A stretch of DNA of 64,000 nt from Rhabdaerophilum sp. SD176 (GTDB lineage Bacteria > Pseudomonadota > Alphaproteobacteria > Rhizobiales > Beijerinckiaceae). The first letter of the stretch is position 1. Each line of letters starts with the position of its first letter. A program made the position numbers and the translations under genes. Below the pieces are notes generated by a model. It searched no databases and was not told where the DNA came from. It saw nothing but the letters and a program-made list of their open reading frames with translations. Below are positions 1-64,000 of this stretch, piece after piece. Location: assembly GCF_030143245.1 (NCBI RefSeq), contig NZ_JARJNS010000002.1:62001-126000 (forward strand). Reading direction: 5' to 3'.

Positions 1-1
1 C

Positions 2-709
<708 letters not shown>

Positions 710-714
710 TCCAG

Positions 715-1056
715 ATGCGGATGTCGGAGATTCCTTTCGGAACCACGGATTGGTCGGCGATTCCGCCGACCCGTCATCCCGGCGAGGCCGGCGAGGCGCT
801 CTGGCGCACGCAGACCTTCGGGCCGCAGGAAAACCGCATTCGCGTCCGCATGGTCGAGTATTCGGCCGGCTATGTGTCGGACCATTGGTGCGAGAAGGGG
901 CATGTCCTGCTCTGTCTCGAGGGCGAGCTGGAAACCACGCTCGCCGATGGCCGCCATTTCGTGCTCCGGCCGGGCATGAGCTACCAGGTCGCCGACGGCG
1001 CGGAGCCGCATCGCTCCGTTGCGCCGCGCGGCGCCAGACTTTTCATCGTCGATTGA
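715..1056 (+). CDS. Small DHCW-motif cupin-fold protein
   Basis: This is a 113-residue protein (111 if the second ATG at 721 is used) inserted between sucD and sucA. It shows the D-H-W-C signature at residues 56-59 followed by KGH, then a compact beta-rich cupin stretch with LEGEL and RPGMSYQV and a C-terminal PHRSVAPRGARLF segment. Single-domain cupins of this kind have no assigned reaction; the histidine and cysteine suggest metal or small-molecule binding, which is inference. Codon use matches the flanking TCA genes, it starts 5 bases after sucD and ends 19 bases before sucA, so it is very probably co-transcribed with them. Function unknown. Confidence 0.85.
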   Translation: MRMSEIPFGTTDWSAIPPTRHPGEAGEALWRTQTFGPQENRIRVRMVEYSAGYVSDHWCEKGHVLLCLEGELETTLADGRHFVLRPGMSYQVADGAEPHRSVAPRGARLFIVD

Positions 1057-1075
1057 ACCGCCAGGGGACGTTCAG

Positions 1076-3952
1076 ATGGACCGCGATTTCGACAACGCCG
1101 ACGAGTTGGCCGCCATCGGCGGCGACAGCGCCGCCTATTTCGAGGCGCTCTATGCCGAGGCCGCGCCCGGCCCGTCCTGGAAGCGCAAGAACTGGCCCGT
1201 CGCGGCCAATGGCGAGCTGATCTCGGCGCTCGACGGCAATTGGGCGGCGGTCGAGAAGGCCGTCGGCGACAAGCTGAAGGGCAAGGCGGAAGCTGCCGGC
1301 AAGGGCAGCGCCATCTCGGAAGCCGATGTCCAGCGCGCCGCGCGGGATTCGGTCCATGCGCTCATGATGATCCGTGCCTATCGCATGCGCGGCCATCTTC
1401 ACGCGAATCTTGATCCGCTCGGCATCGAGGGTCCGAAGGACCACGAGGAACTGCATCCCTCCTCCTACGGCTTCACCGAGGCCGACTGGGACCGCAAGAT
1501 CTTCATCGATCACGTGCTCGGGCTGGAATTCGCGACGATCCGCGAGATGATGGCGATCCTCCGCCGCACCTATTGCGAGACGATCGGCTACGAATTCATG
1601 CATATCTCCTCGCCGGCCGAGAAGTCCTGGCTGCAGGAGCGCATCGAGGGGCCGGACAAGGAAATCACCTTCACCCGCGAGGGCAAGCGCGCCATCCTCA
1701 ACAAGCTGGTCGAGGCGGAAGGGTTCGAGAAGTTCCTCGACGTCAAGTTCACCGGCACCAAGCGCTTCGGGCTGGATGGCGGCGAGAGCCTGATCCCCGC
1801 CCTCGAGCAGATCATCAAGCGCGGCGGCAATCTCGGTGTGCAGGATATCGTGTTCGGCATGGCGCATCGCGGCCGCCTCAACGTACTGACGCAGGTGATG
1901 GGCAAGCCGCACCGGGCGCTGTTCCACGAGTTCAAGGGCGGCTCCTTCGCGCCGGACGATGTGGAAGGCTCGGGCGACGTGAAGTACCATCTCGGTGCCT
2001 CGTCCGACCGCGAATTCGATGGCAACCGCGTCCATCTTTCGCTGACGCCGAACCCGTCGCATCTCGAAATCGTCAACCCGGTCGTGCTCGGCAAGGTCCG
2101 CGCGAAGCAGGACCAGCTCGGTTGCCCGCCGGATGATCGCCGCGCCGTCCTGCCGTTGCTCATCCATGGCGATGCGGCCTTTGCCGGCCAGGGTGTCGTG
2201 GCGGAATGCTTCGGCCTTTCGGGGCTGAAGGGCCACCGGACTGGCGGGTCGGTGCATTTCATCATCAACAACCAGATCGGCTTCACCACCTATCCGCGCT
2301 ATTCGCGCTCCTCGCCCTATCCTTCGGATGTGGCGAAGATGGTCGAGGCGCCGATCTTCCACGTCAATGGCGACGATCCGGAAGCCGTCGTCTTCGCCGC
2401 CAAGGTCGCCACCGAATTCCGGATGAAGTTCCAGAAGCCGGTCGTCATCGACATGTGGTGCTATCGGCGCTTCGGCCATAACGAGGGCGACGAGCCCGGC
2501 TTCACCCAGCCGGTCATGTACAAGAAGATCCGCGCCCATGAGAGCACGCTGGCCATGTATGCCCGCAAGCTCGTCGCGGAAGGCGTCGTGACCGAGGGCG
2601 AAGTCGAGAAGATGCGGGCGGACTGGCGCTCGCGCCTCGAGGCCGAGTTCGAGGCCGGCCAGGCCTACAAGCCGAACAAGGCTGACTGGCTCGACGGCAA
2701 ATGGGCGGGTCTGAAGTCGACAAAGGAAAACGAGGATGATCCGCGTCGCGGCCAGTCCGGTGTTGCGATCGATCGCCTGAAGGAGATCGGCCTCGCGATC
2801 ACGACGGTTCCGAAGGAAATGAACATCCACAAGACCATCCAGCGCTTCCTCGAGAACCGCCGGAAAATGGTCGAGAGCGGCGAGGGGATCGACTGGGCGA
2901 TGGGCGAGGCCCTCGCCTTCGGCACTCTCGTGACGGAGGGGCATCGCGTCCGCCTGTCGGGGCAGGATTGCGAGCGCGGCACCTTCAGCCAGCGGCATTC
3001 CGTGCTGATCGACCAGGAAACGGAGACGCGCTACACCCCGCTCAACCATGTCGAGGCCGGGCAGGGGCGCTACGAGGTCATCAACTCGATGCTCTCGGAA
3101 GAGGCGGTGCTCGGGTTCGAGTATGGCTATTCGCTCTCTGAGCCGAATGCGCTGGTCTGCTGGGAAGCGCAGTTCGGCGATTTCGCCAATGGCGCGCAAG
3201 TGCTGTTCGACCAGTTCATCTCGTCGGGCGAGCGCAAGTGGCTGCGTATGTCGGGCCTCGTCTGCCTGCTGCCGCATGGCTATGAAGGCCAGGGTCCCGA
3301 GCATTCCTCGGCCCGGCTCGAGCGCTTCCTGCAGCTCTGCGCGGAAGACAACATGCAGGTGGCGAATTGCACGACGCCGGCAAACTATTTCCATGTACTC
3401 CGCCGGCAGATCAAGCGCGACTTCCGCAAGCCATTGATCCTGATGACGCCGAAGAGCCTGCTGCGTCACAAGCGCTGCGTGTCCGACCTGGCGGAACTCG
3501 CCGAAGGCACCTCCTTCCACCGCATCCTCAAGGATGATGCCGAACTCGGGCGCGCGCCGCTCAAGCTCAAGCCGGATGCCAAGATCCGTCGCGTCATCCT
3601 CTGCTCCGGCAAGGTCTATTACGACCTGCTCGAGGACCGTGAGAAGCGCGGGATCGACGATGTCTATCTGCTGCGCGTGGAACAGCTCTATCCGTTCCCG
3701 CTCAAGTCGATCGTCGCCGAATTGTCGCGCTTCAAGAAGGCCGATGTCGTCTGGTGCCAGGAAGAGCCGAAGAATATGGGCGCCTGGTCCTTCGTCGAGC
3801 CGTATTCGGAATGGTTGTTGAGCCAGTCCGGCTCCTCGGCCAAGAAGCTGCGCTATGTCGGCCGCCCGGCCTCGGCCTCGACGGCTGTGGGCCAGATGTC
3901 GAAGCATATGCAGCAATTGCAGGCCTTCCTCGACGAAGCTTTCGCCACCTGA
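1076..3952 (+). CDS. sucA: 2-oxoglutarate dehydrogenase E1 component
   Basis: This is the thiamine-diphosphate-dependent E1 subunit of the 2-oxoglutarate dehydrogenase complex, which decarboxylates 2-oxoglutarate and passes the succinyl group to SucB. The 958-residue length fits the family. Motifs seen include [18 protein letters not shown], the [12 protein letters not shown] cofactor region and the C-terminal [10 protein letters not shown] segment. The frame is open upstream to 1019, but the ATG at 1076 starting [12 protein letters not shown] is preferred because it follows an AGGGGACG ribosome-binding site and lies after the cupin stop at 1056. The E2 gene sucB follows after 35 bases. Confidence 0.97.
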
Positions 3953-3987
3953 ATTCCCTTCCAGAGACCGAACAAAGGTTCACTCCT

Positions 3988-5193
3988 ATGAGCACTGAAA
4001 TCCGCGTCCCGACCCTCGGCGAGAGCGTGTCGGAAGCCACGATCGGCAAGTGGTTCAAGAAGCCCGGCGATGCCGTCAAGGCCGACGAGCCGCTGCTTGA
4101 ACTCGAGACCGACAAGGTCACGCTCGAGGTCAATGCCCCGGCGGCCGGCACCCTGTCGGAAATCGTGGCGAAGGACGGCGAATCGGTTGGCGTCGGCGCG
4201 CTTCTGGGCATGATCAGTGCCGGTGGTGCAGCGGCTGTGGCCGCCCCTGCCGCCGCGCCGGCTCCGGCTGCCGCCCCGGCGCCGGTCGCGGCCCCGGCCG
4301 TGCAGCCCACGGCGATGCCGCCGGCGCCTTCCGCCGCGAAGATGATGGCGGAAACCGGCCTTTCGGTCACCGAAGGGTCCGGCAAGCGTGGCCAGGTGCT
4401 CAAGGAAGACGTGCTCCGTGCCGCTGCCGCTCCGGCCCCGGCCCCGGCTGCCGCCCCTGCCGCGCCGCGTGCCGCTTCCGCCCCGTCGGATGCCTCCCGC
4501 GAAGAGCGCGTGAAGATGACCAAGCTGCGCCAGACGATCGCGCGTCGCCTCAAGGAAAGCCAGAACACGGCGGCCATGCTGACCACGTTCAACGAGGTCG
4601 ACATGAGCGCCGTCATGGCGCTCCGCAACCAGTACAAGGACCTGTTCGAGAAGAAGCATGGCGTGAAGCTCGGCTTCATGAGCTTCTTCGTGAAGGCCTG
4701 CGTCCAGGCGCTGAAGGAGTTGCCGGGCGTCAATGCCGAGATCGACGGCACGGACATCATCTACAAGAACTACTACCATGTCGGCATTGCCGTTGGCACC
4801 GAGAAGGGCCTCGTTGTGCCGGTCCTGCGTGATGCGGATCATCTCGGCCTTGCGGGGATCGAGAAGACGATCGCCGATTTCGGCAAGCGCGCCCGTGACG
4901 GCCAGCTCAAGATCGAGGAGATGGCCGGCGGCACCTTCACGATCACCAATGGCGGCATCTATGGCTCGCTGATGTCGACGCCGATCCTCAATGCCCCGCA
5001 ATCCGGCATTCTCGGCATGCACAAGATCCAGGAACGGCCCGTGGCCATCGGCGGCAAGATCGAGATCCGGCCCATGATGTATCTGGCGCTGTCCTATGAT
5101 CACCGCATCGTCGACGGCAAGGAGGCTGTGACCTTCCTTGTCCGCGTCAAGGAAAGCCTCGAGGATCCGGCCCGGCTGGTGATGGATCTCTGA
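3988..5193 (+). CDS. sucB: 2-oxoglutarate dehydrogenase E2, dihydrolipoyl succinyltransferase
   Basis: This is the lipoylated core subunit of the 2-oxoglutarate dehydrogenase complex, 401 residues. In order it has a lipoyl domain with lipoyl-lysine K43 in [11 protein letters not shown], an Ala-Pro-rich flexible linker (about residues 75-110), a peripheral subunit-binding domain around [12 protein letters not shown], a second Ala-Pro linker and the catalytic acyltransferase domain ending with the [12 protein letters not shown] histidine/aspartate motif. The start at 3988 gives the canonical [14 protein letters not shown]-terminus; the frame is open further upstream, but that part overlaps sucA. 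It lies between sucA and a 79-residue unknown gene. Confidence 0.97.
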
Positions 5194-5198
5194 ACGTC

Positions 5199-5438
5199 AT
5201 GGGCGGCGAAAGGCCCGGCGAGGACCCGATCCGCGACATCCTCCGGGGCTCTGTCGTGTTCGGGCCCGAGATCGACGAGAAGGTGCGGCAGCTTGTTGCT
5301 GCTTCTCCATCGCGCCCGGTCACCGAACTGCTCGCAACCTTGCTCTGGGCCTGGCCCTGGGATGGCCAGCAGGTACTCAACCCGGTGGGTCTCGCCACGG
5401 TCCTCGATCGGCTGGCGGACCTGGTCCCGCAATCCTGA
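5199..5438 (+). CDS. Small hypothetical protein in the 2-oxoglutarate dehydrogenase operon
   Basis: This 79-residue protein starts 5 bases after sucB and ends 12 bases before the SDR gene. I do not recognise a family. It has an acidic, mildly amphipathic N-terminal half (GPEIDEKVRQLV) and a tryptophan-rich stretch (LLWAWPWDGQQV); no signal peptide, cysteine motif or clear membrane segment is visible. Third codon positions are strongly G/C as in the flanking genes, which supports it being real. No strong Shine-Dalgarno is seen, so translational coupling to sucB is possible. A role related to the complex is suggested only by position. Confidence 0.65.
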   Translation: MGGERPGEDPIRDILRGSVVFGPEIDEKVRQLVAASPSRPVTELLATLLWAWPWDGQQVLNPVGLATVLDRLADLVPQS

Positions 5439-5450
5439 GGGAGACTGCTT

Positions 5451-6197
5451 ATGGCCCCTGTTGCCCTTGTCACCGGTGGTTCTCGCGGAATTGGCGCGGC
5501 CTGCTGCCGCCTTCTGGCTGCCAAGGGTTATGCCGTGGTGGTGAACTATGCCGGCAACAAGGCGGCAGCGGAGTCTCTCGCAGCGGAGATCGTGGCCGCT
5601 GGCGGCTCTGCCGCGGCGGTTCAGGGCGATGTGGCGGTCGAGGCGGATGTGCTGCGTCTGTTCACGGCGGCGGATGCGCTCGGCACGCTGAAGGTGCTCG
5701 TCAACAATGCCGGCGTTGTCGATATGCCAGCGCGGGTCGACGAGATGAGCGTCGAGCGGCTGAACCGCATGTTCTCGATCAATATCGTCGGTTCCTTCGT
5801 GCCTTCCCGCGAGGCGATCAAGCGCATGTCGACCAAGCATGGCGGCCAGGGCGGGGCGATCGTCAACCTGTCCTCGGCGGCCGTGACGCTCGGCGCACCG
5901 GGGCAATATGTCGATTATGCCGCCTCGAAGGGGGCGATTGACAGCTTTACCATCGGGCTCGCCCGCGAGGTGGCGGCCGAGGGGATCCGCGTCAATGCGG
6001 TGCGGCCCGGCATTATCGACACAGATATCCACGCTTCCGGCGGCTGGCCCGACCGGGTGGCGCAGGTGCGTGACAGCCTGCCGATGAAGCGCGAGGGCAC
6101 GGCCGCAGAGGTGGCGCAGGCCATCAGCTGGCTGCTTTCGGACGAGGCTTCCTACGTGACAGGCGCCATTCTCAACGTTTCGGGCGGCCGAGGCTGA
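5451..6197 (+). CDS. SDR family oxidoreductase
   Basis: This is a classical short-chain dehydrogenase/reductase of 248 residues. The nucleotide-binding TGGSRGIG is at residues 8-15, the NNAG motif follows, and the catalytic Ser-Tyr-Lys set is seen as NLSSA and YAASK. The C-terminal half contains [11 protein letters not shown] and ends in NVSGGRG. The substrate cannot be read from the sequence; the family covers sugar, acyl and hydroxysteroid dehydrogenases. The ATG at 5451 has a good AGGGAG ribosome-binding site. The gene is sandwiched between the sucB/unknown pair and lpdA, so it is likely co-transcribed with 2-oxoglutarate dehydrogenase genes although it is not part of that complex. Confidence 0.9.
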
Positions 6198-6220
6198 CCA
6201 GACCAACAAGGAAAAGAACC

Positions 6221-7615
6221 ATGGCTTATGATCTCATCGTCATCGGCACCGGCCCGGGCGGCTATGTCTGTGCCATTCGCGCGGCGCAGCTCGGCCTCAA
6301 GGTTGCGGTGGTGGAAAAGCGCAAGACGCATGGGGGCACCTGCCTCAATGTCGGCTGTATTCCCTCCAAGGCGCTGCTCCATGCCTCCGAAATGTTCGAC
6401 GAGGCCGGCCATGGCTTTGCCGCGCTTGGGATCGATGTGCCCGCGCCGAAGCTGAACCTGCCGGCGATGATGAAGCACAAGCAGGACACGGTAGATGCCA
6501 ATGTGACCGGTGTCGGCTTCCTGCTGAAGAAGAACAAGGTCGAGGCTTTCCACGGGCTCGGCACGATCCTGGCGCCGGGCAAGGTGCAGGTCACGGCAGC
6601 GGATGGCACCCAGCAGGTGCTCGACACGAAGTCGATCGTTATCGCGACCGGCTCCGAGGTGGCGCAGCTGCCGGGCGTGACGATCGATGAGAAGCAGATC
6701 GTTTCTTCCACCGGCGCGCTTGAGCTTGAAAAGGTCCCGGGCAAGCTGGTCGTGATCGGTGCGGGCGTGATCGGGCTGGAGCTCGGCTCGGTCTGGCGGC
6801 GTCTCGGTGCCAAGGTCGAGGTCATCGAATATCTCGACCGCATCCTGCCGGGCATGGATGCGGAAGTGGCCAAGCAGTTCCAGCGCATGCTGGAGAAGCA
6901 GGGCATCACCTTCCATCTTGGCAAGAAGGTCACCGGCGCCAGCACCGAGGCCGGCGTTTCGCTGACGGTGGAGCCCGCTGCCGGTGGTGCGGCCGAAACG
7001 GTGCAGGCCGATATCGTGCTGGTGGCGATCGGCCGGCGGCCGAATACCGAAGGCCTTGGCCTCGAGGCGGCCGGCGTGGCGCTCGAGCGCGGCCGGGTGA
7101 TCATCAACGATCATTTCGCGACCAATGTGCCGGGAATCTATGCCATCGGCGATGTGGTGCGCGGCCCGATGCTCGCCCACAAGGCCGAGGACGAGGGCGT
7201 TGCCGTGGCCGAGATCCTCGCCGGCAAGGCAGGCCACGTGAATTACGACGTCATTCCGGGCGTGGTCTATACGTGGCCGGAAGTGGCGACAGTCGGCAAG
7301 ACCGAGGAAGAGCTCAAGGCTGCGGGCATCGCCTACAATGTGGGCAAGTTCCCCTTCACGGCGAATGGCCGCGCCCGCGCCAACCGTGCAACGGATGGCT
7401 TCGTGAAGGTTCTGGCCGACAAGGCGACCGACCGCGTGCTGGGCGTGCATATCATCGCGGCCGGTGCCGGCGAGATGATCCACGAGGCGGCGGTGCTGAT
7501 GGAATTCGGCGGCTCGTCCGAAGATCTGGCCCGCACCTGCCATGCCCATCCGACGATGAGCGAAGCCGTCAAGGAAGCGGCCATGGCGGTCGAGAAGCGG
7601 CAGATCCACCTCTGA
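6221..7615 (+). CDS. lpdA: Dihydrolipoyl dehydrogenase (E3)
   Basis: This is the FAD-dependent E3 subunit, 464 residues, that reoxidises dihydrolipoyl groups of 2-oxo acid dehydrogenase complexes with NAD+. Visible are the FAD fold [14 protein letters not shown] near the N-terminus, the redox disulfide [13 protein letters not shown], the NAD-binding [12 protein letters not shown], the second FAD-contact YAIGDVV and the C-terminal catalytic HAHPTMSEA. The start follows an AAGGAAAAG ribosome-binding site. As the last gene of the suc cluster it most likely serves the 2-oxoglutarate complex. It is convergent with xerC, with only 23 bases between, where a small GGCCG...CGGCC hairpin is present. 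Confidence 0.97.
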
Positions 7616-7638
7616 GGGGAACGGCCGCTTGTCCGGCC

Positions 7639-8550
7639 TTATCCCGCCCGCGGATGAGCAGCCTTGTACGTAGCCATCAGGCGGGCCGTGTCGACCTCGG
7701 TATAGACCTGCGTCGTGGAGAGCGAGGCATGGCCCAGCAACTCCTGGATGGTGCGGAGATCGCCGCCGCGGGCCAGCAGATGGGTGGCAAAGGAATGACG
7801 CAGCGCATGCGGCGTGGCCGAATCCGGCAGGCCGAGCGCGCCACGAAGGCTTTCCATGGCCAGCTGGATGATGCGGGGTGAGAGCGGCCCGCCTTTCGCT
7901 CCGAGGAAGAGCGGTCCTTCCGGCCCCGTCTTCCAGGGCGAGAGCGCGAGATAGGTGGCGATGCTGTCGACGATCAGCGGTAGCACCGGCACCTGACGGA
8001 CCTTCCCGCCCTTGCCTGTGATGGTCAGCACGTCGCCAGCCGAACGCGGGGCATCACGGCGCTTCAGCGACAGAGCCTCGGAAATGCGGAGTCCGCCGCC
8101 ATAAAGCAGCGCGAAGACGGCAGCGTCGCGGGCGAGGATCCACGGTTCGCGCGCCTCGCCGGCCCGCGTGGCTGTTGCCGCGGTCGCGCGGGCATCCTGC
8201 GGGGCGAGCGGCCGCGGCAGGCCTTTGCGGATGCGTGGGCCCTTCACCGCCTTGAAGGCCGAGGCATGGCCATGGCCCTCGCGCTCGAGATAGCGGGCGA
8301 AGGACCGCAGGCCCGCGAGCTGGCGCATGATCGAGCGGCTTTCCACGCCCTTCTCGCGACGCTCTGCGAGAAACAGGCGCAGATCAGCCGGGCGGACCGC
8401 AAGGAAGGATTCCGGCGAGCGGCTTTCCGGCCCGAGAAAGGCGAGGAATTGCAGAACGTCGCGGCCATAAGCCTCGATCGTCTTTGCTGAATAGAGCCGC
8501 TCATGCGAGAGCGCGCGCAGCCAGGCGATCCGGCATTCCTCAAGCAACAT
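7639..8550 (-). CDS. xerC: Tyrosine recombinase XerC
   Basis: This site-specific tyrosine recombinase of 303 residues, together with XerD, resolves chromosome dimers at dif. The N-terminal SAM-like DNA-binding domain (about residues 1-100) is followed by the catalytic domain with the full set of active-site residues: Arg in GGGLRISEAL, Lys in ITGKGGKVR, His and Arg in HALRHSFATHL, His in LLGHASLSTTQ, and the nucleophile Tyr in QVYTEVD. Length and motif order are those of XerC/XerD rather than of phage integrases. It is divergent from priA with 95 bases between. XerC is preferred over XerD from the overall sequence look; the distinction is moderately sure. Confidence 0.92.
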   Translation of the reverse strand: MLLEECRIAWLRALSHERLYSAKTIEAYGRDVLQFLAFLGPESRSPESFLAVRPADLRLFLAERREKGVESRSIMRQLAGLRSFARYLEREGHGHASAFKAVKGPRIRKGLPRPLAPQDARATAATATRAGEAREPWILARDAAVFALLYGGGLRISEALSLKRRDAPRSAGDVLTITGKGGKVRQVPVLPLIVDSIATYLALSPWKTGPEGPLFLGAKGGPLSPRIIQLAMESLRGALGLPDSATPHALRHSFATHLLARGGDLRTIQELLGHASLSTTQVYTEVDTARLMATYKAAHPRAG

Positions 8551-8645
8551 CCGTGTCTCCGTTCCCCATCTCGATTGTGGCCTGCCCGGGTTAAGGCGGG
8601 GTTCTCGGCCTCGCCAGCGCCCGGAATCATGGTAGGAGCGAGCCC

Positions 8646-10865
8646 ATGGATGCCGGGAACATCGACGACAGCGTGGGGGATGCGCGGGCCCTGGTGGCCG
8701 AGGTTGCGCTGCCGGTGGCGGTCGAACATCCGTATTCCTACCGGATTCCCGAGGGAATGTCCGTGGCGCCGGGCGATTGCGTGCGCGTGCCGCTGGGCCC
8801 GCGCGAGACGTTCGGCGTGGTGTGGTCCGTCAGTCCAAACGGGGGCGGTAATCTGAAGCCGCTGCTTGGCAAGACAAGCCTGCCGCCGCTTTCCGGGCCG
8901 ATGCGCCGTTTCATCCAGCGCGTCGCTGATTACACGCTCGCCCCGCTCGGCATGGTGGCGCGGATGGCCGTGCGCGATCCGGATGAGGACATGCACGAGC
9001 GCCCCCGCCTGGCCCTGAGGGCAACCGGCCGCCAGCCAGCCCGGCTGACGCCGACCCGTGCCCGGGTGATGGCGGCGGTGCAGGGCGACCTGCTGCAAAC
9101 CCGGCGCGAACTTGCCGAGCGGGCCTCGTGTTCGAGCGGGGTCATCGATGCGCTCGTCGATGAAGGCGTGTTCGAGGTGGTGGAACTTGCCCCGGCCGGT
9201 CGGGCGGACCGGCTCGACCCGGACCATGCCCGCCCCGCCTTGTCCGGCGAGCAGGAGGAGGCCGCCACGGCCCTGCGGGAGGCCGTCCGGGGCGGCGCCT
9301 TTGCCGCGCATCTGCTGGAGGGCGTTACCGGGTCCGGCAAGACCGAGGTCTATTTCGAGGCCATCGCTGCTGCACTGGAGCGGGAGCAGCAGGTGCTGGT
9401 GCTGCTGCCCGAAATCGCGCTGACCAACGAATTCCTGACGCGATTCGAACGTCGCTTCGGCGGCAAGCCCAGCCCGTGGCATTCCGGCATCGCGCCGGGC
9501 CGGCGGGCCCGGACCTGGCATGCCGTGGCCGAAGGCGAGGCCCGCGTCGTGGTCGGGGCGCGTTCGGCGTTGTTCCTGCCGTTCCGGGCTCTCGGCCTGA
9601 TCGTCGTCGACGAGGAGCACGAGGCAGCCTACAAGCAGGATGACCTTGTCCGCTATAATGCACGGGACATGGCAGTGCTCCGGGCGCAGGTCGAGCCCTG
9701 CCCGATCGTGCTGGCCTCGGCAACGCCCTCGATCGAAAGCCAGGTCAATGCCGCGCAGGGGCGCTACCGGCATCTCCGGCTGCCCAACCGCGCGCAGGGC
9801 CGGAGCATGCCGGAAATCTCGGCCATCGACATGCGGGTCCATGCGCCGGAACCGGGGCGGTTCCTCTCGCCGGAGCTGGTGCGCCAGACGCGCGAGGCGC
9901 TCGAATCCGGCGGGCAGGTGCTGTTCTTCCTCAACCGCCGGGGCTATGCGCCGCTGACCCTGTGCCGGAAATGCGGCCATCGCTGGCAATGCCCGCAATG
10001 CGATGCCTGGCTCGTCGAGCACCGGTTCCGGCGGGCTCTGGTCTGCCATCATTGCGGGCATACGGAGCGGCGGCCGACCACCTGCTCGGCCTGCGGTGCC
10101 GAGGAAAGCCTGACCGCCTGTGGGCCCGGCGTGGAGCGCATCGCGGAGGAAATCGCCGATCTCTTCCCGGATCATCGGCGCATCACCCTGTCGAGCGATT
10201 TCCCCGGCGGTGCCCAGCGCCTGCGCGACGAGCTTGAATCCGTGGCCCGGCACGATTTCCAGATCGTGATCGGCACACAGCTGATCGCGAAGGGACACAA
10301 CTTCCCGCATCTCACGCTGGCCGCGGTGATCGATGCCGATATCGGGCTGGTCTCGAATGATCCGCGCGCGGCAGAACGCAGCTTCCAGCTGCTCATGCAG
10401 GTGACAGGCCGCGCGGGCCGCGGCGAAAGGGCAGGGCGTGGCGTGCTCCAGACCTACCAGCCGCGGCATCCCGTCATTGCCGCCATGCTGGCCGGGGATC
10501 AGGAACGGTTCTATGCGGAGGAGATCGCCTCCCGGCGGGCAGCCGGGTTGCCTCCCTTCGGACGGCTGGCCAGCCTCGTCGTCTCTGCCCGCGAGAAGCC
10601 GGCCGCCGAGGCCCATGCGCGGCTGTTGGCGCAGGCCGGGCAGCTGCTCATCAGCGAACGCGATCTCTCGGCTTCCGTCCATCTCCTCGGTCCGGCAGAG
10701 CCGCCCATGGCGATGCTGCGCGGGCGCCATCGTGTGCGGCTGATCGTCAAGGCCGGGCGGCAGGCACCGCTACAGGGATTGCTGCGGGCCATGGTCGGCC
10801 GGGCTGGCCCGCCGCGGGGTGGCGCCCGCCTGGATATCGATGTTGATCCCATCAATTTTTTCTGA
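8646..10865 (+). CDS. priA: Primosomal protein N', replication restart helicase PriA
   Basis: This 739-residue 3'-5' DNA helicase reloads the replisome at stalled forks. It has the N-terminal 3'-binding domain (VEHPYSYRIPEG), Walker A GVTGSGKTEVY with K232, the DEEH Walker B box in VVDEEHEAAYKQ, and the zinc-binding insertion with cysteine pairs in CRKCGHRWQCPQC and CHHCGHTERRPTTCSACG. Helicase motifs V and VI appear as GTQLIAKGHNFP and VTGRAGR. It sits directly upstream of the atp operon, separated by a 303-base gap that contains a predicted stem-loop. Confidence 0.96.
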   Translation: MDAGNIDDSVGDARALVAEVALPVAVEHPYSYRIPEGMSVAPGDCVRVPLGPRETFGVVWSVSPNGGGNLKPLLGKTSLPPLSGPMRRFIQRVADYTLAPLGMVARMAVRDPDEDMHERPRLALRATGRQPARLTPTRARVMAAVQGDLLQTRRELAERASCSSGVIDALVDEGVFEVVELAPAGRADRLDPDHARPALSGEQEEAATALREAVRGGAFAAHLLEGVTGSGKTEVYFEAIAAALEREQQVLVLLPEIALTNEFLTRFERRFGGKPSPWHSGIAPGRRARTWHAVAEGEARVVVGARSALFLPFRALGLIVVDEEHEAAYKQDDLVRYNARDMAVLRAQVEPCPIVLASATPSIESQVNAAQGRYRHLRLPNRAQGRSMPEISAIDMRVHAPEPGRFLSPELVRQTREALESGGQVLFFLNRRGYAPLTLCRKCGHRWQCPQCDAWLVEHRFRRALVCHHCGHTERRPTTCSACGAEESLTACGPGVERIAEEIADLFPDHRRITLSSDFPGGAQRLRDELESVARHDFQIVIGTQLIAKGHNFPHLTLAAVIDADIGLVSNDPRAAERSFQLLMQVTGRAGRGERAGRGVLQTYQPRHPVIAAMLAGDQERFYAEEIASRRAAGLPPFGRLASLVVSAREKPAAEAHARLLAQAGQLLISERDLSASVHLLGPAEPPMAMLRGRHRVRLIVKAGRQAPLQGLLRAMVGRAGPPRGGARLDIDVDPINFF

Positions 10866-11014
10866 GTCGCGTCCGCTGTTTAGGCGCGAAACAGTGCGTA
10901 ACCTTGTGCGTTGCAGCAACACATGGCCGCGAACGTTGCGCCCTCGCCGAAGGTCGCGGATCGTGCGGCGTGAAAGGGGTTGCGCAGGCGGTGAAGTTTT
11001 GTTAGCGACCGGCA

Positions 11015-11049
11015 GCCCGTTGTAGAGCAGGTTGCTCTGGCCGACGGGC
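11015..11049 (+). other. Nested stem-loop in the priA-atpH gap
   Basis: The 303-base gap between priA and atpH holds no convincing gene. It does contain a two-tier hairpin: an outer 6-bp stem (GCCCGT at 11015-11020 with ACGGGC at 11044-11049) enclosing an inner 6-bp stem (AGAGCA 11024-11029 with TGCTCT 11033-11038, 3-base loop). There is no following T-run, so it is not a typical intrinsic terminator; it may be part of a structured atp leader. No sure promoter hexamers could be assigned. Confidence 0.4.
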
Positions 11050-11168
11050 CTGATCCGTTGATTGACCCCGCCCTGCGGGCATTCCACCCGGTTCTCCGGT
11101 TCGTTGTCGCGGTTCTCCGCATGCAGCTGCCCGACCAGGTGGAATGACAGAAACGAAAGACGCTTGTC

Positions 11169-11726
11169 GTGGCCTCATCCAGCCCGATCGTTTCCGGAAT
11201 TGCGGGGCGCTATGCCTCCGCGCTTTTCGAACTCGCCACCGAGGCGAAGCAGGTCGATGCTGTCAGCGATGCGCTGGACCGTTTCACCGCGCTGCTTGAC
11301 GGCAGCGAGGATCTCGACCGGATGGTGCGTAACCCGGTCTTCACCGCCGATGAACAGGCCGCCGCGATTGGCGCCGTCCTGAAGAAGGCGACGATCGGCG
11401 GTCTCGCCGCCAATTTTCTGCAGCTGGTTGCGGCAAAACGCCGCCTGTTTGCCGTCCGCGGCATGATCGCCGGCTATCGCGCGCTCGTTGCCGAGGCCAA
11501 GGGCATCGTTCCGGCCGAAGTGACCGTGGCCGCGCCGCTTTCGGACAAGAACCGCCAGGCCGTGATCGAGGCTCTCGAGGCGCGCGCCGGCAAGACGATT
11601 TCGCTGACCGAAAAGGTCGACCCCGCGATTATCGGCGGCCTCGTCGTCAAGATGGGCAGCAAGATGATCGACGCCTCCCTCAAAACCAAACTCAACGCGA
11701 TGAAACTCGCGATGAACAACGGCTAA
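11169..11726 (+). CDS. atpH: F0F1 ATP synthase subunit delta
   Basis: This is the 185-residue delta subunit (OSCP homologue) that links the F1 head to the peripheral stalk of ATP synthase. The N-terminal helical domain (SGIAGRYASALFELA) and the C-terminal VDPAIIGGLVVKMGSKMIDASLKTKL segment are typical. The start codon is GTG at 11169. It is the first gene of the F1 operon atpHAGDC; the F0 genes are not adjacent, as is usual in alphaproteobacteria. It is followed by atpA after 17 bases. Confidence 0.96.
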   Translation: MASSSPIVSGIAGRYASALFELATEAKQVDAVSDALDRFTALLDGSEDLDRMVRNPVFTADEQAAAIGAVLKKATIGGLAANFLQLVAAKRRLFAVRGMIAGYRALVAEAKGIVPAEVTVAAPLSDKNRQAVIEALEARAGKTISLTEKVDPAIIGGLVVKMGSKMIDASLKTKLNAMKLAMNNG

Positions 11727-11743
11727 TACGAAAGGCTTGACCG

Positions 11744-13273
11744 ATGGATATCCGCGCCGCTGAGATTTCGGCGATCCTCAAGGAGCAGATCAAGAATTTC
11801 GGCGCTTCGGCCGAAGTGGCCGAGGTCGGGCAGGTCCTGTCCGTCGGTGACGGCATCGCGCGTGTCTTCGGCCTCGACAAGGTCCAGGCCGGCGAGATGG
11901 TCGAGTTCGAGAACGGCGTGCGCGGCATGGCCCTGAACCTCGAATCGGACAATGTCGGCGTCGTCATTTTCGGTTCGGACCGCGACATCAAGGAAGGCCA
12001 GACCGTCAAGCGGACCGGCGCCATCGTGGACGTTCCGGTCGGCAAGGAAATGCTTGGTCGCGTGGTCGATGCACTCGGCAACCCGATCGATGGCAAGGGC
12101 CCGATCAAGGCGACCCAGCGTGCCCGCGTGGACGTGAAGGCGCCGGGCATCATTCCCCGCAAGTCCGTGCACGAGCCGATGGCGACCGGCCTGAAGGCCG
12201 TCGATGCGCTGATCCCGATCGGTCGTGGCCAGCGCGAGCTGATCATCGGTGACCGCCAGACCGGCAAGACCGCGATCGCGCTCGACACGATCCTCAACCA
12301 GAAGCCGCTCAATGCCGGCAATGACGAGAGCCAAAAGCTCTATTGCGTCTATGTCGCCGTCGGCCAGAAGCGTTCGACCGTTGCCCAGTTCGTGAAAGTG
12401 CTCGAAGAGCGCGGTGCGCTGGAATATTCCATCGTTGTGGCCGCCACCGCCTCGGATGCGGCGCCGATGCAGTTCCTTGCCCCGTTCGCAGGCTGCGCCA
12501 TGGGCGAATATTTCCGCGACAATGGCATGCATGCCGTCATCATCTATGACGATCTGTCGAAGCAGGCTGTGGCCTATCGCCAGATGTCGCTGCTGCTGCG
12601 CCGCCCGCCGGGCCGCGAAGCCTATCCGGGCGACGTGTTCTATCTCCATTCCCGCCTGCTCGAGCGCGCGGCGAAGCTGAACGACGCCAATGGCGCCGGT
12701 TCGCTGACGGCGCTGCCGGTCATCGAAACCCAGGCCAACGACGTGTCGGCCTATATTCCGACCAATGTGATCTCGATCACCGACGGCCAGATCTTCCTGG
12801 AAACCGACCTCTTCTTCCAGGGCATCCGCCCGGCCGTGAACGTCGGTCTCTCGGTGTCGCGCGTCGGCTCGGCCGCCCAGACCAAGGCGACCAAGAAGGT
12901 TGCGGGCAAGATCAAGGGCGAGCTGGCCCAGTATCGCGAGATGGCGGCGTTCGCCCAGTTCGGCTCGGATCTCGATGCCGTGACGCAGCGCCTCCTGAAC
13001 CGCGGTTCGCGCCTGACCGAGCTCCTGAAGCAGCCGCAATTCTCGCCGCTGAAGATGGAAGAGCAGGTCTGCGTGATCTATGCCGGCGTCAACGGCTATC
13101 TCGACGGCCTGCCGGTCAACAAGGTGCGCGCCTACGAGGACGGCCTTCTCTCGCTGCTGCGTGACAAGCATGCCGATCTTCTGGCCGAAATCGGCAAGAC
13201 GAAGGACCTTTCGGACGCGAATGCCGCGAAGCTGAAGGACATCGTCGCCGGGTTCACGAAGAGCTTCGCGTAA
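11744..13273 (+). CDS. atpA: F0F1 ATP synthase subunit alpha
   Basis: This is the non-catalytic nucleotide-binding alpha subunit of the F1 head, 509 residues, present in three copies alternating with beta. The Walker A motif [11 protein letters not shown] has K175, and the family signature [14 protein letters not shown] is present near residue 370. Length and N-terminus ([16 protein letters not shown]) are standard. It is the second gene of the operon, between atpH and atpG, with a 60-base gap before atpG. Confidence 0.98.
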
Positions 13274-13333
13274 GGGCATTTCCGTCGGTTGGGCTCCGTG
13301 CCCGGCTGATGGTTCACCGGATCAGGACCTGAC

Positions 13334-15669
<2,336 letters not shown>

Positions 15670-15671
15670 CC

Positions 15672-16061
15672 ATGGCCACTTTCCCCTTCGAACTCGTTTC
15701 TCCGGAACGCGTGCTTTTCTCGGGCGAGGCGACGCAGGTCGTCGTTCCCGCCTCCGAAGGGGAAATCACGGTTCTCGCCAACCATGCGCCGTTCATGTCA
15801 GCCCTGCGGAGCGGTGTTGTCACGATTGATAATGGCCAGCGGCTGTTCGTGCGCGGTGGCTTTGCCGATGTCTCGCAGGCCGGGCTGACCGTGCTCGCGG
15901 AACAGGCCGTCCCGCTAGACGAGATCAATCCCGAAGCGCTGAGCGGCCAGATCCGCAATGCCGAGGAAGATCTCCGCGATGCGAAGACCGACGAGGCCCG
16001 TACCCGCGCACAGGCCAAGCTCGATGGCCTCAATGCCATGATGGCGGCGATCCGCAACTGA
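15672..16061 (+). CDS. atpC: F0F1 ATP synthase subunit epsilon
   Basis: This is the 129-residue epsilon subunit, which binds gamma and can inhibit ATP hydrolysis. The N-terminal beta-sandwich (FELVSPERVLFSGEATQV, GEITVLANHAPFMSAL) is complete and the C-terminal helical hairpin is present. The start is 2 bases after the atpD stop. It is the last gene of the operon and is followed by a strong hairpin terminator. Confidence 0.96.
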   Translation: MATFPFELVSPERVLFSGEATQVVVPASEGEITVLANHAPFMSALRSGVVTIDNGQRLFVRGGFADVSQAGLTVLAEQAVPLDEINPEALSGQIRNAEEDLRDAKTDEARTRAQAKLDGLNAMMAAIRN

Positions 16062-16085
16062 GCAGGGCGCGTCCGGGCTGTTCCA

Positions 16086-16108
16086 AAGGGGCCCGCGGGC
16101 CCCTTTTT
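16086..16108 (+). terminator. Intrinsic terminator of the atp operon
   Basis: A GGGGCCCG/CGGGCCCC self-complementary stem is followed by a run of five T residues, 25 bases after the atpC stop. The opposite strand has only three T residues after the stem, so it should act mainly on the plus strand. The convergent barrel-protein gene ends 5 bases further on. Confidence 0.85.
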
Positions 16109-16112
16109 CGTG

Positions 16113-16928
16113 TCAGAACCGGAACGTCGCCGAGACCTGCGGGGCCAGCGCGATAGACCGGAAGCGGTTCGGCGCATAGCTCGAATAGGTCCGGGCATAG
16201 GCGAGGCGCAGGCCGATCTCGCGATCCTTCTCCCATTCATAGGTCGAAGAGAGGAACAGGCTCCAGCTCCGGTCGCGGATGCGCGGCAGGATGGGCGTAT
16301 TGTCCTCGAGGAGATAGGAGGCCGTGCCGCCGAGGCGCCAGGTCCAGGCATTCCATTTCCGTGCGAGGACGAGGCCGGAACGGAAGCGGATGTCGTTCTT
16401 TGTGCCGTTCTGGTAGAAGCGCCGCGCCGCGCCGAGGCTGGGGATCAGGGTCCAGTCAGGGGCGAGGGTGATGGCCCTGGACAGGCCGAGCGAGACATCC
16501 TGACTGGCGTCGTCATGGGCCCGAAGCGGCTGGTCCATGCTGGTCCGGGCAGTCACGCCCAGTGACAGTGTCGCCCCGCGCCAGGCCTGGGTGAAGGAGA
16601 GCGAGCCAAAGAGACGGTTGGAGCCGGCATCCCGTTCGCGGGCATACCAGTCCGCTCCCGTGCCGAGGATACCCGCCAGGGCGGCGCCGTCCCAGAGCGG
16701 CTGGCGATAGCCGAGGCCGAGCTGCATGGCCCAATAGGCATCGCCCTTCTGGCGGCCGGGCAGATCATTCGGGTTGCTGGTCCAGCCTGGTCCGAATTGG
16801 GTCGAAAGCGACCAGCCTGCCTGCGGCGGCGTCTGGCCCAGAGCGGGGCGGACAAGGAACAGGATGCCGAGCAGCATCGCTGCCCGGGCTGCCTGCCCTG
16901 TCTCCAGCCAGATTTCCTGCCGCCGCAT
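16113..16928 (-). CDS. Predicted outer-membrane beta-barrel protein
   Basis: This is a 271-residue protein without a family I can name. An N-terminal hydrophobic segment (about residues 13-31, AAMLLGILFLVRPALG) looks like a signal peptide. The mature part is a succession of alternating hydrophobic strands with aromatic ends (SLSTQFGPGWTSN, AYWAMQLGLGYRQP, SWSLFLSSTYEWE) and the chain ends in the FRF C-terminal phenylalanine typical of outer-membrane barrels. I estimate roughly 10-12 strands, which is not precise. It is convergent with atpC and 52 bases downstream of putA on the same strand, so it could share the putA transcript. Function unknown. Confidence 0.8.
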   Translation of the reverse strand: MRRQEIWLETGQAARAAMLLGILFLVRPALGQTPPQAGWSLSTQFGPGWTSNPNDLPGRQKGDAYWAMQLGLGYRQPLWDGAALAGILGTGADWYARERDAGSNRLFGSLSFTQAWRGATLSLGVTARTSMDQPLRAHDDASQDVSLGLSRAITLAPDWTLIPSLGAARRFYQNGTKNDIRFRSGLVLARKWNAWTWRLGGTASYLLEDNTPILPRIRDRSWSLFLSSTYEWEKDREIGLRLAYARTYSSYAPNRFRSIALAPQVSATFRF

Positions 16929-16980
16929 CCGGCCTCCCCCGCACGGGGAACCTAGCGCGGTGCGGCGGGCTTGAGAAGGT

Positions 16981-19900
16981 TCAGCCGTCGGACAGCGCCA
17001 TCAGGCTGGCATTCCCGCCGGCTGCCGCAGAGTTGACCGAGAGCACCTGCTCGGTCGCAAACCGGAACAGGTAATTCGGCCCGCCGGCCTTGGGGCCGGT
17101 GCCGGACAGGCCGTGGCCGCCGAAGGGCTGCACGCCGACCACCGCGCCGATCATGTTGCGGTTGACATAGATATTGCCGGTCGCAAGCTCGGTGGTGATC
17201 CGGTCGATTTCGGCGTCAATCCGGGAATGGATGCCGAGGGTCAGGCCATAGCCGGTGGCCTCGATGGCCTCGATCACTTCGGCCAGCCTGCCGGCGGGGT
17301 AGCGCACGACATGCAGGACCGGGCCGAAGATCTCTTCCTGGAGGTCTTCGACGCGCTTCAGTTCGAAGACATGCGGCGCGACATAGAGCCCCTCCGGCGC
17401 GGAGCCGGCAAACCACGTCTTGGCCTCACGCTTCATCCTCTCGATATGCGCGTCCAGCCTGGCCTTGGCCTCCGCATCGATCACCGGACCGATATGGGTG
17501 GCCGGATCGCGCGGGTCGCCGAGGCGAAGTTCCTTGGCTGCGCCAACGATCATCTCGATCATCCGGTCGGCGACATCCTCCTGCACACAGAGGAGGCGAA
17601 GCGCGGAACAGCGCTGGCCGGCCGAGCGGAAGGCCGAGAGCACGACATCGTCGGCCACCTGTTCCGGCAGGGCCGTCGCGTCCACGATCATGGCGTTGAT
17701 GCCGCCGGTTTCGGCGATGAGCGGCACGATCGGGCCATCCTTGGCGGCGAGGGTGCGGTTGATTTTCCGGGCTGTTTCGGTCGAGCCGGTGAAGACAACG
17801 CCGGCCACCCGGGCATGGTGGACGAGCGCCGCGCCGACGGCGCCATCGCCGAGGACAAGGTTCAGCGCGCCACCGGGAATGCCGGCCTTGTGAAGAAGCT
17901 GCACGGCCAGCGTGCCGACCAGCGGGGTCTGCTCCGCCGGCTTGGCGACGACGGTGTTGCCAGCGGCCAGCGCTGCGGCGATCTGACCGACGAAGATCGC
18001 CAGCGGGAAGTTCCACGGCGCGATGGCCACGAAGACCCCGCGGGCGCGATAGACGAGGCGGTTCTCTTCGCCTGTCGGGCCGGGAAGGACGATCGGGCCG
18101 GCGAACAGCTTCTCGGCCTCGCCGGAATAGTAGCGGAGGAAATCGACCGCTTCGCGCAGTTCCGCGATGGCATCGTCGATCGTCTTGCCGGCTTCGGCTT
18201 GCAGGAGGCCGAGGATGCGCCCCGTCTCCTCTTCCAAGAGGTCCGCCGCGCGGCGCAGCGCGCCGGAGCGGATCGTCACGGCAGTGCGGCTCCAGGCCGG
18301 GAAGGCCGATTGCGCTGCAGCGATAGCGAGATCGGCCGTTTCCGGCGTTGCCGTCTCGGCAATGCCGGCCGACCGCGAATCAATGGGGGAGAGGACCGGC
18401 GCGCCCGCACCGGATACGGGCTTGCCATTGACGAGGCTCGTCGCGTGGAGGGGGGCGAAGTTGCGGACCTCGAGCAGCCGGGCCAAAGTCCCGGCATGGC
18501 CGAGCTCATAGCCCTTGCTGTTGCGCCGCCCGGCGCCGAGCAAATCGGCCGGCCGGGCAATGCCGGCATGGCGCGCCTTCCGCGCATCGCCGATCAATGC
18601 GGCCGGGCGGATGAGCAGCTTTTCGACAGGAACCCCCGGATCGGCAGCCTCATGGACGAAGGACGAATTGGCGCCGTTTTCGAGCAGCCGCCGCACGAGA
18701 TAGGCCAGCAGATCGCGATGGCCACCGACCGGGGCGTAGGTGCGGCAGGCCGCATCCGGGTGGTCGCCCAGCAGTGCATTGTAGATCGCATCGCCCATGC
18801 CGTGCAGGCGCTGGAACTCGTAGCCCTCGGCATCCCCCGCCAATGCGCGGATCGTGGCCACGGTCAGGGCGTTATGAGTGGCGAATTGCGGGAAGAGGCG
18901 CGGCCGCGCGTCGAGAAGCGCGCGGGCGCAAGCCGTGTAGTTCAGGTCCGTCATCGCCTTGCGGGAGAAGACCGGGAAATCGTCGAGGCCGCGTTCCTGG
19001 CCGCGTTTGATCTCGGTATCCCAGTAGGCGCCCTTGACCAGCCGGACCATGAAGCGGCGGTCATTCTCGACGGCCAGCCGGTCCAGCCATTCGATCACCG
19101 CACCGGCGCGCTTCTGATAGGCCTGGACAGCGAGGCCGAGGCCATCCCAGCCTGCCAGTTCCGGCGCGCGGGCCAGTTCGGCGAAAATGTCGAGCGAGAG
19201 CTCAAGCCGGTCGGCCTCCTCGGCATCGATCGTGAAATTGAGGTCGAAGCTCTTGGCCGATACCGCAAGCTCGATCACCATCGGCACGAGCTCCCGCAGG
19301 ACCGCGTCACGGTTCGTGGCCTCGTAGCGCGGATGCAGCGCGGACAGCTTGACGGAAATGCCGGGCCGATCCGGCAGGGGGCGATTGCCGGCGCTGGCGC
19401 CGATATGCTTGATCGCGTTGGCATAGCTCGCGAAATAGCGGGCCGCGTCGTCCCGCGTGCGGGCCCCTTCGCCCAGCATGTCGAACGAATAGCGGAAAGA
19501 ACGGCCGGGACCCGATCCGGCGCGCTTCAGGGCCTCCTCGATGGTCTGGCCGAGAACGAAATGATTGCCCATCACCTTCATGGCCTGCCGCGCGGCGGTG
19601 CGCACCGTCGGCAGCCCGATTCGTTTTGCCAACTGGCCGAGGATGCCGTCGGGCGTCTCGCCGGGCTGGATGATGCGCGCGCCGATGCCGAGCGCCCAGG
19701 CGGAAGCGTTGATCAGCAGGGCGCCGGATTTCGGTTCGTGGTTGAGGAAGTCTCCCTGGCCGAGCTTGTCCTCGATGAGCTTGTCAGCCGTCAAAGAATC
19801 CGGCACCCGTAGCAGAGCCTCGGCCAGGACCATGAGGGCCAGCCCTTCCTTGGTCGAGAGGGCATATTCCTGGAGGATCTGTTCCACCCCGCCAATCCCG

Positions 19901-20061
19901 CCCGACCCTGCCCGGATTGCCTCGATCAGGCGGCGCGCCTCCCGGTCGACTGTCCGCTCCGTCTCCGGCGGCTGGATCGCGGAAGCGAGCAGGACCGCGG
20001 CGAGTGATTCGTCGTCCGGTGCATAAGGGACGCGGAACGGAGGAAGCGGAGACTGGGACAT
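16981..20061 (-). CDS. putA: Bifunctional proline dehydrogenase / glutamate-semialdehyde dehydrogenase
   Basis: This 1026-residue enzyme oxidises proline to glutamate in two steps. The FAD-linked proline dehydrogenase half (about residues 90-460) shows RLVKGAYWDTEIK and FQRLHGMGDA. The NAD-linked aldehyde dehydrogenase half (about 530-1000) shows FVAIAPWNFPLAIF, AETGGINAMIVD and the catalytic cysteine in GQRCSALRLLC near residue 820. The N-terminus begins with a short arm and has no ribbon-helix-helix domain, so it is the short, non-DNA-binding type, unlike the roughly 1300-residue E. coli protein. Regulation is probably by the divergent Lrp-type gene next door, through the palindrome between them. 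Confidence 0.96.
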   Translation of the reverse strand: MSQSPLPPFRVPYAPDDESLAAVLLASAIQPPETERTVDREARRLIEAIRAGSGGIGGVEQILQEYALSTKEGLALMVLAEALLRVPDSLTADKLIEDKLGQGDFLNHEPKSGALLINASAWALGIGARIIQPGETPDGILGQLAKRIGLPTVRTAARQAMKVMGNHFVLGQTIEEALKRAGSGPGRSFRYSFDMLGEGARTRDDAARYFASYANAIKHIGASAGNRPLPDRPGISVKLSALHPRYEATNRDAVLRELVPMVIELAVSAKSFDLNFTIDAEEADRLELSLDIFAELARAPELAGWDGLGLAVQAYQKRAGAVIEWLDRLAVENDRRFMVRLVKGAYWDTEIKRGQERGLDDFPVFSRKAMTDLNYTACARALLDARPRLFPQFATHNALTVATIRALAGDAEGYEFQRLHGMGDAIYNALLGDHPDAACRTYAPVGGHRDLLAYLVRRLLENGANSSFVHEAADPGVPVEKLLIRPAALIGDARKARHAGIARPADLLGAGRRNSKGYELGHAGTLARLLEVRNFAPLHATSLVNGKPVSGAGAPVLSPIDSRSAGIAETATPETADLAIAAAQSAFPAWSRTAVTIRSGALRRAADLLEEETGRILGLLQAEAGKTIDDAIAELREAVDFLRYYSGEAEKLFAGPIVLPGPTGEENRLVYRARGVFVAIAPWNFPLAIFVGQIAAALAAGNTVVAKPAEQTPLVGTLAVQLLHKAGIPGGALNLVLGDGAVGAALVHHARVAGVVFTGSTETARKINRTLAAKDGPIVPLIAETGGINAMIVDATALPEQVADDVVLSAFRSAGQRCSALRLLCVQEDVADRMIEMIVGAAKELRLGDPRDPATHIGPVIDAEAKARLDAHIERMKREAKTWFAGSAPEGLYVAPHVFELKRVEDLQEEIFGPVLHVVRYPAGRLAEVIEAIEATGYGLTLGIHSRIDAEIDRITTELATGNIYVNRNMIGAVVGVQPFGGHGLSGTGPKAGGPNYLFRFATEQVLSVNSAAAGGNASLMALSDG

Positions 20062-20148
20062 GGTGCGGGCTCCGGAGGGGCTGAGAGGACAACCAGGGAT
20101 TACTCAAGACATATCGCCTGTTGACAGGTGTTTCCACAGTGGTTTTTA

Positions 20149-20179
20149 ACTTGTATTAGTGAAAATCACTACTACAAGT
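20149..20179. promoter_or_regulatory. Inverted repeat in the putA-putR intergenic region (probable PutR operator)
   Basis: Two 14-base arms, ACTTGTATTAGTGA and TCACTACTACAAGT, are separated by AAA and match at 13 of 14 pairs. The site lies in the 145-base divergent promoter region. A possible putR promoter has TTGACA at 20121-20126 and TTTTAA at 20144-20149 with a 17-base spacer, which would place transcription start inside the repeat. Lrp-type regulators of putA commonly bind such sites, so assignment to PutR is reasonable inference. Confidence 0.65.
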
Positions 20180-20206
20180 GCATTCTAGTGTGATATGGAG
20201 TGGATG

Positions 20207-20671
20207 ATGGCAGAGCAGCTCGACCGGGCGGACATCAAGATCCTGCGGGCCCTGCAACGGGACGGACGTCTCTCGACCGTTGCCCTGGCCGAGAATGTCG
20301 GTCTCAGTCCAACCGCAACCACTGAACGCGTCAAGCGCCTGACGCGCGAAGGTTACATAAAAGGCTATCACGCCGCGCTTGATCCGGCGATGCTTGATCG
20401 GGCGCTGCTGGTCTTCATCGAGATCACGCTCGACAAGACGACACCTGACGTGTTCGCCAAGTTTGCCGTGGCGGTTCGCGCCTCGCGCGAGATCCTCGAG
20501 TGCCACCTCGTGGCGGGCGGCTTCGACTACCTGATCAAAACGCGCGTCAAGGATATGGAAGCCTACCGGAACTTCCTGACGCAGACGATCCTTTCGCTGC
20601 CGGGCGTGCGCGAATCGCGGTCCTATGCGGTGATGGAAGAAGTGAAGGCCGAGCTGACCCTGCCGGTCTGA
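20207..20671 (+). CDS. putR: Lrp/AsnC-family regulator, probable proline-responsive activator of putA
   Basis: This is a 154-residue Lrp/AsnC regulator with an N-terminal helix-turn-helix (DIKILRALQRDGRLS, VGLSPTATTERVKRL) and a C-terminal RAM ligand-binding domain (ALLVFIEITLD, GGFDYLIKTRVKDME, LPGVRESRSYAVMEEVK). Three in-frame ATGs are possible (20195, 20204, 20207); 20207 is chosen because GGAG at 20197-20200 is then 6 bases away. It is divergent from putA, the usual arrangement for the proline-responsive PutR of alphaproteobacteria, so the name is by family and position. It ends just before a bidirectional terminator. Confidence 0.88.
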   Translation: MAEQLDRADIKILRALQRDGRLSTVALAENVGLSPTATTERVKRLTREGYIKGYHAALDPAMLDRALLVFIEITLDKTTPDVFAKFAVAVRASREILECHLVAGGFDYLIKTRVKDMEAYRNFLTQTILSLPGVRESRSYAVMEEVKAELTLPV

Positions 20672-20678
20672 CGAAAAA

Positions 20679-20700
20679 GGCGGGCCTGAGCCCGCCTTTC
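20679..20700. terminator. Bidirectional intrinsic terminator between putR and the terC-type gene
   Basis: A 7-bp stem GGCGGGC/GCCCGCC with a CTGA-type loop has TTTC on its plus-strand side and five T residues on its minus-strand side (AAAAA at 20674-20678). It lies 7 bases after the putR stop and about 26 bases beyond the end of the convergent membrane-protein gene, so it can end both transcripts. Confidence 0.8.
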
Positions 20701-20725
20701 CTTGGTTTTGGCAACAAGCGTGCCG

Positions 20726-21739
20726 TCAGGCCTTGCCGGTTCCAGCGGTCGGTTCGTCCCGGGTTTTCCAGAGCGAGTAGATGATTCCGCCGGCGATCAG
20801 CGCCAGTGTGACGCCGAGCGATATGGCAGGGTTCAGCTTGCCGACCAGCTCGTTCCAGAAGATCTTCAGGCCGATGAAGACCAGGATCATGGCGAGCGCA
20901 TACTTCAGATAGTGGAACCGGTGCACCATGGCGGCCAGGGCGAAATAGAGCGCCCGGAGGCCGAGGATCGCCATGATGTTGGCGGTGTAGACGATGAACG
21001 TGTCCGTGGTGATGGCGAAGATCGCCGGCACCGAGTCGACCGCGAAGATCAGGTCAGCCACGTTGATGACGATCAGGGCCAGGAAGAGCGGTGTCGCGAA
21101 GGACACCATCTTGCCGGTCGCCGGGTCCGGCTGGCGGACAAAGAACTTCTGGCCATGCAGCTGCTCGGTCACACGCATGCGCTTGCGCAGGAAGCGCACC
21201 ACCGGGTTCTTCGACACATCCGGATCGGCCTCGGGCACCACGAGCATCTTGATGCCGGTGGCAACGAGGAATGCGCCGAAGATGTAGAGCACCCAGCTGT
21301 ATTGCTGCACCAGGGCCGCGCCGAGGGCGATCATGATGCCGCGCAGGATGATGACCGCGAGGATCCCCCAGACGAGGGCGCGGTACTGGTATTTCGGCGG
21401 GATGGCGAAGAAGCCGAAGATCAGCGAGATGACGAAGACATTGTCGATGGACAAGGCCTTCTCGATGAAAAAGCCGGTAAAGTAGGCAATGCCGGCATGC
21501 GTGCCGTCCTCGGTGATGAGGCGGCCGGTTTCATAGGACCACCAGATATAGCCACCGAAGGCCATGGCGACGCTGATATAGAAGGCGGAAAGCCAGAGGC
21601 TTTCGGCGACACCGAGTTCCTTTTCGTCGCGATGAAGGACCCCCAGGTCGAAGGCCATCAGCGTGACGATGACGGCAAGGAACGCACCCCACATCCAGAG
21701 GGGCTTGCCCAAAAAGGCATAGCTAAGCAGATCGATCAT
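20726..21739 (-). CDS. TerC/Alx-family integral membrane protein
   Basis: This 337-residue protein has about eight or nine membrane segments and the TerC-family signatures GFFIEKALSIDNVFVISLIF and NVADLIFAVDSVPAIFAI, which carry the conserved intramembrane acidic residues. Family members are linked to tellurium resistance, manganese export and alkaline pH response; the transported ion cannot be told here. The frame is open upstream to 21850, but the ATG at 21739 (MIDLLSYAFLGKPLWMWG) is preferred because a promoter lies inside the longer reading and family proteins start there. It is convergent with putR. Confidence 0.92.
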   Translation of the reverse strand: MIDLLSYAFLGKPLWMWGAFLAVIVTLMAFDLGVLHRDEKELGVAESLWLSAFYISVAMAFGGYIWWSYETGRLITEDGTHAGIAYFTGFFIEKALSIDNVFVISLIFGFFAIPPKYQYRALVWGILAVIILRGIMIALGAALVQQYSWVLYIFGAFLVATGIKMLVVPEADPDVSKNPVVRFLRKRMRVTEQLHGQKFFVRQPDPATGKMVSFATPLFLALIVINVADLIFAVDSVPAIFAITTDTFIVYTANIMAILGLRALYFALAAMVHRFHYLKYALAMILVFIGLKIFWNELVGKLNPAISLGVTLALIAGGIIYSLWKTRDEPTAGTGKA

Positions 21740-21829
21740 GATTTGGTACCGATTTTTGAGCCCAAGAACGATGGTTCCGACATCGCGCGTCTTTCCGACA
21801 CGCCAGAGGGGCCCGGCAACCGTCGTGGT

Positions 21830-21858
21830 GGATAAAGGGCGCAGCGACATTTTGTCAA
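21830..21858 (-). promoter_or_regulatory. Probable sigma-70-type promoter of the terC-type gene
   Basis: On the minus strand TTGACA (21858-21853) is followed by a 17-base spacer and TTATCC (21835-21830). Transcription would start near 21823 and leave a leader of about 85 bases before the ATG at 21739. I looked in that leader for the conserved loops of a yybP-ykoY manganese riboswitch, which often precedes this family, and did not see them. Confidence 0.5.
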
Positions 21859-21946
21859 GACGGGCGCGTTTCGCGCTGCAACCATCGTTGCAATTTGGCT
21901 AAGACGCGGGCAGAGAGCGGCATCGCAACGGGACTGGATTGGTTTT

Positions 21947-23584
21947 ATGGCGATTGTTGCGCCCCTGCTCGGCCCTTTTTCTGCCTATGGCGAAGTGGTT
22001 TCGCGGTTCCGCTGGCAGGTGCCGGCCCTGTTCAATATCGGGGTTGCCTGCGCCGATGCCCTTGCGCAGGTGCAGCCCGACCGGCCGGCGCTGATCGAGG
22101 TCGGGCCGGATTTCAGCCAGAGCATCGTCAGCTACGGCGATCTCCGGGCGGAATCGAACCGCCTGGCCCAGGCGCTTGTCCGTGCCGGTATCCAGCCCGG
22201 CGACCGGGTGGCGATCCACCTGCCGCAGGGGCGCCACGTGCCGATCGCGCATTGCGCAATCTACAAGATCGGCGCGATCGCGGTGCCGTTGGCCGCCCTG
22301 TTCGGGGCCGATGCCCTGGCCTACCGGCTTCAGGATTCGGGTTCGCGCCTGATAATCACCGATGCCGCCGGCGCCGCGAAGACGCGGCCGCTGCTCGCCT
22401 CGACGCCGGCGCTCGAGCGCGTGATTTCGATCGAGGGCGATGATGGCCCGGCAATCGGGCTGGCGCGGTTCACCGAGGGGTGTTCCGGCCCTTTCGAACC
22501 CGTCGCAACGCGGGCCGACGATCCAGCGTTGATGATCTATACCTCCGGAACCACCGGGCACCCTAAAGGCGCGCTGCACGGGCATCGGGTCCTGCTCGGG
22601 CACCTGCCCGGTGTCGAGATGCATCACGATTTCGCGCCGCAGGCCGGAGACCGGTTCTGGACGCCGGCGGACTGGGCCTGGGCCGGCGGCCTGCTCAACA
22701 TTCTGCTGCCGGGGCTGTGCCTCGGCATTCCGGTTGTCGCCTGGCCGTTCCAGAAATTCGACCCCGAAGCTGCCTTTGCCATGATGGCGCGGCTCGATGT
22801 CCGCAATGCCTTCATTCCCCCGACCGGTCTCCGGCTGATGCGCAGCGTCCGGGATCCGGTGAAGCGGTTCGGCATGCCTCTGCGGAGCCTTGGCTCCGGT
22901 GGCGAGGCGCTGGGCACGCCGACCTTCGAATGGGGCCGCGAAGTGCTAGGCCTGCCGATCAACGAATTCTACGGCCAGACCGAGTGCAATCTCGTCCTGT
23001 CCTCCTCGCATGCCATGGGTGTGGCCCGGGCCGGGATGATCGGCCGGCCGGTGCCGGGCCATTCGGTTGCTGTCATCCGCGAGGATGGCACGCCCTGCGC
23101 GGTCGACGAGCCGGGGCAGATCGCCATCCGCCGGCCGGACCCGGTGATGTTCCTCGGCTACTGGAACAAGCCGGAAGCCACGGAAGCGAAGTTCATCGGG
23201 GACTGGATGACGACCGGTGACCAGGGCTATCGCGATGCAGATGGCTATATCGGGTTCGTCGGGCGGGATGACGATCTCATCACCTCCTCCGGCTACAGGA
23301 TCGGGCCCGTCGAGATCGAGGATTGCCTGATCAAGCACCCTGCTGTCGCGCTGGCTGCCGTGATCGGCAAGCCGGATCCGCTGCGCACCGAGATCGTGGT
23401 TGCCTTTCTGGTGCTGAAGCCGGGCTTCGAAGCGGGCGACGCGCTGGCGGAGGAGATCCGGCGTTTCGTGCGGGAGCGGCTCTCGGCCCATGAATATCCG
23501 CGCGAGGTGCATTGCATTCCGGAAATGCCGCTCACGACCACGGGCAAGATCATCCGCCGCGACTTGCGTCAGCGGCTCTCCTGA
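21947..23584 (+). CDS. Acyl-CoA synthetase, AMP-forming (ANL superfamily)
   Basis: This 545-residue enzyme would activate a carboxylic acid to its CoA thioester through an acyl-adenylate. Motifs seen are the phosphate loop YTSGTTGHPKGALHGH near residue 195, the FYGQTECN motif, TTGDQGYRDADGYI, the hinge GRDDDLITSSGYRIGP and the catalytic lysine in TTTGKIIRRDL at the C-terminus. The sequence resembles the medium-chain or acetyl/propionyl-CoA synthetase-like branch more than long-chain FadD, but the substrate cannot be fixed. It is divergent from the terC-type gene, and its last 16 bases overlap the end of the convergent COG0523 gene. Confidence 0.9.
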   Translation: MAIVAPLLGPFSAYGEVVSRFRWQVPALFNIGVACADALAQVQPDRPALIEVGPDFSQSIVSYGDLRAESNRLAQALVRAGIQPGDRVAIHLPQGRHVPIAHCAIYKIGAIAVPLAALFGADALAYRLQDSGSRLIITDAAGAAKTRPLLASTPALERVISIEGDDGPAIGLARFTEGCSGPFEPVATRADDPALMIYTSGTTGHPKGALHGHRVLLGHLPGVEMHHDFAPQAGDRFWTPADWAWAGGLLNILLPGLCLGIPVVAWPFQKFDPEAAFAMMARLDVRNAFIPPTGLRLMRSVRDPVKRFGMPLRSLGSGGEALGTPTFEWGREVLGLPINEFYGQTECNLVLSSSHAMGVARAGMIGRPVPGHSVAVIREDGTPCAVDEPGQIAIRRPDPVMFLGYWNKPEATEAKFIGDWMTTGDQGYRDADGYIGFVGRDDDLITSSGYRIGPVEIEDCLIKHPAVALAAVIGKPDPLRTEIVVAFLVLKPGFEAGDALAEEIRRFVRERLSAHEYPREVHCIPEMPLTTTGKIIRRDLRQRLS

Positions 23585-24615
23585 GCCCCGGATTCGGCGC
23601 GTACCAAAGCCGACCAGAAGGTCTCGATCGTCTCGCGGGGGATACCCTGCACGATGAAGACGAGCCGGGTCCGCCGGTCGCGGCCCGGCCAGCGGGCAAG
23701 ACGCTGCAGCGGATGCGTGACCGACTGGACATGATGGATCACTGCCGGTCGCTCGGGATCATCCGCCATGGCGACGAGCCCCTTCAGCCGGAGCAGGCGC
23801 GGGCCGTGCAGGATCCGCATCGCTTCCTGGAAGACGACCAGCGATTCCGGCCGGACAGGGTGATCCGACACGAAGCTGAAACTCTCGATATCGAGGCCGT
23901 GCCGGTTGGCCTCGTGGCCCGGTGCATGGGCCGGGCCGGCGCCCTCTGCTGCATCAAGCCAGGCCTCGATCCCGGAGCCGGTTTCCCGCCACGGCTCGAA
24001 CCGGTTGTCGAAAAGGGTTGACGCAAAATCCGGCGGCTCCTCGCGAAGGAGGCGGGTGGTGGGATTGAGGCCGGAAACGGCTTCTTCCAGCGCCGCGATC
24101 ATGCCCGGGCCGGCAAGATCCAGCTTGGTCAGCAGGAGGCGGTCAGCAAGAGCCACCTGCCGGCGTGCTTCGGCATGGCGCGCCAGCGTGTCGCCGCCAT
24201 GCACGGCGTCGACCAGCGTGGCGAGCCCCGCAATCCCGAAGCGCTTCGAAAGATAGGGATGCTGGAGGACCGATTGAAGAATCGGCAGCGGATCGGCGAG
24301 GCCCGTCGTTTCGATCAGGATCCGCCGGAAAGGCGCGATGCGCCGGTTGTCGCGGCGGCGGAGCAGATCCTCCAGCGTAGCGACGAGATCGCCGCGAATC
24401 GTGCAGCAGAGGCAGCCGGCGGCCATGAGGACCATCTCGCCGGGTGTTTCCTCGACAAGCAGGTGGTCGAGCCCCACCGACCCGAATTCGTTGATGATCA
24501 CCAAGGTGTCGGCAAGGGCCGGGTCCGCCAGCCAGCGGTTCAGGCGCGTGGTTTTCCCTGCCCCGAGAAACCCGGTGAGGATGACCAGCGGGATCGGCGG
24601 CAGCGGGCCGGCCAT
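23569..24615 (-). CDS. COG0523/CobW-family metal-chaperone GTPase
   Basis: This is a 348-residue G3E-type P-loop GTPase. The Walker A motif GFLGAGKTT is at residues 15-23 with K21, the family's metal-binding CLCC is at residues 68-71 in AAGCLCCTIRGDL, Switch/Walker B appears as ILIETTGLADP, and the base-recognition motif is LTKLDL. The C-terminal CobW_C domain is present (IESFSFVSDHPVRPES, LLRLKGLV). Members deliver zinc, cobalt or other metals to client proteins; the client is not evident. It follows the EamA gene with a 2-base gap, and its end overlaps the acyl-CoA synthetase gene by 16 bases. Confidence 0.92.
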   Translation of the reverse strand: MAGPLPPIPLVILTGFLGAGKTTRLNRWLADPALADTLVIINEFGSVGLDHLLVEETPGEMVLMAAGCLCCTIRGDLVATLEDLLRRRDNRRIAPFRRILIETTGLADPLPILQSVLQHPYLSKRFGIAGLATLVDAVHGGDTLARHAEARRQVALADRLLLTKLDLAGPGMIAALEEAVSGLNPTTRLLREEPPDFASTLFDNRFEPWRETGSGIEAWLDAAEGAGPAHAPGHEANRHGLDIESFSFVSDHPVRPESLVVFQEAMRILHGPRLLRLKGLVAMADDPERPAVIHHVQSVTHPLQRLARWPGRDRRTRLVFIVQGIPRETIETFWSALVRAESGAQESR

Positions 24616-24617
24616 GG

Positions 24618-25559
24618 CTATCCGGCCTCGCCGGCGCTTGTCACCGGGGCCGGTTTCCGGCCCGAATCGAGCAGGATCTCGCCGGCAAGGGCGGCGAGGA
24701 TCATCGCCACGCCGCCGAGCTGGACTGGCGAGAGCGTCTCGCCGATGAACCAGGCAGCGAAGATAATGGCAGTGACCGGCTCGAACAGGAAAAGCAGGCT
24801 CGTGCGCGAGGCGCTGATCCGCCGCGAGGCCATGAGCTGGAAGACGAAGGCGACGGCATAGGCCGCCATGGCAATGCCGATGGCGAAGGGAGCCTTTGAG
24901 AACGCATCAAGGGGGGCGGGGCCGCCATTGACGAGCAGGAAGGCCAGCGAGATTGGTGCCACCACCACCTGGATCCAGAACAGGGTGCGCACGGTCGAGC
25001 CCTGGACATGGCCGGCGATGAGGAACATCGCCGCGCAGGCCATGGCGGCGACGAGCGCGAAAAGCACGCCCTTGACGGTCAGCTGGTCTGCGGAGGGGCC
25101 GACGGCGATGACGAGGCCGGCAAAGGCGACGCTGAAAACAAGGATTTGCTGGCGGCTCAGCGGCCGGCCTTCGATCCGGTTCGACAGGAGCATAACCATC
25201 AGGGGGAAGGTGTAGAAGATCACCACTGTCAGCGGCACGGAAAGGTGATCAAGCGCAGAGAGATAGAAGGTCGCGGTCAGACCGGCAGCGATTGAAAGGC
25301 GGAGGACGGGGCCGCGATCCGCCGGGCCAAGCGACAGGCGATGCCCCAACGCAAGCGCGATGGTGCCGAGCCCTGGCACCATGATGAGCGAACGGTAGAA
25401 GATCAGCTCCGCTCCGGGCAATCCGGCCTGCGAGGCGGCACGCGCCGCCGGGATGTTGGCGCCGTAGAGCCAAGCGCCGATCAGCGCAAAGAGGGTTCCG
25501 AGAAGCAACGTGCGCCGTGCCTGACGACCGGCCTCGCCGGCGAGAGGATCAAAGGTCAC
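24618..25559 (-). CDS. DMT-superfamily transporter (EamA domains)
   Basis: This 313-residue inner-membrane protein has about ten hydrophobic segments arranged as two EamA repeats; the second repeat ends with the usual PVTAIIFAAWFIGETLS segment. Substrate unknown; family members export amino acids, nucleosides or other metabolites. The start is GTG at 25559, and its first bases overlap the stop of the upstream carboxypeptidase gene (GTGA), which indicates translational coupling. The COG0523 GTPase gene follows after 2 bases. Confidence 0.88.
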   Translation of the reverse strand: MTFDPLAGEAGRQARRTLLLGTLFALIGAWLYGANIPAARAASQAGLPGAELIFYRSLIMVPGLGTIALALGHRLSLGPADRGPVLRLSIAAGLTATFYLSALDHLSVPLTVVIFYTFPLMVMLLSNRIEGRPLSRQQILVFSVAFAGLVIAVGPSADQLTVKGVLFALVAAMACAAMFLIAGHVQGSTVRTLFWIQVVVAPISLAFLLVNGGPAPLDAFSKAPFAIGIAMAAYAVAFVFQLMASRRISASRTSLLFLFEPVTAIIFAAWFIGETLSPVQLGGVAMILAALAGEILLDSGRKPAPVTSAGEAG

Positions 25560-27013
25560 GAGCGCGGCTGGCCCTGCTTCGGAGTTTCCTTCTTGCGGGC
25601 CGTGGCCTTCTTCTTGTCAGCAGCGGCTTTCGTCTTGGCCTTGCCCGGCTCGGTCGGGGCCGGGCGTGCCGCCGCTGCCGCAGGCTGCCGCGCGGTGCGG
25701 GTGGCCAGGGAAGCTCCTGATGCGGGGCGCGGCTGGGCCGACTGGCCTTGCCCGATCCGGCCGGCGGCGCCAGGCCGCAAAGGCGCGGTTCCTGTCAGGG
25801 CAAGCGGAGCGGCTGTTCCGGCACGGGCAGCAGCCGGCGCGAAGGCCGTCGCGTTGGCGGGAGCCGCAGCCTCGCCGGGCCGGCGGGCGATTTCGGTGCT
25901 GCCCGGGGCGCGGCCGAGATAAACCGGGATCGGATCGAAATTGTCCCGCGGGCCGAGGGCAATGCGCCCGCCGACGCGCTGGCCCACATTGATGGCCTGT
26001 CCGGAGCGATAGCCGCCGGCAATCAGCATGTCCGGCCGGTCCGGCGCGTTGGAAGTGAAGGCCAGCGCAGTGCCGGCATCTTCTTCCTCCGCGACAGGCG
26101 GACCGCGCCGACCGCAGATCTCGGCGCGACGGTTCGGTGCCATCGTTTCAGGGCTGGCCGTGAGCTGTGCGAGGCTGCGACCTGAGCCGGCGCCGGTGGT
26201 AAACAGCCCGCCGCCAGAGGAGAAGCCCTGGTCGAGCAGCTGTGCCGCCTTGAGCGTACGATCCGCGCCCGATGTTGCCCCGAAGACCACGGCGATCAGC
26301 GTGCGGCCATTGCGCTCGGCGGCCGAGACGAGGTTGAAGCCCGAGGCGCAGACAAAGCCGGTCTTCATGCCCATCGCGCCGGGATAGCGCCCGATCAGAC
26401 CGTTGGTGTTGCTGTATTTCCGGTTGCCGAGTTGCACGGCGCCGATGGTCCAGTATTCGCGGTATTGCGGGAATTCCAGCAGGAGCGCGCGGGCCAGAAG
26501 GGCCATGTCGCGGGCCGAGGAGACGTGGCTTTCATGGTGCAACCCGTGCGGATTGACAAAATGGCTTTCGCGCATGCCAAGCCGCGCGGCTTCCTGGTTC
26601 ATCATCCGCGCGAAGCCGGCCGTCGAGCCGCCGATGCCTTCCGCGACAACGGTGGAGACATCGTTGGCCGATTTCACCATGAGGAGCTTCAGGGCGTTCT
26701 CGAGTGTGATTTCCTGCCCTGGCTTGATGCCGATCTTGCTCGGCGGCTGCTTGGCCGCGACGGCGGAGGCGACGATCGGCGTCTCGAGCTTGATCTGGCC
26801 CTTCGCCACGGCCCTGAGCGCGACATAGGCCGTCATCAGCTTCGTGGTCGAGGCGGGGAACCAGGGTCGGGTGGCTTCCTCGGCCTGGATGACCTCGCCC
26901 GTGGCGGCATCGACCACGACGGTCGGCACCATCGGGTCGGCCTGGGCAGGCACTGCGAGCAGCGCTGCCAATGCAGCAGACAGCGAAAGCCTGAGAAGCG
27001 TTGAAGACGTCAC
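25556..27013 (-). CDS. D-alanyl-D-alanine carboxypeptidase (penicillin-binding protein 5/6 type)
   Basis: This is a 485-residue periplasmic serine peptidase that trims the terminal D-Ala of peptidoglycan side chains. The active-site motifs are S55-T-T-K58 in FPASTTKLM, SAN in VKSANDVS and KTG in MGMKTGF. A signal peptide ends near AQA-D (residue 25). The GTG at 27013 is chosen because it places the signal peptide at the N-terminus; the frame stays open upstream but encodes nothing signal-like. The C-terminal 130 residues are Ala/Pro-rich and end in a lysine-rich stretch (DKKKATARKKETPK), not the usual amphipathic membrane anchor. It is the first gene of an operon with the EamA and COG0523 genes. 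Confidence 0.92.
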   Translation of the reverse strand: MTSSTLLRLSLSAALAALLAVPAQADPMVPTVVVDAATGEVIQAEEATRPWFPASTTKLMTAYVALRAVAKGQIKLETPIVASAVAAKQPPSKIGIKPGQEITLENALKLLMVKSANDVSTVVAEGIGGSTAGFARMMNQEAARLGMRESHFVNPHGLHHESHVSSARDMALLARALLLEFPQYREYWTIGAVQLGNRKYSNTNGLIGRYPGAMGMKTGFVCASGFNLVSAAERNGRTLIAVVFGATSGADRTLKAAQLLDQGFSSGGGLFTTGAGSGRSLAQLTASPETMAPNRRAEICGRRGPPVAEEEDAGTALAFTSNAPDRPDMLIAGGYRSGQAINVGQRVGGRIALGPRDNFDPIPVYLGRAPGSTEIARRPGEAAAPANATAFAPAAARAGTAAPLALTGTAPLRPGAAGRIGQGQSAQPRPASGASLATRTARQPAAAAARPAPTEPGKAKTKAAADKKKATARKKETPKQGQPRS

Positions 27014-27221
27014 GCGAGCCTCGATTCCCCATCCAGGCCGGCTGATTCGGCCCGCCAGCGATAGCCTTTGCCCTTGGTAGCCCCGGCTGCAAATTTTGAG
27101 AAGGGGTGTCAGGGAATGACCTTGCCAGAACCAGCAAATTATGGCTGCGTTGCGGCCTGCTGTTAAACTTTGAACATTCTGCCTGAATTTGCGCCGGCTG
27201 GCCCGGCCTGGAGGACGCGAC

Positions 27222-28388
27222 ATGTCGGCATCGATCATCGGCTGGGCCCATACTTCCTTCGGCAAGAAGGAGGAAAGCATCGAGGAGATGGTGGTCGCGG
27301 TCGCGCGCGAGGCCCTCGCCCATGCCCGGATCGAGGCTGAGGATGTCGACGAGATCTATCTCGGGCATTACAATGCCGGCTTCTCGCCACAGGATTTCAC
27401 GGCCTCGCTGGTGTTGCAGGCTGACCCGGCCCTGCGATTCAAGCCGACGACGCGGGTCGAGAATGCCTGCGCGACCGGCTCCGCAGCTGTGCACCAGGCC
27501 GCGAAGGCTATCGCTGCGAAAGCTGCCCGCGTGGTGCTGGTTGTCGGCGTCGAGCAGATGACGCGGACGCCCGGCTCGGAGATCGGTGCCAACCTCCTCA
27601 AGGCCTCCTACCTGCCGGAGGATGGCCAGACGCCGGCCGGCTTTGCCGGTGTGTTCGGCAAGATCGCAGGCGCCTATTTCCAGCGCCATGGCGACCAGTC
27701 GGATGCGCTGGCCCGGATTGCCGCGAAGAACCATCGCAACGGCGTCGAGAACCCCTATGCGCAGATGCGCAAGGATTTCGGCTTCGAGTTCTGCCGGAAC
27801 GAGAGCGAGAAGAACCCCTATGTCGCCGGTCCGCTGAAGCGCACCGATTGCAGTCTCGTTTCGGACGGCGCCGCAGCGCTGGTGCTGGCCGATCTCGACA
27901 CGGCCATGGCCTCGGAGCGCGCGGTCCTGCTGCGCTCGCTGGCGCATGCGCAGGATTTCCTGCCGATGTCGAAGCGCGACATCCTTGCCTTTGAAGGCTG
28001 CTCGGTGGCGTGGCGCCAGGCGCTCGACAAGGCGCGGCTCACGCTTGACGACCTCTCCTTCGTGGAGACGCATGACTGCTTCACCATCGCCGAGCTTATC
28101 GAATACGAGGCAATGGGGCTGACCAAGCCGGGCGAGGGTGCACGCGCCATTCTCGAAGGCTGGACAGAAAAGTCCGGCAAGCTGCCGGTCAATCCTTCCG
28201 GCGGCCTCAAGGCCAAGGGGCATCCGATCGGTGCCACCGGCGTTTCCATGCATGCGCTGTCTGCGATGCAGGTCTGCGGCGAGGCGCCTGCGGGCATGCA
28301 GATCAAGAATGCGACGCTGGGTGGAATCTTCAATATGGGCGGTGCCGCGGTCGCCAATTATGTCTCGGTTCTGGAACGGATCCGCTGA
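27222..28388 (+). CDS. Thiolase-family acetyl-CoA acetyltransferase (SCP2-thiolase-like)
   Basis: This 388-residue thiolase shows the nucleophilic cysteine C83 in ENACATGSAAVH, a conserved VETHDCFTIAE segment, the GHPIGATG motif with catalytic histidine and a C-terminal GGIFNMGGAAVANYV in place of the standard CxG loop. That pattern points to the SCP2-thiolase-like subgroup, so the exact reaction (acetyl transfer or thiolysis) is uncertain. The ATG at 27222 has a GGAGG ribosome-binding site. It is divergent from the carboxypeptidase operon and followed by an MFS transporter gene after 56 bases that contain a stem-loop. Confidence 0.88.
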   Translation: MSASIIGWAHTSFGKKEESIEEMVVAVAREALAHARIEAEDVDEIYLGHYNAGFSPQDFTASLVLQADPALRFKPTTRVENACATGSAAVHQAAKAIAAKAARVVLVVGVEQMTRTPGSEIGANLLKASYLPEDGQTPAGFAGVFGKIAGAYFQRHGDQSDALARIAAKNHRNGVENPYAQMRKDFGFEFCRNESEKNPYVAGPLKRTDCSLVSDGAAALVLADLDTAMASERAVLLRSLAHAQDFLPMSKRDILAFEGCSVAWRQALDKARLTLDDLSFVETHDCFTIAELIEYEAMGLTKPGEGARAILEGWTEKSGKLPVNPSGGLKAKGHPIGATGVSMHALSAMQVCGEAPAGMQIKNATLGGIFNMGGAAVANYVSVLERIR

Positions 28389-28405
28389 GCGAACCGGAAC
28401 CGGCG

Positions 28406-28425
28406 GGCGCCTGAAGCCAGGCGCC
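28406..28425 (+). other. Perfect stem-loop between the thiolase and MFS genes
   Basis: An 8-bp stem GGCGCCTG/CAGGCGCC closes an AAGC loop 17 bases after the thiolase stop. No T-run follows, so it is more likely an RNA-processing or stability element, or a partial terminator, within a two-gene transcript. Confidence 0.5.
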
Positions 28426-28444
28426 ACCAGAGCAAGAGGCTGCC

Positions 28445-29698
28445 TTGCCCCGATCGACACCGCCTGCTTCGCCACCGAGCCTGTCGGGCCTTTCGCTTGT
28501 CCGGCGGCGGCTGATCTTCTTCGCGGCGGCCTGCGGCTATCTGCTGAGCCAGTTCTACCGCTCGTTCCTGACGGTGATCCATGACGACCTTGTGCGTGAT
28601 CTCGGGATCGGGCCGAGCGAGTTCGGCGCGCTCGGTTCAGCCTGGTTCTTCGCGTTTTCGCTTTCACAATTTCCGGTCGGGATCGCGCTCGACAGGCTCG
28701 GGCCGCGACGGACGATTGCCGGCATGATGCTGGCTGCCGTGGCGGGCGCCTTCCTGTTCGCCACCGCTTCGAGCCATACCGTCGCCATTGCCGGCATGGC
28801 GCTGGTCGGCGTGGGCTGCTCGCCGCTGCTGATGGGGGCGCTCTATTTCTTCGCCAAGACCGAGCCGGCGGCCCGGTTCGCAGCCCTCGGCGGCATTTTC
28901 CTCGCCTGCGGGCTGATCGGCAGTCTGATCGCCGCGACGCCACTCGCCCTGCTGGTCAAGGCCGTGGGCTGGCGCGATGCCATCCGGATCGTGGCGCTGG
29001 TCACACTTGCCGTGGCGGTGCTGAACTTCCTTGTCTTCCGGGATCCGCCGCAGGGCGAGAACCCGCCGGGCGGATCGCTTCTCGGCGATCTCTGGGCGAT
29101 CATGCGGATGCCTGCGCTCTGGCCGATCCTCATCATGAGCTTCGCGATTTCCGCGCCCGTCTTCACCGAACGCTCGCTCTGGGTCGGCCCGTTTTTCGGC
29201 GAGGTCTACGGGCTCGGCCTGATCGAACGCGGCAATGCCGTCCTGGCGCTGGCTCTGGCCATGACCGGGTCGGCGATCTTCTCCGGCCCGATTGCGAGCT
29301 GGATCGACAACCCCAAGCGCGTGGTCTTCGTGTCGAACCTGCTTTGCGGCATCGCCTTCCTGGCGCTGGGCCTTCTCGTCCTGCCGCCGCTCTGGCTGGC
29401 GATTGTCCTGATGATGCTCGCCGGGCTTTTCGGGGTCAGCTACGCCGTGCTGATCGCGCATGGCCGGCTGTTCTTCCCCGATCATGTCATCGGGCGCGGC
29501 ATCACGTTCATCAACTTCGTCTCGATCGGCGGGACGGGCGTGGCGCAGCTGCTTTCGGGGCATGCCGTCGAGGCGATGCGGAAATCAGGCATGGCGCCCG
29601 CCGAAACCTATGCCAGCCTCCATGTTGCTTTCGGGGTGCTGCTGCTGGTTTCGGTGGTGGTCTATGCCCGGGCGCCGGCCAAACCTGCCTGGCGCTGA
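28445..29698 (+). CDS. Major facilitator superfamily transporter
   Basis: This 417-residue membrane protein has about twelve hydrophobic segments and the MFS loop 2-3 motif in modified form (GIALDRLGPRRTIA). Substrate unknown. The start is taken as TTG at 28445, which follows an AAGAGG ribosome-binding site; the encoded first 25 residues are hydrophilic and Pro/Ser-rich and lead into the first helix (LIFFAAACGYLLSQFYR). It lies downstream of the thiolase gene and may be co-transcribed with it. Confidence 0.85.
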   Translation: MPRSTPPASPPSLSGLSLVRRRLIFFAAACGYLLSQFYRSFLTVIHDDLVRDLGIGPSEFGALGSAWFFAFSLSQFPVGIALDRLGPRRTIAGMMLAAVAGAFLFATASSHTVAIAGMALVGVGCSPLLMGALYFFAKTEPAARFAALGGIFLACGLIGSLIAATPLALLVKAVGWRDAIRIVALVTLAVAVLNFLVFRDPPQGENPPGGSLLGDLWAIMRMPALWPILIMSFAISAPVFTERSLWVGPFFGEVYGLGLIERGNAVLALALAMTGSAIFSGPIASWIDNPKRVVFVSNLLCGIAFLALGLLVLPPLWLAIVLMMLAGLFGVSYAVLIAHGRLFFPDHVIGRGITFINFVSIGGTGVAQLLSGHAVEAMRKSGMAPAETYASLHVAFGVLLLVSVVVYARAPAKPAWR

Positions 29699-29755
29699 AA
29701 CCCGAGTGACCTGGTTGCTTGCCCCGGGGGCTCCTTCCCTGCAGCAAGGCCTTCT

Positions 29756-31048
29756 TCAGGCAGCGTCCTTGCGCCGGAACAGCAACTTGTCGATGCGGCG
29801 GCCATCCATATCCATCACTTCGAGCTGCCAGCCATCGAATTCGGAGATGTCGCCGTCCCCGGGGATCCGGCCGAACACCTCCAGCGCGAGGCCGGCCACG
29901 GTCCGGAACCGCGCATCCTCGGGCACTTCGATGCCGATCCGCTCTTCCAGTTCGTCGATCTCCGTCCGGCCATCGACAAGGAAGCTGCCATCCGCGCGCT
30001 CGATGATGGTGCGGCTTTCGGTTTCGTGCTCCTCGGGCATCTCGCCGGTGATGGCCTCCAGCACGTCGGTCAGCGTCACGACGCCTTCGAACGTGCCGAA
30101 TTCGTCAAGGACGAAGGCAAAATGGTTGCGCTTCTCGCGGAAGAGTTCCAGCACCTCGAGGACAGAAGAGACTTCCGGCACGAAGATCGGCTCGCGGACG
30201 CTGGCCTCGATATCGAGCGCCTTACCTTCGAGAAGCAGGTCGAGCAGGTCCTTCTTGTGCACGAATCCGAGCGGTTCGTCGATCGAGCCGCCCTTGGCCA
30301 CGACCACGCGGCTGAAGGGGCACTGGCGCAGTTCGGCCTTGAGGACCTTTGGATCGTCGGCGACATCGACCCAGTAGACATCGCGCCGGCGGGTCATGAT
30401 GTCGGATACCGGGCGTTCGGCCAGGCCGATCACTTCGCGCACCATGGCGCGCTCGGCCGGGTCGATCACGCCGGATTCGGTTCCGCCCTGGAGGATGGTC
30501 TCGACTTCCTCCTCCGTGACGGTCTGGTCCCGGGTCTGGGGAATGCGCAGGGCCGTCAGGATCATTGCACTGGAAAAGCCGAGCAGGTTGACCATCGGCC
30601 GGCCGACCATGCCGATCATGGCGATCGGCCGCGCGACCCGCGAGGCCACCACCTCCGGATAGGCCAGAGCGATCCGCTTCGGCACAAGCTCGCCGAGCAC
30701 GATCGACAGGAATGTGATCAGGAAAACGACGATCGTATAGGCGATGGGCTCGGCATAATTCGGCGGCACGGTCAGGCTGGCAAGATAGAGGCTGAGCTTC
30801 TCGCCCAGGGTGGCCGTGCCGAACGCACCTGCCACGATGCCGACAAGGGTGATGCCGATCTGGACGGAGGACAGGAAGCTCGACGGCTCCTCGGCCAGCT
30901 CTGCCGCCTTCGCAGCGCCTTTGTCCCCGGCCTCGGCCATGGCATCGAGCCGCGCACGTCGCGCCGACACGATTGCCATTTCGGACATCGAGAACAATCC
31001 GTTCAGCAGCGTCAGGCCGAGAACGATCAGGAGTTCAACCGCTAACAT
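29756..31048 (-). CDS. CNNM/CorC-type hemolysin-family membrane protein
   Basis: This 430-residue protein has an N-terminal DUF21 (CNNM) transmembrane domain of four segments (MLAVELLIVLGLTLLNG, SFLSSVQIGITLVGIVAG), followed by a pair of CBS domains (about residues 210-330; SDIMTRRRDVYWVD, VTLTDVLEAITGEMP) and a C-terminal CorC/HlyC transporter-associated domain (IPEDARFRTVAGLALE region). Family members are implicated in magnesium or cobalt efflux and have been annotated as hemolysins without firm evidence. It is downstream of bolA on the same strand with a 95-base gap, and convergent with the MFS gene. Confidence 0.92.
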   Translation of the reverse strand: MLAVELLIVLGLTLLNGLFSMSEMAIVSARRARLDAMAEAGDKGAAKAAELAEEPSSFLSSVQIGITLVGIVAGAFGTATLGEKLSLYLASLTVPPNYAEPIAYTIVVFLITFLSIVLGELVPKRIALAYPEVVASRVARPIAMIGMVGRPMVNLLGFSSAMILTALRIPQTRDQTVTEEEVETILQGGTESGVIDPAERAMVREVIGLAERPVSDIMTRRRDVYWVDVADDPKVLKAELRQCPFSRVVVAKGGSIDEPLGFVHKKDLLDLLLEGKALDIEASVREPIFVPEVSSVLEVLELFREKRNHFAFVLDEFGTFEGVVTLTDVLEAITGEMPEEHETESRTIIERADGSFLVDGRTEIDELEERIGIEVPEDARFRTVAGLALEVFGRIPGDGDISEFDGWQLEVMDMDGRRIDKLLFRRKDAA

Positions 31049-31143
31049 GCGTTAGGACAAGACCATCGGAGCAGGGGGCTCCACGGGCGGTATTCACCAT
31101 GGCGGCCACGAAAAGTCCAGTACGGTCGAATGCGGGGCCCGTT

Positions 31144-31404
31144 TCAGGCCGTTCCACGCGCCTCGATTGCAAGCGCGTGCAGGCCGCCGGCAAATTCATC
31201 CGCCAGCATCGCATTGATCCGGCGGTGACACTCGACGCGTGACAGGCCATCGAACGCTGCCGCACGCAGGCGGACCCGGAAGTGGGTTTCCCCGCCCTCG
31301 CGCCAGCCTCCATGCCCGCGATGCTGCTCGCTTTCGTCCAGGACGACCAGTTCCGCAGGAGAAAGAGCCCGCAGGGCCTGTTCGATCCGTTCTTTCCTGC
31401 CCAT
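31144..31404 (-). CDS. bolA: BolA-family protein
   Basis: This small BolA-like protein of 86 residues contains the family's helix-turn-helix-like signature, with a conserved THFRV strand, the F.GLSRVECHRRINAML segment and the C-terminal ALAIEARGT. BolA proteins work with monothiol glutaredoxins in iron-sulfur cluster trafficking and iron regulation; the single cysteine/histidine pair in RVECHRR is a candidate cluster-ligand region. It is divergent from the J-domain gene (77-base gap) and upstream of the CNNM/CorC gene. Confidence 0.92.
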   Translation of the reverse strand: MGRKERIEQALRALSPAELVVLDESEQHRGHGGWREGGETHFRVRLRAAAFDGLSRVECHRRINAMLADEFAGGLHALAIEARGTA

Positions 31405-31481
31405 ATCCGCCTCGTCGAATTTCTTCGCGGGTGCAAAACATCGTCTTGCCCTCCGTCGGGGTCAGAAACTAGACTTGATCG

Positions 31482-32084
31482 ATGATGAATCTCAACTCCC
31501 CCCTCTTCGACCGGATCCGGTCCAAGCCGAATGCGGAGGAGGTGCGCGCCGAGCAGGAGCCGGTGTGTCAGCATCCGGCTTGCCGGCGCAAGGGCGAGTT
31601 CAGGGCGCCGAAGGGGCGTGACCACGAGGGTGAGTTCTACCTTTTCTGCCTCGAGCACGTGAAGGAATACAACCAGTCCTACAATTACTTCGCCGGCATG
31701 ACGGATGCCGCGGTGCAATCCTACCAGAAGGATGCGCTGACTGGTCACCGGCCGACCTGGAATATCAGTGTCACGGGTGCCGGCCTCGGTGCGGAATCGA
31801 AAGTCGATGCCGCGACGCTGCTGCGTGCCAAGCTCGATCGGTTGCGGCGTGCGCGCGAGGCCGCAGCCGAGGCGCGTGTCCGGCCGGTCGGCAAGGCCGC
31901 GCTCAAGGCGCTCGAATCGCTCGGCCTTGACGAGACGGCCGACAAGCCGACCGTCCGACGACGCTTCAAGGAGCTTGCCAAGCGGCTGCATCCTGATCTC
32001 AATGAGGGTGACCGCTCGCGCGAAGAAAAATTGCGCGCCATCATTGACGCCTATAACTATCTCAAAACCGTTGGCCTCGCCTGA
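31482..32084 (+). CDS. J-domain (DnaJ-type) protein
   Basis: This 200-residue protein has a C-terminal J domain (about residues 145-198) with the HPD signature in KRLHPDLNEG, preceded by a 140-residue region containing a CQHPACRRKG cysteine pair and FCLEHVKEYNQSYNYF, which looks like a zinc-binding or structural element. It should stimulate an Hsp70 ATPase; the client is unknown. Possible promoter hexamers TTGCCC (31446) and CTAGAC (31469) are spaced 17 bases apart and would start transcription almost at the ATG, so the leader may be very short. cobS follows after 57 bases that include a 6-bp hairpin at 32109-32127. Confidence 0.9.
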   Translation: MMNLNSPLFDRIRSKPNAEEVRAEQEPVCQHPACRRKGEFRAPKGRDHEGEFYLFCLEHVKEYNQSYNYFAGMTDAAVQSYQKDALTGHRPTWNISVTGAGLGAESKVDAATLLRAKLDRLRRAREAAAEARVRPVGKAALKALESLGLDETADKPTVRRRFKELAKRLHPDLNEGDRSREEKLRAIIDAYNYLKTVGLA

Positions 32085-32141
32085 GGTCTTGCCCCAGTGA
32101 AAGGAAGACAAGCCCGCTCCCGGCTTGCTCTCGTGTGAACG

Positions 32142-33149
32142 ATGTCCGTGACTGCCCTAGCCGAAACCCAGCCTGTCGATCCGACATCCGGTGAGCCGGA
32201 TACCCGCGTCTCTGTCCGCGACCTGTTCGGAATCGATTCCGATCTCACCGTTCCGGCCTACAAGGCGCGCTCCGAGCATGTTCCGGATCTTGATCCGGAT
32301 TACCTGTTCGATCGCGACACGACCCTGGCCATCCTCTCCGGTTTCGCCTTCAACCGTCGCGTCATGGTGACCGGCTATCACGGGACCGGTAAATCAACGC
32401 ATATCGAGCAGGTCGCCGCGCGGCTGAACTGGCCGTGTATCCGCGTCAATCTCGACAGCCATGTCAGCCGCATCGATCTTGTCGGCAAGGATGCGATCGT
32501 CCTGAAGGAAGGCAAGCAGGTCACCGAGTTCAAGGACGGGATCCTGCCCTGGGCCTACCAACACAATGTCGCGCTGGTTTTCGACGAATATGATGCCGGC
32601 CGCCCGGACGTGATGTTCGTCATCCAGCGCGTGCTCGAGGCCTCCGGCCGGCTCACCCTGCTCGACCAGAGCCGCGTGATCCGCCCGCACAAGGCCTTCC
32701 GTCTGTTCGCCACCGCCAATACGGTCGGCCTCGGGGATACGTCGGGCCTCTATCACGGCACGCAGCAGATCAACCAGGCGCAGATGGACCGCTGGTCCAT
32801 CGTGACGGTGCTGAACTATCTCGCGCATGACAAGGAAGTCGATATCGTCCTCGCCAAGGCGAAGCATTTCACCGGCAAGGAAGGCCGTGAAATCGTCAAC
32901 CGCATGGTTCGTGTGGCCGATCTGACGCGCAATGCCTTCATCAACGGCGAATTGTCCACCGTCATGTCCCCGCGCACGGTCATCACCTGGGCGGAAAATG
33001 CGGCGATCTTCGGCGATCTCGGTTTCGCCTTCCGGCTGACCTTCCTCAACAAGTGCGACGAACTGGAACGGAGCCTGGTGGCCGAGTTCTACCAGCGCTC
33101 GTTCGGGCAGGAGCTGAAGGAATCGGCGGTCAATATCGCGCTGAGCTGA
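32142..33149 (+). CDS. cobS: Aerobic cobaltochelatase subunit CobS
   Basis: This is the 335-residue AAA+ ATPase subunit that, with CobT and CobN, inserts cobalt into hydrogenobyrinic acid a,c-diamide in aerobic cobalamin synthesis. Walker A is GYHGTGKST with K84 and Walker B is [12 protein letters not shown]; the sensor region LFATANTVG is present. It starts the operon cobS-GNAT-dehalogenase-cobT-phytase-like. CobN, the large subunit, is not in this window. Confidence 0.96.
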
Positions 33150-33153
33150 GGCG

Positions 33154-33576
33154 ATGGCCGCGATCGGAGTCGATACGCAGCGCTATGACGAGGTCCGGCA
33201 GGCGGTGTCTGCCGGCCTGACCCGCTACAATGACCGGTTCCTCCCGCAGGACCGCGACCGCCATCCGCTGGCGCTTTCGGTCCGGGACGAAGCCGGCGCC
33301 GTTATCGGCGGGCTGATCGGCGAATTGCGGATGGATTACCTCCATGTCGACCTGCTCTGGATCGACGAGAGCCAGCGTGGCCAGGGCGCCGGCAAACGCC
33401 TGATCGACCTCGCTGAGGCCGAGGCGCGGCGGTTCGGCGCCACGCATATGCACCTGTCGACCTGGTCCTTCCAGGCGCCGGATTTCTACAAGGCCATGGG
33501 CTTCGTCGAATTTGGCCGCATGAAGGACCACCCGGCCGGGTTTGACAGCATCTTTTTCGTCAAGGCGTTCACGTGA
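33154..33576 (+). CDS. GNAT-family N-acetyltransferase
   Basis: This 140-residue acetyltransferase has the acetyl-CoA-binding motif as QRGQGAGKRLIDLAEAEA and a C-terminal GFVEFGRMKDHPAG strand. Acceptor unknown. It starts 4 bases after cobS and its stop overlaps the GTG of the next gene (GTGA), so it is co-translated within the cobST operon. A small-molecule or protein N-acetylation role in that operon is not apparent. Confidence 0.88.
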   Translation: MAAIGVDTQRYDEVRQAVSAGLTRYNDRFLPQDRDRHPLALSVRDEAGAVIGGLIGELRMDYLHVDLLWIDESQRGQGAGKRLIDLAEAEARRFGATHMHLSTWSFQAPDFYKAMGFVEFGRMKDHPAGFDSIFFVKAFT

Positions 33577-34265
33577 AAACAACCCGCGCCCTTTTCTTCG
33601 ATGTCTTCGGCACGCTGGTGGACTGGCGCGGCAGCATCGCGCGCGAGGTTCGTCGGCTGGCCCTCGGCGTCGACGGCGAGGCCTTTGCCGACGCCTGGCG
33701 TGCCGAATACCAGCCGGCCATGGAGGCCGTACGCAGCGGCGGGCGGGGATTCGTGAAGCTCGACATTCTCCATCGCGAGAATCTCGACCGCATCCTGCCG
33801 CGTTTCGGGCTCGATGAAATGGCCGAGGCGGACCGCGCCGCGCTCAACCTTGTCTGGCACCGGCTCGATGCCTGGCCTGAGGTTCCTGCGGCTCTGGCGC
33901 GGTTGCGGAGCCGGTTCCGGCTGGCGCCGATGTCCAACGGCAATGTCTCGCTCATGGCTGACATGGCGCGGCATAACGGCTTTGTCTGGGATGCGATCCT
34001 CGGTGCCGAGTGGGCGCGGGATTACAAGCCGAATCTCGCCGTCTACCGTGCCGGATGTGACGCTTTCGACCTGGCCCCCTCCGAGTGCCTGATGGTGGCC
34101 GCCCATTCCTCCGATCTCGCCGCGGCGCGCGAGGCTGGCCTCCGGACTGCCCATATCGCGCGGCCGGACGAGTTCGGCCCCGGGCTCGGCGAAACCGGGC
34201 CTTCGGTTTCCGTCGATCATGCCGCGCGCGACCTCGCGCATCTTGCGGAGCAGCTCCTGTCATGA
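33573..34265 (+). CDS. Type II haloacid dehalogenase-like hydrolase
   Basis: This 230-residue protein belongs to the L-2-haloacid dehalogenase branch of the HAD superfamily. The nucleophile D10 lies in [12 protein letters not shown], followed by the MSNGNVSL loop, the lysine in [10 protein letters not shown] and the acidic loop [12 protein letters not shown]. The SSD loop agrees with haloacid dehalogenases, but the native substrate may be a phosphate ester instead. The start is GTG, overlapping the GNAT stop; its own stop overlaps the cobT ATG (ATGA). Its place between two chelatase subunit genes is notable. Confidence 0.88.
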
Positions 34266-36196
34266 CCATCACCAACCGCAAGCCGGGCCAGCCCGAGAAT
34301 TCGCCGGTCGAGCCGTTCAAGAAGGCCGTGGCCGGCGCGCTGCGCGCCATGGCCGGCAAGGACGAGATCGAGGTGCAGTTCGCGGCTGACCGGCCGAGCC
34401 TTGTCGATGCCGGCGATGTGGTGCGCGCCCGCCTGCCGGAGCCGCCGCGCAAGCCGACCGCGCGCGACATTGCCATCCTGCGGGGGCATGCCGACTCCTA
34501 TGCGCTGAAGCTTGCCTGCCATGACGAGAAGCTGCATCGCCGCCTGATGCCGGAGGGGCTGGAAGCGCGGAAGGTGTTCGAGGCCGTCGAGCAGGCGCGC
34601 TGCGATGCCATCGGCTCCAACCGGATGATGGGGGTCGCGTCCAATCTCGATGCGATGCTGCAGGATCGCTACACCAAGGCCAATCTCGCCGAAGTGAACG
34701 ATCTCGCCAATGCGCCGATCGAGGATGCCCTCGCCATGATGGTGCGTGAGCGGTTGACCGGGGCGAAACCGCCGGAAGCGGCGCGCCGCCTGACCGAACT
34801 CTGGCGGTCGGATATCGAGGAGAAGGCCGGCAAAACCCTCGACATGCTGGCCGGCAGCCTCGAGGACCAGCAGGCCTTTGCCAAGGTTGTGCAGCAGATC
34901 CTGGCCGGTCTCGGCATGGTCGAGGCCGACCCGCTCGGCTCTGATGACGAGGATCGGAACGACGACAAGCAGGATGATGACGGCGAGCAGGATCCGCAGG
35001 AAGGCGAAAGCGGCGAGGCCGAGGAGCAGGACGGGTTCGACCTCGAGCAGACGGACGCCCTCCAGGACGATATGAGCGAGGGCGCGCAGGAAGCCGCCGA
35101 TGCACCGCCGGGCGATTTCCCGGACGAGAGCGAGATGGCTGATGCCGAGGAGCCGGCCGAGGCCTCGCGCCCGCCGGTCTCGCGGGATTCGATGCGCGAC
35201 GGCCCAGGCTACAAGGCCTACACAACGCGCTTCGACGAGACGATCGCGGCCGAAGATCTCTGCGATGCCGAGGAACTCGACCGTCTCAGGGCCTATTTGG
35301 ACAAGCAGCTCAGCAACCTTCAGGGGGTTGTCGGCCGGCTGGCCAACCGCCTGCAGCGCCGCCTCCTGGCACAGCAGAACCGCTCATGGGAATTCGACCT
35401 CGAGGAAGGATCGCTGGATCCATCGCGGTTGACCCGCGTGGTGATCGACGACATGCGCGGATCCTTTGCCCCGCTCTCGTTCAAGCGCGAGAAGGACACG
35501 AATTTCCGCGATACGGTGGTCACGCTGCTGATCGACAATTCCGGCTCGATGCGCGGCCGGCCAATCACTGTGGCGGCGACTTGCGCCGATATCCTTGCCC
35601 GCACGCTCGAGCGCTGCGGCGTCAAGGTCGAGATCCTCGGCTTCACGACCAAGGCCTGGAAGGGCGGGCAATCGCGCGAGTACTGGCTGCAATCCGGCAA
35701 GCCGGCGAATCCCGGCCGCCTCAATGACCTGCGCCATGTCATCTACAAGAGTGCCGATGCGCCCTGGCGGCGGGCGCGGCGCAATCTCGGGCTGATGATG
35801 CGCGAGGGGCTGCTCAAGGAAAACATCGACGGGGAGGCGCTGGACTGGGCGCATCAACGCCTGCTTGCCCGCCGCGAGCAGCGCCGCATCCTGATGATGA
35901 TTTCCGACGGGGCGCCGGTGGATGACACGACCCTTTCGGTCAATTCCGGCAATTACCTCGAAAAGCATCTCCGGCAGATCATCGAGCAGATCGAGACGCG
36001 CTCGCCGGTGGAGCTGATCGCGATCGGCATCGGGCATGACGTGACCCGGTATTACCGGCGGGCCGTGACCATCGTCGATGCCGAGGAACTGGGCGGAGTG
36101 ATGACCGAGAAGCTGGCCGAATTGTTCAGCGAGAACGGACCGTCGGCCCAGACGGCCGCTCCGCCCACCCGCCGGATGGCCGGAGCGCGGGCTTGA
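34262..36196 (+). CDS. cobT: Aerobic cobaltochelatase subunit CobT
   Basis: This 644-residue subunit partners CobS in the cobaltochelatase. The N-terminal CobT domain is followed by a long acidic, low-complexity region (about residues 215-300, rich in Asp, Glu and Gln) and a C-terminal von Willebrand A domain with an intact MIDAS motif D425-N-S427-G-S429. The ATG at 34262 overlaps the dehalogenase stop by 4 bases; a longer frame from 34085 only reads into that gene. Its stop overlaps the TTG start of the next gene. Confidence 0.95.
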
Positions 36197-37218
36197 TCTC
36201 CCGCCGTGCGGTTCTCGCGGGCCTAGCGAGAGCTGGCCTTGCGGGAGCTGTTCCCGCCGGGCAGGCCCGGGCCCTCGACCGCCAGGAGCCGCGCGCGCTC
36301 GCGATCGAAGCCGCACCCTTTGCCAGTTTTTCAGCCGGTGATCGCGACCGCCGGCAGTTCGGCGGGCTGACTTTCCTCGGCGGGCTGGAACTCCGGTCCC
36401 GGGATCCGGAATTCGGCGGGCTGTCCGGGCTTGTTCTTGATCCGAATGGCGAGCGTTTCCTCATCATCACTGATCGCGGCCACTGGCTTGCCGGGCGGAT
36501 CGTGCAGAAAGAGGGCGTGCCGCTCGGCATCGAGGCTGCGCGGATCGGCCCGCTCCGGGCGCCCGATGGCCGGCGGCTCAAGGATACGCGCTATTTCGAC
36601 GGCGAGAGCGTCTTCAGGCAGGGACAGACTCTGTTCGTCGGCGTCGAGCGCGTGCACGACATCCTCCGGTTTGATCTCGATGCCGGCGGTGAACCAACGG
36701 GCCGGGCCCGGCCGTCTACCGTCCCTGCCGAGATGAAAGGCCTCGCGCCGAATGGCGGGATCGAGGCACTCGGGCTGGTTCCGCAGGGTTCGGAATGGAG
36801 CGGGCATATGCTCGCGCTCGCCGAAAAGGAGGCGCGCGGCCAAGCGCCCGGGCAGATTCCCGGTTTCCTGATCGGTCCGAAGCCTGGCCGGATCTGGCTG
36901 CGCCGGATCGGCGATTTCGACGTGACTGACCTCGCCTTCCTGCCCGATGGCGATCTTCTGGTCCTTGAGCGGCGCTTCGTGCCGCTGTTCGGGGTCGGGT
37001 TCCGGATCCGCCGCATCCCGCTGGCGATGATCCGGCCTGGCGCGGTGCTCGACGGACCGCTGCTTATCGTGGCCGACCTCTCTGCGCAGATCGACAATAT
37101 GGAAGCGCTCGCGGTCCATCGCACGCCGCAGGGGCGGACGATCCTTACGCTTGTTTCGGACAATAATTTCTCGCTCCTGCAGCGGAACCTGCTGCTGCGT
37201 TTCGCTCTGGACGCCTGA
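36193..37218 (+). CDS. Exported esterase-like/phytase-like beta-propeller protein
   Basis: This 341-residue protein begins with a twin-arginine-type signal ([14 protein letters not shown], cleavage near ARA at about residue 27). The rest matches the 'esterase-like activity of phytase' family: [35 protein letters not shown] and ISD-like [13 protein letters not shown] near the end. The reaction is unknown; phosphatase or esterase activity has been proposed only by family naming. The start is TTG at 36193, overlapping the cobT stop (TTGA), so it is the last gene of the cobST operon. It is convergent with the gph-like gene, 18 bases away. Confidence 0.87.
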
Positions 37219-37236
37219 GGTGGCCACAGGCACGCC

Positions 37237-37881
37237 TCAGACGGGGGCGAGAAGCGCCTCGACCAGCTCTTCGGCGCGATGGACCAGAAGATCCGGCCCG
37301 GCGCCTGCAAGGCCCCGCTGACCGCCCAGGCCCCACGTCACGGCGATGGAGCGGGCGCCGATCACCCGGGCGGCCTCCACATCGCGGATCTCGTCGCCGA
37401 TCACAACGGTCTTCGCCGCGGACAACCCGGTCTCCTTCAGGACATGGCGCAGGCGGGCGGGCTTGCCGAACAGGGAAGCGCCGGCAGAGATCCGGTGCAC
37501 ATGCGCAAGGGCCGGCCCCAGTTTCCTGCAGATGGCCGTCTCACTGTTCGAACTGACAATTCCGATCACGCATCCGACTGCGGAGAGCCTCGACAACAGG
37601 TCCGGCACCCACGGGAAAAGCGGTGTGGCGGCGTCATCCGCCAGAACGCGCCGTCGCATGTCCGCGGCGATGGCGGGCAGCTTCCAGACCGGAATGCCCA
37701 GCTGGTTCAGGATCGCACGGGGCGGCAGGTCGCGCAGGGCCTCGCCTTCTTCCGACGTGACAGTGCGAAACCCGTGGTGTCCGGCGATCGCGTTGATCGT
37801 GCGGAAGAACCAGGGCGCCGTATCAACCAGCGTGCCGTCGAAATCGAACAGGGCGAGGGAATCGAATGAGGCTGAGGACAT
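37237..37881 (-). CDS. HAD-IA phosphatase, phosphoglycolate phosphatase-like
   Basis: This 214-residue HAD hydrolase has the DxDGT motif with D13 and D15 in LFDFDGTLVDT, the second motif GIVSSNS, the lysine in FGKPARLRHVL and the metal-binding VIGDEIRDVEAARV. It resembles Gph-type phosphatases, which remove 2-phosphoglycolate or related phosphates; substrate is not certain. It lies downstream of rpmB on the minus strand but behind a terminator, so it may have its own promoter. Confidence 0.88.
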   Translation of the reverse strand: MSSASFDSLALFDFDGTLVDTAPWFFRTINAIAGHHGFRTVTSEEGEALRDLPPRAILNQLGIPVWKLPAIAADMRRRVLADDAATPLFPWVPDLLSRLSAVGCVIGIVSSNSETAICRKLGPALAHVHRISAGASLFGKPARLRHVLKETGLSAAKTVVIGDEIRDVEAARVIGARSIAVTWGLGGQRGLAGAGPDLLVHRAEELVEALLAPV

Positions 37882-37893
37882 GGCGGAGACAAC

Positions 37894-37915
37894 AAAAAAG
37901 GCGGCCAGAGCCGCC
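37894..37915 (-). terminator. Intrinsic terminator of rpmB
   Basis: On the minus strand a GGCGGC/GCCGCC 6-bp stem with a 4-base loop is followed by six T residues (A-run at 37894-37899 on the plus strand). It begins 28 bases beyond the rpmB stop. Confidence 0.8.
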
Positions 37916-37942
37916 TTGATTTCGTGAGAGCGTCGAGCGCGC

Positions 37943-38227
37943 TCAGGCCGTCAGCTTCTTCGAGATCTCGCGCTTCAGATCGAGCGCGTTCGAGGAAAGC
38001 TCGCCATCGGCCGCCTTCAGGAGGAACGCGTCGAGACCGCCACGATGCTCGACCGAGCGAAGGCCATTGGCCGAGATGCGCAGCCGCACGGCACGGTTCA
38101 GCGCATCCGACTGCAGCGTCACATTGACGAGGTTCGGCAGGAAGCGGCGCTTCGTCTTCCGGTTCGAGTGGCTGACCTTGTGGCCGACCTGAACACCCTT
38201 GCCGGTCAATTCGCAAACACGAGACAT
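37943..38227 (-). CDS. rpmB: 50S ribosomal protein L28
   Basis: This ribosomal protein of 94 residues begins [21 protein letters not shown], the L28 signature, continues with [12 protein letters not shown] and ends [15 protein letters not shown] with a short basic tail, as in alphaproteobacteria. An upstream in-frame ATG (38236) would add three residues; 38227 is the standard start. It is divergent from the DUF3108 gene and is followed by a strong terminator. Confidence 0.96.
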
Positions 38228-38478
38228 CGTTATCAACCTTCTTCGCCCGGAGCGCGATCTCCGGGGCCCTTCCGACCGGAGGGGCTGCGATCACGTGGAA
38301 ATTCGGAAGCGGAGCCTATAGTCCAAGGAAGCCGGGCGGTCAATCATGGCAGGCGTGGAGCCATGAAAAAAGCAGCGCGCCCATCCGGTCCCGGGATCGG
38401 CGGAGGACTTGCCACGAATCAGCCATCGATTCACATCATAGACAGACCAGCGAATTCAGGACAGGGATCGGGTTTCGA

Positions 38479-39306
38479 ATGGCAGGCATGTCGATCTGGG
38501 TATATCGAGGCCGATCCCGGCTTCTGGCGATGACGGTCCTCGCTACCCTTCCTGCAGCCGCAGGGTCTGCCCTGGCCGCGGATATCGAAGCGCGTTACTC
38601 CATCACGCTGGCGGGCCTTTCGATCGGCAAGGCCAGCCTTTCCGCCCAGCTGAACGGCTCAGGTTATGTGCTCAATGTCAGTTCCGCGCTGACGGGTATC
38701 GTCGGAGCGGTTTCGCAAGGGCGGGGAGCTGCAACGGCACGCGGAAATGTTTCCGGCGCGAATGTTCTCACCAATGGCTTCTCGCTCTCCGCGACCAACG
38801 GGAAGGACACGCGGAAGATCCAGATCGCGGCCGCTTCCGGCTCGGTGCGGAATGTGACGATCGACCCCCCATTCGTCGTCCGGCCGGATGATTCCACACG
38901 GATCCCCCTTCGAGAGAGCCACAAGGTGGGTGTGCTGGATCCCGTCAGCGCGCTGATCATGCCGGTCCGCAGCGGCAATCCGATGGACAAGGCCAATTGC
39001 GACCGCCGCCTGCCGGTTTTCGATGGCAACCAGCGCTTTGACGTGGTGCTCAGCTATGCCGGCACCCGGCAGGTACGCAGCGAGGATGGCTATTCCGGCC
39101 CGGTGCTGATCTGTAAGGCGCGCTATATCCCGGTCGCCGGCCACCGCCCGGACCGCCGCGTGACCAAATTCATGGCCGAGAACCGGAACATGGATGCCTG
39201 GCTCGCTCCGGTAAATGGCGGCAAGACGCTGATACCCTATCGCATTTCGGTCAAGACGATGATCGGCACCACCGTCATCGAGGCCGAGACATTCCGGCCG
39301 AACTAG
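38479..39306 (+). CDS. DUF3108 domain protein, exported
   Basis: This 275-residue protein has a signal peptide (about residues 1-33, ending SALAADIEA) and the DUF3108 pattern YSITLAGLSIGKASLSAQL, followed by predominantly beta sequence and a C-terminal TLIPYRISVKTMIGTTVIEAE. It contains two cysteines (in KANCDRR and LICKARY) that could form a disulfide. Function unknown; a periplasmic or outer-membrane-related role is likely from the export signal. It is divergent from rpmB and precedes the 715-base non-coding region before the helicase. Confidence 0.9.
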   Translation: MAGMSIWVYRGRSRLLAMTVLATLPAAAGSALAADIEARYSITLAGLSIGKASLSAQLNGSGYVLNVSSALTGIVGAVSQGRGAATARGNVSGANVLTNGFSLSATNGKDTRKIQIAAASGSVRNVTIDPPFVVRPDDSTRIPLRESHKVGVLDPVSALIMPVRSGNPMDKANCDRRLPVFDGNQRFDVVLSYAGTRQVRSEDGYSGPVLICKARYIPVAGHRPDRRVTKFMAENRNMDAWLAPVNGGKTLIPYRISVKTMIGTTVIEAETFRPN

Positions 39307-40021
39307 GACGGATACTCACATGCTGGCGTTCTTTCCCGGTTCGGGCAGCAGCCGGTTCTTCTGATTCCGGCGCCGTATGGCGCATGTGGTGGATAGATGC
39401 GGCCATCTGCCTGCTGCCGTGGCGCCGGCGCGGCCTGCAAGTCCCCTAGCCTGCCCCAAACCGGGACGAGCCCACCCGCCGGCGCGGAATCCGCGCCTGC
39501 GATGCGGGTTTCTGTGCCGGCCCCGCGCCGCCGAAATCGACGGGATGATCCATTGTCCGAATCATTCTGTGCTGATTCGTCGACGCTTTGTTCCCGGCTT
39601 CGTCCAATCGTAAAGATTGCGGCAGGGTGACCCTCGGGGGTTCTTCATAAAGAATTAACCACGATTTTTATGTTTTCCGCTTGACCGGGAATCCCGCTGG
39701 ACACCGGGTGCGAGTCATGAGCGCAGGCGCCGGAATCCTTCCTGGCTCGTCAGATTCGCAAGATCTTGCGTTTTGCCTTCATGCTGCTGCTTCATCTTGT
39801 GATAGAACAAAACCAGACTCATGTGCGGTCTCCGATTCGGCGCCGATTCGTTCCTTTCCTGTTCGAAGTCTTTCGATGCAGGTGATTCGCCCCCGGGAAC
39901 TGTGCCGATCACGCACAGAAATCGGCTCTGCGCAGCTTGCCGGCCCGTTGGCTGTCGCCCACATAATGGAATGCGGCGAGGCTGATCGCAGCCCGCCCTT
40001 GCGCCGGTCTTGGGGAAGACG
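39307..40021. other. Long intergenic region with a dense cluster of GANTC sites
   Basis: This 715-base stretch is the largest gap without an obvious gene. It contains twelve GANTC sites, the target of the alphaproteobacterial CcrM methyltransferase, at 39363, 39487, 39559, 39574, 39689, 39712, 39733, 39753, 39816, 39834, 39845 and 39884, where I would expect about two to three by base composition. An AT-rich segment at 39645-39680 carries TTAACC and TTAA-N7-TTTT, close to a CtrA-type site. A possible 35-codon gene lies on the minus strand. No DnaA boxes were seen. It probably holds the helicase promoter. Confidence 0.55.
39715..39822 (-). CDS. Possible small protein of 35 residues (sORF)
   Basis: On the minus strand an ATG at 39822 opens a 35-codon frame encoding a charged, soluble peptide beginning MSLVLFYHKMKQQHEGKT and ending in RRLRS. 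A GGAGA ribosome-binding site (39833-39829) sits 6 bases upstream of the ATG, unusually good for a random frame. Codon use is less GC-biased than in neighbouring genes, and no homologue is recognised, so it may be spurious. It lies inside the GANTC-rich intergenic region, antisense to helicase transcription. Confidence 0.3.
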   Translation of the reverse strand: MSLVLFYHKMKQQHEGKTQDLANLTSQEGFRRLRS

Positions 40022-43000
40022 ATGACCCTGCCTTTCAGCCTCCCCGCAGAAGCCCGGAAATCGGGGTCACCCCTTCGCGGACGCGGTGTAACGGCCATTC
40101 TCGGGCCGACCAATACCGGCAAGACGCATCTCGCCATTGAACGGATGCTCGGCCATGACAGCGGGATGATCGGGCTGCCGCTGCGCCTGCTGGCGCGGGA
40201 GGTTTACCAGCGCGTCGTCGAGAAAGTGGGTCCGGCACAGGTGGCGCTGGTAACCGGCGAGGAGAAAATCAAGCCGAAATCGCCGCGATACTGGATCTCG
40301 ACTGTCGAGGCCATGCCGCGCGACATCAGCACCACCTTCGTCGCCATCGACGAAGTGCAGATGATCGCGGATTTCGAGCGCGGCCATGTGTTTACCGACG
40401 CAATGCTGCATCGCCGTGGCCGGGGCGAGACCCTGCTGCTGGGGGCCGCGACAGCACAGCCGCTCATCCAGTGTTTGCTGCCAGGCGTAATGGTGCAAAC
40501 GCGCCCGCGCATGTCGCAGCTGAGCTTTGCCGGCGAGAAGAAGATCACCCGGCTGCCGGCGCGGTCGGCGATCATCGCCTTCTCTGCCGAAGAGGTTTAC
40601 GCCATCGCCGAACTGGTCCGCCGCCAGCGTGGCGGTGCCGCCGTGGTTATGGGCTCGCTTTCACCGCGCACACGAAACGCGCAGGTTGCGATGTTCCAGG
40701 CGGGCGAGGTTGATCACATCATTGCCACCGACGCGATCGGGATGGGGCTCAACCTCGATATCGAGCATGTCGCCTTTGCCGCCGACCGGAAATACGATGG
40801 CAGGCGGCACCGGCGCCTGTTCCCGGCCGAGCTGGCGCAGATCGCCGGCCGGGCGGGCCGCGCGACACGGGATGGCACGTTCGGCACCACCGGCCGATGC
40901 CCGGCTTTCGACGAGGATCTCGTCGAGGCGCTGGAAGCCCATCAGTTCGAACCGATCGCACTGGCGCAATGGCGGAACACCATGCTCGATTTTTCCAGCC
41001 TCGACCGGCTGGAAACCTCGCTCCAGCGTGCGCCTGGTGATTCCAACCTTGTCCGGATCCGCAAGTCCGAGGACGAGACCACGCTCGAGATCGCAACGAT
41101 GCGTCCGTTGGTCCGCGATCTGGCGGCGGGCGAGGGGGCCGTGCGGCGGCTCTGGGATCTCTGCCAATTGCCGGATTACCGCAAGGTGTCGCCGCAAAGC
41201 CACGCCGACCTCGTCGTCTCGCTTTTTGAGCCGATCATGCGCCGCGGGGCCATCGATGCAGACTGGTTCGGCAAGGAAATCAAGGCCTGCGACCGGGTGG
41301 ACGGCGATATCGACGCGCTGTCCTGGCGCCTGGCGCAGATCCGGACCTGGAGCTATTGCGCCAATCGTCCGGACTGGTTGCGCGATCCTTCTCATTGGCA
41401 GAACGTTACGCGCGCGCTAGAGGACAAGGTCTCCGATGCGCTGCACGAGCGATTGATGCAGCGTTTTGTCGACCGACGGACATCCGTGCTGATGCGCCGG
41501 CTGAAAGAGAATGCGATGCTTGAAACGGAAGTGAAGCCTACGGGAGAGGTTCTGGTCGAGGGGCAGCATATCGGGCGCCTCGAAGGCTTCCGTTTTGCCC
41601 CCGATGCCTCGGCGGATACGCAGGAGGCGAAGACCCTGCGCGCGGCTGCGGCCAAGGCCCTGAGCTCGGAACTGGAAACGCGCGCGACGCGGCTGTCCAC
41701 GGCCAATGATGACCAGTTCCAGCTTTCGCTGGACGGGATCATCCGGCATGTCGGTGAGCCTGTTGCCGTGCTGCAGGCCGGCGTGCGCATTCTCGAGCCC
41801 CGCTTCCTCATCCTCGCGGATGAGGGCCTGACCGGCCTCCATCGCGAACTGGTCGAGACCCGGATCGGCGCCTGGATCAAGGCGCATGTCCAGAAACTGC
41901 TCGGGGCGCTTGTCGCGCTCGAGGCCCCGGAAAGCCTGTCCGGCATCGGCCGTGGCATTGCCTTCCAGGTCGCCGAGCATCTTGGCGTGCTGGACCGGGC
42001 GCTGGTGGCCAATGATGTCCGCGCGCTTGACCAGAACGCGCGCGCCGAGATGCGAAAACTCGGGCTGCGGTTCGGGGCCCATCATATCTTTGTGCCGGCG
42101 CTGATGAAGCCCGGCCCGCGCAGCCTTGCGGCGCAGCTTTATGCACTGGCCAAGGGGGGCGACCCCTCGGCTCTGCGCGATGTCTCGCATCTCGCCTTTT
42201 CGGGGCGGACCTCGATCCCGGTCGATCCCAGCATCGACAAGGATCTCTACCGGATCGCCGGGTTTCGCGTTGCCGGCCCGCGCGCGATCCGCGTCGACAT
42301 TCTCGAACGCCTCGCTGACCTGATCCGGCCGGCAATTGCCTACCGGCCGGGTGTGACGGAAGGGCCTCCGCCGGCAGGGGCTGCCGATGGTGACGGTTTT
42401 GTCGTGACCGGTGCCATGACGTCGCTGGTCGGCTGTGCCGGGGCGGAGTTCGGCGAGATCCTGAAATCGCTTGGTTATCGCCCCGAAATGCGCTCGGGTC
42501 CTGCCATTTCCGTCCCGCTGAAAATGCCGGCCGCGACAGGCCCGGCGGAGGTTGCTGTCGAACCTGCCGCTCCGGCTCCCGCGGAAGGGGATGGTGCCGG
42601 GGTTGCGGAAGATGGGCTGCCGGACACGGCAGGGGCGCCCGAACCGGAGACTGGCGAGGCTGCAGAGGCGGTATTGTCTTCCGGGATGGCCGCAGCTTCC
42701 TCCGACATCGTCGAGACAGCGGCGGCCGAAGAAACACGGGCTGAAGAAACACTGGCCGAAGCCGATGGCGGCGATACCGCCTCTGTGGAGGTTGTCACGC
42801 CTGCCGAAATCGAGATCTGGCGCGTTGCCCGCCCGGAACGCTCGCGCTCCGAGCGGCCCCGGTTCAACCCCCGTGACCAGCGCCGGTCGCGCCCGGGCCA
42901 GGCAGCTCCGACCGAGGGAGCCCCTGCGCAGCCGCGCGAGGATCAGCCGCGCCGTGATGACCGGAACCGTGCCGAGCGGAACAAGCGTTTCGATGCTTTC

Positions 43001-43183
43001 AAGCGTCAGGACAAGCCTGCCGGCCAGGAGGGGCGCGGCCCGCGCCCCGAACGGCCGCGGCCCGGCCGCGATGCCATACCCCGGCCGCCGGAGCGGAAGC
43101 CGCCGGTGGAGAAGCAGCCGGATCCGGATTCGCCCTTCGCCAAGCTGGCTGCCCTCAAGGCCCAGCTCGAAGGCAAGTCCTGA
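40022..43183 (+). CDS. SUV3-like DEAH-type RNA/DNA helicase
   Basis: This 1053-residue superfamily 2 helicase resembles mitochondrial SUV3. Walker A is GPTNTGKTH with K34, Walker B is AIDEVQMIAD with D110, motif III is LGAATAQP, and the C-terminal RecA lobe has SLSPRTRNAQV, ATDAIGMGLNLDI and QIAGRAGR. A long helical region follows to about residue 850, then a low-complexity Ala/Glu-rich and Arg/Pro-rich basic tail of about 200 residues ending FAKLAALKAQLEGKS. RNA decay or processing is the likely role by analogy with SUV3. ATG 40022 is chosen over TTG 40010. An S4-domain gene follows 9 bases later, consistent with an RNA-related operon. Confidence 0.9.
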   Translation: MTLPFSLPAEARKSGSPLRGRGVTAILGPTNTGKTHLAIERMLGHDSGMIGLPLRLLAREVYQRVVEKVGPAQVALVTGEEKIKPKSPRYWISTVEAMPRDISTTFVAIDEVQMIADFERGHVFTDAMLHRRGRGETLLLGAATAQPLIQCLLPGVMVQTRPRMSQLSFAGEKKITRLPARSAIIAFSAEEVYAIAELVRRQRGGAAVVMGSLSPRTRNAQVAMFQAGEVDHIIATDAIGMGLNLDIEHVAFAADRKYDGRRHRRLFPAELAQIAGRAGRATRDGTFGTTGRCPAFDEDLVEALEAHQFEPIALAQWRNTMLDFSSLDRLETSLQRAPGDSNLVRIRKSEDETTLEIATMRPLVRDLAAGEGAVRRLWDLCQLPDYRKVSPQSHADLVVSLFEPIMRRGAIDADWFGKEIKACDRVDGDIDALSWRLAQIRTWSYCANRPDWLRDPSHWQNVTRALEDKVSDALHERLMQRFVDRRTSVLMRRLKENAMLETEVKPTGEVLVEGQHIGRLEGFRFAPDASADTQEAKTLRAAAAKALSSELETRATRLSTANDDQFQLSLDGIIRHVGEPVAVLQAGVRILEPRFLILADEGLTGLHRELVETRIGAWIKAHVQKLLGALVALEAPESLSGIGRGIAFQVAEHLGVLDRALVANDVRALDQNARAEMRKLGLRFGAHHIFVPALMKPGPRSLAAQLYALAKGGDPSALRDVSHLAFSGRTSIPVDPSIDKDLYRIAGFRVAGPRAIRVDILERLADLIRPAIAYRPGVTEGPPPAGAADGDGFVVTGAMTSLVGCAGAEFGEILKSLGYRPEMRSGPAISVPLKMPAATGPAEVAVEPAAPAPAEGDGAGVAEDGLPDTAGAPEPETGEAAEAVLSSGMAAASSDIVETAAAEETRAEETLAEADGGDTASVEVVTPAEIEIWRVARPERSRSERPRFNPRDQRRSRPGQAAPTEGAPAQPREDQPRRDDRNRAERNKRFDAFKRQDKPAGQEGRGPRPERPRPGRDAIPRPPERKPPVEKQPDPDSPFAKLAALKAQLEGKS

Positions 43184-43192
43184 CAGGATCCG

Positions 43193-43501
43193 ATGGGGCG
43201 CGGCAGCCGGTCATCCGATGCGGAGGCTGCGGCCGAGGCCGATGACCTCCGGCTCGACCGGTGGATCTGGTTCGCAAGGTTCCAGCGCTCCCGCGAGGCC
43301 TGTGCTGATCTTGTCCGCGCGGGACGGGTGCGGCTTAATGGCCGGCGGGTCCAGAAACCTGGCGCTGCAGTGGCGCCGGGCGATATCCTGACGCTTGCCC
43401 TCCCGGGGCGGACAATCGTCATCGAGGTGCTGGCCCTGGCCGGACGGCGCGGCGACGCCAACGATGCTGCCCGTCTCTACCGGCCTGTCGAGACCCCGTG
43501 A
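43193..43501 (+). CDS. S4-domain RNA-binding protein (Hsp15-like)
   Basis: This 102-residue protein is essentially one S4 RNA-binding domain: LRLDRWIWFARFQRSREACADLVRAGRVRLNGRRV followed by a short beta tail. In E. coli the related Hsp15 binds free 50S subunits carrying nascent chains during heat stress. Here the gene is 9 bases behind a SUV3-like helicase, and rpoH lies 1.5 kb downstream. Assignment to the Hsp15 type is by similarity; a different RNA target is possible. Confidence 0.88.
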   Translation: MGRGSRSSDAEAAAEADDLRLDRWIWFARFQRSREACADLVRAGRVRLNGRRVQKPGAAVAPGDILTLALPGRTIVIEVLALAGRRGDANDAARLYRPVETP

Positions 43502-43610
43502 TTGAGCAGGCGCAACATCCCTTCGCTTGCATGTGGGCCAAATCCGATCTAGCGAAGGGCGAAACCGTTGATATGGCGCCCGCCGCCATTCCGCATTGCA
43601 GGAGAGACCG

Positions 43611-43949
43611 ATGACCTATGTGGTCACCGACAATTGCATTCGCTGCAAATACATGGATTGCGTGGAAGTCTGCCCCGTGGACTGTTTCTACGAAGGCGAG
43701 AACATGCTCGTCATCCATCCCGACGAGTGCATCGATTGTGGCGTCTGTGAGCCCGAATGCCCGGCCGAAGCCATCAAGCCGGATACCGAGCCGGGCCTTG
43801 AGAGCTGGCTGAAGGTCAATGCGGAATTCGCCAAGACCTGGCCGAACATCACGATCAAGCGCGAGGCGCCAACCGATTCCAAGGAATTCGACGGCAAGCC
43901 GAACAAGTTCGAGACCTATTTCTCGCCCAAGCCGGGCCAAGGCGACTGA
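43611..43949 (+). CDS. fdxA: 7Fe ferredoxin FdxA
   Basis: This ferredoxin of 112 residues has the cysteine pattern of Azotobacter FdI-type 7Fe proteins: C9, C17 and C50 for the [3Fe-4S] cluster and C21, C40, C43 and C46 for the [4Fe-4S] cluster, with C12 and C25 free. The long C-terminal extension ([18 protein letters not shown]) is typical of FdxA. It should act as a low-potential electron carrier in the cytoplasm; the partner is not evident. The ATG at 43611 follows a GGAGAG ribosome-binding site. A weak hairpin (43978-43994) after the stop may terminate transcription. Confidence 0.95.
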
Positions 43950-44006
43950 TCGGCCATCGCCGTTAACCTTCCGATTGCCCCGCCGGGAGCGGGGAAGCGG
44001 GAGTTT

Positions 44007-44285
44007 TTGATTTTCGGCTGGAATCGTGATACGGTCTTGTCTAACAGTCGAAACAGGTGGCCGCTTCCTTGCGCCTAGCTTCCCATTGACGTGACCTTTT
44101 CATGGCCTGCACGCGAGCCGCGCGCGGGCTACACACGTTTCTTGGGCAGTTCCGGGCAAGGTTCCCCGTCTTTTCGCTGAATGTGTTCAGGCAAACCGGC
44201 AGGGTATGCCTGATCTGAGCGTGGCACAGGCTGCCACAATTCGTGCGCCGGTTGCATCAACCCGCGCGCGATAGTGAGGGACATG
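44007..44285 (+). promoter_or_regulatory. Probable carD promoter and long structured leader
   Basis: The 336-base gap before carD has TTGATT (44007-44012) and TACGGT (44030-44035) at 17-base spacing. A transcript starting near 44042 would have a leader of about 240 bases. The leader contains three short stems: AGCC/GGCT around 44115-44130, CAGGCA/TGCCTG at 44188-44212 and GTGGCA/TGCCAC at 44221-44237. No known riboswitch is recognised. A closer second promoter cannot be excluded. Confidence 0.4.
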
Positions 44286-44873
44286 ATGAGCACAAAGAAG
44301 ACGACACAGCGCGATGGGTTCAAGCCGGGCGAATACATCGTCTATCCGGCCCATGGCGTCGGACAGGTGACGGCGATCGAGGAACAGGAGATTGCGGGTT
44401 TCAAACTTGAGCTTTTTGTCGTCAGCTTCGCAAAGGAAAAAATGACCCTCCGCGTGCCCGTGGCCAAGGTCGCGAGCGTCGGTATGCGCAAGCTCACCGA
44501 AGCGGCTGGCATCGCCAAGGCCCTCGATGTGCTGACCGGCCGCGCCCGCGTCAAGCGGACCATGTGGAGCCGTCGCGCCCAGGAATACGAAGCGAAAATC
44601 AATTCCGGCGACATCCTCGCCGTGGCGGAGGTCGTCCGCGATCTCTACCGGTCGGAAGCCCAGCCTGAGCAGTCCTATTCGGAGCGCCAGCTGTTCGAGA
44701 CCGCGCTGGCGCGGCTTGTCGACGAGGTTGCCGCTGTTGACGGCTCGACCGAGACCGAGGCGATGAAGCGGATCGAGACCAGCCTTGCCAAGGGCCCGCG
44801 TCGTGCGCGCGGCGCTGATGGCGCTGCCGAACCCGATGCCGACAATGACGATGCGAGCGAGGAAGCAGCCTGA
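44286..44873 (+). CDS. CarD-family transcriptional regulator
   Basis: This 195-residue protein has the N-terminal CarD RNA-polymerase-interaction domain (GFKPGEYIVYPAHGVGQV, Tudor-like) and the C-terminal helical domain (RRAQEYEAKINSGDILAVAEVVRDLYR), ending in an acidic tail. CarD-type proteins bind the RNA polymerase beta subunit and stabilise open promoter complexes. Three start codons are possible (GTG 44274, ATG 44283, ATG 44286); 44286 is chosen because GAGGG lies 5 bases upstream. It is followed by a strong terminator and then rpoH. Confidence 0.93.
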   Translation: MSTKKTTQRDGFKPGEYIVYPAHGVGQVTAIEEQEIAGFKLELFVVSFAKEKMTLRVPVAKVASVGMRKLTEAAGIAKALDVLTGRARVKRTMWSRRAQEYEAKINSGDILAVAEVVRDLYRSEAQPEQSYSERQLFETALARLVDEVAAVDGSTETEAMKRIETSLAKGPRRARGADGAAEPDADNDDASEEAA

Positions 44874-44900
44874 GCGCTGTTCCGATCGCCAGCCTTCCGG

Positions 44901-44930
44901 AGCCCGCGGCGACCCCGCGGGCTTTCTTCT
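44901..44930 (+). terminator. Intrinsic terminator of carD
   Basis: A 9-bp perfect stem AGCCCGCGG/CCGCGGGCT with a 5-base loop is followed by TTCTTCT, 27 bases after the carD stop. It separates carD from rpoH, which therefore should have its own promoter within the next 90 bases. Confidence 0.8.
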
Positions 44931-45018
44931 GCCCGAGGCAGAGATTCCCAAGGGTGCCGGTGAACCAGTTGCCGATTTTGCGCGTATCCCCTGAAACGAG
45001 AATGACAGGGAGACGTGC

Positions 45019-45888
45019 ATGGCCCAGTTATCGGGGATTAGCCGGTCTTTCGTGCGCGCCGCCATGGACGCGCCCTACCTGGCCCGCGAGGACGAACATG
45101 CGTTGGCCGTGCGATGGCGCGACAATGGTGATCAGGACGCTCTCGAGCAATTGACCCGTGCCCATATGCGGCTGGTCATCGCGATTGCTGCCCGGTTCCG
45201 GAACTATGGTTTGCCCGTGCCTGATCTTGTGCAGGAAGGCCATGTCGGCCTCCTCGAGGCCGCCGCGCGATTTGAACCCGAGAGGGAAGTGCGATTCTCC
45301 ACCTATGCGACCTGGTGGATCCGGGCTTCGATCCAGGACTTCGTTCTCCGGAACTGGTCGATTGTCCGCGGTGGCACCAGCTCGGCCCAGAAGGCGCTGT
45401 TCTTCAACCTCCGCCGCCTCCGGATGCGCATCGCGCAGCGGATGGAGCAGGAGCCGGGCCTTGACCTTCATGCCGAAATCGCGGCCGCCGTTGGCGTACA
45501 AAAGGCCGATGTCGCGACGATGGAGGCCCGGCTCAGCGGGCCCGACATGTCGCTCAACGCGCCGGTTTCGGATGAGGATGCCGGCAGTGCAAACAGGGGC
45601 GATTTCTTTGCCGATACCGGGCCCTTGCCGGATGAACTGGTGGGCGAGGCGATTGACAGCGAGCGCCGCTACGAATGGCTCCAGAGCGCGTTGACGGTGC
45701 TTTCGGAACGCGAGCTTCGCATCCTGCGCGAACGGAAGCTGAGCGAGGAGGGCGAGACCCTCGAGGCGCTCGGCTCAAAGCTGGGCATTTCGAAGGAACG
45801 CGTCCGGCAGATCGAGAACCGCGCGCTCGAGAAGCTGCGCAAGGCCCTGATCGAGCGCAACCCGCAGCTCGTTTCCGCTTATGGTTGA
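45019..45888 (+). CDS. rpoH: RNA polymerase heat-shock sigma factor (sigma-32 type)
   Basis: This 289-residue sigma factor has region 2 with LVIAIAARFRNYGLPVPDLVQEG and STYATWWIRASIQDFVLRNWS, the sigma-32-specific RpoH box (QKALFFNLRRLR), and region 4 helix-turn-helix (EALGSKLGISKERVRQIENRAL). Length is typical of alphaproteobacterial RpoH; many members of the order carry two paralogues, and which one this is cannot be told. It is preceded by the carD terminator and convergent with the M48 protease gene, 5 bases away. Confidence 0.94.
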   Translation: MAQLSGISRSFVRAAMDAPYLAREDEHALAVRWRDNGDQDALEQLTRAHMRLVIAIAARFRNYGLPVPDLVQEGHVGLLEAAARFEPEREVRFSTYATWWIRASIQDFVLRNWSIVRGGTSSAQKALFFNLRRLRMRIAQRMEQEPGLDLHAEIAAAVGVQKADVATMEARLSGPDMSLNAPVSDEDAGSANRGDFFADTGPLPDELVGEAIDSERRYEWLQSALTVLSERELRILRERKLSEEGETLEALGSKLGISKERVRQIENRALEKLRKALIERNPQLVSAYG

Positions 45889-45893
45889 TCGGC

Positions 45894-47414
45894 CTACGTG
45901 CCGATGACCTTGTAGGCCGTGCCGGGCTGGAGGATGTCTTCCGGTCCGAGGCCGTTGATCACATAGAAGCGCTCCAGCGCCTGGCTGATCCCGGCCATGT
46001 GGGACGCGACCAGATCCTCGGCCCTGTCGCCGGTGCGCGCGGTGACAAGACGGATCCGCTGGGGCTGGATTTCCCGGACCTCGTCATCGGTCATACGGCG
46101 GAAACTCTGGGCCGCCTCGAGAAAGCGCTGGTCTTGCGCCGCATTCATGCCCTGGGCCGCGAAAATCATGCGATAGACAAGATCGCCCGACCGGATAAGG
46201 AAGACGCGAAAGGTCCAGTCCGGGCCCTTGGCGAGGCCCGTGGCAGCCGGGAGCTGGTTGATCTGCAATTCCCGGATATCGGTGACACCGATGCTTTCGA
46301 TCGGGTTCTCGGCCAGCAGCACGGCCAGTGACTTCCCCTGATCCACGCGGGTCGAGTCCAGCCGGAAAGCTTCCCTGGCGCCGGCCGTCACCCCGAGAAC
46401 CGCCTGTGCCGTATTCTCGAGAACAAAGCCCTCCGGCGCCGACATGGCAAAGCGCAGCTTGGGATGGAAAAACTGGCGGCCCTTCACGACACCCTGGGTC
46501 GGGTCGTCGCCGAAGGTCATGCCGTCGACAGCCTGCAGCCAGCGCGCCCGATCGGCCTCTCCGATGCCCGGGGCGCCGAATTCCCGCGCGACCGCCAGCG
46601 CCCGTGCGATGCGTTCCGGCGTTTGCGGGTGGGTGGCGAGGATGTCTGTCTTGTCGTCCTTGCCGCCGCCGGCAATTTCCTCGCGCATGCGGCTGGACCG
46701 GTCGAGCGCGATCAGGAATCGCGTAGCGCCGTGCGCCTCGAACCCCGCCTTCGCGATGGCGCGCACACCCATCTCGTCGGCGTCGATTTCCTGCTGGCGC
46801 GAGAAACTCGCGAAAGCCACGCGGGACTGGTCACGCATCAGCTGGCCTGCGCCGGGATTGTCGAGCACTTCGCTCATCACCCGGCTGACGAGGACCGAAC
46901 GACTTTCCAGTTCGGCCCGGGCCATGGCATGGCGGGCGGTGACATGGGCGATCTCATGGGCGATGACCGAGGCGATCTCGGCCGTATCATTGGAGAGCGC
47001 CAGCAGGCCGCGCGTCAGATAGACATAGCCGTTGGGCAGTGCGAACGCATTCACCGACGGCGAATTCAGGACGATGACGCGGTATTGTTCGCTGGGCCGG
47101 TCGGAGACAAGGCGTAGCCGTTCGGAAATCGCATTGAGCTGCGTCTGGATCTTCTGCGACCGGTATTCCCCGCCGAAGCTGGCAACAAGGCGGCGATGCT
47201 CGCGCTCCAGTTGCGATCCGGGCTCGAGCCGCGGCCCCGTTCCCGGAATCTGGACGCGCTGCGGCTCGACCGGTGGCACGGAAATCGTGTCGGTGATGCA
47301 GGCCGACAGAACAAGGGCGAGCCCGGTCACGCAGCCGATGGCCAGGCCGGATTTCCGGAATCCGCCCGGGACAGAACCGTCCGGATGCGGGTTGCGGAAC
47401 ACGCGGGCCATCAT
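45894..47414 (-). CDS. M48-family zinc metalloprotease, lipoprotein with LysM-like C-terminus
   Basis: This 506-residue protease has the lipobox LSAC with C39 in its signal peptide, the zinc motif H153-E-I-A-H157 in SVIAHEIAHVTAR, and the third ligand region EIDADEMGVRAI. The C-terminal end (FYVINGLGPEDILQPGTAYKVI) looks like a LysM-type peptidoglycan-binding unit. It probably acts in envelope quality control like BepA/YfgC. The start at 47414 gives a proper lipoprotein signal; the longer open frame overlaps the upstream nuclease-like gene. That gene ends 10 bases before it, suggesting an operon. A heat-shock sigma gene is convergent. Confidence 0.9.
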   Translation of the reverse strand: MMARVFRNPHPDGSVPGGFRKSGLAIGCVTGLALVLSACITDTISVPPVEPQRVQIPGTGPRLEPGSQLEREHRRLVASFGGEYRSQKIQTQLNAISERLRLVSDRPSEQYRVIVLNSPSVNAFALPNGYVYLTRGLLALSNDTAEIASVIAHEIAHVTARHAMARAELESRSVLVSRVMSEVLDNPGAGQLMRDQSRVAFASFSRQQEIDADEMGVRAIAKAGFEAHGATRFLIALDRSSRMREEIAGGGKDDKTDILATHPQTPERIARALAVAREFGAPGIGEADRARWLQAVDGMTFGDDPTQGVVKGRQFFHPKLRFAMSAPEGFVLENTAQAVLGVTAGAREAFRLDSTRVDQGKSLAVLLAENPIESIGVTDIRELQINQLPAATGLAKGPDWTFRVFLIRSGDLVYRMIFAAQGMNAAQDQRFLEAAQSFRRMTDDEVREIQPQRIRLVTARTGDRAEDLVASHMAGISQALERFYVINGLGPEDILQPGTAYKVIGT

Positions 47415-47424
47415 GGCCCGAGCT

Positions 47425-48246
47425 TTAGTCGATCGGGAGAAGATGGTCGATGCCTTCGATCCGGATCCGCCCGACTCCTTGCACGGGAACCACGAACCGC
47501 AGGAGGACCCGTTTGCCCTGCCAAGAAAACGGGTCGCGCTGCGCATGCCGGAAGGCTTCCATCTGTCTGGTGGTCAAGAACAAGGAAGGTGAACCATGCA
47601 ATGATGGCACGAAATTGACAAACCCACCCAGTCTGCCGCTGCGGACTGACCGGATGCGGAGGACGACCACCAACCGCTCGCCGATGGCGGCTTCGGGAGT
47701 GCTGCCGAGGCGGGCAAGATGGCCAGCCTGGACCCCCGCCGCCCAGTGTCCCCTGGCTCCGGCGAGTGCGCGCCGTTCTGCGGCAAGAAGCCGGGCCAAG
47801 CAAGCGGCGGGCATGCGGCCCGGCCAGAGCGCGGCCCATCCCTGCTGCGCAAGCCCTGCCTGAAGCCAGAACGGCGGCTCCCGCCTGTCCGGCTCCTGAA
47901 GGAACAGGTTGGCCGGAATCCGGCCCCAGCGATCCGGCTCCCCGGCAGGTTTCCAGGACATTATCTGGCCTGCCAGCCAGGCGCGAAGCTTCCCGGGACC
48001 GGATTCGCGGTCTTCCGCCAAGGTGCTATCGAAAGGCAGGAGATGGGCAAGCGTCAGCTCCCGGCCGTCGCGCAGGCGAAGTGTGCCCTGCCGGGTGATC
48101 ATGGCGATCTCCGCCGGCTCCGCGCCGGACGGGCGGCACTCCGCGTCGGTGGCATGGGCAGGATTGGCCAGCACCATCCAGCCCGCCATCGAGCCGAGGC
48201 AGCATGCCCGCAAAAATGCATCATATCGGCGCCGGGCAGGGTGCAT
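47425..48246 (-). CDS. Exported thermonuclease-fold protein, probably catalytically degenerate
   Basis: This 273-residue protein has a signal peptide (residues 1-33, ending AHATDA), an SNase-like (OB-fold) region and a C-terminal segment of the kind found in exported SNase-domain proteins (GGFVNFVPSLHGSPSLFL, QGKRVLLRFVVPVQGVGRI). The Arg-Glu-Arg catalytic set of staphylococcal nuclease is not visible at the expected places, so activity is doubtful. It ends 10 bases before the M48 protease gene on the same strand and is divergent from tRNA-Arg. Family assignment is moderate. Confidence 0.75.
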   Translation of the reverse strand: MHPARRRYDAFLRACCLGSMAGWMVLANPAHATDAECRPSGAEPAEIAMITRQGTLRLRDGRELTLAHLLPFDSTLAEDRESGPGKLRAWLAGQIMSWKPAGEPDRWGRIPANLFLQEPDRREPPFWLQAGLAQQGWAALWPGRMPAACLARLLAAERRALAGARGHWAAGVQAGHLARLGSTPEAAIGERLVVVLRIRSVRSGRLGGFVNFVPSLHGSPSLFLTTRQMEAFRHAQRDPFSWQGKRVLLRFVVPVQGVGRIRIEGIDHLLPID

Positions 48247-48280
48247 TTCAGTCGCGAATTCTGCTATGCGCTTCCCGTGG

Positions 48281-48357
48281 GGTCCCGTAGCTCAGCAGGA
48301 TAGAGCGGCAGTTTCCTAAACTGTAGGCCACTGGTTCGAATCCAGTCGGGATCACCA
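48281..48357 (+). tRNA. tRNA-Arg (anticodon CCT)
   Basis: A complete cloverleaf is readable: acceptor GGTCCCG/CGGGATC, D arm GCTC/GAGC, anticodon stem GCAGT/ACTGT with loop TTCCTAA (anticodon CCT, reading AGG), T arm ACTGG-TTCGAAT-CCAGT and an encoded CCA at 48355-48357. It lies 34 bases from the divergent nuclease-like gene. Confidence 0.96.
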
Positions 48358-48618
48358 TTCGCGGTCTCGTTATTCAAAAAAGCATTAAGTACCAATAAAT
48401 TAGAATAAATTCGGCTTCTGGCGTGCCAGCGCTTCACCTGCTTGTCATCGACGGTAAAACTTCTCTTCGTGTCAAGCCCGGTCGGGGTGCTGGCGCATCC
48501 GGCTTGACGATGCGCCCGCGTTCTTCCACAACCGGAATGCCTTGAAGGGCAGGGCCAAGGGCCGTCGCTCCCGTCCTCGTCTGCGGGACCGTCCGGCGCA
48601 AGCGGGAATATCGCGTCG
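48358..48618 (+). other. AT-rich gap downstream of tRNA-Arg
   Basis: The first 75 bases after the tRNA are markedly AT-rich (for example CCAATAAATTAGAATAAATT) in an otherwise GC-rich region; the rest returns to normal composition. No integrase gene and no repeat of the tRNA 3' end is visible nearby, so there is no direct evidence of an inserted element. It includes the promoter region of the following lipoprotein gene. Confidence 0.4.
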
Positions 48619-49740
48619 ATGCATGTCATGCCGGGCAGGGTACGTTGTTGGATTGCGGCTCTCGCGATTGCGCTGGGCGCTGCAGGCTGCGCCAGTTCCG
48701 GCCGCAACGCCGTGGCGGTGGTCGAGCAGCCACTGCCGGAAGGGGCGCGGACAGTTGAGCTCCATGTTGCGACAACACGCGCGCCGAACGGGCAGGACAC
48801 GCGAGAATTTTCCAACAATCGTGCCGCTACGCTGCATTATGCAGCCTATGTGGTCACCATCCCGCCCGGACACAAGTCCGGAGCGATCGAGGTGGGCGAT
48901 GACCATCTGAACCCGGCCAACGGCTTCACGGTTCTCAGCGAAAGGCGGCTCGACCGGGCGCAATTCGAGCGCGAGATCCGGCCCAAGCCCGGCAATCCCC
49001 GGCTCGGTATCTTTGTCCATGGCTACAATACCGGCTTCCGCGATGCGATCTTCCGGGGCGCGCAGATGAAGGCGGATTCCAATTTTCCGGGGACCCTTGT
49101 CCTGTTTGCCTGGCCCTCGCAGGGACAATTGACCGGGTACCTGACGGATCGGGATTCCTCCACCTATTCGCGCCAGTATCTGGCCGAACTCATCGAGCTC
49201 GCGGCTCGGGGCCGGAAGGCGGGCACGTTCGGCATCCTGGCGCACAGCATGGGGACCTGGCTGACCGTTGAAACGGTCCGGGATCTGCGGCTGGCGGGGC
49301 GTTGGACCGGCTTGCCGAAGCCGAAGGTGACGCTTGCGGCGCCGGACATCGATATCGACGTGTTCCGGACGCAGATGCAGGCGATTGGCCCGCTGGATCC
49401 ACCCATGACCGTGTTGACCTCGCCGGATGACCGGGCGCTGAAAGCCTCGAGCCGCCTTGCCGGCGGCTACCAGCGGCTCGGCGCCATGGATGTGAAGGAT
49501 CAGCGCCTGCTGGACATTGCCCAGCAGGCCAGGCTGCGCGTGGTCGACATCTCCTCGCTCGATTCCGGCGACAGTTTCCACCACGACCGGTTCGTCATGC
49601 TCGCCAAGTACCAGCCCCGCCTGCAGGAGCTCGAGAAATCCAGCGGTGCGGTCCGCGGGGCGGGCGCCTATGTCTTCCGGACGCTGGGGACCGTGGTTTC
49701 CTCACCTTTCCAGCTGGTCGAGACCGTGATCGCTGAGTGA
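48619..49740 (+). CDS. Alpha/beta-hydrolase lipoprotein (DUF900 family)
   Basis: This 373-residue protein has a lipoprotein signal with lipobox AAGC, C24, and an alpha/beta-hydrolase fold of the DUF900 family: GIFVHGYNTGFRDAI oxyanion region, the nucleophile elbow AHSMGT, and a histidine in FHHDRFVML near the C-terminus. The strand before (LVLFAWPSQG) is the family signature. Substrate unknown; it should face the periplasm or outer membrane. It follows the tRNA and precedes the rhlE-type helicase. Confidence 0.88.
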   Translation: MHVMPGRVRCWIAALAIALGAAGCASSGRNAVAVVEQPLPEGARTVELHVATTRAPNGQDTREFSNNRAATLHYAAYVVTIPPGHKSGAIEVGDDHLNPANGFTVLSERRLDRAQFEREIRPKPGNPRLGIFVHGYNTGFRDAIFRGAQMKADSNFPGTLVLFAWPSQGQLTGYLTDRDSSTYSRQYLAELIELAARGRKAGTFGILAHSMGTWLTVETVRDLRLAGRWTGLPKPKVTLAAPDIDIDVFRTQMQAIGPLDPPMTVLTSPDDRALKASSRLAGGYQRLGAMDVKDQRLLDIAQQARLRVVDISSLDSGDSFHHDRFVMLAKYQPRLQELEKSSGAVRGAGAYVFRTLGTVVSSPFQLVETVIAE

Positions 49741-49999
49741 CATGCCCCGCCGCGGGGGTATCGCACCTTGACATTGCGGTGCAGCAAGCGCATGACAGGC
49801 ACAGAACGTCAGCGCCAGAACGGCGCGTGTGCAAAGCAGCGTGGTTGCGCCGATCCTCTCAGCGAGATGCGGCGCCGGCTTTCCCCTTCAATCGTTCGTT
49901 GATCCGACAACCCCATCACGCGGGTTGTTCCAGAAGGCCCCGCCAGCAAGGCTCGCGGGTCCGGTCGCGTTGCCGCGACCTTCTCCGAAAGTGTTTCCC
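49741..49999 (+). promoter_or_regulatory. Promoter and structured leader before the rhlE-type helicase
   Basis: This 259-base gap has TTGACA at 49768-49773 and a weak -10 about 17-18 bases on. The -35 overlaps an inverted repeat TTGC-N6-GCAA (49774-49787). Two stable hairpins follow: ACAACCC/GGGTTGT at 49907-49928 and GGTCGCG/CGCGACC with a TTGC loop at 49963-49980, the second followed by TTCT and ending 19 bases before the chosen start codon. Such a leader could make translation depend on RNA structure; this is inference. Confidence 0.45.
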
Positions 50000-51304
50000 T
50001 TGACCAGTTTCTCCGATTTCCAGCTCCTCGCGCCGTTGCAGCGTGCGCTTGCCGCCGAGGGCTATACCCAACCCACCCCGATCCAGACGCAGGCCATTCC
50101 GCAGGCGATGGCCGGTCGGGATCTCCTGGGCATCGCCCAGACCGGCACCGGCAAGACAGCGGCCTTCGCGCTGCCGATCCTGCATCGGCTCGGCAAGTCG
50201 GGTACGACCCGGAAGCCCGGCACGTGCCGCGCGCTGATCCTCAGCCCGACCCGCGAACTGGCCAGCCAGATCGCGGAGAGCTTCCGTGCCTATGGCAAGT
50301 TCATGCATCTCTCGATCGATGTTGTCTTCGGCGGCGTGCCGATCGGCAAGCAGATCCGCCGGCTTCAGCCGGGTGCGGATATCCTGGTGGCGACGCCGGG
50401 CCGCCTGCTCGACCTGATCGACCAGCGTGCCCTTTCGCTGCGCGATCTCGAGATCCTCGTTCTCGACGAGGCGGACCAGATGCTCGATCTCGGCTTCATC
50501 GTGCCCCTCAAGCGCATCATTCCGATGCTGCCGAAGAAGCGTCAGAGCCTGTTCTTCTCGGCCACCATGCCGAGCACGATTTCCGGCCTCGCCGACGCCT
50601 TCCTGACGGATCCTGTCAAGGTGGCGGTGACGCCGGTTGCGACCACGGCAGAGCGTGTGACGCAGGGTGTGATGTTCGTGCAGGGCGGCGCCAAGCAGGC
50701 TCTGCTGGAAGCGGTGCTGCGCGATGAAAGCATCGACCGCGTCCTCGTCTTCACCCGGACCAAGCACGGTGCGGACCGCGTCGTGAAGCATCTCGTCAAG
50801 TCGGGCATCGAAGCCAGCGCCATCCATGGCAACAAGAGCCAGGCGCAGCGCGAACGGGCCCTCGGCGCGTTCCGCTCGGGCGCTTGCCGGGTTCTTGTCG
50901 CCACCGATATCGCGGCCCGTGGCATCGATGTCGAGGGCGTCTCGCATGTCATCAATTTCGAGCTGCCGAATGTGCCCGAATCCTACGTGCATCGAATCGG
51001 CCGGACGGCCCGCGCCGGCGCGGCGGGGATCGCCCTGTCCTTCTGTGCGTCGGACGAGCGGCCCTTCCTGCGGGATATCGAGAAGCTGACCCGCCTGCCG
51101 ATCCCGGCCCTGCCGCTGCCGGAGGGTCTTCCTGCCGATGCCGCGATCATCCGGGAGAGCCAGCCGGCCCGCCCGGCTCCGCATGGCCGGCAGGGCAAGG
51201 AGCAGCCGCGCGGTGGCCGGCCGCATCGCCGGCCGAACAGCCCGCACCAGCGGCCCGCGCAGTCGGAAGCTGGTGCCGGCGCACGGCATAACGGCCGCCG
51301 CTGA
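50000..51304 (+). CDS. DEAD-box RNA helicase, RhlE-type
   Basis: This 434-residue ATP-dependent RNA helicase has the Q motif (YTQPTPIQTQAIP), Walker A AQTGTGKTAAFALP, the DEAD box in VLDEADQML, motif III SAT, ATDIAARGIDVEG and HRIGRTARAG, then a basic, Arg/Pro/His-rich tail. Such enzymes act in ribosome assembly and RNA decay, often at low temperature. The frame is open from 49829; TTG at 50000 is preferred because GAAAG is 8 bases upstream and the protein then starts TSFSDFQLLAPL as in relatives. GTG at 49991 is an alternative. It is convergent with the amidase gene. Confidence 0.92.
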   Translation: MTSFSDFQLLAPLQRALAAEGYTQPTPIQTQAIPQAMAGRDLLGIAQTGTGKTAAFALPILHRLGKSGTTRKPGTCRALILSPTRELASQIAESFRAYGKFMHLSIDVVFGGVPIGKQIRRLQPGADILVATPGRLLDLIDQRALSLRDLEILVLDEADQMLDLGFIVPLKRIIPMLPKKRQSLFFSATMPSTISGLADAFLTDPVKVAVTPVATTAERVTQGVMFVQGGAKQALLEAVLRDESIDRVLVFTRTKHGADRVVKHLVKSGIEASAIHGNKSQAQRERALGAFRSGACRVLVATDIAARGIDVEGVSHVINFELPNVPESYVHRIGRTARAGAAGIALSFCASDERPFLRDIEKLTRLPIPALPLPEGLPADAAIIRESQPARPAPHGRQGKEQPRGGRPHRRPNSPHQRPAQSEAGAGARHNGRR

Positions 51305-51319
51305 GATCCGGTTTCCGCA

Positions 51320-52810
51320 TCAATCGAAGGCGCGGAACCCTTCGCTCATGGCGAGGGGTGGCTGCGCCTTCAGCCATTCGATGTCCGGCTCCGGCCGGGC
51401 GGTGTCTTCCGAGCCTGCGAAGATCGTTTCCAGCGCCCTGGCAGCGGCGAGCACCTTCAGATCTCCGCCTCTCGGCCCGACAATCTGGATTCCGAACGGC
51501 ATGCCTGCGTGATCGCGCCCGACAGGAATCGCGATTGCCGGGTGGCCTGTCAGCGTGACGGCATAGGCCAAAGCCAGCCACTGATAGTAGGTCCGTGTCG
51601 GTTGCCCGTCGATTTCTGCCGGATAGAGCTCGCGCCAGGCGCGCGGGCTGATCGTGATGGCCGGTGTCACGAGCAGGTCAAACCGCTCGAAGAACCCCTG
51701 CCACGACCGGTACATTGCCGTCTGCAGCGACAGCGCACGCGCCACATCGACCGCCGTGTACCGGAGGCCTTCCGCAATCTGCTGGTGGATATTGGGGCCG
51801 ACCTGGTCGGGATGGCGCTCCGCCAGTTCCCGGTGCCGGCCCAGGAACATCACCCCGCGCAGGATCCCGAACGCCTCATCCGCATCACGGCAATCCGGAT
51901 GCGTTTCCTCGATCGATCCGACTTCCCTCGCAAGGCGCGCGCATTTCGTCGCGAAAACCGTCCGGATCGCGCTTTCCGTCGGCGCGAAGCCGAGATCGGC
52001 GGATACAGCGAGCCGCATTCCGCGGAGCTCGACGGGTGGCGGATCGGCGAAGAGCGCCGCCTCGACCCGGCCTTCATGGGCAATGACCGAGATGGAATCC
52101 GTTGCGCTCCGTTCCATCATGCAGGAGGCCATCAGGCCGGCATCGGCGACATTCCGGGCCATCGGTCCGAGCTGGGCCAGCTGGATCCAGCTCATGTTCC
52201 GGCTGTCACTGGCGACCAGCCCCGGCGAGGGCCTGTAGCCGACAATCCCGTTGAAGGCGGCCGGGTTGCGGAGTGAGCCGCCGGTATCGGACCCCGTGGC
52301 CAGCGGCACCATGCCGGTAGCGACCGCCACGGCAGATCCGCCCGAGGAGCCGGCCGCCGAGCGCGACGGATCAAACGGATTGCCGGTCACGCCATGCACG
52401 GCATTGCGCGTATTTCCGCCGGCACCCCATTCGGGCGTGTTGGTCTTGCCGATCACGATCGCGCCGGCCCGTCGCAACATGGCGACGATCGCCTCGTCCT
52501 TCGCGGCCCGGTTCGCGGCAAAAAGTGGCGAGCCGAACGTTGTCGGCAGGCCCTTTGCATCGATGAGATCCTTCACGGCCAGCGGCAGGCCGTGGAGGGG
52601 GCCCAGCGGATCGCCGCGCATGATCGCGGCTTCCTTTTCCCTGGCCTCCGCCAGGGCGCCCTCGAAATCCCGGGCGATCATGGCATTGACCGCCGGATCG
52701 ACCGCCTCGATCCGGGCGATGCAGCTCTTGACCAGTTCAACCGGCGAGAGCGCGCGAGAAGCCATCGCCTGCCGCGCAATGACGGCAGGGAGATCACAGG
52801 GTTCGGCCAT
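51320..52810 (-). CDS. Amidase, amidase-signature family
   Basis: This 496-residue amide hydrolase has the Ser-cisSer-Lys triad of the amidase-signature family: lysine in PLAVKDLIDAKG, the Gly/Ser-rich GSSGGSAVAVATG and the nucleophile region GSDTGGSLRNPAAF. No cysteine-rich or C-terminal extension is visible. The substrate is unknown; it could be an aryl or aliphatic amide rather than Glu-tRNA. It lies 6 bases behind a Bug-type binding-protein gene under a MarR-type regulator, so a small amide or acid is a likely target. Confidence 0.9.
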   Translation of the reverse strand: MAEPCDLPAVIARQAMASRALSPVELVKSCIARIEAVDPAVNAMIARDFEGALAEAREKEAAIMRGDPLGPLHGLPLAVKDLIDAKGLPTTFGSPLFAANRAAKDEAIVAMLRRAGAIVIGKTNTPEWGAGGNTRNAVHGVTGNPFDPSRSAAGSSGGSAVAVATGMVPLATGSDTGGSLRNPAAFNGIVGYRPSPGLVASDSRNMSWIQLAQLGPMARNVADAGLMASCMMERSATDSISVIAHEGRVEAALFADPPPVELRGMRLAVSADLGFAPTESAIRTVFATKCARLAREVGSIEETHPDCRDADEAFGILRGVMFLGRHRELAERHPDQVGPNIHQQIAEGLRYTAVDVARALSLQTAMYRSWQGFFERFDLLVTPAITISPRAWRELYPAEIDGQPTRTYYQWLALAYAVTLTGHPAIAIPVGRDHAGMPFGIQIVGPRGGDLKVLAAARALETIFAGSEDTARPEPDIEWLKAQPPLAMSEGFRAFD

Positions 52811-52816
52811 GGATGC

Positions 52817-53791
52817 CTACTCTGCCTTGATGCCGGCCTGGGCTGCGATGGCCTTCATCGCGGCGATCTCGGCGGCGATCGTCGCCGACCAATCCGGATA
52901 GGTCCTGTAGGCGGGTTCGAAGCCGGCCTTGAGCATCTTCTCCTTCATGACCGGGTCCTGCAGCATGGCCGCCACAGCATCCGAAAGCACCCTGCGGGCA
53001 TCCGCCGGCACACCCTTTGCCGTGACGAGCGCGACCCAGGACGAGAGGTCGATGTCCTTGTATCCAAGCTCCCGGAGTGTCGGCACGTCCGGCATCATGG
53101 CCGATCGGCTTGCCATCGTGACGGCGAGGGGCCGGATCTTGCCGGCCTCGACCTGCGGTTTCGCCGCGACGATCGTGTCGACCAGATAGGGAATATGCCG
53201 GGCCACAAGGTCATTCATGGCCGGGCCACTGCCGCGATAGGGAACATGCACCATCCGGATTCCCGCCGTGGCCTTGAACCACTCGCCGCCGAAATGCGAG
53301 ACGGTGGCATTGCCGAAGGAGGCCATATTGAGCTTGTCCGGTTCGGCCCTTGCGGCCGCCACAAGCCCCGCGACGTCCCGGACCGGGTTGTCGGCATGGG
53401 TCAGCAGCACAAGGCCGATCGTCGCGAGTTGGGCGATCGGCTCGAAATCCTTCGTCGCGTCATAAGGAATCTTCGGGATCACGGCGGGATTGAGCGTGAA
53501 GGTCGAATTGGAGCTGAGGAACAGGGTGTAGCCGTCCGCCGGGGCAGCGATCAGCGCCTGTGCGCCGATGATCGTTCCGGCTCCGGGCCGGTTGACCACG
53601 ATCACCGACTGGCCGAGCCGCTTCTCGAGATCTCCGGCGATCATGCGGGCGAAAATATCGGCCGCGCCGCCGGGCGCATAGGGCGCGATGATCTGGATGG
53701 TTTTCTCGGGGAAGCGGGTCTGGCTCATGGCCGGGGAAAACCCCGGAAAGGCGAGCAACAATCCCAGAAACACGGATAAAAGATGTGCCAT
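52817..53791 (-). CDS. Tripartite tricarboxylate transporter substrate-binding protein (Bug/TctC family)
   Basis: This 324-residue periplasmic binding protein has a signal peptide (residues 1-26, ending AMSQTRFP) and the Bug-family motif KTIQIIAPYAPGGAADIFARM, then VVVNRPGAGTIIGA and PADGYTLFLSS. Bug proteins bind carboxylates, amides or aromatic acids. No TctA or TctB membrane subunits are adjacent, so it is an orphan binding protein, as is common in this family. ATG 53791 is chosen for its GGAGGGC ribosome-binding site and signal peptide. It is divergent from the marR gene across a perfect palindrome. Confidence 0.92.
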   Translation of the reverse strand: MAHLLSVFLGLLLAFPGFSPAMSQTRFPEKTIQIIAPYAPGGAADIFARMIAGDLEKRLGQSVIVVNRPGAGTIIGAQALIAAPADGYTLFLSSNSTFTLNPAVIPKIPYDATKDFEPIAQLATIGLVLLTHADNPVRDVAGLVAAARAEPDKLNMASFGNATVSHFGGEWFKATAGIRMVHVPYRGSGPAMNDLVARHIPYLVDTIVAAKPQVEAGKIRPLAVTMASRSAMMPDVPTLRELGYKDIDLSSWVALVTAKGVPADARRVLSDAVAAMLQDPVMKEKMLKAGFEPAYRTYPDWSATIAAEIAAMKAIAAQAGIKAE

Positions 53792-53856
53792 GATGCCCTC
53801 CTGAAGACATGAGCCTGACCGGTGTTTTCCGGCAAGGCGGCCCTCAAGGGAAGCCT

Positions 53857-53897
53857 TATTTAGTTGATTTGTCAATAATTGACAAATCAACTATATG
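53857..53897. promoter_or_regulatory. Perfect 33-bp palindrome covering two divergent promoters (MarR operator)
   Basis: The arms TAGTTGATTTGTCAA (53861-53875) and TTGACAAATCAACTA (53879-53893) are perfectly complementary with a 3-base spacer TAA. Each strand carries TTGTCA inside the palindrome and a -10 17 bases further: TATATG (53892-53897) towards marR and TAAATA (53862-53857) towards the binding-protein gene. One dimeric regulator bound here would block both promoters. Confidence 0.8.
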
Positions 53898-53927
53898 ATC
53901 CGCCCCATCCAGCGCGAGTTCTGTGCC

Positions 53928-54386
53928 ATGTCGACCCATGATCTCGAGAACCTGATCACGTTCCGCCTCGCGCGCCTTGTCTCGGAGCTGAACCGGCAGA
54001 GCAACCGCCTGCTGCGGCAGACCGGTGGGCTGAATGTTCCGGAATGGCGCGTGGTGTCGCTGCTCGGGAAGGGCGGGGAGATGAACGGACGGCAGCTGGG
54101 CAGCCTCGCCCGGCTGGATCCGGGCCTTCTCAGCCGGACACTGAACGGCCTCGAACAGCGGGGGCTGATCCTCACGACACGCCGCCCGGATGATCGCCGC
54201 GCTGTCTGGGCCAGCCTGACACCGGCGGGATGGGATGTGGAGAAGGCGACGCGGCCCGTCATGCTCGCGCGGCACGAGCGCCTCATGGCATCGTTGTCGT
54301 CGGAGCAGCAGGCCATCATCCTGCCGTTGATCGATCAGCTCTCCCAGACCATTGCCGCCGAGAATGCCGCCAGCGGCGAGGAATGA
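53928..54386 (+). CDS. MarR-family transcriptional regulator
   Basis: This 152-residue winged-helix regulator has the MarR recognition helix (LARLDPGLLSRTLNGLEQRG) and wing (TTRRPDDRRAVWASLTPAG). The frame is open from 53895, but that ATG overlaps the predicted -10 element and lies upstream of the expected transcription start, so the ATG at 53928 (MSTHDLENLITF) is chosen; it also gives the usual length. It probably represses itself and the divergent binding-protein/amidase operon through the palindrome between them and may sense the substrate. It is convergent with the Lrp-type gene, with no bases between their stops. Confidence 0.88.
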   Translation: MSTHDLENLITFRLARLVSELNRQSNRLLRQTGGLNVPEWRVVSLLGKGGEMNGRQLGSLARLDPGLLSRTLNGLEQRGLILTTRRPDDRRAVWASLTPAGWDVEKATRPVMLARHERLMASLSSEQQAIILPLIDQLSQTIAAENAASGEE

Positions 54387-54851
54387 TCAGAAATCCAGCT
54401 CCGCATTGTCGATGACCTCCTTCATGACGAAGAAGGTTCGCGTCTGCCTGACGCCGGGCAGGCGAATCAGCTGGTCGCCATGGAGCAGGTTGAAATCGGC
54501 GATGTCGCGCACGCGGATCTTGAGGAAGAAATCGAAGTCGCCGGCAACAAGGTGGCAATCCAGCACGAAGGCCAGCTTCCGGATCGCGGCCTCGAACGCG
54601 CCGAAGCTTTCCGGTGTCGAGCGGTCCAGTTCGACGCCGACAATCACCAGCGTCCCGCGCTCGACCTTCTGCGGCGCGATCTCGGCCCGGACCTGGCGGA
54701 TATAGCCCAGATCGAACAGGCGCTTCGTGCGCCGGTGGCAGGTTGCCGGGCTGGTATGGACCAGGGCTGCCAGTTCGGCATTCGACATCCGCCCGTCCTG
54801 CTGCAGCAGCTTGAGAATCCGGCGGTCGACACGGTCGATTTTCTCGTCCAT
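54387..54851 (-). CDS. acdR: Lrp/AsnC-family regulator of ACC deaminase
   Basis: This 154-residue Lrp/AsnC protein has an N-terminal helix-turn-helix ([31 protein letters not shown]) and a C-terminal RAM domain ([38 protein letters not shown]). Start 54851 (MDEKID) is preferred over 54866 since GAAAG is 8 bases upstream; a 7-bp inverted repeat covers this spot. Position divergent from acdS matches the known AcdR arrangement, in which AcdR activates acdS in response to ACC. The symbol is by context and family. Confidence 0.85.
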
Positions 54852-54866
54852 GAAAGAATCTTTCAT
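54850..54866. promoter_or_regulatory. Inverted repeat at the acdR start
   Basis: ATGAAAG-AAT-CTTTCAT forms a 7+7 bp palindrome at the acdR start codon; a related half-site TGAAAGA occurs at 54905-54911 in the AT-rich intergenic region before acdS. These may be Lrp-type binding sites for AcdR. The rest of the 153-base gap is AT-rich with no clear hexamers. Confidence 0.4.
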
Positions 54867-55004
54867 TTTACAACTGACTTTGGAATTTCAATCAATCAAA
54901 ATAGTGAAAGACTTGCAATCACGATCAGCAAAGGCCTGATCTTCGGGAGCACCTTTCGTTTTGATGATGGTAATTTGCTGCCCTCAATGCCAGGAGGCCG
55001 TGCC

Positions 55005-56024
55005 ATGATCCGACTCGACAAATTCGAACGCTATCCGCTGACCTTCGGCCCAACGCCGATCGAACCGATGCGCCGGATGAGTGCCGCCCTCGGCGGCAAA
55101 GTGAATCTTTTTGCCAAGCGCGATGATTGCAATTCCGGCCTTGCCTTCGGGGGCAACAAGCTGCGCAAGCTCGAATACATCGTGCCGGATATCCTGGCGA
55201 AGAAGGCCGACACGCTGGTCTCCATTGGCGGAGTCCAGTCGAACCATACCCGCATGGTCGCCGCGACGGCCGCGAAGCTTGGCCTGAAATGCGTCGTGGT
55301 GCAGGAAAGCTGGGTGCCCCATGAGGATGCCGTCTATGACCGCGTTGGCAACATCCTGTTGACCCGCCTGATGGGCGCCGACAGCCGCATCGTGCCGGAC
55401 GGGTTCGATATCGGCATCCGCAGGAGCTGGGAGGATGCGATCCAGTCCGTCAAGGATGCCGGCGGCGTACCGTATGGCATTCCGGCCGGCGCTTCGGTGC
55501 ACCCCTATGGCGGGCTTGGTTATGTCGGTTTCGCCGAGGAGGTCCGCAAGCAGGAGGCCGAGATGGGCATCCGCTTCGATTACATCATCGTCTGCGTTGT
55601 CACCGGTTCCACCCAGGCGGGCATGATCGTGGGCTTCGCCGATGACAACCGCGCCGACCGCGTGATCGGGATCGATGCCTCGGGCACACCGGATCAGACC
55701 CGCGAGCAGGTGCGCGCGATCGTCGACAACACGGCCGGGCTGGTCGAGCTCGGCCGCCCGGTGCGCGACGACGAGATCGTGATCCTCAACGACTATGCCT
55801 ATCCGGCCTATGGCATTCCCAGCGCCGAGACCAACGAGGCGATCCGGTTCGCTGCCCGCACGGAAGCGATGATCACCGACCCGGTCTATGAGGGGAAGTC
55901 GATGCAGGCGATGATCGACCTTGTGAAGAAAGGCTATTTCCCGGCCGGGTCGAACGTCCTCTATGCCCATCTCGGCGGCGCGCCGGCGATCAACGGCTAC
56001 AGCTACACCTATCGCAACGGCTGA
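55005..56024 (+). CDS. acdS: 1-aminocyclopropane-1-carboxylate deaminase
   Basis: This 339-residue PLP enzyme cleaves ACC, the precursor of ethylene in plants, to 2-oxobutyrate and ammonia. The PLP lysine is K52 in [10 protein letters not shown]; the residues that separate ACC deaminases from D-cysteine desulfhydrases are present as Tyr295-Glu296 (VYEGKSM) and Leu323 (AHLGG), each shifted by one from the well-studied Pseudomonas enzyme. The ATG at 55005 has an AGGAGG ribosome-binding site; the longer open frame from 54480 is spurious. The divergent Lrp-type gene is the likely regulator. Confidence 0.95.
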
Positions 56025-56030
56025 GGCCGG

Positions 56031-56057
56031 CGGCCCCGGACCTTTTTTCCGGGGCCG
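56031..56057. terminator. Strong hairpin between acdS and idnD-like gene
   Basis: A 10-bp stem CGGCCCCGGA/TCCGGGGCCG with a 7-base loop (CCTTTTT) lies 6 bases after acdS and 8 bases after the end of the convergent dehydrogenase gene. The T residues are in the loop and no T-run follows, but position and stability suggest a bidirectional transcription stop. Confidence 0.55.
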
Positions 56058-56065
56058 GCTCCTGC

Positions 56066-57130
56066 TCAGGCGAAAGCGAGCTGGACCTTCATGGCCCGGC
56101 TCCTGTCTGCCGCGAGATCGAAGGCGCGCTGCGCCTCGCGGAAGGGAATGATTTCGGTCAGCAGCGGCATCGGGTTGATCCGGCCCGAGACCAGCGCCTG
56201 CACGGCCGTCCGGAATTCGGTGCCGAACCGGAATGTGCCGCGCATGTCGATCTCCTTGGCCACGGCCGTGTTGATCATCAGTTGCGTCTCGCCGCCAAGG
56301 CCCACCAGCACGAGGATGCCGCGCGGCCGGATCACGTCCATCGCCGATCGGATCGCTGATTGATGACCCGAACATTCGAAAACCACGTCGAAACTGCCCT
56401 TGTTTGCGCTAAAGGCGGTCATCTTCTCCGGTTCGCGGGAGACATTGACGCCGATATCGGCGCCGATCTTCAGTCCCATCGCGATGGCGCTGTCCGAAAC
56501 ATCGGTCACGGTGATCTCGCTCGCGCCGGCATAGCGCGCCGCCATGATCGTCAGCGCCCCGATCGGGCCGCAGCCCGTGACAAGGATGCGGCGGCCGGAA
56601 AGCGGGCCAGCCCGCTCCACGGCATGGAGGCAGACGGCCAGCGGCTCGGCAAAGGCGGCGCGGGCAAGGTCGAAATCAGCCGGAAGCTTCTCGCATTGCG
56701 CGGCCTCCGCGACCAGCATTTGCCGGAACCCGCCGCTGACATGGGGGAAGCGCATGGCCGAGCCGTAGAACAGCATGTTGAGGCAATGGATCTGCAGGCC
56801 GGCCTGACAATAGCTGCAGGTGCCGCAGGCCCGGGCGGGGTTGACCGCCACGCGATCGCCGACCTGCAGGGCGGTTACCGCCCGCCCGATGGCGGTGACC
56901 GTAGCGGAAAACTCGTGGCCAAGCACGAAGGGCTGACGGACCTCGATCGCGCCGATCCGGCCATCGAGATAGTAATGCAGGTCCGAGCCGCAGATGCCGC
57001 CGGCGGCGATAGCCAGCTCGACCTGCGTTTCGCCGATCTCCGGCACCGGGACCGGCTCGACCTTGAGCACGCGTGCGGCGTGGCAGACCACGCCCAAGGT
57101 TGACCGCTGCGATGTTTGGCCGTTCAACAT
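56066..57130 (-). CDS. idnD: Zinc-binding alcohol dehydrogenase, L-idonate 5-dehydrogenase-like
   Basis: This 354-residue medium-chain dehydrogenase has the catalytic-zinc motif GGICGSDLHYYLDG, GHEFSATV, a structural-zinc cluster (ACGTCSYCQAG with a further Cys in IHCLNM) and a Rossmann segment GCGPIGALTIMAAR. The combination and the SDR gluconate dehydrogenase next to it point to L-idonate 5-dehydrogenase, which forms 5-keto-gluconate. The ATG at 57130 is chosen; the frame remains open to 58045 but reads antisense through the next gene. It is divergent from the SDR gene with a 96-base gap. Confidence 0.85.
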   Translation of the reverse strand: MLNGQTSQRSTLGVVCHAARVLKVEPVPVPEIGETQVELAIAAGGICGSDLHYYLDGRIGAIEVRQPFVLGHEFSATVTAIGRAVTALQVGDRVAVNPARACGTCSYCQAGLQIHCLNMLFYGSAMRFPHVSGGFRQMLVAEAAQCEKLPADFDLARAAFAEPLAVCLHAVERAGPLSGRRILVTGCGPIGALTIMAARYAGASEITVTDVSDSAIAMGLKIGADIGVNVSREPEKMTAFSANKGSFDVVFECSGHQSAIRSAMDVIRPRGILVLVGLGGETQLMINTAVAKEIDMRGTFRFGTEFRTAVQALVSGRINPMPLLTEIIPFREAQRAFDLAADRSRAMKVQLAFA

Positions 57131-57226
57131 GTTTCCCCGCAAGGTCCCGCGCGCCGGGACCGAATTTGTTATCCTTGTCCCTATCACGGCACAATGCGGC
57201 CGGCAGGGCAACCCAAAGGTGCAGAC

Positions 57227-58000
57227 ATGACCAGCGCGCTCTCCCTTTTCACCCTTTCCGGGCGGCGCGCCCTCGTCACCGGGTCGAGCCGGGGGATCGG
57301 GCTGGCGCTGGCCGAGGGGCTGGCCGAGGCCGGGGCGGCGATTCTGCTCAATGCCCGCGCGGCCGAATCGCTTGAAGCCCCGCTGGCGGCGTTGCGGGCC
57401 CGCGGCTTCACTGCCGATGGCGTGGCCTTCGATGTCACCGATGCGGCGTCCAGCCGGGCCGCTATCGACCGCGTGGAAGCGGAAATCGGGGCAATCGACA
57501 TCCTGATCAACAATGCCGGGATCCAGATCCGCGGCCCCGCGGTCGATTATGATCCGGCTGACTGGCGCCGGCTGCAGGCGACCAATCTCGACAGTGTTTT
57601 CTTTGTCAGCCAAGCGGTGGGGCGGCATATGCTGGCGCGCAAGCGCGGCAAGATCATCAATATCGGCTCGGTGCAAAGCGAACTCGGCCGGGCTTCGATC
57701 GTGCCCTACAATGCCAGCAAGGGCGGTGTGAAAATGATGACGCGCGGCCTCGCCGCCGAATGGGGACCGCACAACATCCAGGTCAATGCGATCGGGCCGG
57801 GCTATTTCAAGACCGAACTCAATGATGCGCTGGTGAAGAATGCCGAATTCTCGGCCTGGGTCGAGAAGCGGACGCCGGCCGGCCGATGGGGCGATGTGCG
57901 CGAGCTTGTCGGTGCGGCGGTGTTCCTGGCCTCGGATGCGTCGAGCTATGTCAATGGCCATCTTCTCATGGTCGATGGCGGCATGACGAGCGTGGTCTAG
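57227..58000 (+). CDS. idnO: SDR oxidoreductase, gluconate 5-dehydrogenase-like
   Basis: This 257-residue SDR has TGSSRGIGLALAEGL, NNAGIQ and the catalytic YNASK near residue 163. It most resembles gluconate 5-dehydrogenase, which reduces 5-keto-D-gluconate to gluconate. With the divergent idonate dehydrogenase-like gene, this gives the two steps from L-idonate to gluconate. Gene name is by family and context; kinase, transporter or regulator of the pathway is not in this window. The 134-base gap after it has no gene. Confidence 0.85.
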   Translation: MTSALSLFTLSGRRALVTGSSRGIGLALAEGLAEAGAAILLNARAAESLEAPLAALRARGFTADGVAFDVTDAASSRAAIDRVEAEIGAIDILINNAGIQIRGPAVDYDPADWRRLQATNLDSVFFVSQAVGRHMLARKRGKIINIGSVQSELGRASIVPYNASKGGVKMMTRGLAAEWGPHNIQVNAIGPGYFKTELNDALVKNAEFSAWVEKRTPAGRWGDVRELVGAAVFLASDASSYVNGHLLMVDGGMTSVV

Positions 58001-58134
58001 GGGCTGGTTCCGGCCCTGAAATTCCGTACTCATCCTTTTCGGCACAAATGACGCTGCCGTGCTTTCGGGCTAGATAGACCGGTATTCGCCGCGCTGCCCG
58101 ATTCGACCGACCGGGCGCGTCCCGATGAATTCAG

Positions 58135-60588
58135 ATGGGTTCCTGCTGCATGTTTGGCCGCTTTCTGTTGCGCTCCGGCATCCTTTTTCTGCTTGCTCTG
58201 ATGCTGGCGAGCGGGGCAAACGCGCAGGCGCCGCCGGCCCGTGATGCCCGTGCCTTGCTGGAAACCGGACGCCTGGAACTGACCCAGGTTGAGGCGGCGT
58301 TGCAGAGGGAAACGCTGGACGACAAGCGCCTGTCCGAACTCCGCACCCGTCTTGATCCGATTGCACTGGCGATCGAACAATTGATCCAGCGCGAACAGCC
58401 ACGCGCCGATGAGGTCAAGGCCCGCCTCGACCGGCTCGGTCCGGCCCCGGAGCCCGGCAAGGGCATCACCGAAAGTGCCGATGTCGTCAAGGATAGAGCC
58501 GAGCAACAGAAAGCCTGGCAGGAAATCGAAGAACCCCTGCGGCTGGCACGGGCCCTCGCGCTCCGTGTCCAGCAATTGCAGGATGCCATCTCGGAGCGCC
58601 GGCGTGAGAATTTTGCCCGTGCCATCCTCAAGCAGGGGCCCTCGCTTCTCGCACCGAGCCTCTGGCTGGATGTCAGCCGGGCGCTCCCTCAGGACGCGGC
58701 TGCCTTCAGGTTCCTGATGCGGCAATGGGTGGAAGCGATCGTTGGTCATTTCGACTGGTACGAGATGGTGTTGATTGCCGTCTTCTTCGCGGTGGCTTTT
58801 GCCGGATTGCCAAAGGCGCGCAACTGGATCCGCTCTGGCTCGTTTGCCGGGCGCATCGACCTCGAAAGCGAGGTTGAACCCAAGCGAATAGACCGGGTCC
58901 TGGTCGGATTGCGGAGAGTGCTCCTCACCGCCGTGGCACCGGCCATCCTTCTCTATCTGTTGCTCCAGATGTTCCGAAACTTTGGTCTCCTGCCGGGCCG
59001 CACCGATTCGGTCATGGTGTCCATCACCAACGGGATCGCCTTTGTCTTCGGCATGAGCGGTCTTGCCGCTGGAGTCCTTTCGCCGTTCCGGAGTCAATGG
59101 CGCTTGTTCATGCTGCCGGACCGGGTGGCGATCGAACTCTGGCGCACCATCGGCGCCATCGCCACGATCCTGGCCGTTGCGAAAGTCTTCGAGGCGGTGC
59201 AATCGGCGAACGTGGCCAGCTTGCCGCTGACGGTTGTCACCAAGGGCCTGTTTGCGGTCCTTCTGGCTGCCCGCCTGATGCACGGTCTTCGAAGGGCATT
59301 CCGAACCAAGATCGATGAAAAAACCGGCGAGATCGAGGATCGCGTCGGCTCCCACCTGATCTTGCCCCGTCTGATCGGCTGGATCGTCTGCATCGTCGTA
59401 ATCCTGGCCGCCTTGTTCGGATATGTCGCTCTGGCCGCGTTCCTTGTTCAACAGATCGCCTGGCTGTTGATCCTGACCCTGGTCTCGACGCTGATCCTTG
59501 TTCTGATCGAAGAAATGATCGGTTCCGGCCTCTCGTCACGCGGGGCTCTGGGCCGCCGCTTGCGGGAGGCGACCGGTCTTGCCGCGGGCTCGCTGGATCA
59601 GGCGAGCGTCCTGGTTTCCGGATTGGCCAGTCTGATCGTCTATGTGTCCGTGGTCATGCTCGCGCTCGCGCCATGGGGTGTCGATTCCTCCAACCTTTTC
59701 GGTAATCTTCGCGCGGCATTTTTCGGTTTCGAGGTCGGCGGCGTGACGATCTCGCTCTCGACCATCGCGCTCGCGTTGGTGCTGTTCCTTGGCGGCATCC
59801 TTGTCACCAAGGCGATCCAGAACTGGCTGGACACCCATTACCTGCCGCATACCGGCCTTGATATCGGCCTCAGGAACTCGATCCGCACGATCTTCGGCTA
59901 TGTCGGCTTCATCATCGCCGCGTCGCTTGCGCTCGGGCAGGCAGGTTTCTCGCTCGACAAGATCGCCATCGTTGCCGGCGCACTTTCGGTGGGGATCGGT
60001 TTCGGCCTCCAGTCGATTGTCGGGAATTTTGTTTCCGGGCTCATCCTGCTCTGGGAGCGGCCGATCCGCGTTGGCGACTGGATTGTCGTCGGCGAGGAGC
60101 AGGGAACCGTGAAACGGATCAATGTCCGGGCCACGGAAATCCAGACCTTTGACCGGGCGAGCCTGATTATTCCCAATTCCGAGTTTATCGGCGGCCGGGT
60201 CAAGAACTGGATGCATTCGGATCGAACCGGCCGCATCATCATTCCGATCAATGTCGACTATGAGTCGGATCCGGATCAGGTGCAGCAATTGTTGCGCGAT
60301 GCCGCCCTTGCCCATCGCGAGGTGATGAGCGAGCCGGCGCCGATCGTGATTTTCAAGAATCTCGGCGAATCCGGGCTCGATTTCGAGCTGCGGTGCTTCT
60401 GCGATGTCGACGCGATGCTGGTGACAAGGAGCGAATTGCTTTTCGATATCTTCCGTCGCCTGCGCGCGGCGAAGATCGAAGTCCCCTATCCAACCCGCCG
60501 GCTCGAGATCACCAATATGCCGGGCACAGGGGCTGGTTCCTTTGTTGCCACGGAGCGGTCGCCGGAACCTCCGAAGAGCGCGACATGA
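58135..60588 (+). CDS. MscS-family mechanosensitive channel with N-terminal DUF3772 region
   Basis: This 817-residue protein has a signal peptide (residues 1-32, ending SGANAQA), a periplasmic helical region (to about residue 190, with coiled-coil-like stretches; DUF3772-type), about eleven membrane segments and the C-terminal MscS pore domain (IVAGALSVGIGFGLQSIVGNFVSGLILLWERP) followed by the beta and C-terminal vestibule domain. It should release solutes at hypo-osmotic shock. Two starts are possible (58135, 58150). Its TGA stop overlaps the ATG of the CAP lipoprotein gene, so the two are translationally coupled. Confidence 0.9.
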   Translation: MGSCCMFGRFLLRSGILFLLALMLASGANAQAPPARDARALLETGRLELTQVEAALQRETLDDKRLSELRTRLDPIALAIEQLIQREQPRADEVKARLDRLGPAPEPGKGITESADVVKDRAEQQKAWQEIEEPLRLARALALRVQQLQDAISERRRENFARAILKQGPSLLAPSLWLDVSRALPQDAAAFRFLMRQWVEAIVGHFDWYEMVLIAVFFAVAFAGLPKARNWIRSGSFAGRIDLESEVEPKRIDRVLVGLRRVLLTAVAPAILLYLLLQMFRNFGLLPGRTDSVMVSITNGIAFVFGMSGLAAGVLSPFRSQWRLFMLPDRVAIELWRTIGAIATILAVAKVFEAVQSANVASLPLTVVTKGLFAVLLAARLMHGLRRAFRTKIDEKTGEIEDRVGSHLILPRLIGWIVCIVVILAALFGYVALAAFLVQQIAWLLILTLVSTLILVLIEEMIGSGLSSRGALGRRLREATGLAAGSLDQASVLVSGLASLIVYVSVVMLALAPWGVDSSNLFGNLRAAFFGFEVGGVTISLSTIALALVLFLGGILVTKAIQNWLDTHYLPHTGLDIGLRNSIRTIFGYVGFIIAASLALGQAGFSLDKIAIVAGALSVGIGFGLQSIVGNFVSGLILLWERPIRVGDWIVVGEEQGTVKRINVRATEIQTFDRASLIIPNSEFIGGRVKNWMHSDRTGRIIIPINVDYESDPDQVQQLLRDAALAHREVMSEPAPIVIFKNLGESGLDFELRCFCDVDAMLVTRSELLFDIFRRLRAAKIEVPYPTRRLEITNMPGTGAGSFVATERSPEPPKSAT

Positions 60589-61076
60589 GGAACAGGGCCA
60601 TGTGCAATCCGGCCTTCCTGGCCTTGGCTTCCGCCCTCGGGCTTGCGGCCTGTTCCGATTCGGCGCCTTCGCGACCTCAGCCGGCCTTCTATGTCGATCT
60701 CGCCCGCTCGGGCACAGCGCTTGATCCGCAGACCAGCACGACAATCATCAATGGCTACCGCACCAATCTCGGGTTGCCGGCTCTGGAATGGGATCCGGCA
60801 CTCGCGGAGCAGGCCCGGGGCGAGGCGGCGCGGCTGGCGGCGCGGGGTGAGCTATCCACCGATGCCCTGCCGGGCAACCGGCCCGTCAAGGGGCTGAAAC
60901 GGAGCGTCTCGGGCGGCTATCACAGTTTCGCCGATGCTTTTTCCGGCTGGCGGGGCTCGCCGGCGCATGATGCGGTTTTGCGGGCGGGCAAGGGCCGGCG
61001 TTACGGCATCGGCGTTGTCGCCCGGCCGGAATCACGCCATCGGGTCTATTGGGTGGTGCTCGTCGCGGAACAGTGA
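60585..61076 (+). CDS. CAP-domain (SCP-like) lipoprotein
   Basis: This 163-residue protein has a lipobox LAAC with C23 and a CAP/SCP-like domain (IINGYRTNLGLPALEWDPALAEQA, GYHSFADAFSGW, VLRAGKGRRYGIGVVARP). The ATG at 60585 overlaps the upstream channel stop (ATGA). CAP proteins have no single activity; several bind lipids or cleave proteins. Here the coupling to an MscS-type channel suggests a linked envelope role, which is inference. It is convergent with the motB-type gene. Confidence 0.85.
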   Translation: MRNRAMCNPAFLALASALGLAACSDSAPSRPQPAFYVDLARSGTALDPQTSTTIINGYRTNLGLPALEWDPALAEQARGEAARLAARGELSTDALPGNRPVKGLKRSVSGGYHSFADAFSGWRGSPAHDAVLRAGKGRRYGIGVVARPESRHRVYWVVLVAEQ

Positions 61077-61083
61077 GCGCCGG

Positions 61084-61914
61084 TCATTTCTTGGGCGGAA
61101 GCGGCGGCGCCTCATGCACCAGCATGATCGAGATCCGGCGGTTCGGCGCGAGGCTCGGATCGTCCGGGAAGACGGGCTGGGTATCGCCCCGGCCCACCAC
61201 GGATTCGAACCGGTCATCCGGCACACCGTTATTGGCGAGGATGTCCCGCACGGAGATGGCCCGCTCGGCCGAGAGTTTCCAGCCGGCCCCGCGCTGCTTG
61301 CTGGCATTGCGGCCAGACGAGATATGGCCGGTCACCCGGATCCGGTTCGGCAGGCGCCGGAGTGTCGGCGCAACGGCGGCGATGATCTTCCGGGTCCGCT
61401 CATAGGGAAGCGCGGAGGCTTCCGGGAACATGGAGCGTCCATCCTGGTCGACGATCTGGATATCGAGGCCCTCGTCGGTTTCCTCGATCACCACATTGCG
61501 GGAAATCTCGGCGATTTCCGGCATTTCCTGCAGGGCCTGGCGAAGCGAGACGGCGGCGGTGGTGAAGCCGCGATCGGCGAGGAAGGTGCCGTTGGCGACC
61601 GTGTCGCGCTGGGAATTCGCGTAGGGCGAGGTCTGGTCGGCGGCGAAGTCGGTCGAGACCTTCCGGGTGTATTTGATCGTTGAGCGAACGGGCACGCCAT
61701 CCGTCTCGATGATGCCGGTGGTGCGGGTATGCTTCTGCATGCCGAAGGATTCGCGCATGGAGCCGGCGACGATCTGCTGCTTCTTCTGGTTGGGCGTCGA
61801 GAAGGCGACCAGCATGACGAAGAAGGCGACCAGCAGACCCATCAGGTCGGCGAAGGTCACAAACCAGCCGTGGCCACCCCCGCCGCCATGCGCCGCTCCC
61901 CGTTTGCGTGCCAT
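61084..61914 (-). CDS. motB: MotB-type flagellar motor/OmpA-domain protein
   Basis: This 276-residue protein has a single N-terminal membrane segment with the proton-carrying D23 in TFADLMGLLVAFFVMLV, a periplasmic linker with plug-like region and a C-terminal OmpA-like peptidoglycan-binding domain (LSAERAISVRDIL, NRRISIML). The usual GHTD motif is changed to GHIS, so the peptidoglycan-binding aspartate is missing. It follows the motA-type gene with a 28-base gap. No other flagellar genes are in this window, so it may be the flagellar stator or a stator-like pair with another role. Confidence 0.85.
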   Translation of the reverse strand: MARKRGAAHGGGGGHGWFVTFADLMGLLVAFFVMLVAFSTPNQKKQQIVAGSMRESFGMQKHTRTTGIIETDGVPVRSTIKYTRKVSTDFAADQTSPYANSQRDTVANGTFLADRGFTTAAVSLRQALQEMPEIAEISRNVVIEETDEGLDIQIVDQDGRSMFPEASALPYERTRKIIAAVAPTLRRLPNRIRVTGHISSGRNASKQRGAGWKLSAERAISVRDILANNGVPDDRFESVVGRGDTQPVFPDDPSLAPNRRISIMLVHEAPPLPPKK

Positions 61915-61942
61915 GCTCGAACTCCGTTACGCTGGTCCGCGA

Positions 61943-62719
61943 TCAGGCGGCGGCTTCCGCATCGACAAAATGCGCCTTGTGGTGATCCGGCAGATAGGAA
62001 AGCAGCATCTCGCGGATGATGCCCGGGCTCTTCGCCTGGCGGATCTGCATGACCCCGTCGATGATCAGCGAGCGCGAAATGTCTTCTTCCTCGAGCTTGA
62101 CATGCAGCTTGTCGGCGATCGGCAGGCAGAACAGGTTGGCGACAAGCGCCCCGTAAAGCGTTGCCAGCAGAGCCGTGGCCATGAACGGACCAAGCTTGGC
62201 CGGGTCTTCCATGTTGGCGAACATGCCGACCATCCCGAGCAGGGTGCCCACCATGCCCCAGGCCGGGGCGCAATCGCCGATGGCGCGGTAGATCTTCTGC
62301 CCCTCGTCGAGATGCGCGAGGAAGGTGTCCCGGTCCTTGTTCATCGTGTTCTGGATGAATTCGGCGTCATAGCCGTCCACCACATAACGGATGCCCTGGG
62401 CGAGGAAGGGGTCATCCACCTTCAGCGTTTCCAGTGCCATCGGACCGGACTTCCGCATCACCTCGGCGATCTTGGTGATCTCCTCGATCAGCGCCCGGGG
62501 ATCGAGGGCGCGCATCTGGAGGACGTAGCGCATGCCCATCGGCAGGCCGTGGATCATGGAGGAGAAGGGGAAGCGGATCATGGTGGAGGCGATAGCTCCG
62601 CCGAAGATGACGATCGCGGCATGCTCCGAAACGTAGATGCTCAGATGCCCGTCCATCAGCATCAGGACGACGACCACTGCGATGCCCAGCACGGTGCCAA
62701 CGATGGTAGAGATATCCAT
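61943..62719 (-). CDS. motA: MotA/PomA-type motor stator protein
   Basis: This 258-residue protein has four predicted membrane segments (IVGTVLGIAVVVVLMLM, HAAIVIFGGAIASTMI, PAWGMVGTLLGMVGMF, LATLYGALVANLF) and a cytoplasmic loop with charged residues (RYVVDGYDAEFIQ) as in PomA/MotP-like stators. With the following motB-type gene it forms the ion-conducting stator. The sequence resembles the short PomA/MotP branch rather than the longer E. coli MotA. The promoter should lie in the 167-base divergent gap to the exporter gene. Confidence 0.88.
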   Translation of the reverse strand: MDISTIVGTVLGIAVVVVLMLMDGHLSIYVSEHAAIVIFGGAIASTMIRFPFSSMIHGLPMGMRYVLQMRALDPRALIEEITKIAEVMRKSGPMALETLKVDDPFLAQGIRYVVDGYDAEFIQNTMNKDRDTFLAHLDEGQKIYRAIGDCAPAWGMVGTLLGMVGMFANMEDPAKLGPFMATALLATLYGALVANLFCLPIADKLHVKLEEEDISRSLIIDGVMQIRQAKSPGIIREMLLSYLPDHHKAHFVDAEAAA

Positions 62720-62886
62720 GTGATCCTGTCCCCGGTCGCACAGATTGTGCGCCGCATTCTGCGGTCCCTGAGCGCCACGTTAGGCCTTGCAGCTAAAGGA
62801 AGAGTTAAGCTTAAGAAGGCTGCCGCTCAGTTCCTGTTCATGTCACCGGCCGCATAAGCCCGGCCCAGTTTCGCCCCGAGGGTTTC

Positions 62887-64000
62887 ATGTCGCTGCTGCG
62901 CCTGTATTTCCGTGTTCTGATGCAACTCGGCCCGGAACTGCGGCTGGGGCTATGGCTCGTCATGGCGAATCTGGCGCTCGCGACCGCGATGTTCGCGGAG
63001 CCCTACCTGTTCGGGCAGATCATCAACCTGCTGACCGGTTCGCAGGCGCAGGGCAGCAAGCCGACGCTCGAATCGCTTCTGCCGCTGATCGGCCTGTGGC
63101 TCGCTTTCGGGCTGGTCTCGATTGTCGGCGGGGTCACCGTGGCCTTGCATGCCGACCGGATGTCGCACCGGCGCCGCCTCGGCGTGATGGCCACCTATTT
63201 CGAGCATGTGCTGACGCTGCCGCTCTCCTTCCATTCGGCCACGCATTCCGGCCGCACCCTGAAAGTGATGCTCAATGGCGCCGATGGCATGTTCTGGCTC
63301 TGGCTGGGCTTCATGCGCGACCATTGCGCCGCGCTTGTCTCGCTGCTTGTGCTGCTGCCACTGACCTTGCTCATCAACTGGCGCCTTGGCCTTCTGCTCG
63401 TTGCTCTGGTGGTGATCTTCGCCTTCCTGATGGGGCTGGTGATCAACCGCGCCGCCACGCTGCAGGAGAAGGTCGAGGGGTTCCATTCGGAATTGGCCGA
63501 GCATACGTCGGACGCGATCGGCAATATCCCGGTCATCCAGAGCTTCACACGGATCCAGGCCGAGCTGAACGCGCTGCGCTTCGTGATCGACCGGCTGCTT
63601 TCGGCCCAGATCCCCGTTCTCTCATGGTGGGCGCTCGCCTCCGTGGCGACGCGTGCCGCGTCCACCCTCACAGTGACGGCGATCTTCCTGCTGGGCACGT
63701 GGCTGCATATCCGCGATCTCGCGACGATCGGCGATATCGTGACTTTCATGGGCTATGCCACCCTGCTGATCGGCAAACTCGAGGCGGCCGTGGGCTTCGT
63801 GAACCAGCTCTTCATGCAGGCGCCGAAACTGCGCGACTTTTTTGAGGTGCTCGACACAACACCGCAGGTTCAGGACCGGCCCAATGCGGTCGAAGCCGGC
63901 ACGCTGAAGGGCGAGGTCGTGTTCGACCAGGTCTCCTTTTCCTATGACGGCAAGCGCCCGGCCATTGCCGACCTGTCCTTCACGGCGGCGCAGGGCAAGA
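62887..64000 (+). CDS. ndvA: Cyclic beta-1,2-glucan ABC exporter NdvA/ChvA-like, 3' partial
   Basis: The visible 371 residues comprise the transmembrane domain and the beginning of the ATPase domain; the gene runs off the window. The start MSLLRLYFRVLMQLGPELR, five to six membrane segments (about residues 20-290) and the ELAEHTSDAIGNIPVIQSFTR motif match NdvA/ChvA glucan exporters. The ATPase domain begins at VVFDQVSFSYDGKRP; Walker A would follow just outside. It is divergent from the motA-type gene. A TTAAGCTTAA palindrome (62805-62814) lies in the promoter region. Confidence 0.9.
   Translation, partial: MSLLRLYFRVLMQLGPELRLGLWLVMANLALATAMFAEPYLFGQIINLLTGSQAQGSKPTLESLLPLIGLWLAFGLVSIVGGVTVALHADRMSHRRRLGVMATYFEHVLTLPLSFHSATHSGRTLKVMLNGADGMFWLWLGFMRDHCAALVSLLVLLPLTLLINWRLGLLLVALVVIFAFLMGLVINRAATLQEKVEGFHSELAEHTSDAIGNIPVIQSFTRIQAELNALRFVIDRLLSAQIPVLSWWALASVATRAASTLTVTAIFLLGTWLHIRDLATIGDIVTFMGYATLLIGKLEAAVGFVNQLFMQAPKLRDFFEVLDTTPQVQDRPNAVEAGTLKGEVVFDQVSFSYDGKRPAIADLSFTAAQGK

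Follow-up and report, generated by a model that had tools for sequence, protein, structure and literature searches.

A perfect palindrome between divergent marR and Bug-amidase genes is probably a pair of smaller, conserved MarR boxes

A long, exact palindrome between two divergent genes raises the question of whether its whole symmetry, or a smaller part of it, makes up the regulatory site. In the window, i.e., the whole stretch of 64,000 nucleotides analysed here, such a repeat lies at 53861–53893, in the intergenic region separating a marR gene (plus strand) from a divergent TctC/Bug gene and an amidase gene. It reads TAGTTGATTTGTCAAT-A-ATTGACAAATCAACTA, with two perfectly matching arms of 16 bases around a central A, and is the same object that an earlier note on this DNA had correctly described as a 15+15 palindrome with a 3-base spacer. 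With gaps of 0–8 bases allowed, it outranks every other perfect inverted repeat of the window, the arms of the runners-up being 11 and 10 bases long. First-order Markov shuffling of the window, repeated 30 times, gave longest arms of 9 to 14, thus making a chance origin of the 16-base arms unlikely. The 27-bp core of the palindrome occurs at a single place in the 3.96 Mb genome when up to three mismatches are tolerated. The next longest perfect hairpins in the window, at 16085–16106, 20676–20699 and 56031–56057, are G+C-rich, with arms of 10–11 bases; the last one comes after the 1-aminocyclopropane-1-carboxylate (ACC) deaminase gene, and all three are possibly terminators.

The gene on the right (53928–54386, plus strand) encodes a MarR-family regulator, whose winged-helix domain matched PF01047 with E = 2.8e-11 and 43.5 bits, above the curated cut-off of 24.6. 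Its start was taken at 53928, where an ATG is found in 5/5 genomes of the genus; an alternative in-frame ATG at 53895, inside a putative −10 element, is lost in three of the four congeners and kept in L033 alone. The NCBIfam models of HpaR and SlyA, which belong to the MarR family like the window protein, both matched it, with scores (39.1 and 25.3 bits, respectively) far below their cut-offs (121.2 and 120), indicating that it is neither HpaR nor SlyA. No molecule named BpsR was present among 42 structure matches, and the nicotinate regulators BpsR and NicR were set aside as a guide to the ligand, since the available portion of PMC6837509 contains no comparable box and nothing could be transferred.

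On the opposite side, a TctC/Bug periplasmic binding protein is encoded on the minus strand (52817–53791, start at 53791; PF03401, E = 9.2e-72), separated by 6 bp from the gene of an amidase-signature enzyme on the same strand (51320–52810; PF01425, E = 1.4e-91). The two genes are probably co-transcribed as a Bug-amidase operon. The amidase reached no NCBIfam cut-off among 25 of the 26 families listed. Genome-wide, 18 TctC and 6 TctA matches were counted, and 0/6 TctA matches were on contig C17, which holds this Bug gene; the TctC member has no TctA beside it, as a complete tripartite tricarboxylate transporter would, and the Bug protein is an orphan by that test, in agreement with the earlier note. 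In this it resembles Bordetella Bug27 and Bug69, described as binding quinolinate in the part of PMC11452294 at hand; according to the same text their homologues are linked to NadQ and nadC, whereas the window Bug has a MarR gene and an amidase gene as its neighbours.

All four congeners share the gene order DEAD-box helicase, amidase, Bug, marR, Lrp-type regulator and ACC deaminase, the amidase thus being linked throughout the genus. The last two genes form a divergent pair of their own, with the Lrp-type regulator at 54387–54866 (minus strand) and the deaminase at 55005–56024 (plus strand; TIGR01274, 551.5 bits, cut-off 392), and are 93.7–98.8% identical in the four congener genomes. The two next nearest marR orthologues (≈50% identity), from two family members of another genus, each retain a divergent Bug (68–72% identity) together with one box, and the 8 kb of sequence retrieved around them contained no match to the amidase.

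Within the palindrome, two predicted MarR boxes of 12 bp with the pattern TTGA-N4-TCAA were recognised, box 1 (TTGATTTGTCAA, 53864–53875) and box 2 (TTGACAAATCAA, 53879–53890), having centres 15 bp apart and the consensus TTGAYNNRTCAA. Their conservation was followed in marR orthologues of 88–92% identity from four other genomes of the genus (17 genomes examined, window included), the named congener contigs being Beijerinckiaceae or Hyphomicrobiales MAGs. Across the five genomes, the TTGA/TCAA letters were invariant at 8/8 positions in box 1 and 7/8 in box 2, with 1/4 and 0/4 invariant letters in the respective N4. Taken together, 15 of 16 box letters were invariant versus 2 of 11 spacer letters (1/8 inside the N4s and 1/3 between the boxes), and the leaders were less invariant than the boxes (28/65 for Bug, 12/37 for marR). 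In L035, box 2 differs at one letter (TTGATCGATCAG). At least one intact box was present in 5/5 genus genomes found with this marR, as well as in the two next orthologues.

The symmetry behaved differently. In the intergenic alignment, all 16 arm pairs match in the window but only 14, 11, 11 and 10 in L032, L033, L034 and L035, respectively. As the symmetry decays and the box letters hold, the exact palindrome appears to consist of two boxes with spacers that mirror each other by chance in this genome, and the conserved unit is probably the pair of 12-bp TTGA-N4-TCAA boxes, smaller than the palindrome, perfect symmetry probably not being the conserved feature. A role of the exact palindrome as a single functional unit is therefore not supported: the same palindrome, sought in genomes with this gene pair, was exact in 0/4 congener orthologues, where the two boxes persist, and the 33-bp palindrome was set aside as functional unit on account of this loss. 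Its exactness had also been called unusual; given two boxes, and if mirroring is required of Y, N, N and R alone, we estimate that it would arise by chance in about 1 in 64 genomes, so the exactness is then unremarkable.

One long operator, in which a MarR dimer or tetramer would read the 33-bp palindrome, or a dimer its central GTCAA-TAA-TTGAC, with symmetric control of both directions, would suit the perfect symmetry seen in this genome as well as the conservation of the inner TCAA-N3-TTGA. The latter, however, is composed of box letters, which accounts for its conservation, and the outer TTGA and TCAA (7/8 letters invariant) hold like the inner ones (8/8), while the arm symmetry declines as given above. 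Moreover, among seven more distant MarR-Bug loci, five have a single 12-bp box, without long symmetry, and two have a second box at 21 or 39 bp. We consider a long operator unlikely. The perfect 16-bp arms could likewise form a stem and act as a structural element, an RNA hairpin or a terminator, rather than as a protein operator; yet the sequence is A+T-rich and without a T run, no terminator-like site was found in 53600–54200, and the arm pairing is lost in the congeners, making this explanation highly improbable.

The palindrome had also been proposed to embed two promoters. The claimed hexamers are indeed present on both strands with spacers of 17 bases, TTGTCA (53869–53874) and TATATG (53892–53897) rightward, TTGTCA (53880–53885) and TAAATA (53857–53862) leftward on the other strand, the latter pair giving a putative Bug-amidase promoter TTGTCA-N17-TAAATA at 53857–53885 (minus strand). 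A sigma-70 scan of 53600–54200 returned no promoter at the scan threshold. The sequence CTTGAC-N17-CTATAT is given as a promoter query for S. meliloti in the accessible text of PMC2573895. Compared with it, the rightward site, read as TTTGTC-N17-CTATAT (53868–53896, plus strand; one and the same site as TTGTCA-N17-TATATG, shifted by one base), shows two mismatches, being one of four such sites in the window on both strands, and is a putative, poorly conserved marR promoter. The leftward site shows three mismatches, being one of 21 sites with exactly three, and the corresponding congener sites have at least four. The rightward TTGTCA becomes NNGTCA in 4/4 congeners and the leftward one likewise loses its TT; the first two letters of each TTGTCA sit in box spacers, and the −35 elements are not conserved. 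Under the leftward −10, the plus-strand TATTTA is kept in 4/5 genomes, L034 having AATTTA. Hexamers and spacers of the proposal thus stood, whereas the putative promoters themselves are modest, with unconserved −35s and weak −10s. By position, it is plausible that the boxes overlap both putative promoters.

The reading that we prefer, with a probability of about 0.8, is that of a MarR autoregulatory divergon, in which two tandem dimer-binding boxes would repress both marR and the Bug-amidase genes until released by a ligand. An inverted-repeat box does lie between marR and its divergent target and is conserved beyond its flanks. In the absence of inducer, the MarR protein of the neighbouring gene would bind both boxes, covering the −35 regions and extending in the direction of both putative −10 elements, thereby repressing marR's own promoter and that of the predicted Bug-amidase operon. 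MarR would be released by a small ligand, possibly an organic acid or amide that the Bug protein helps to import or that the amidase produces. Given the distance of 15 bp between the box centres, the two dimers would be placed on almost opposite sides of the helix. The earlier proposal of a MarR operator controlling both directions agrees with the conservation of the boxes in the divergent marR/Bug-amidase region, over both putative promoters; what is not supported is the single exact palindrome as its unit.

Divergent MarR operators are textbook knowledge. In the excerpt of PMC9892617 available, the MexR sites PI and PII, each with an inverted GTTGA, overlap the mexR promoter and that of the divergent efflux operon, and two adjacent sites are said to be common in MarR operators. 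Our locus is similar to this mexR-mexAB-oprM arrangement of Pseudomonas aeruginosa, with a regulator, a target operon and two inverted-repeat sites (GTTGA/TCAAC in MexR). As far as that excerpt goes, it differs in the gap between half-sites (5 bp in MexR, 4 bp between TTGA and TCAA here), in the targets (efflux genes for MexR, genes of uptake and an amidase in the window) and in the symmetry, MexR PII being asymmetric outside the half-sites and the present site fully symmetric.

Homologues of the MarR were collected at order level (E up to 1e-25; 3/397 genomes), phylum level (E up to 1e-25; 2/398) and class level (1e-22; 53/327), own genome included in each case; the class-level search was the source of most of the distant homologues, and its best 29 loci besides the window's own were used. 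Its query, the alignment A3 of seven MarRs that have the box, favours the box subgroup. Viral contigs yielded no relative of the MarR. In 35 scored MarR loci (L017 lying outside this set, and L007 and L063 being the same place), all 17 TTGA-N4-TCAA boxes lay between −300 and +12 relative to the start of marR, a total of 10,920 bp, whereas the remaining 107,290 bp contained no box.

A box upstream of marR was present in 12/12 distinct loci with a divergent Bug and in 3/51 distinct loci without (Fisher p = 1.7e-10), L007 and L063 being one place that was counted once in the pooled table. When the Bug loci alone were collapsed by us to six lineages, the others being left uncollapsed, the association was still strong (Fisher p = 2.3e-6). 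Bug genes were called by tblastn within ≈1.5 kb, by which some distant Bugs may be missed, using the window Bug alone as query for the first set and the window Bug together with that of the paralogue L064 for the second; L013, which lacks a box and whose Bug is not divergent but on the same strand, was counted as having no divergent Bug, and L074 and L077, at contig edges, were read by hand. Since 48 of the 51 loci without divergent Bug have no box, the box is not a general mark of MarR genes. In a MarR tree with 63 rows, one group gathers 12 Bug-linked, two box-only and one other member, with weak support (91/72) and long branches, above all L073 with L074; L089 falls outside it. Judged from these sequences, the box is a property of a MarR subgroup and not of MarR proteins at large, so that the association with Bug partly reflects shared ancestry and not 12 independent events. 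Among 21 boxes listed, a set without the altered box 2 of L035 and without the pairs at L041, L051 and L052, 19 fit TTGAYNNRTCAA, the exceptions being TTGACACCTCAA and TTGATCGCTCAA.

The three boxed loci without divergent Bug (L063, L077 and L089) each have a divergent sulfatase gene across the box instead. At class level, the divergent gene of L074, L075 and L076 is TctC-like, and each of these loci has a single box and, next to marR, a sulfatase gene; the TctC piece of L074 scores 23.4 bits, under the Pfam cut-off of 27. L062 combines these genes with a pair of boxes at a distance of 21 bp. A boxed MarR beside a sulfatase thus recurs in these seven loci as a MarR-Bug-sulfatase unit, four of them carrying the divergent TctC-like gene; the sulfatases were confirmed by Pfam in L062, L063, L074, L077 and L089, and recognised by eye from the sequence in L075 and L076. 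As Bug is kept across two genera and the hydrolase varies between amidase and sulfatase, an amide should not be inferred as ligand from the regulator alone.

The nearest paralogue in the same genome, L064 (G000:C18:467766–469439, marR at C18:469026), forms a second MarR-Bug divergon, with a divergent Bug of 35% identity and two boxes 39 bp apart. As this paralogue shares the upstream TTGA-N4-TCAA boxes and the divergent Bug, cross-talk is possible, and the main binder of our site could be another regulator, such as the paralogue (G000:C18:469026) or a TetR-type protein, leaving the adjacent MarR without a role. Against this, the box and the neighbouring marR occur together in 5/5 genus genomes and in the two next orthologues, and we regard the action of another regulator as quite improbable compared with autoregulation by the adjacent MarR.

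The boxes were also searched for from the DNA side. Paired TTGA-N4-TCAA boxes (spacer 0–12) were found in 18/397 family genomes versus 3 for the reversed control, and four of the 18 represent this operator and its orthologues. Three further sites adjoin unrelated MarR genes, identified by tblastn for L052 and L051/L059 and by reading frames and Pfam for L041/L060; in 11 of the 18 genomes no MarR beside the site was found by tblastn, a method by which the MarR of L060 went undetected as well. The MarR-linked pair at L059 2978–3004 precedes a carotenoid-oxygenase-like gene, and that at L060 2704–2732 separates marR from an FAD-monooxygenase-like gene, the names of the two enzymes having been assigned by eye. 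Four of the 11 genomes without MarR match (L038, L039, L040 and L042, of one related genus) have pairs of a different, TTGAG-type, i.e., TTGAGYGCTCAA-like palindromes with an 8-base spacer, adjoining a gene start that by eye resembles a short-chain dehydrogenase. In the own genome, TTGAYNNRTCAA occurs at six sites and its reversed control at two; of the six, two make up this operator and one sits upstream of the paralogous MarR-Bug pair. The idea of a more extended regulon in the genome was rejected, the remaining three sites being near the control level, and inspection of the site upstream of a small secreted-looking protein (L066) found no link.

According to the available part of PMC11452294, orphan periplasmic binding proteins are a large group with functions mainly unassigned. 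Among titles and abstract openings, no published description was found of a MarR subgroup whose members share this box and adjoin genes for Bug proteins, sulfatases or amidases. That an undescribed MarR subgroup with the box TTGAYNNRTCAA controls orphan Bugs together with hydrolases, sulfatases elsewhere and an amidase here, is a proposal whose chances we hold to be evenly balanced. The locus illustrates that perfect symmetry in a single genome can mislead, the conserved unit being smaller; the part worth following is the MarR subgroup with its shared box at orphan Bug genes. Its value would lie in giving these MarR regulators, and through them the orphan periplasmic binding proteins, a concrete operator code that links Bug genes to the enzymes that Bugs may feed. 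If the proposal is true, the box would predict shared regulation and help to assign ligands to orphan Bugs, and the product of the hydrolase, or its substrate, would be both the inducer and the Bug ligand.
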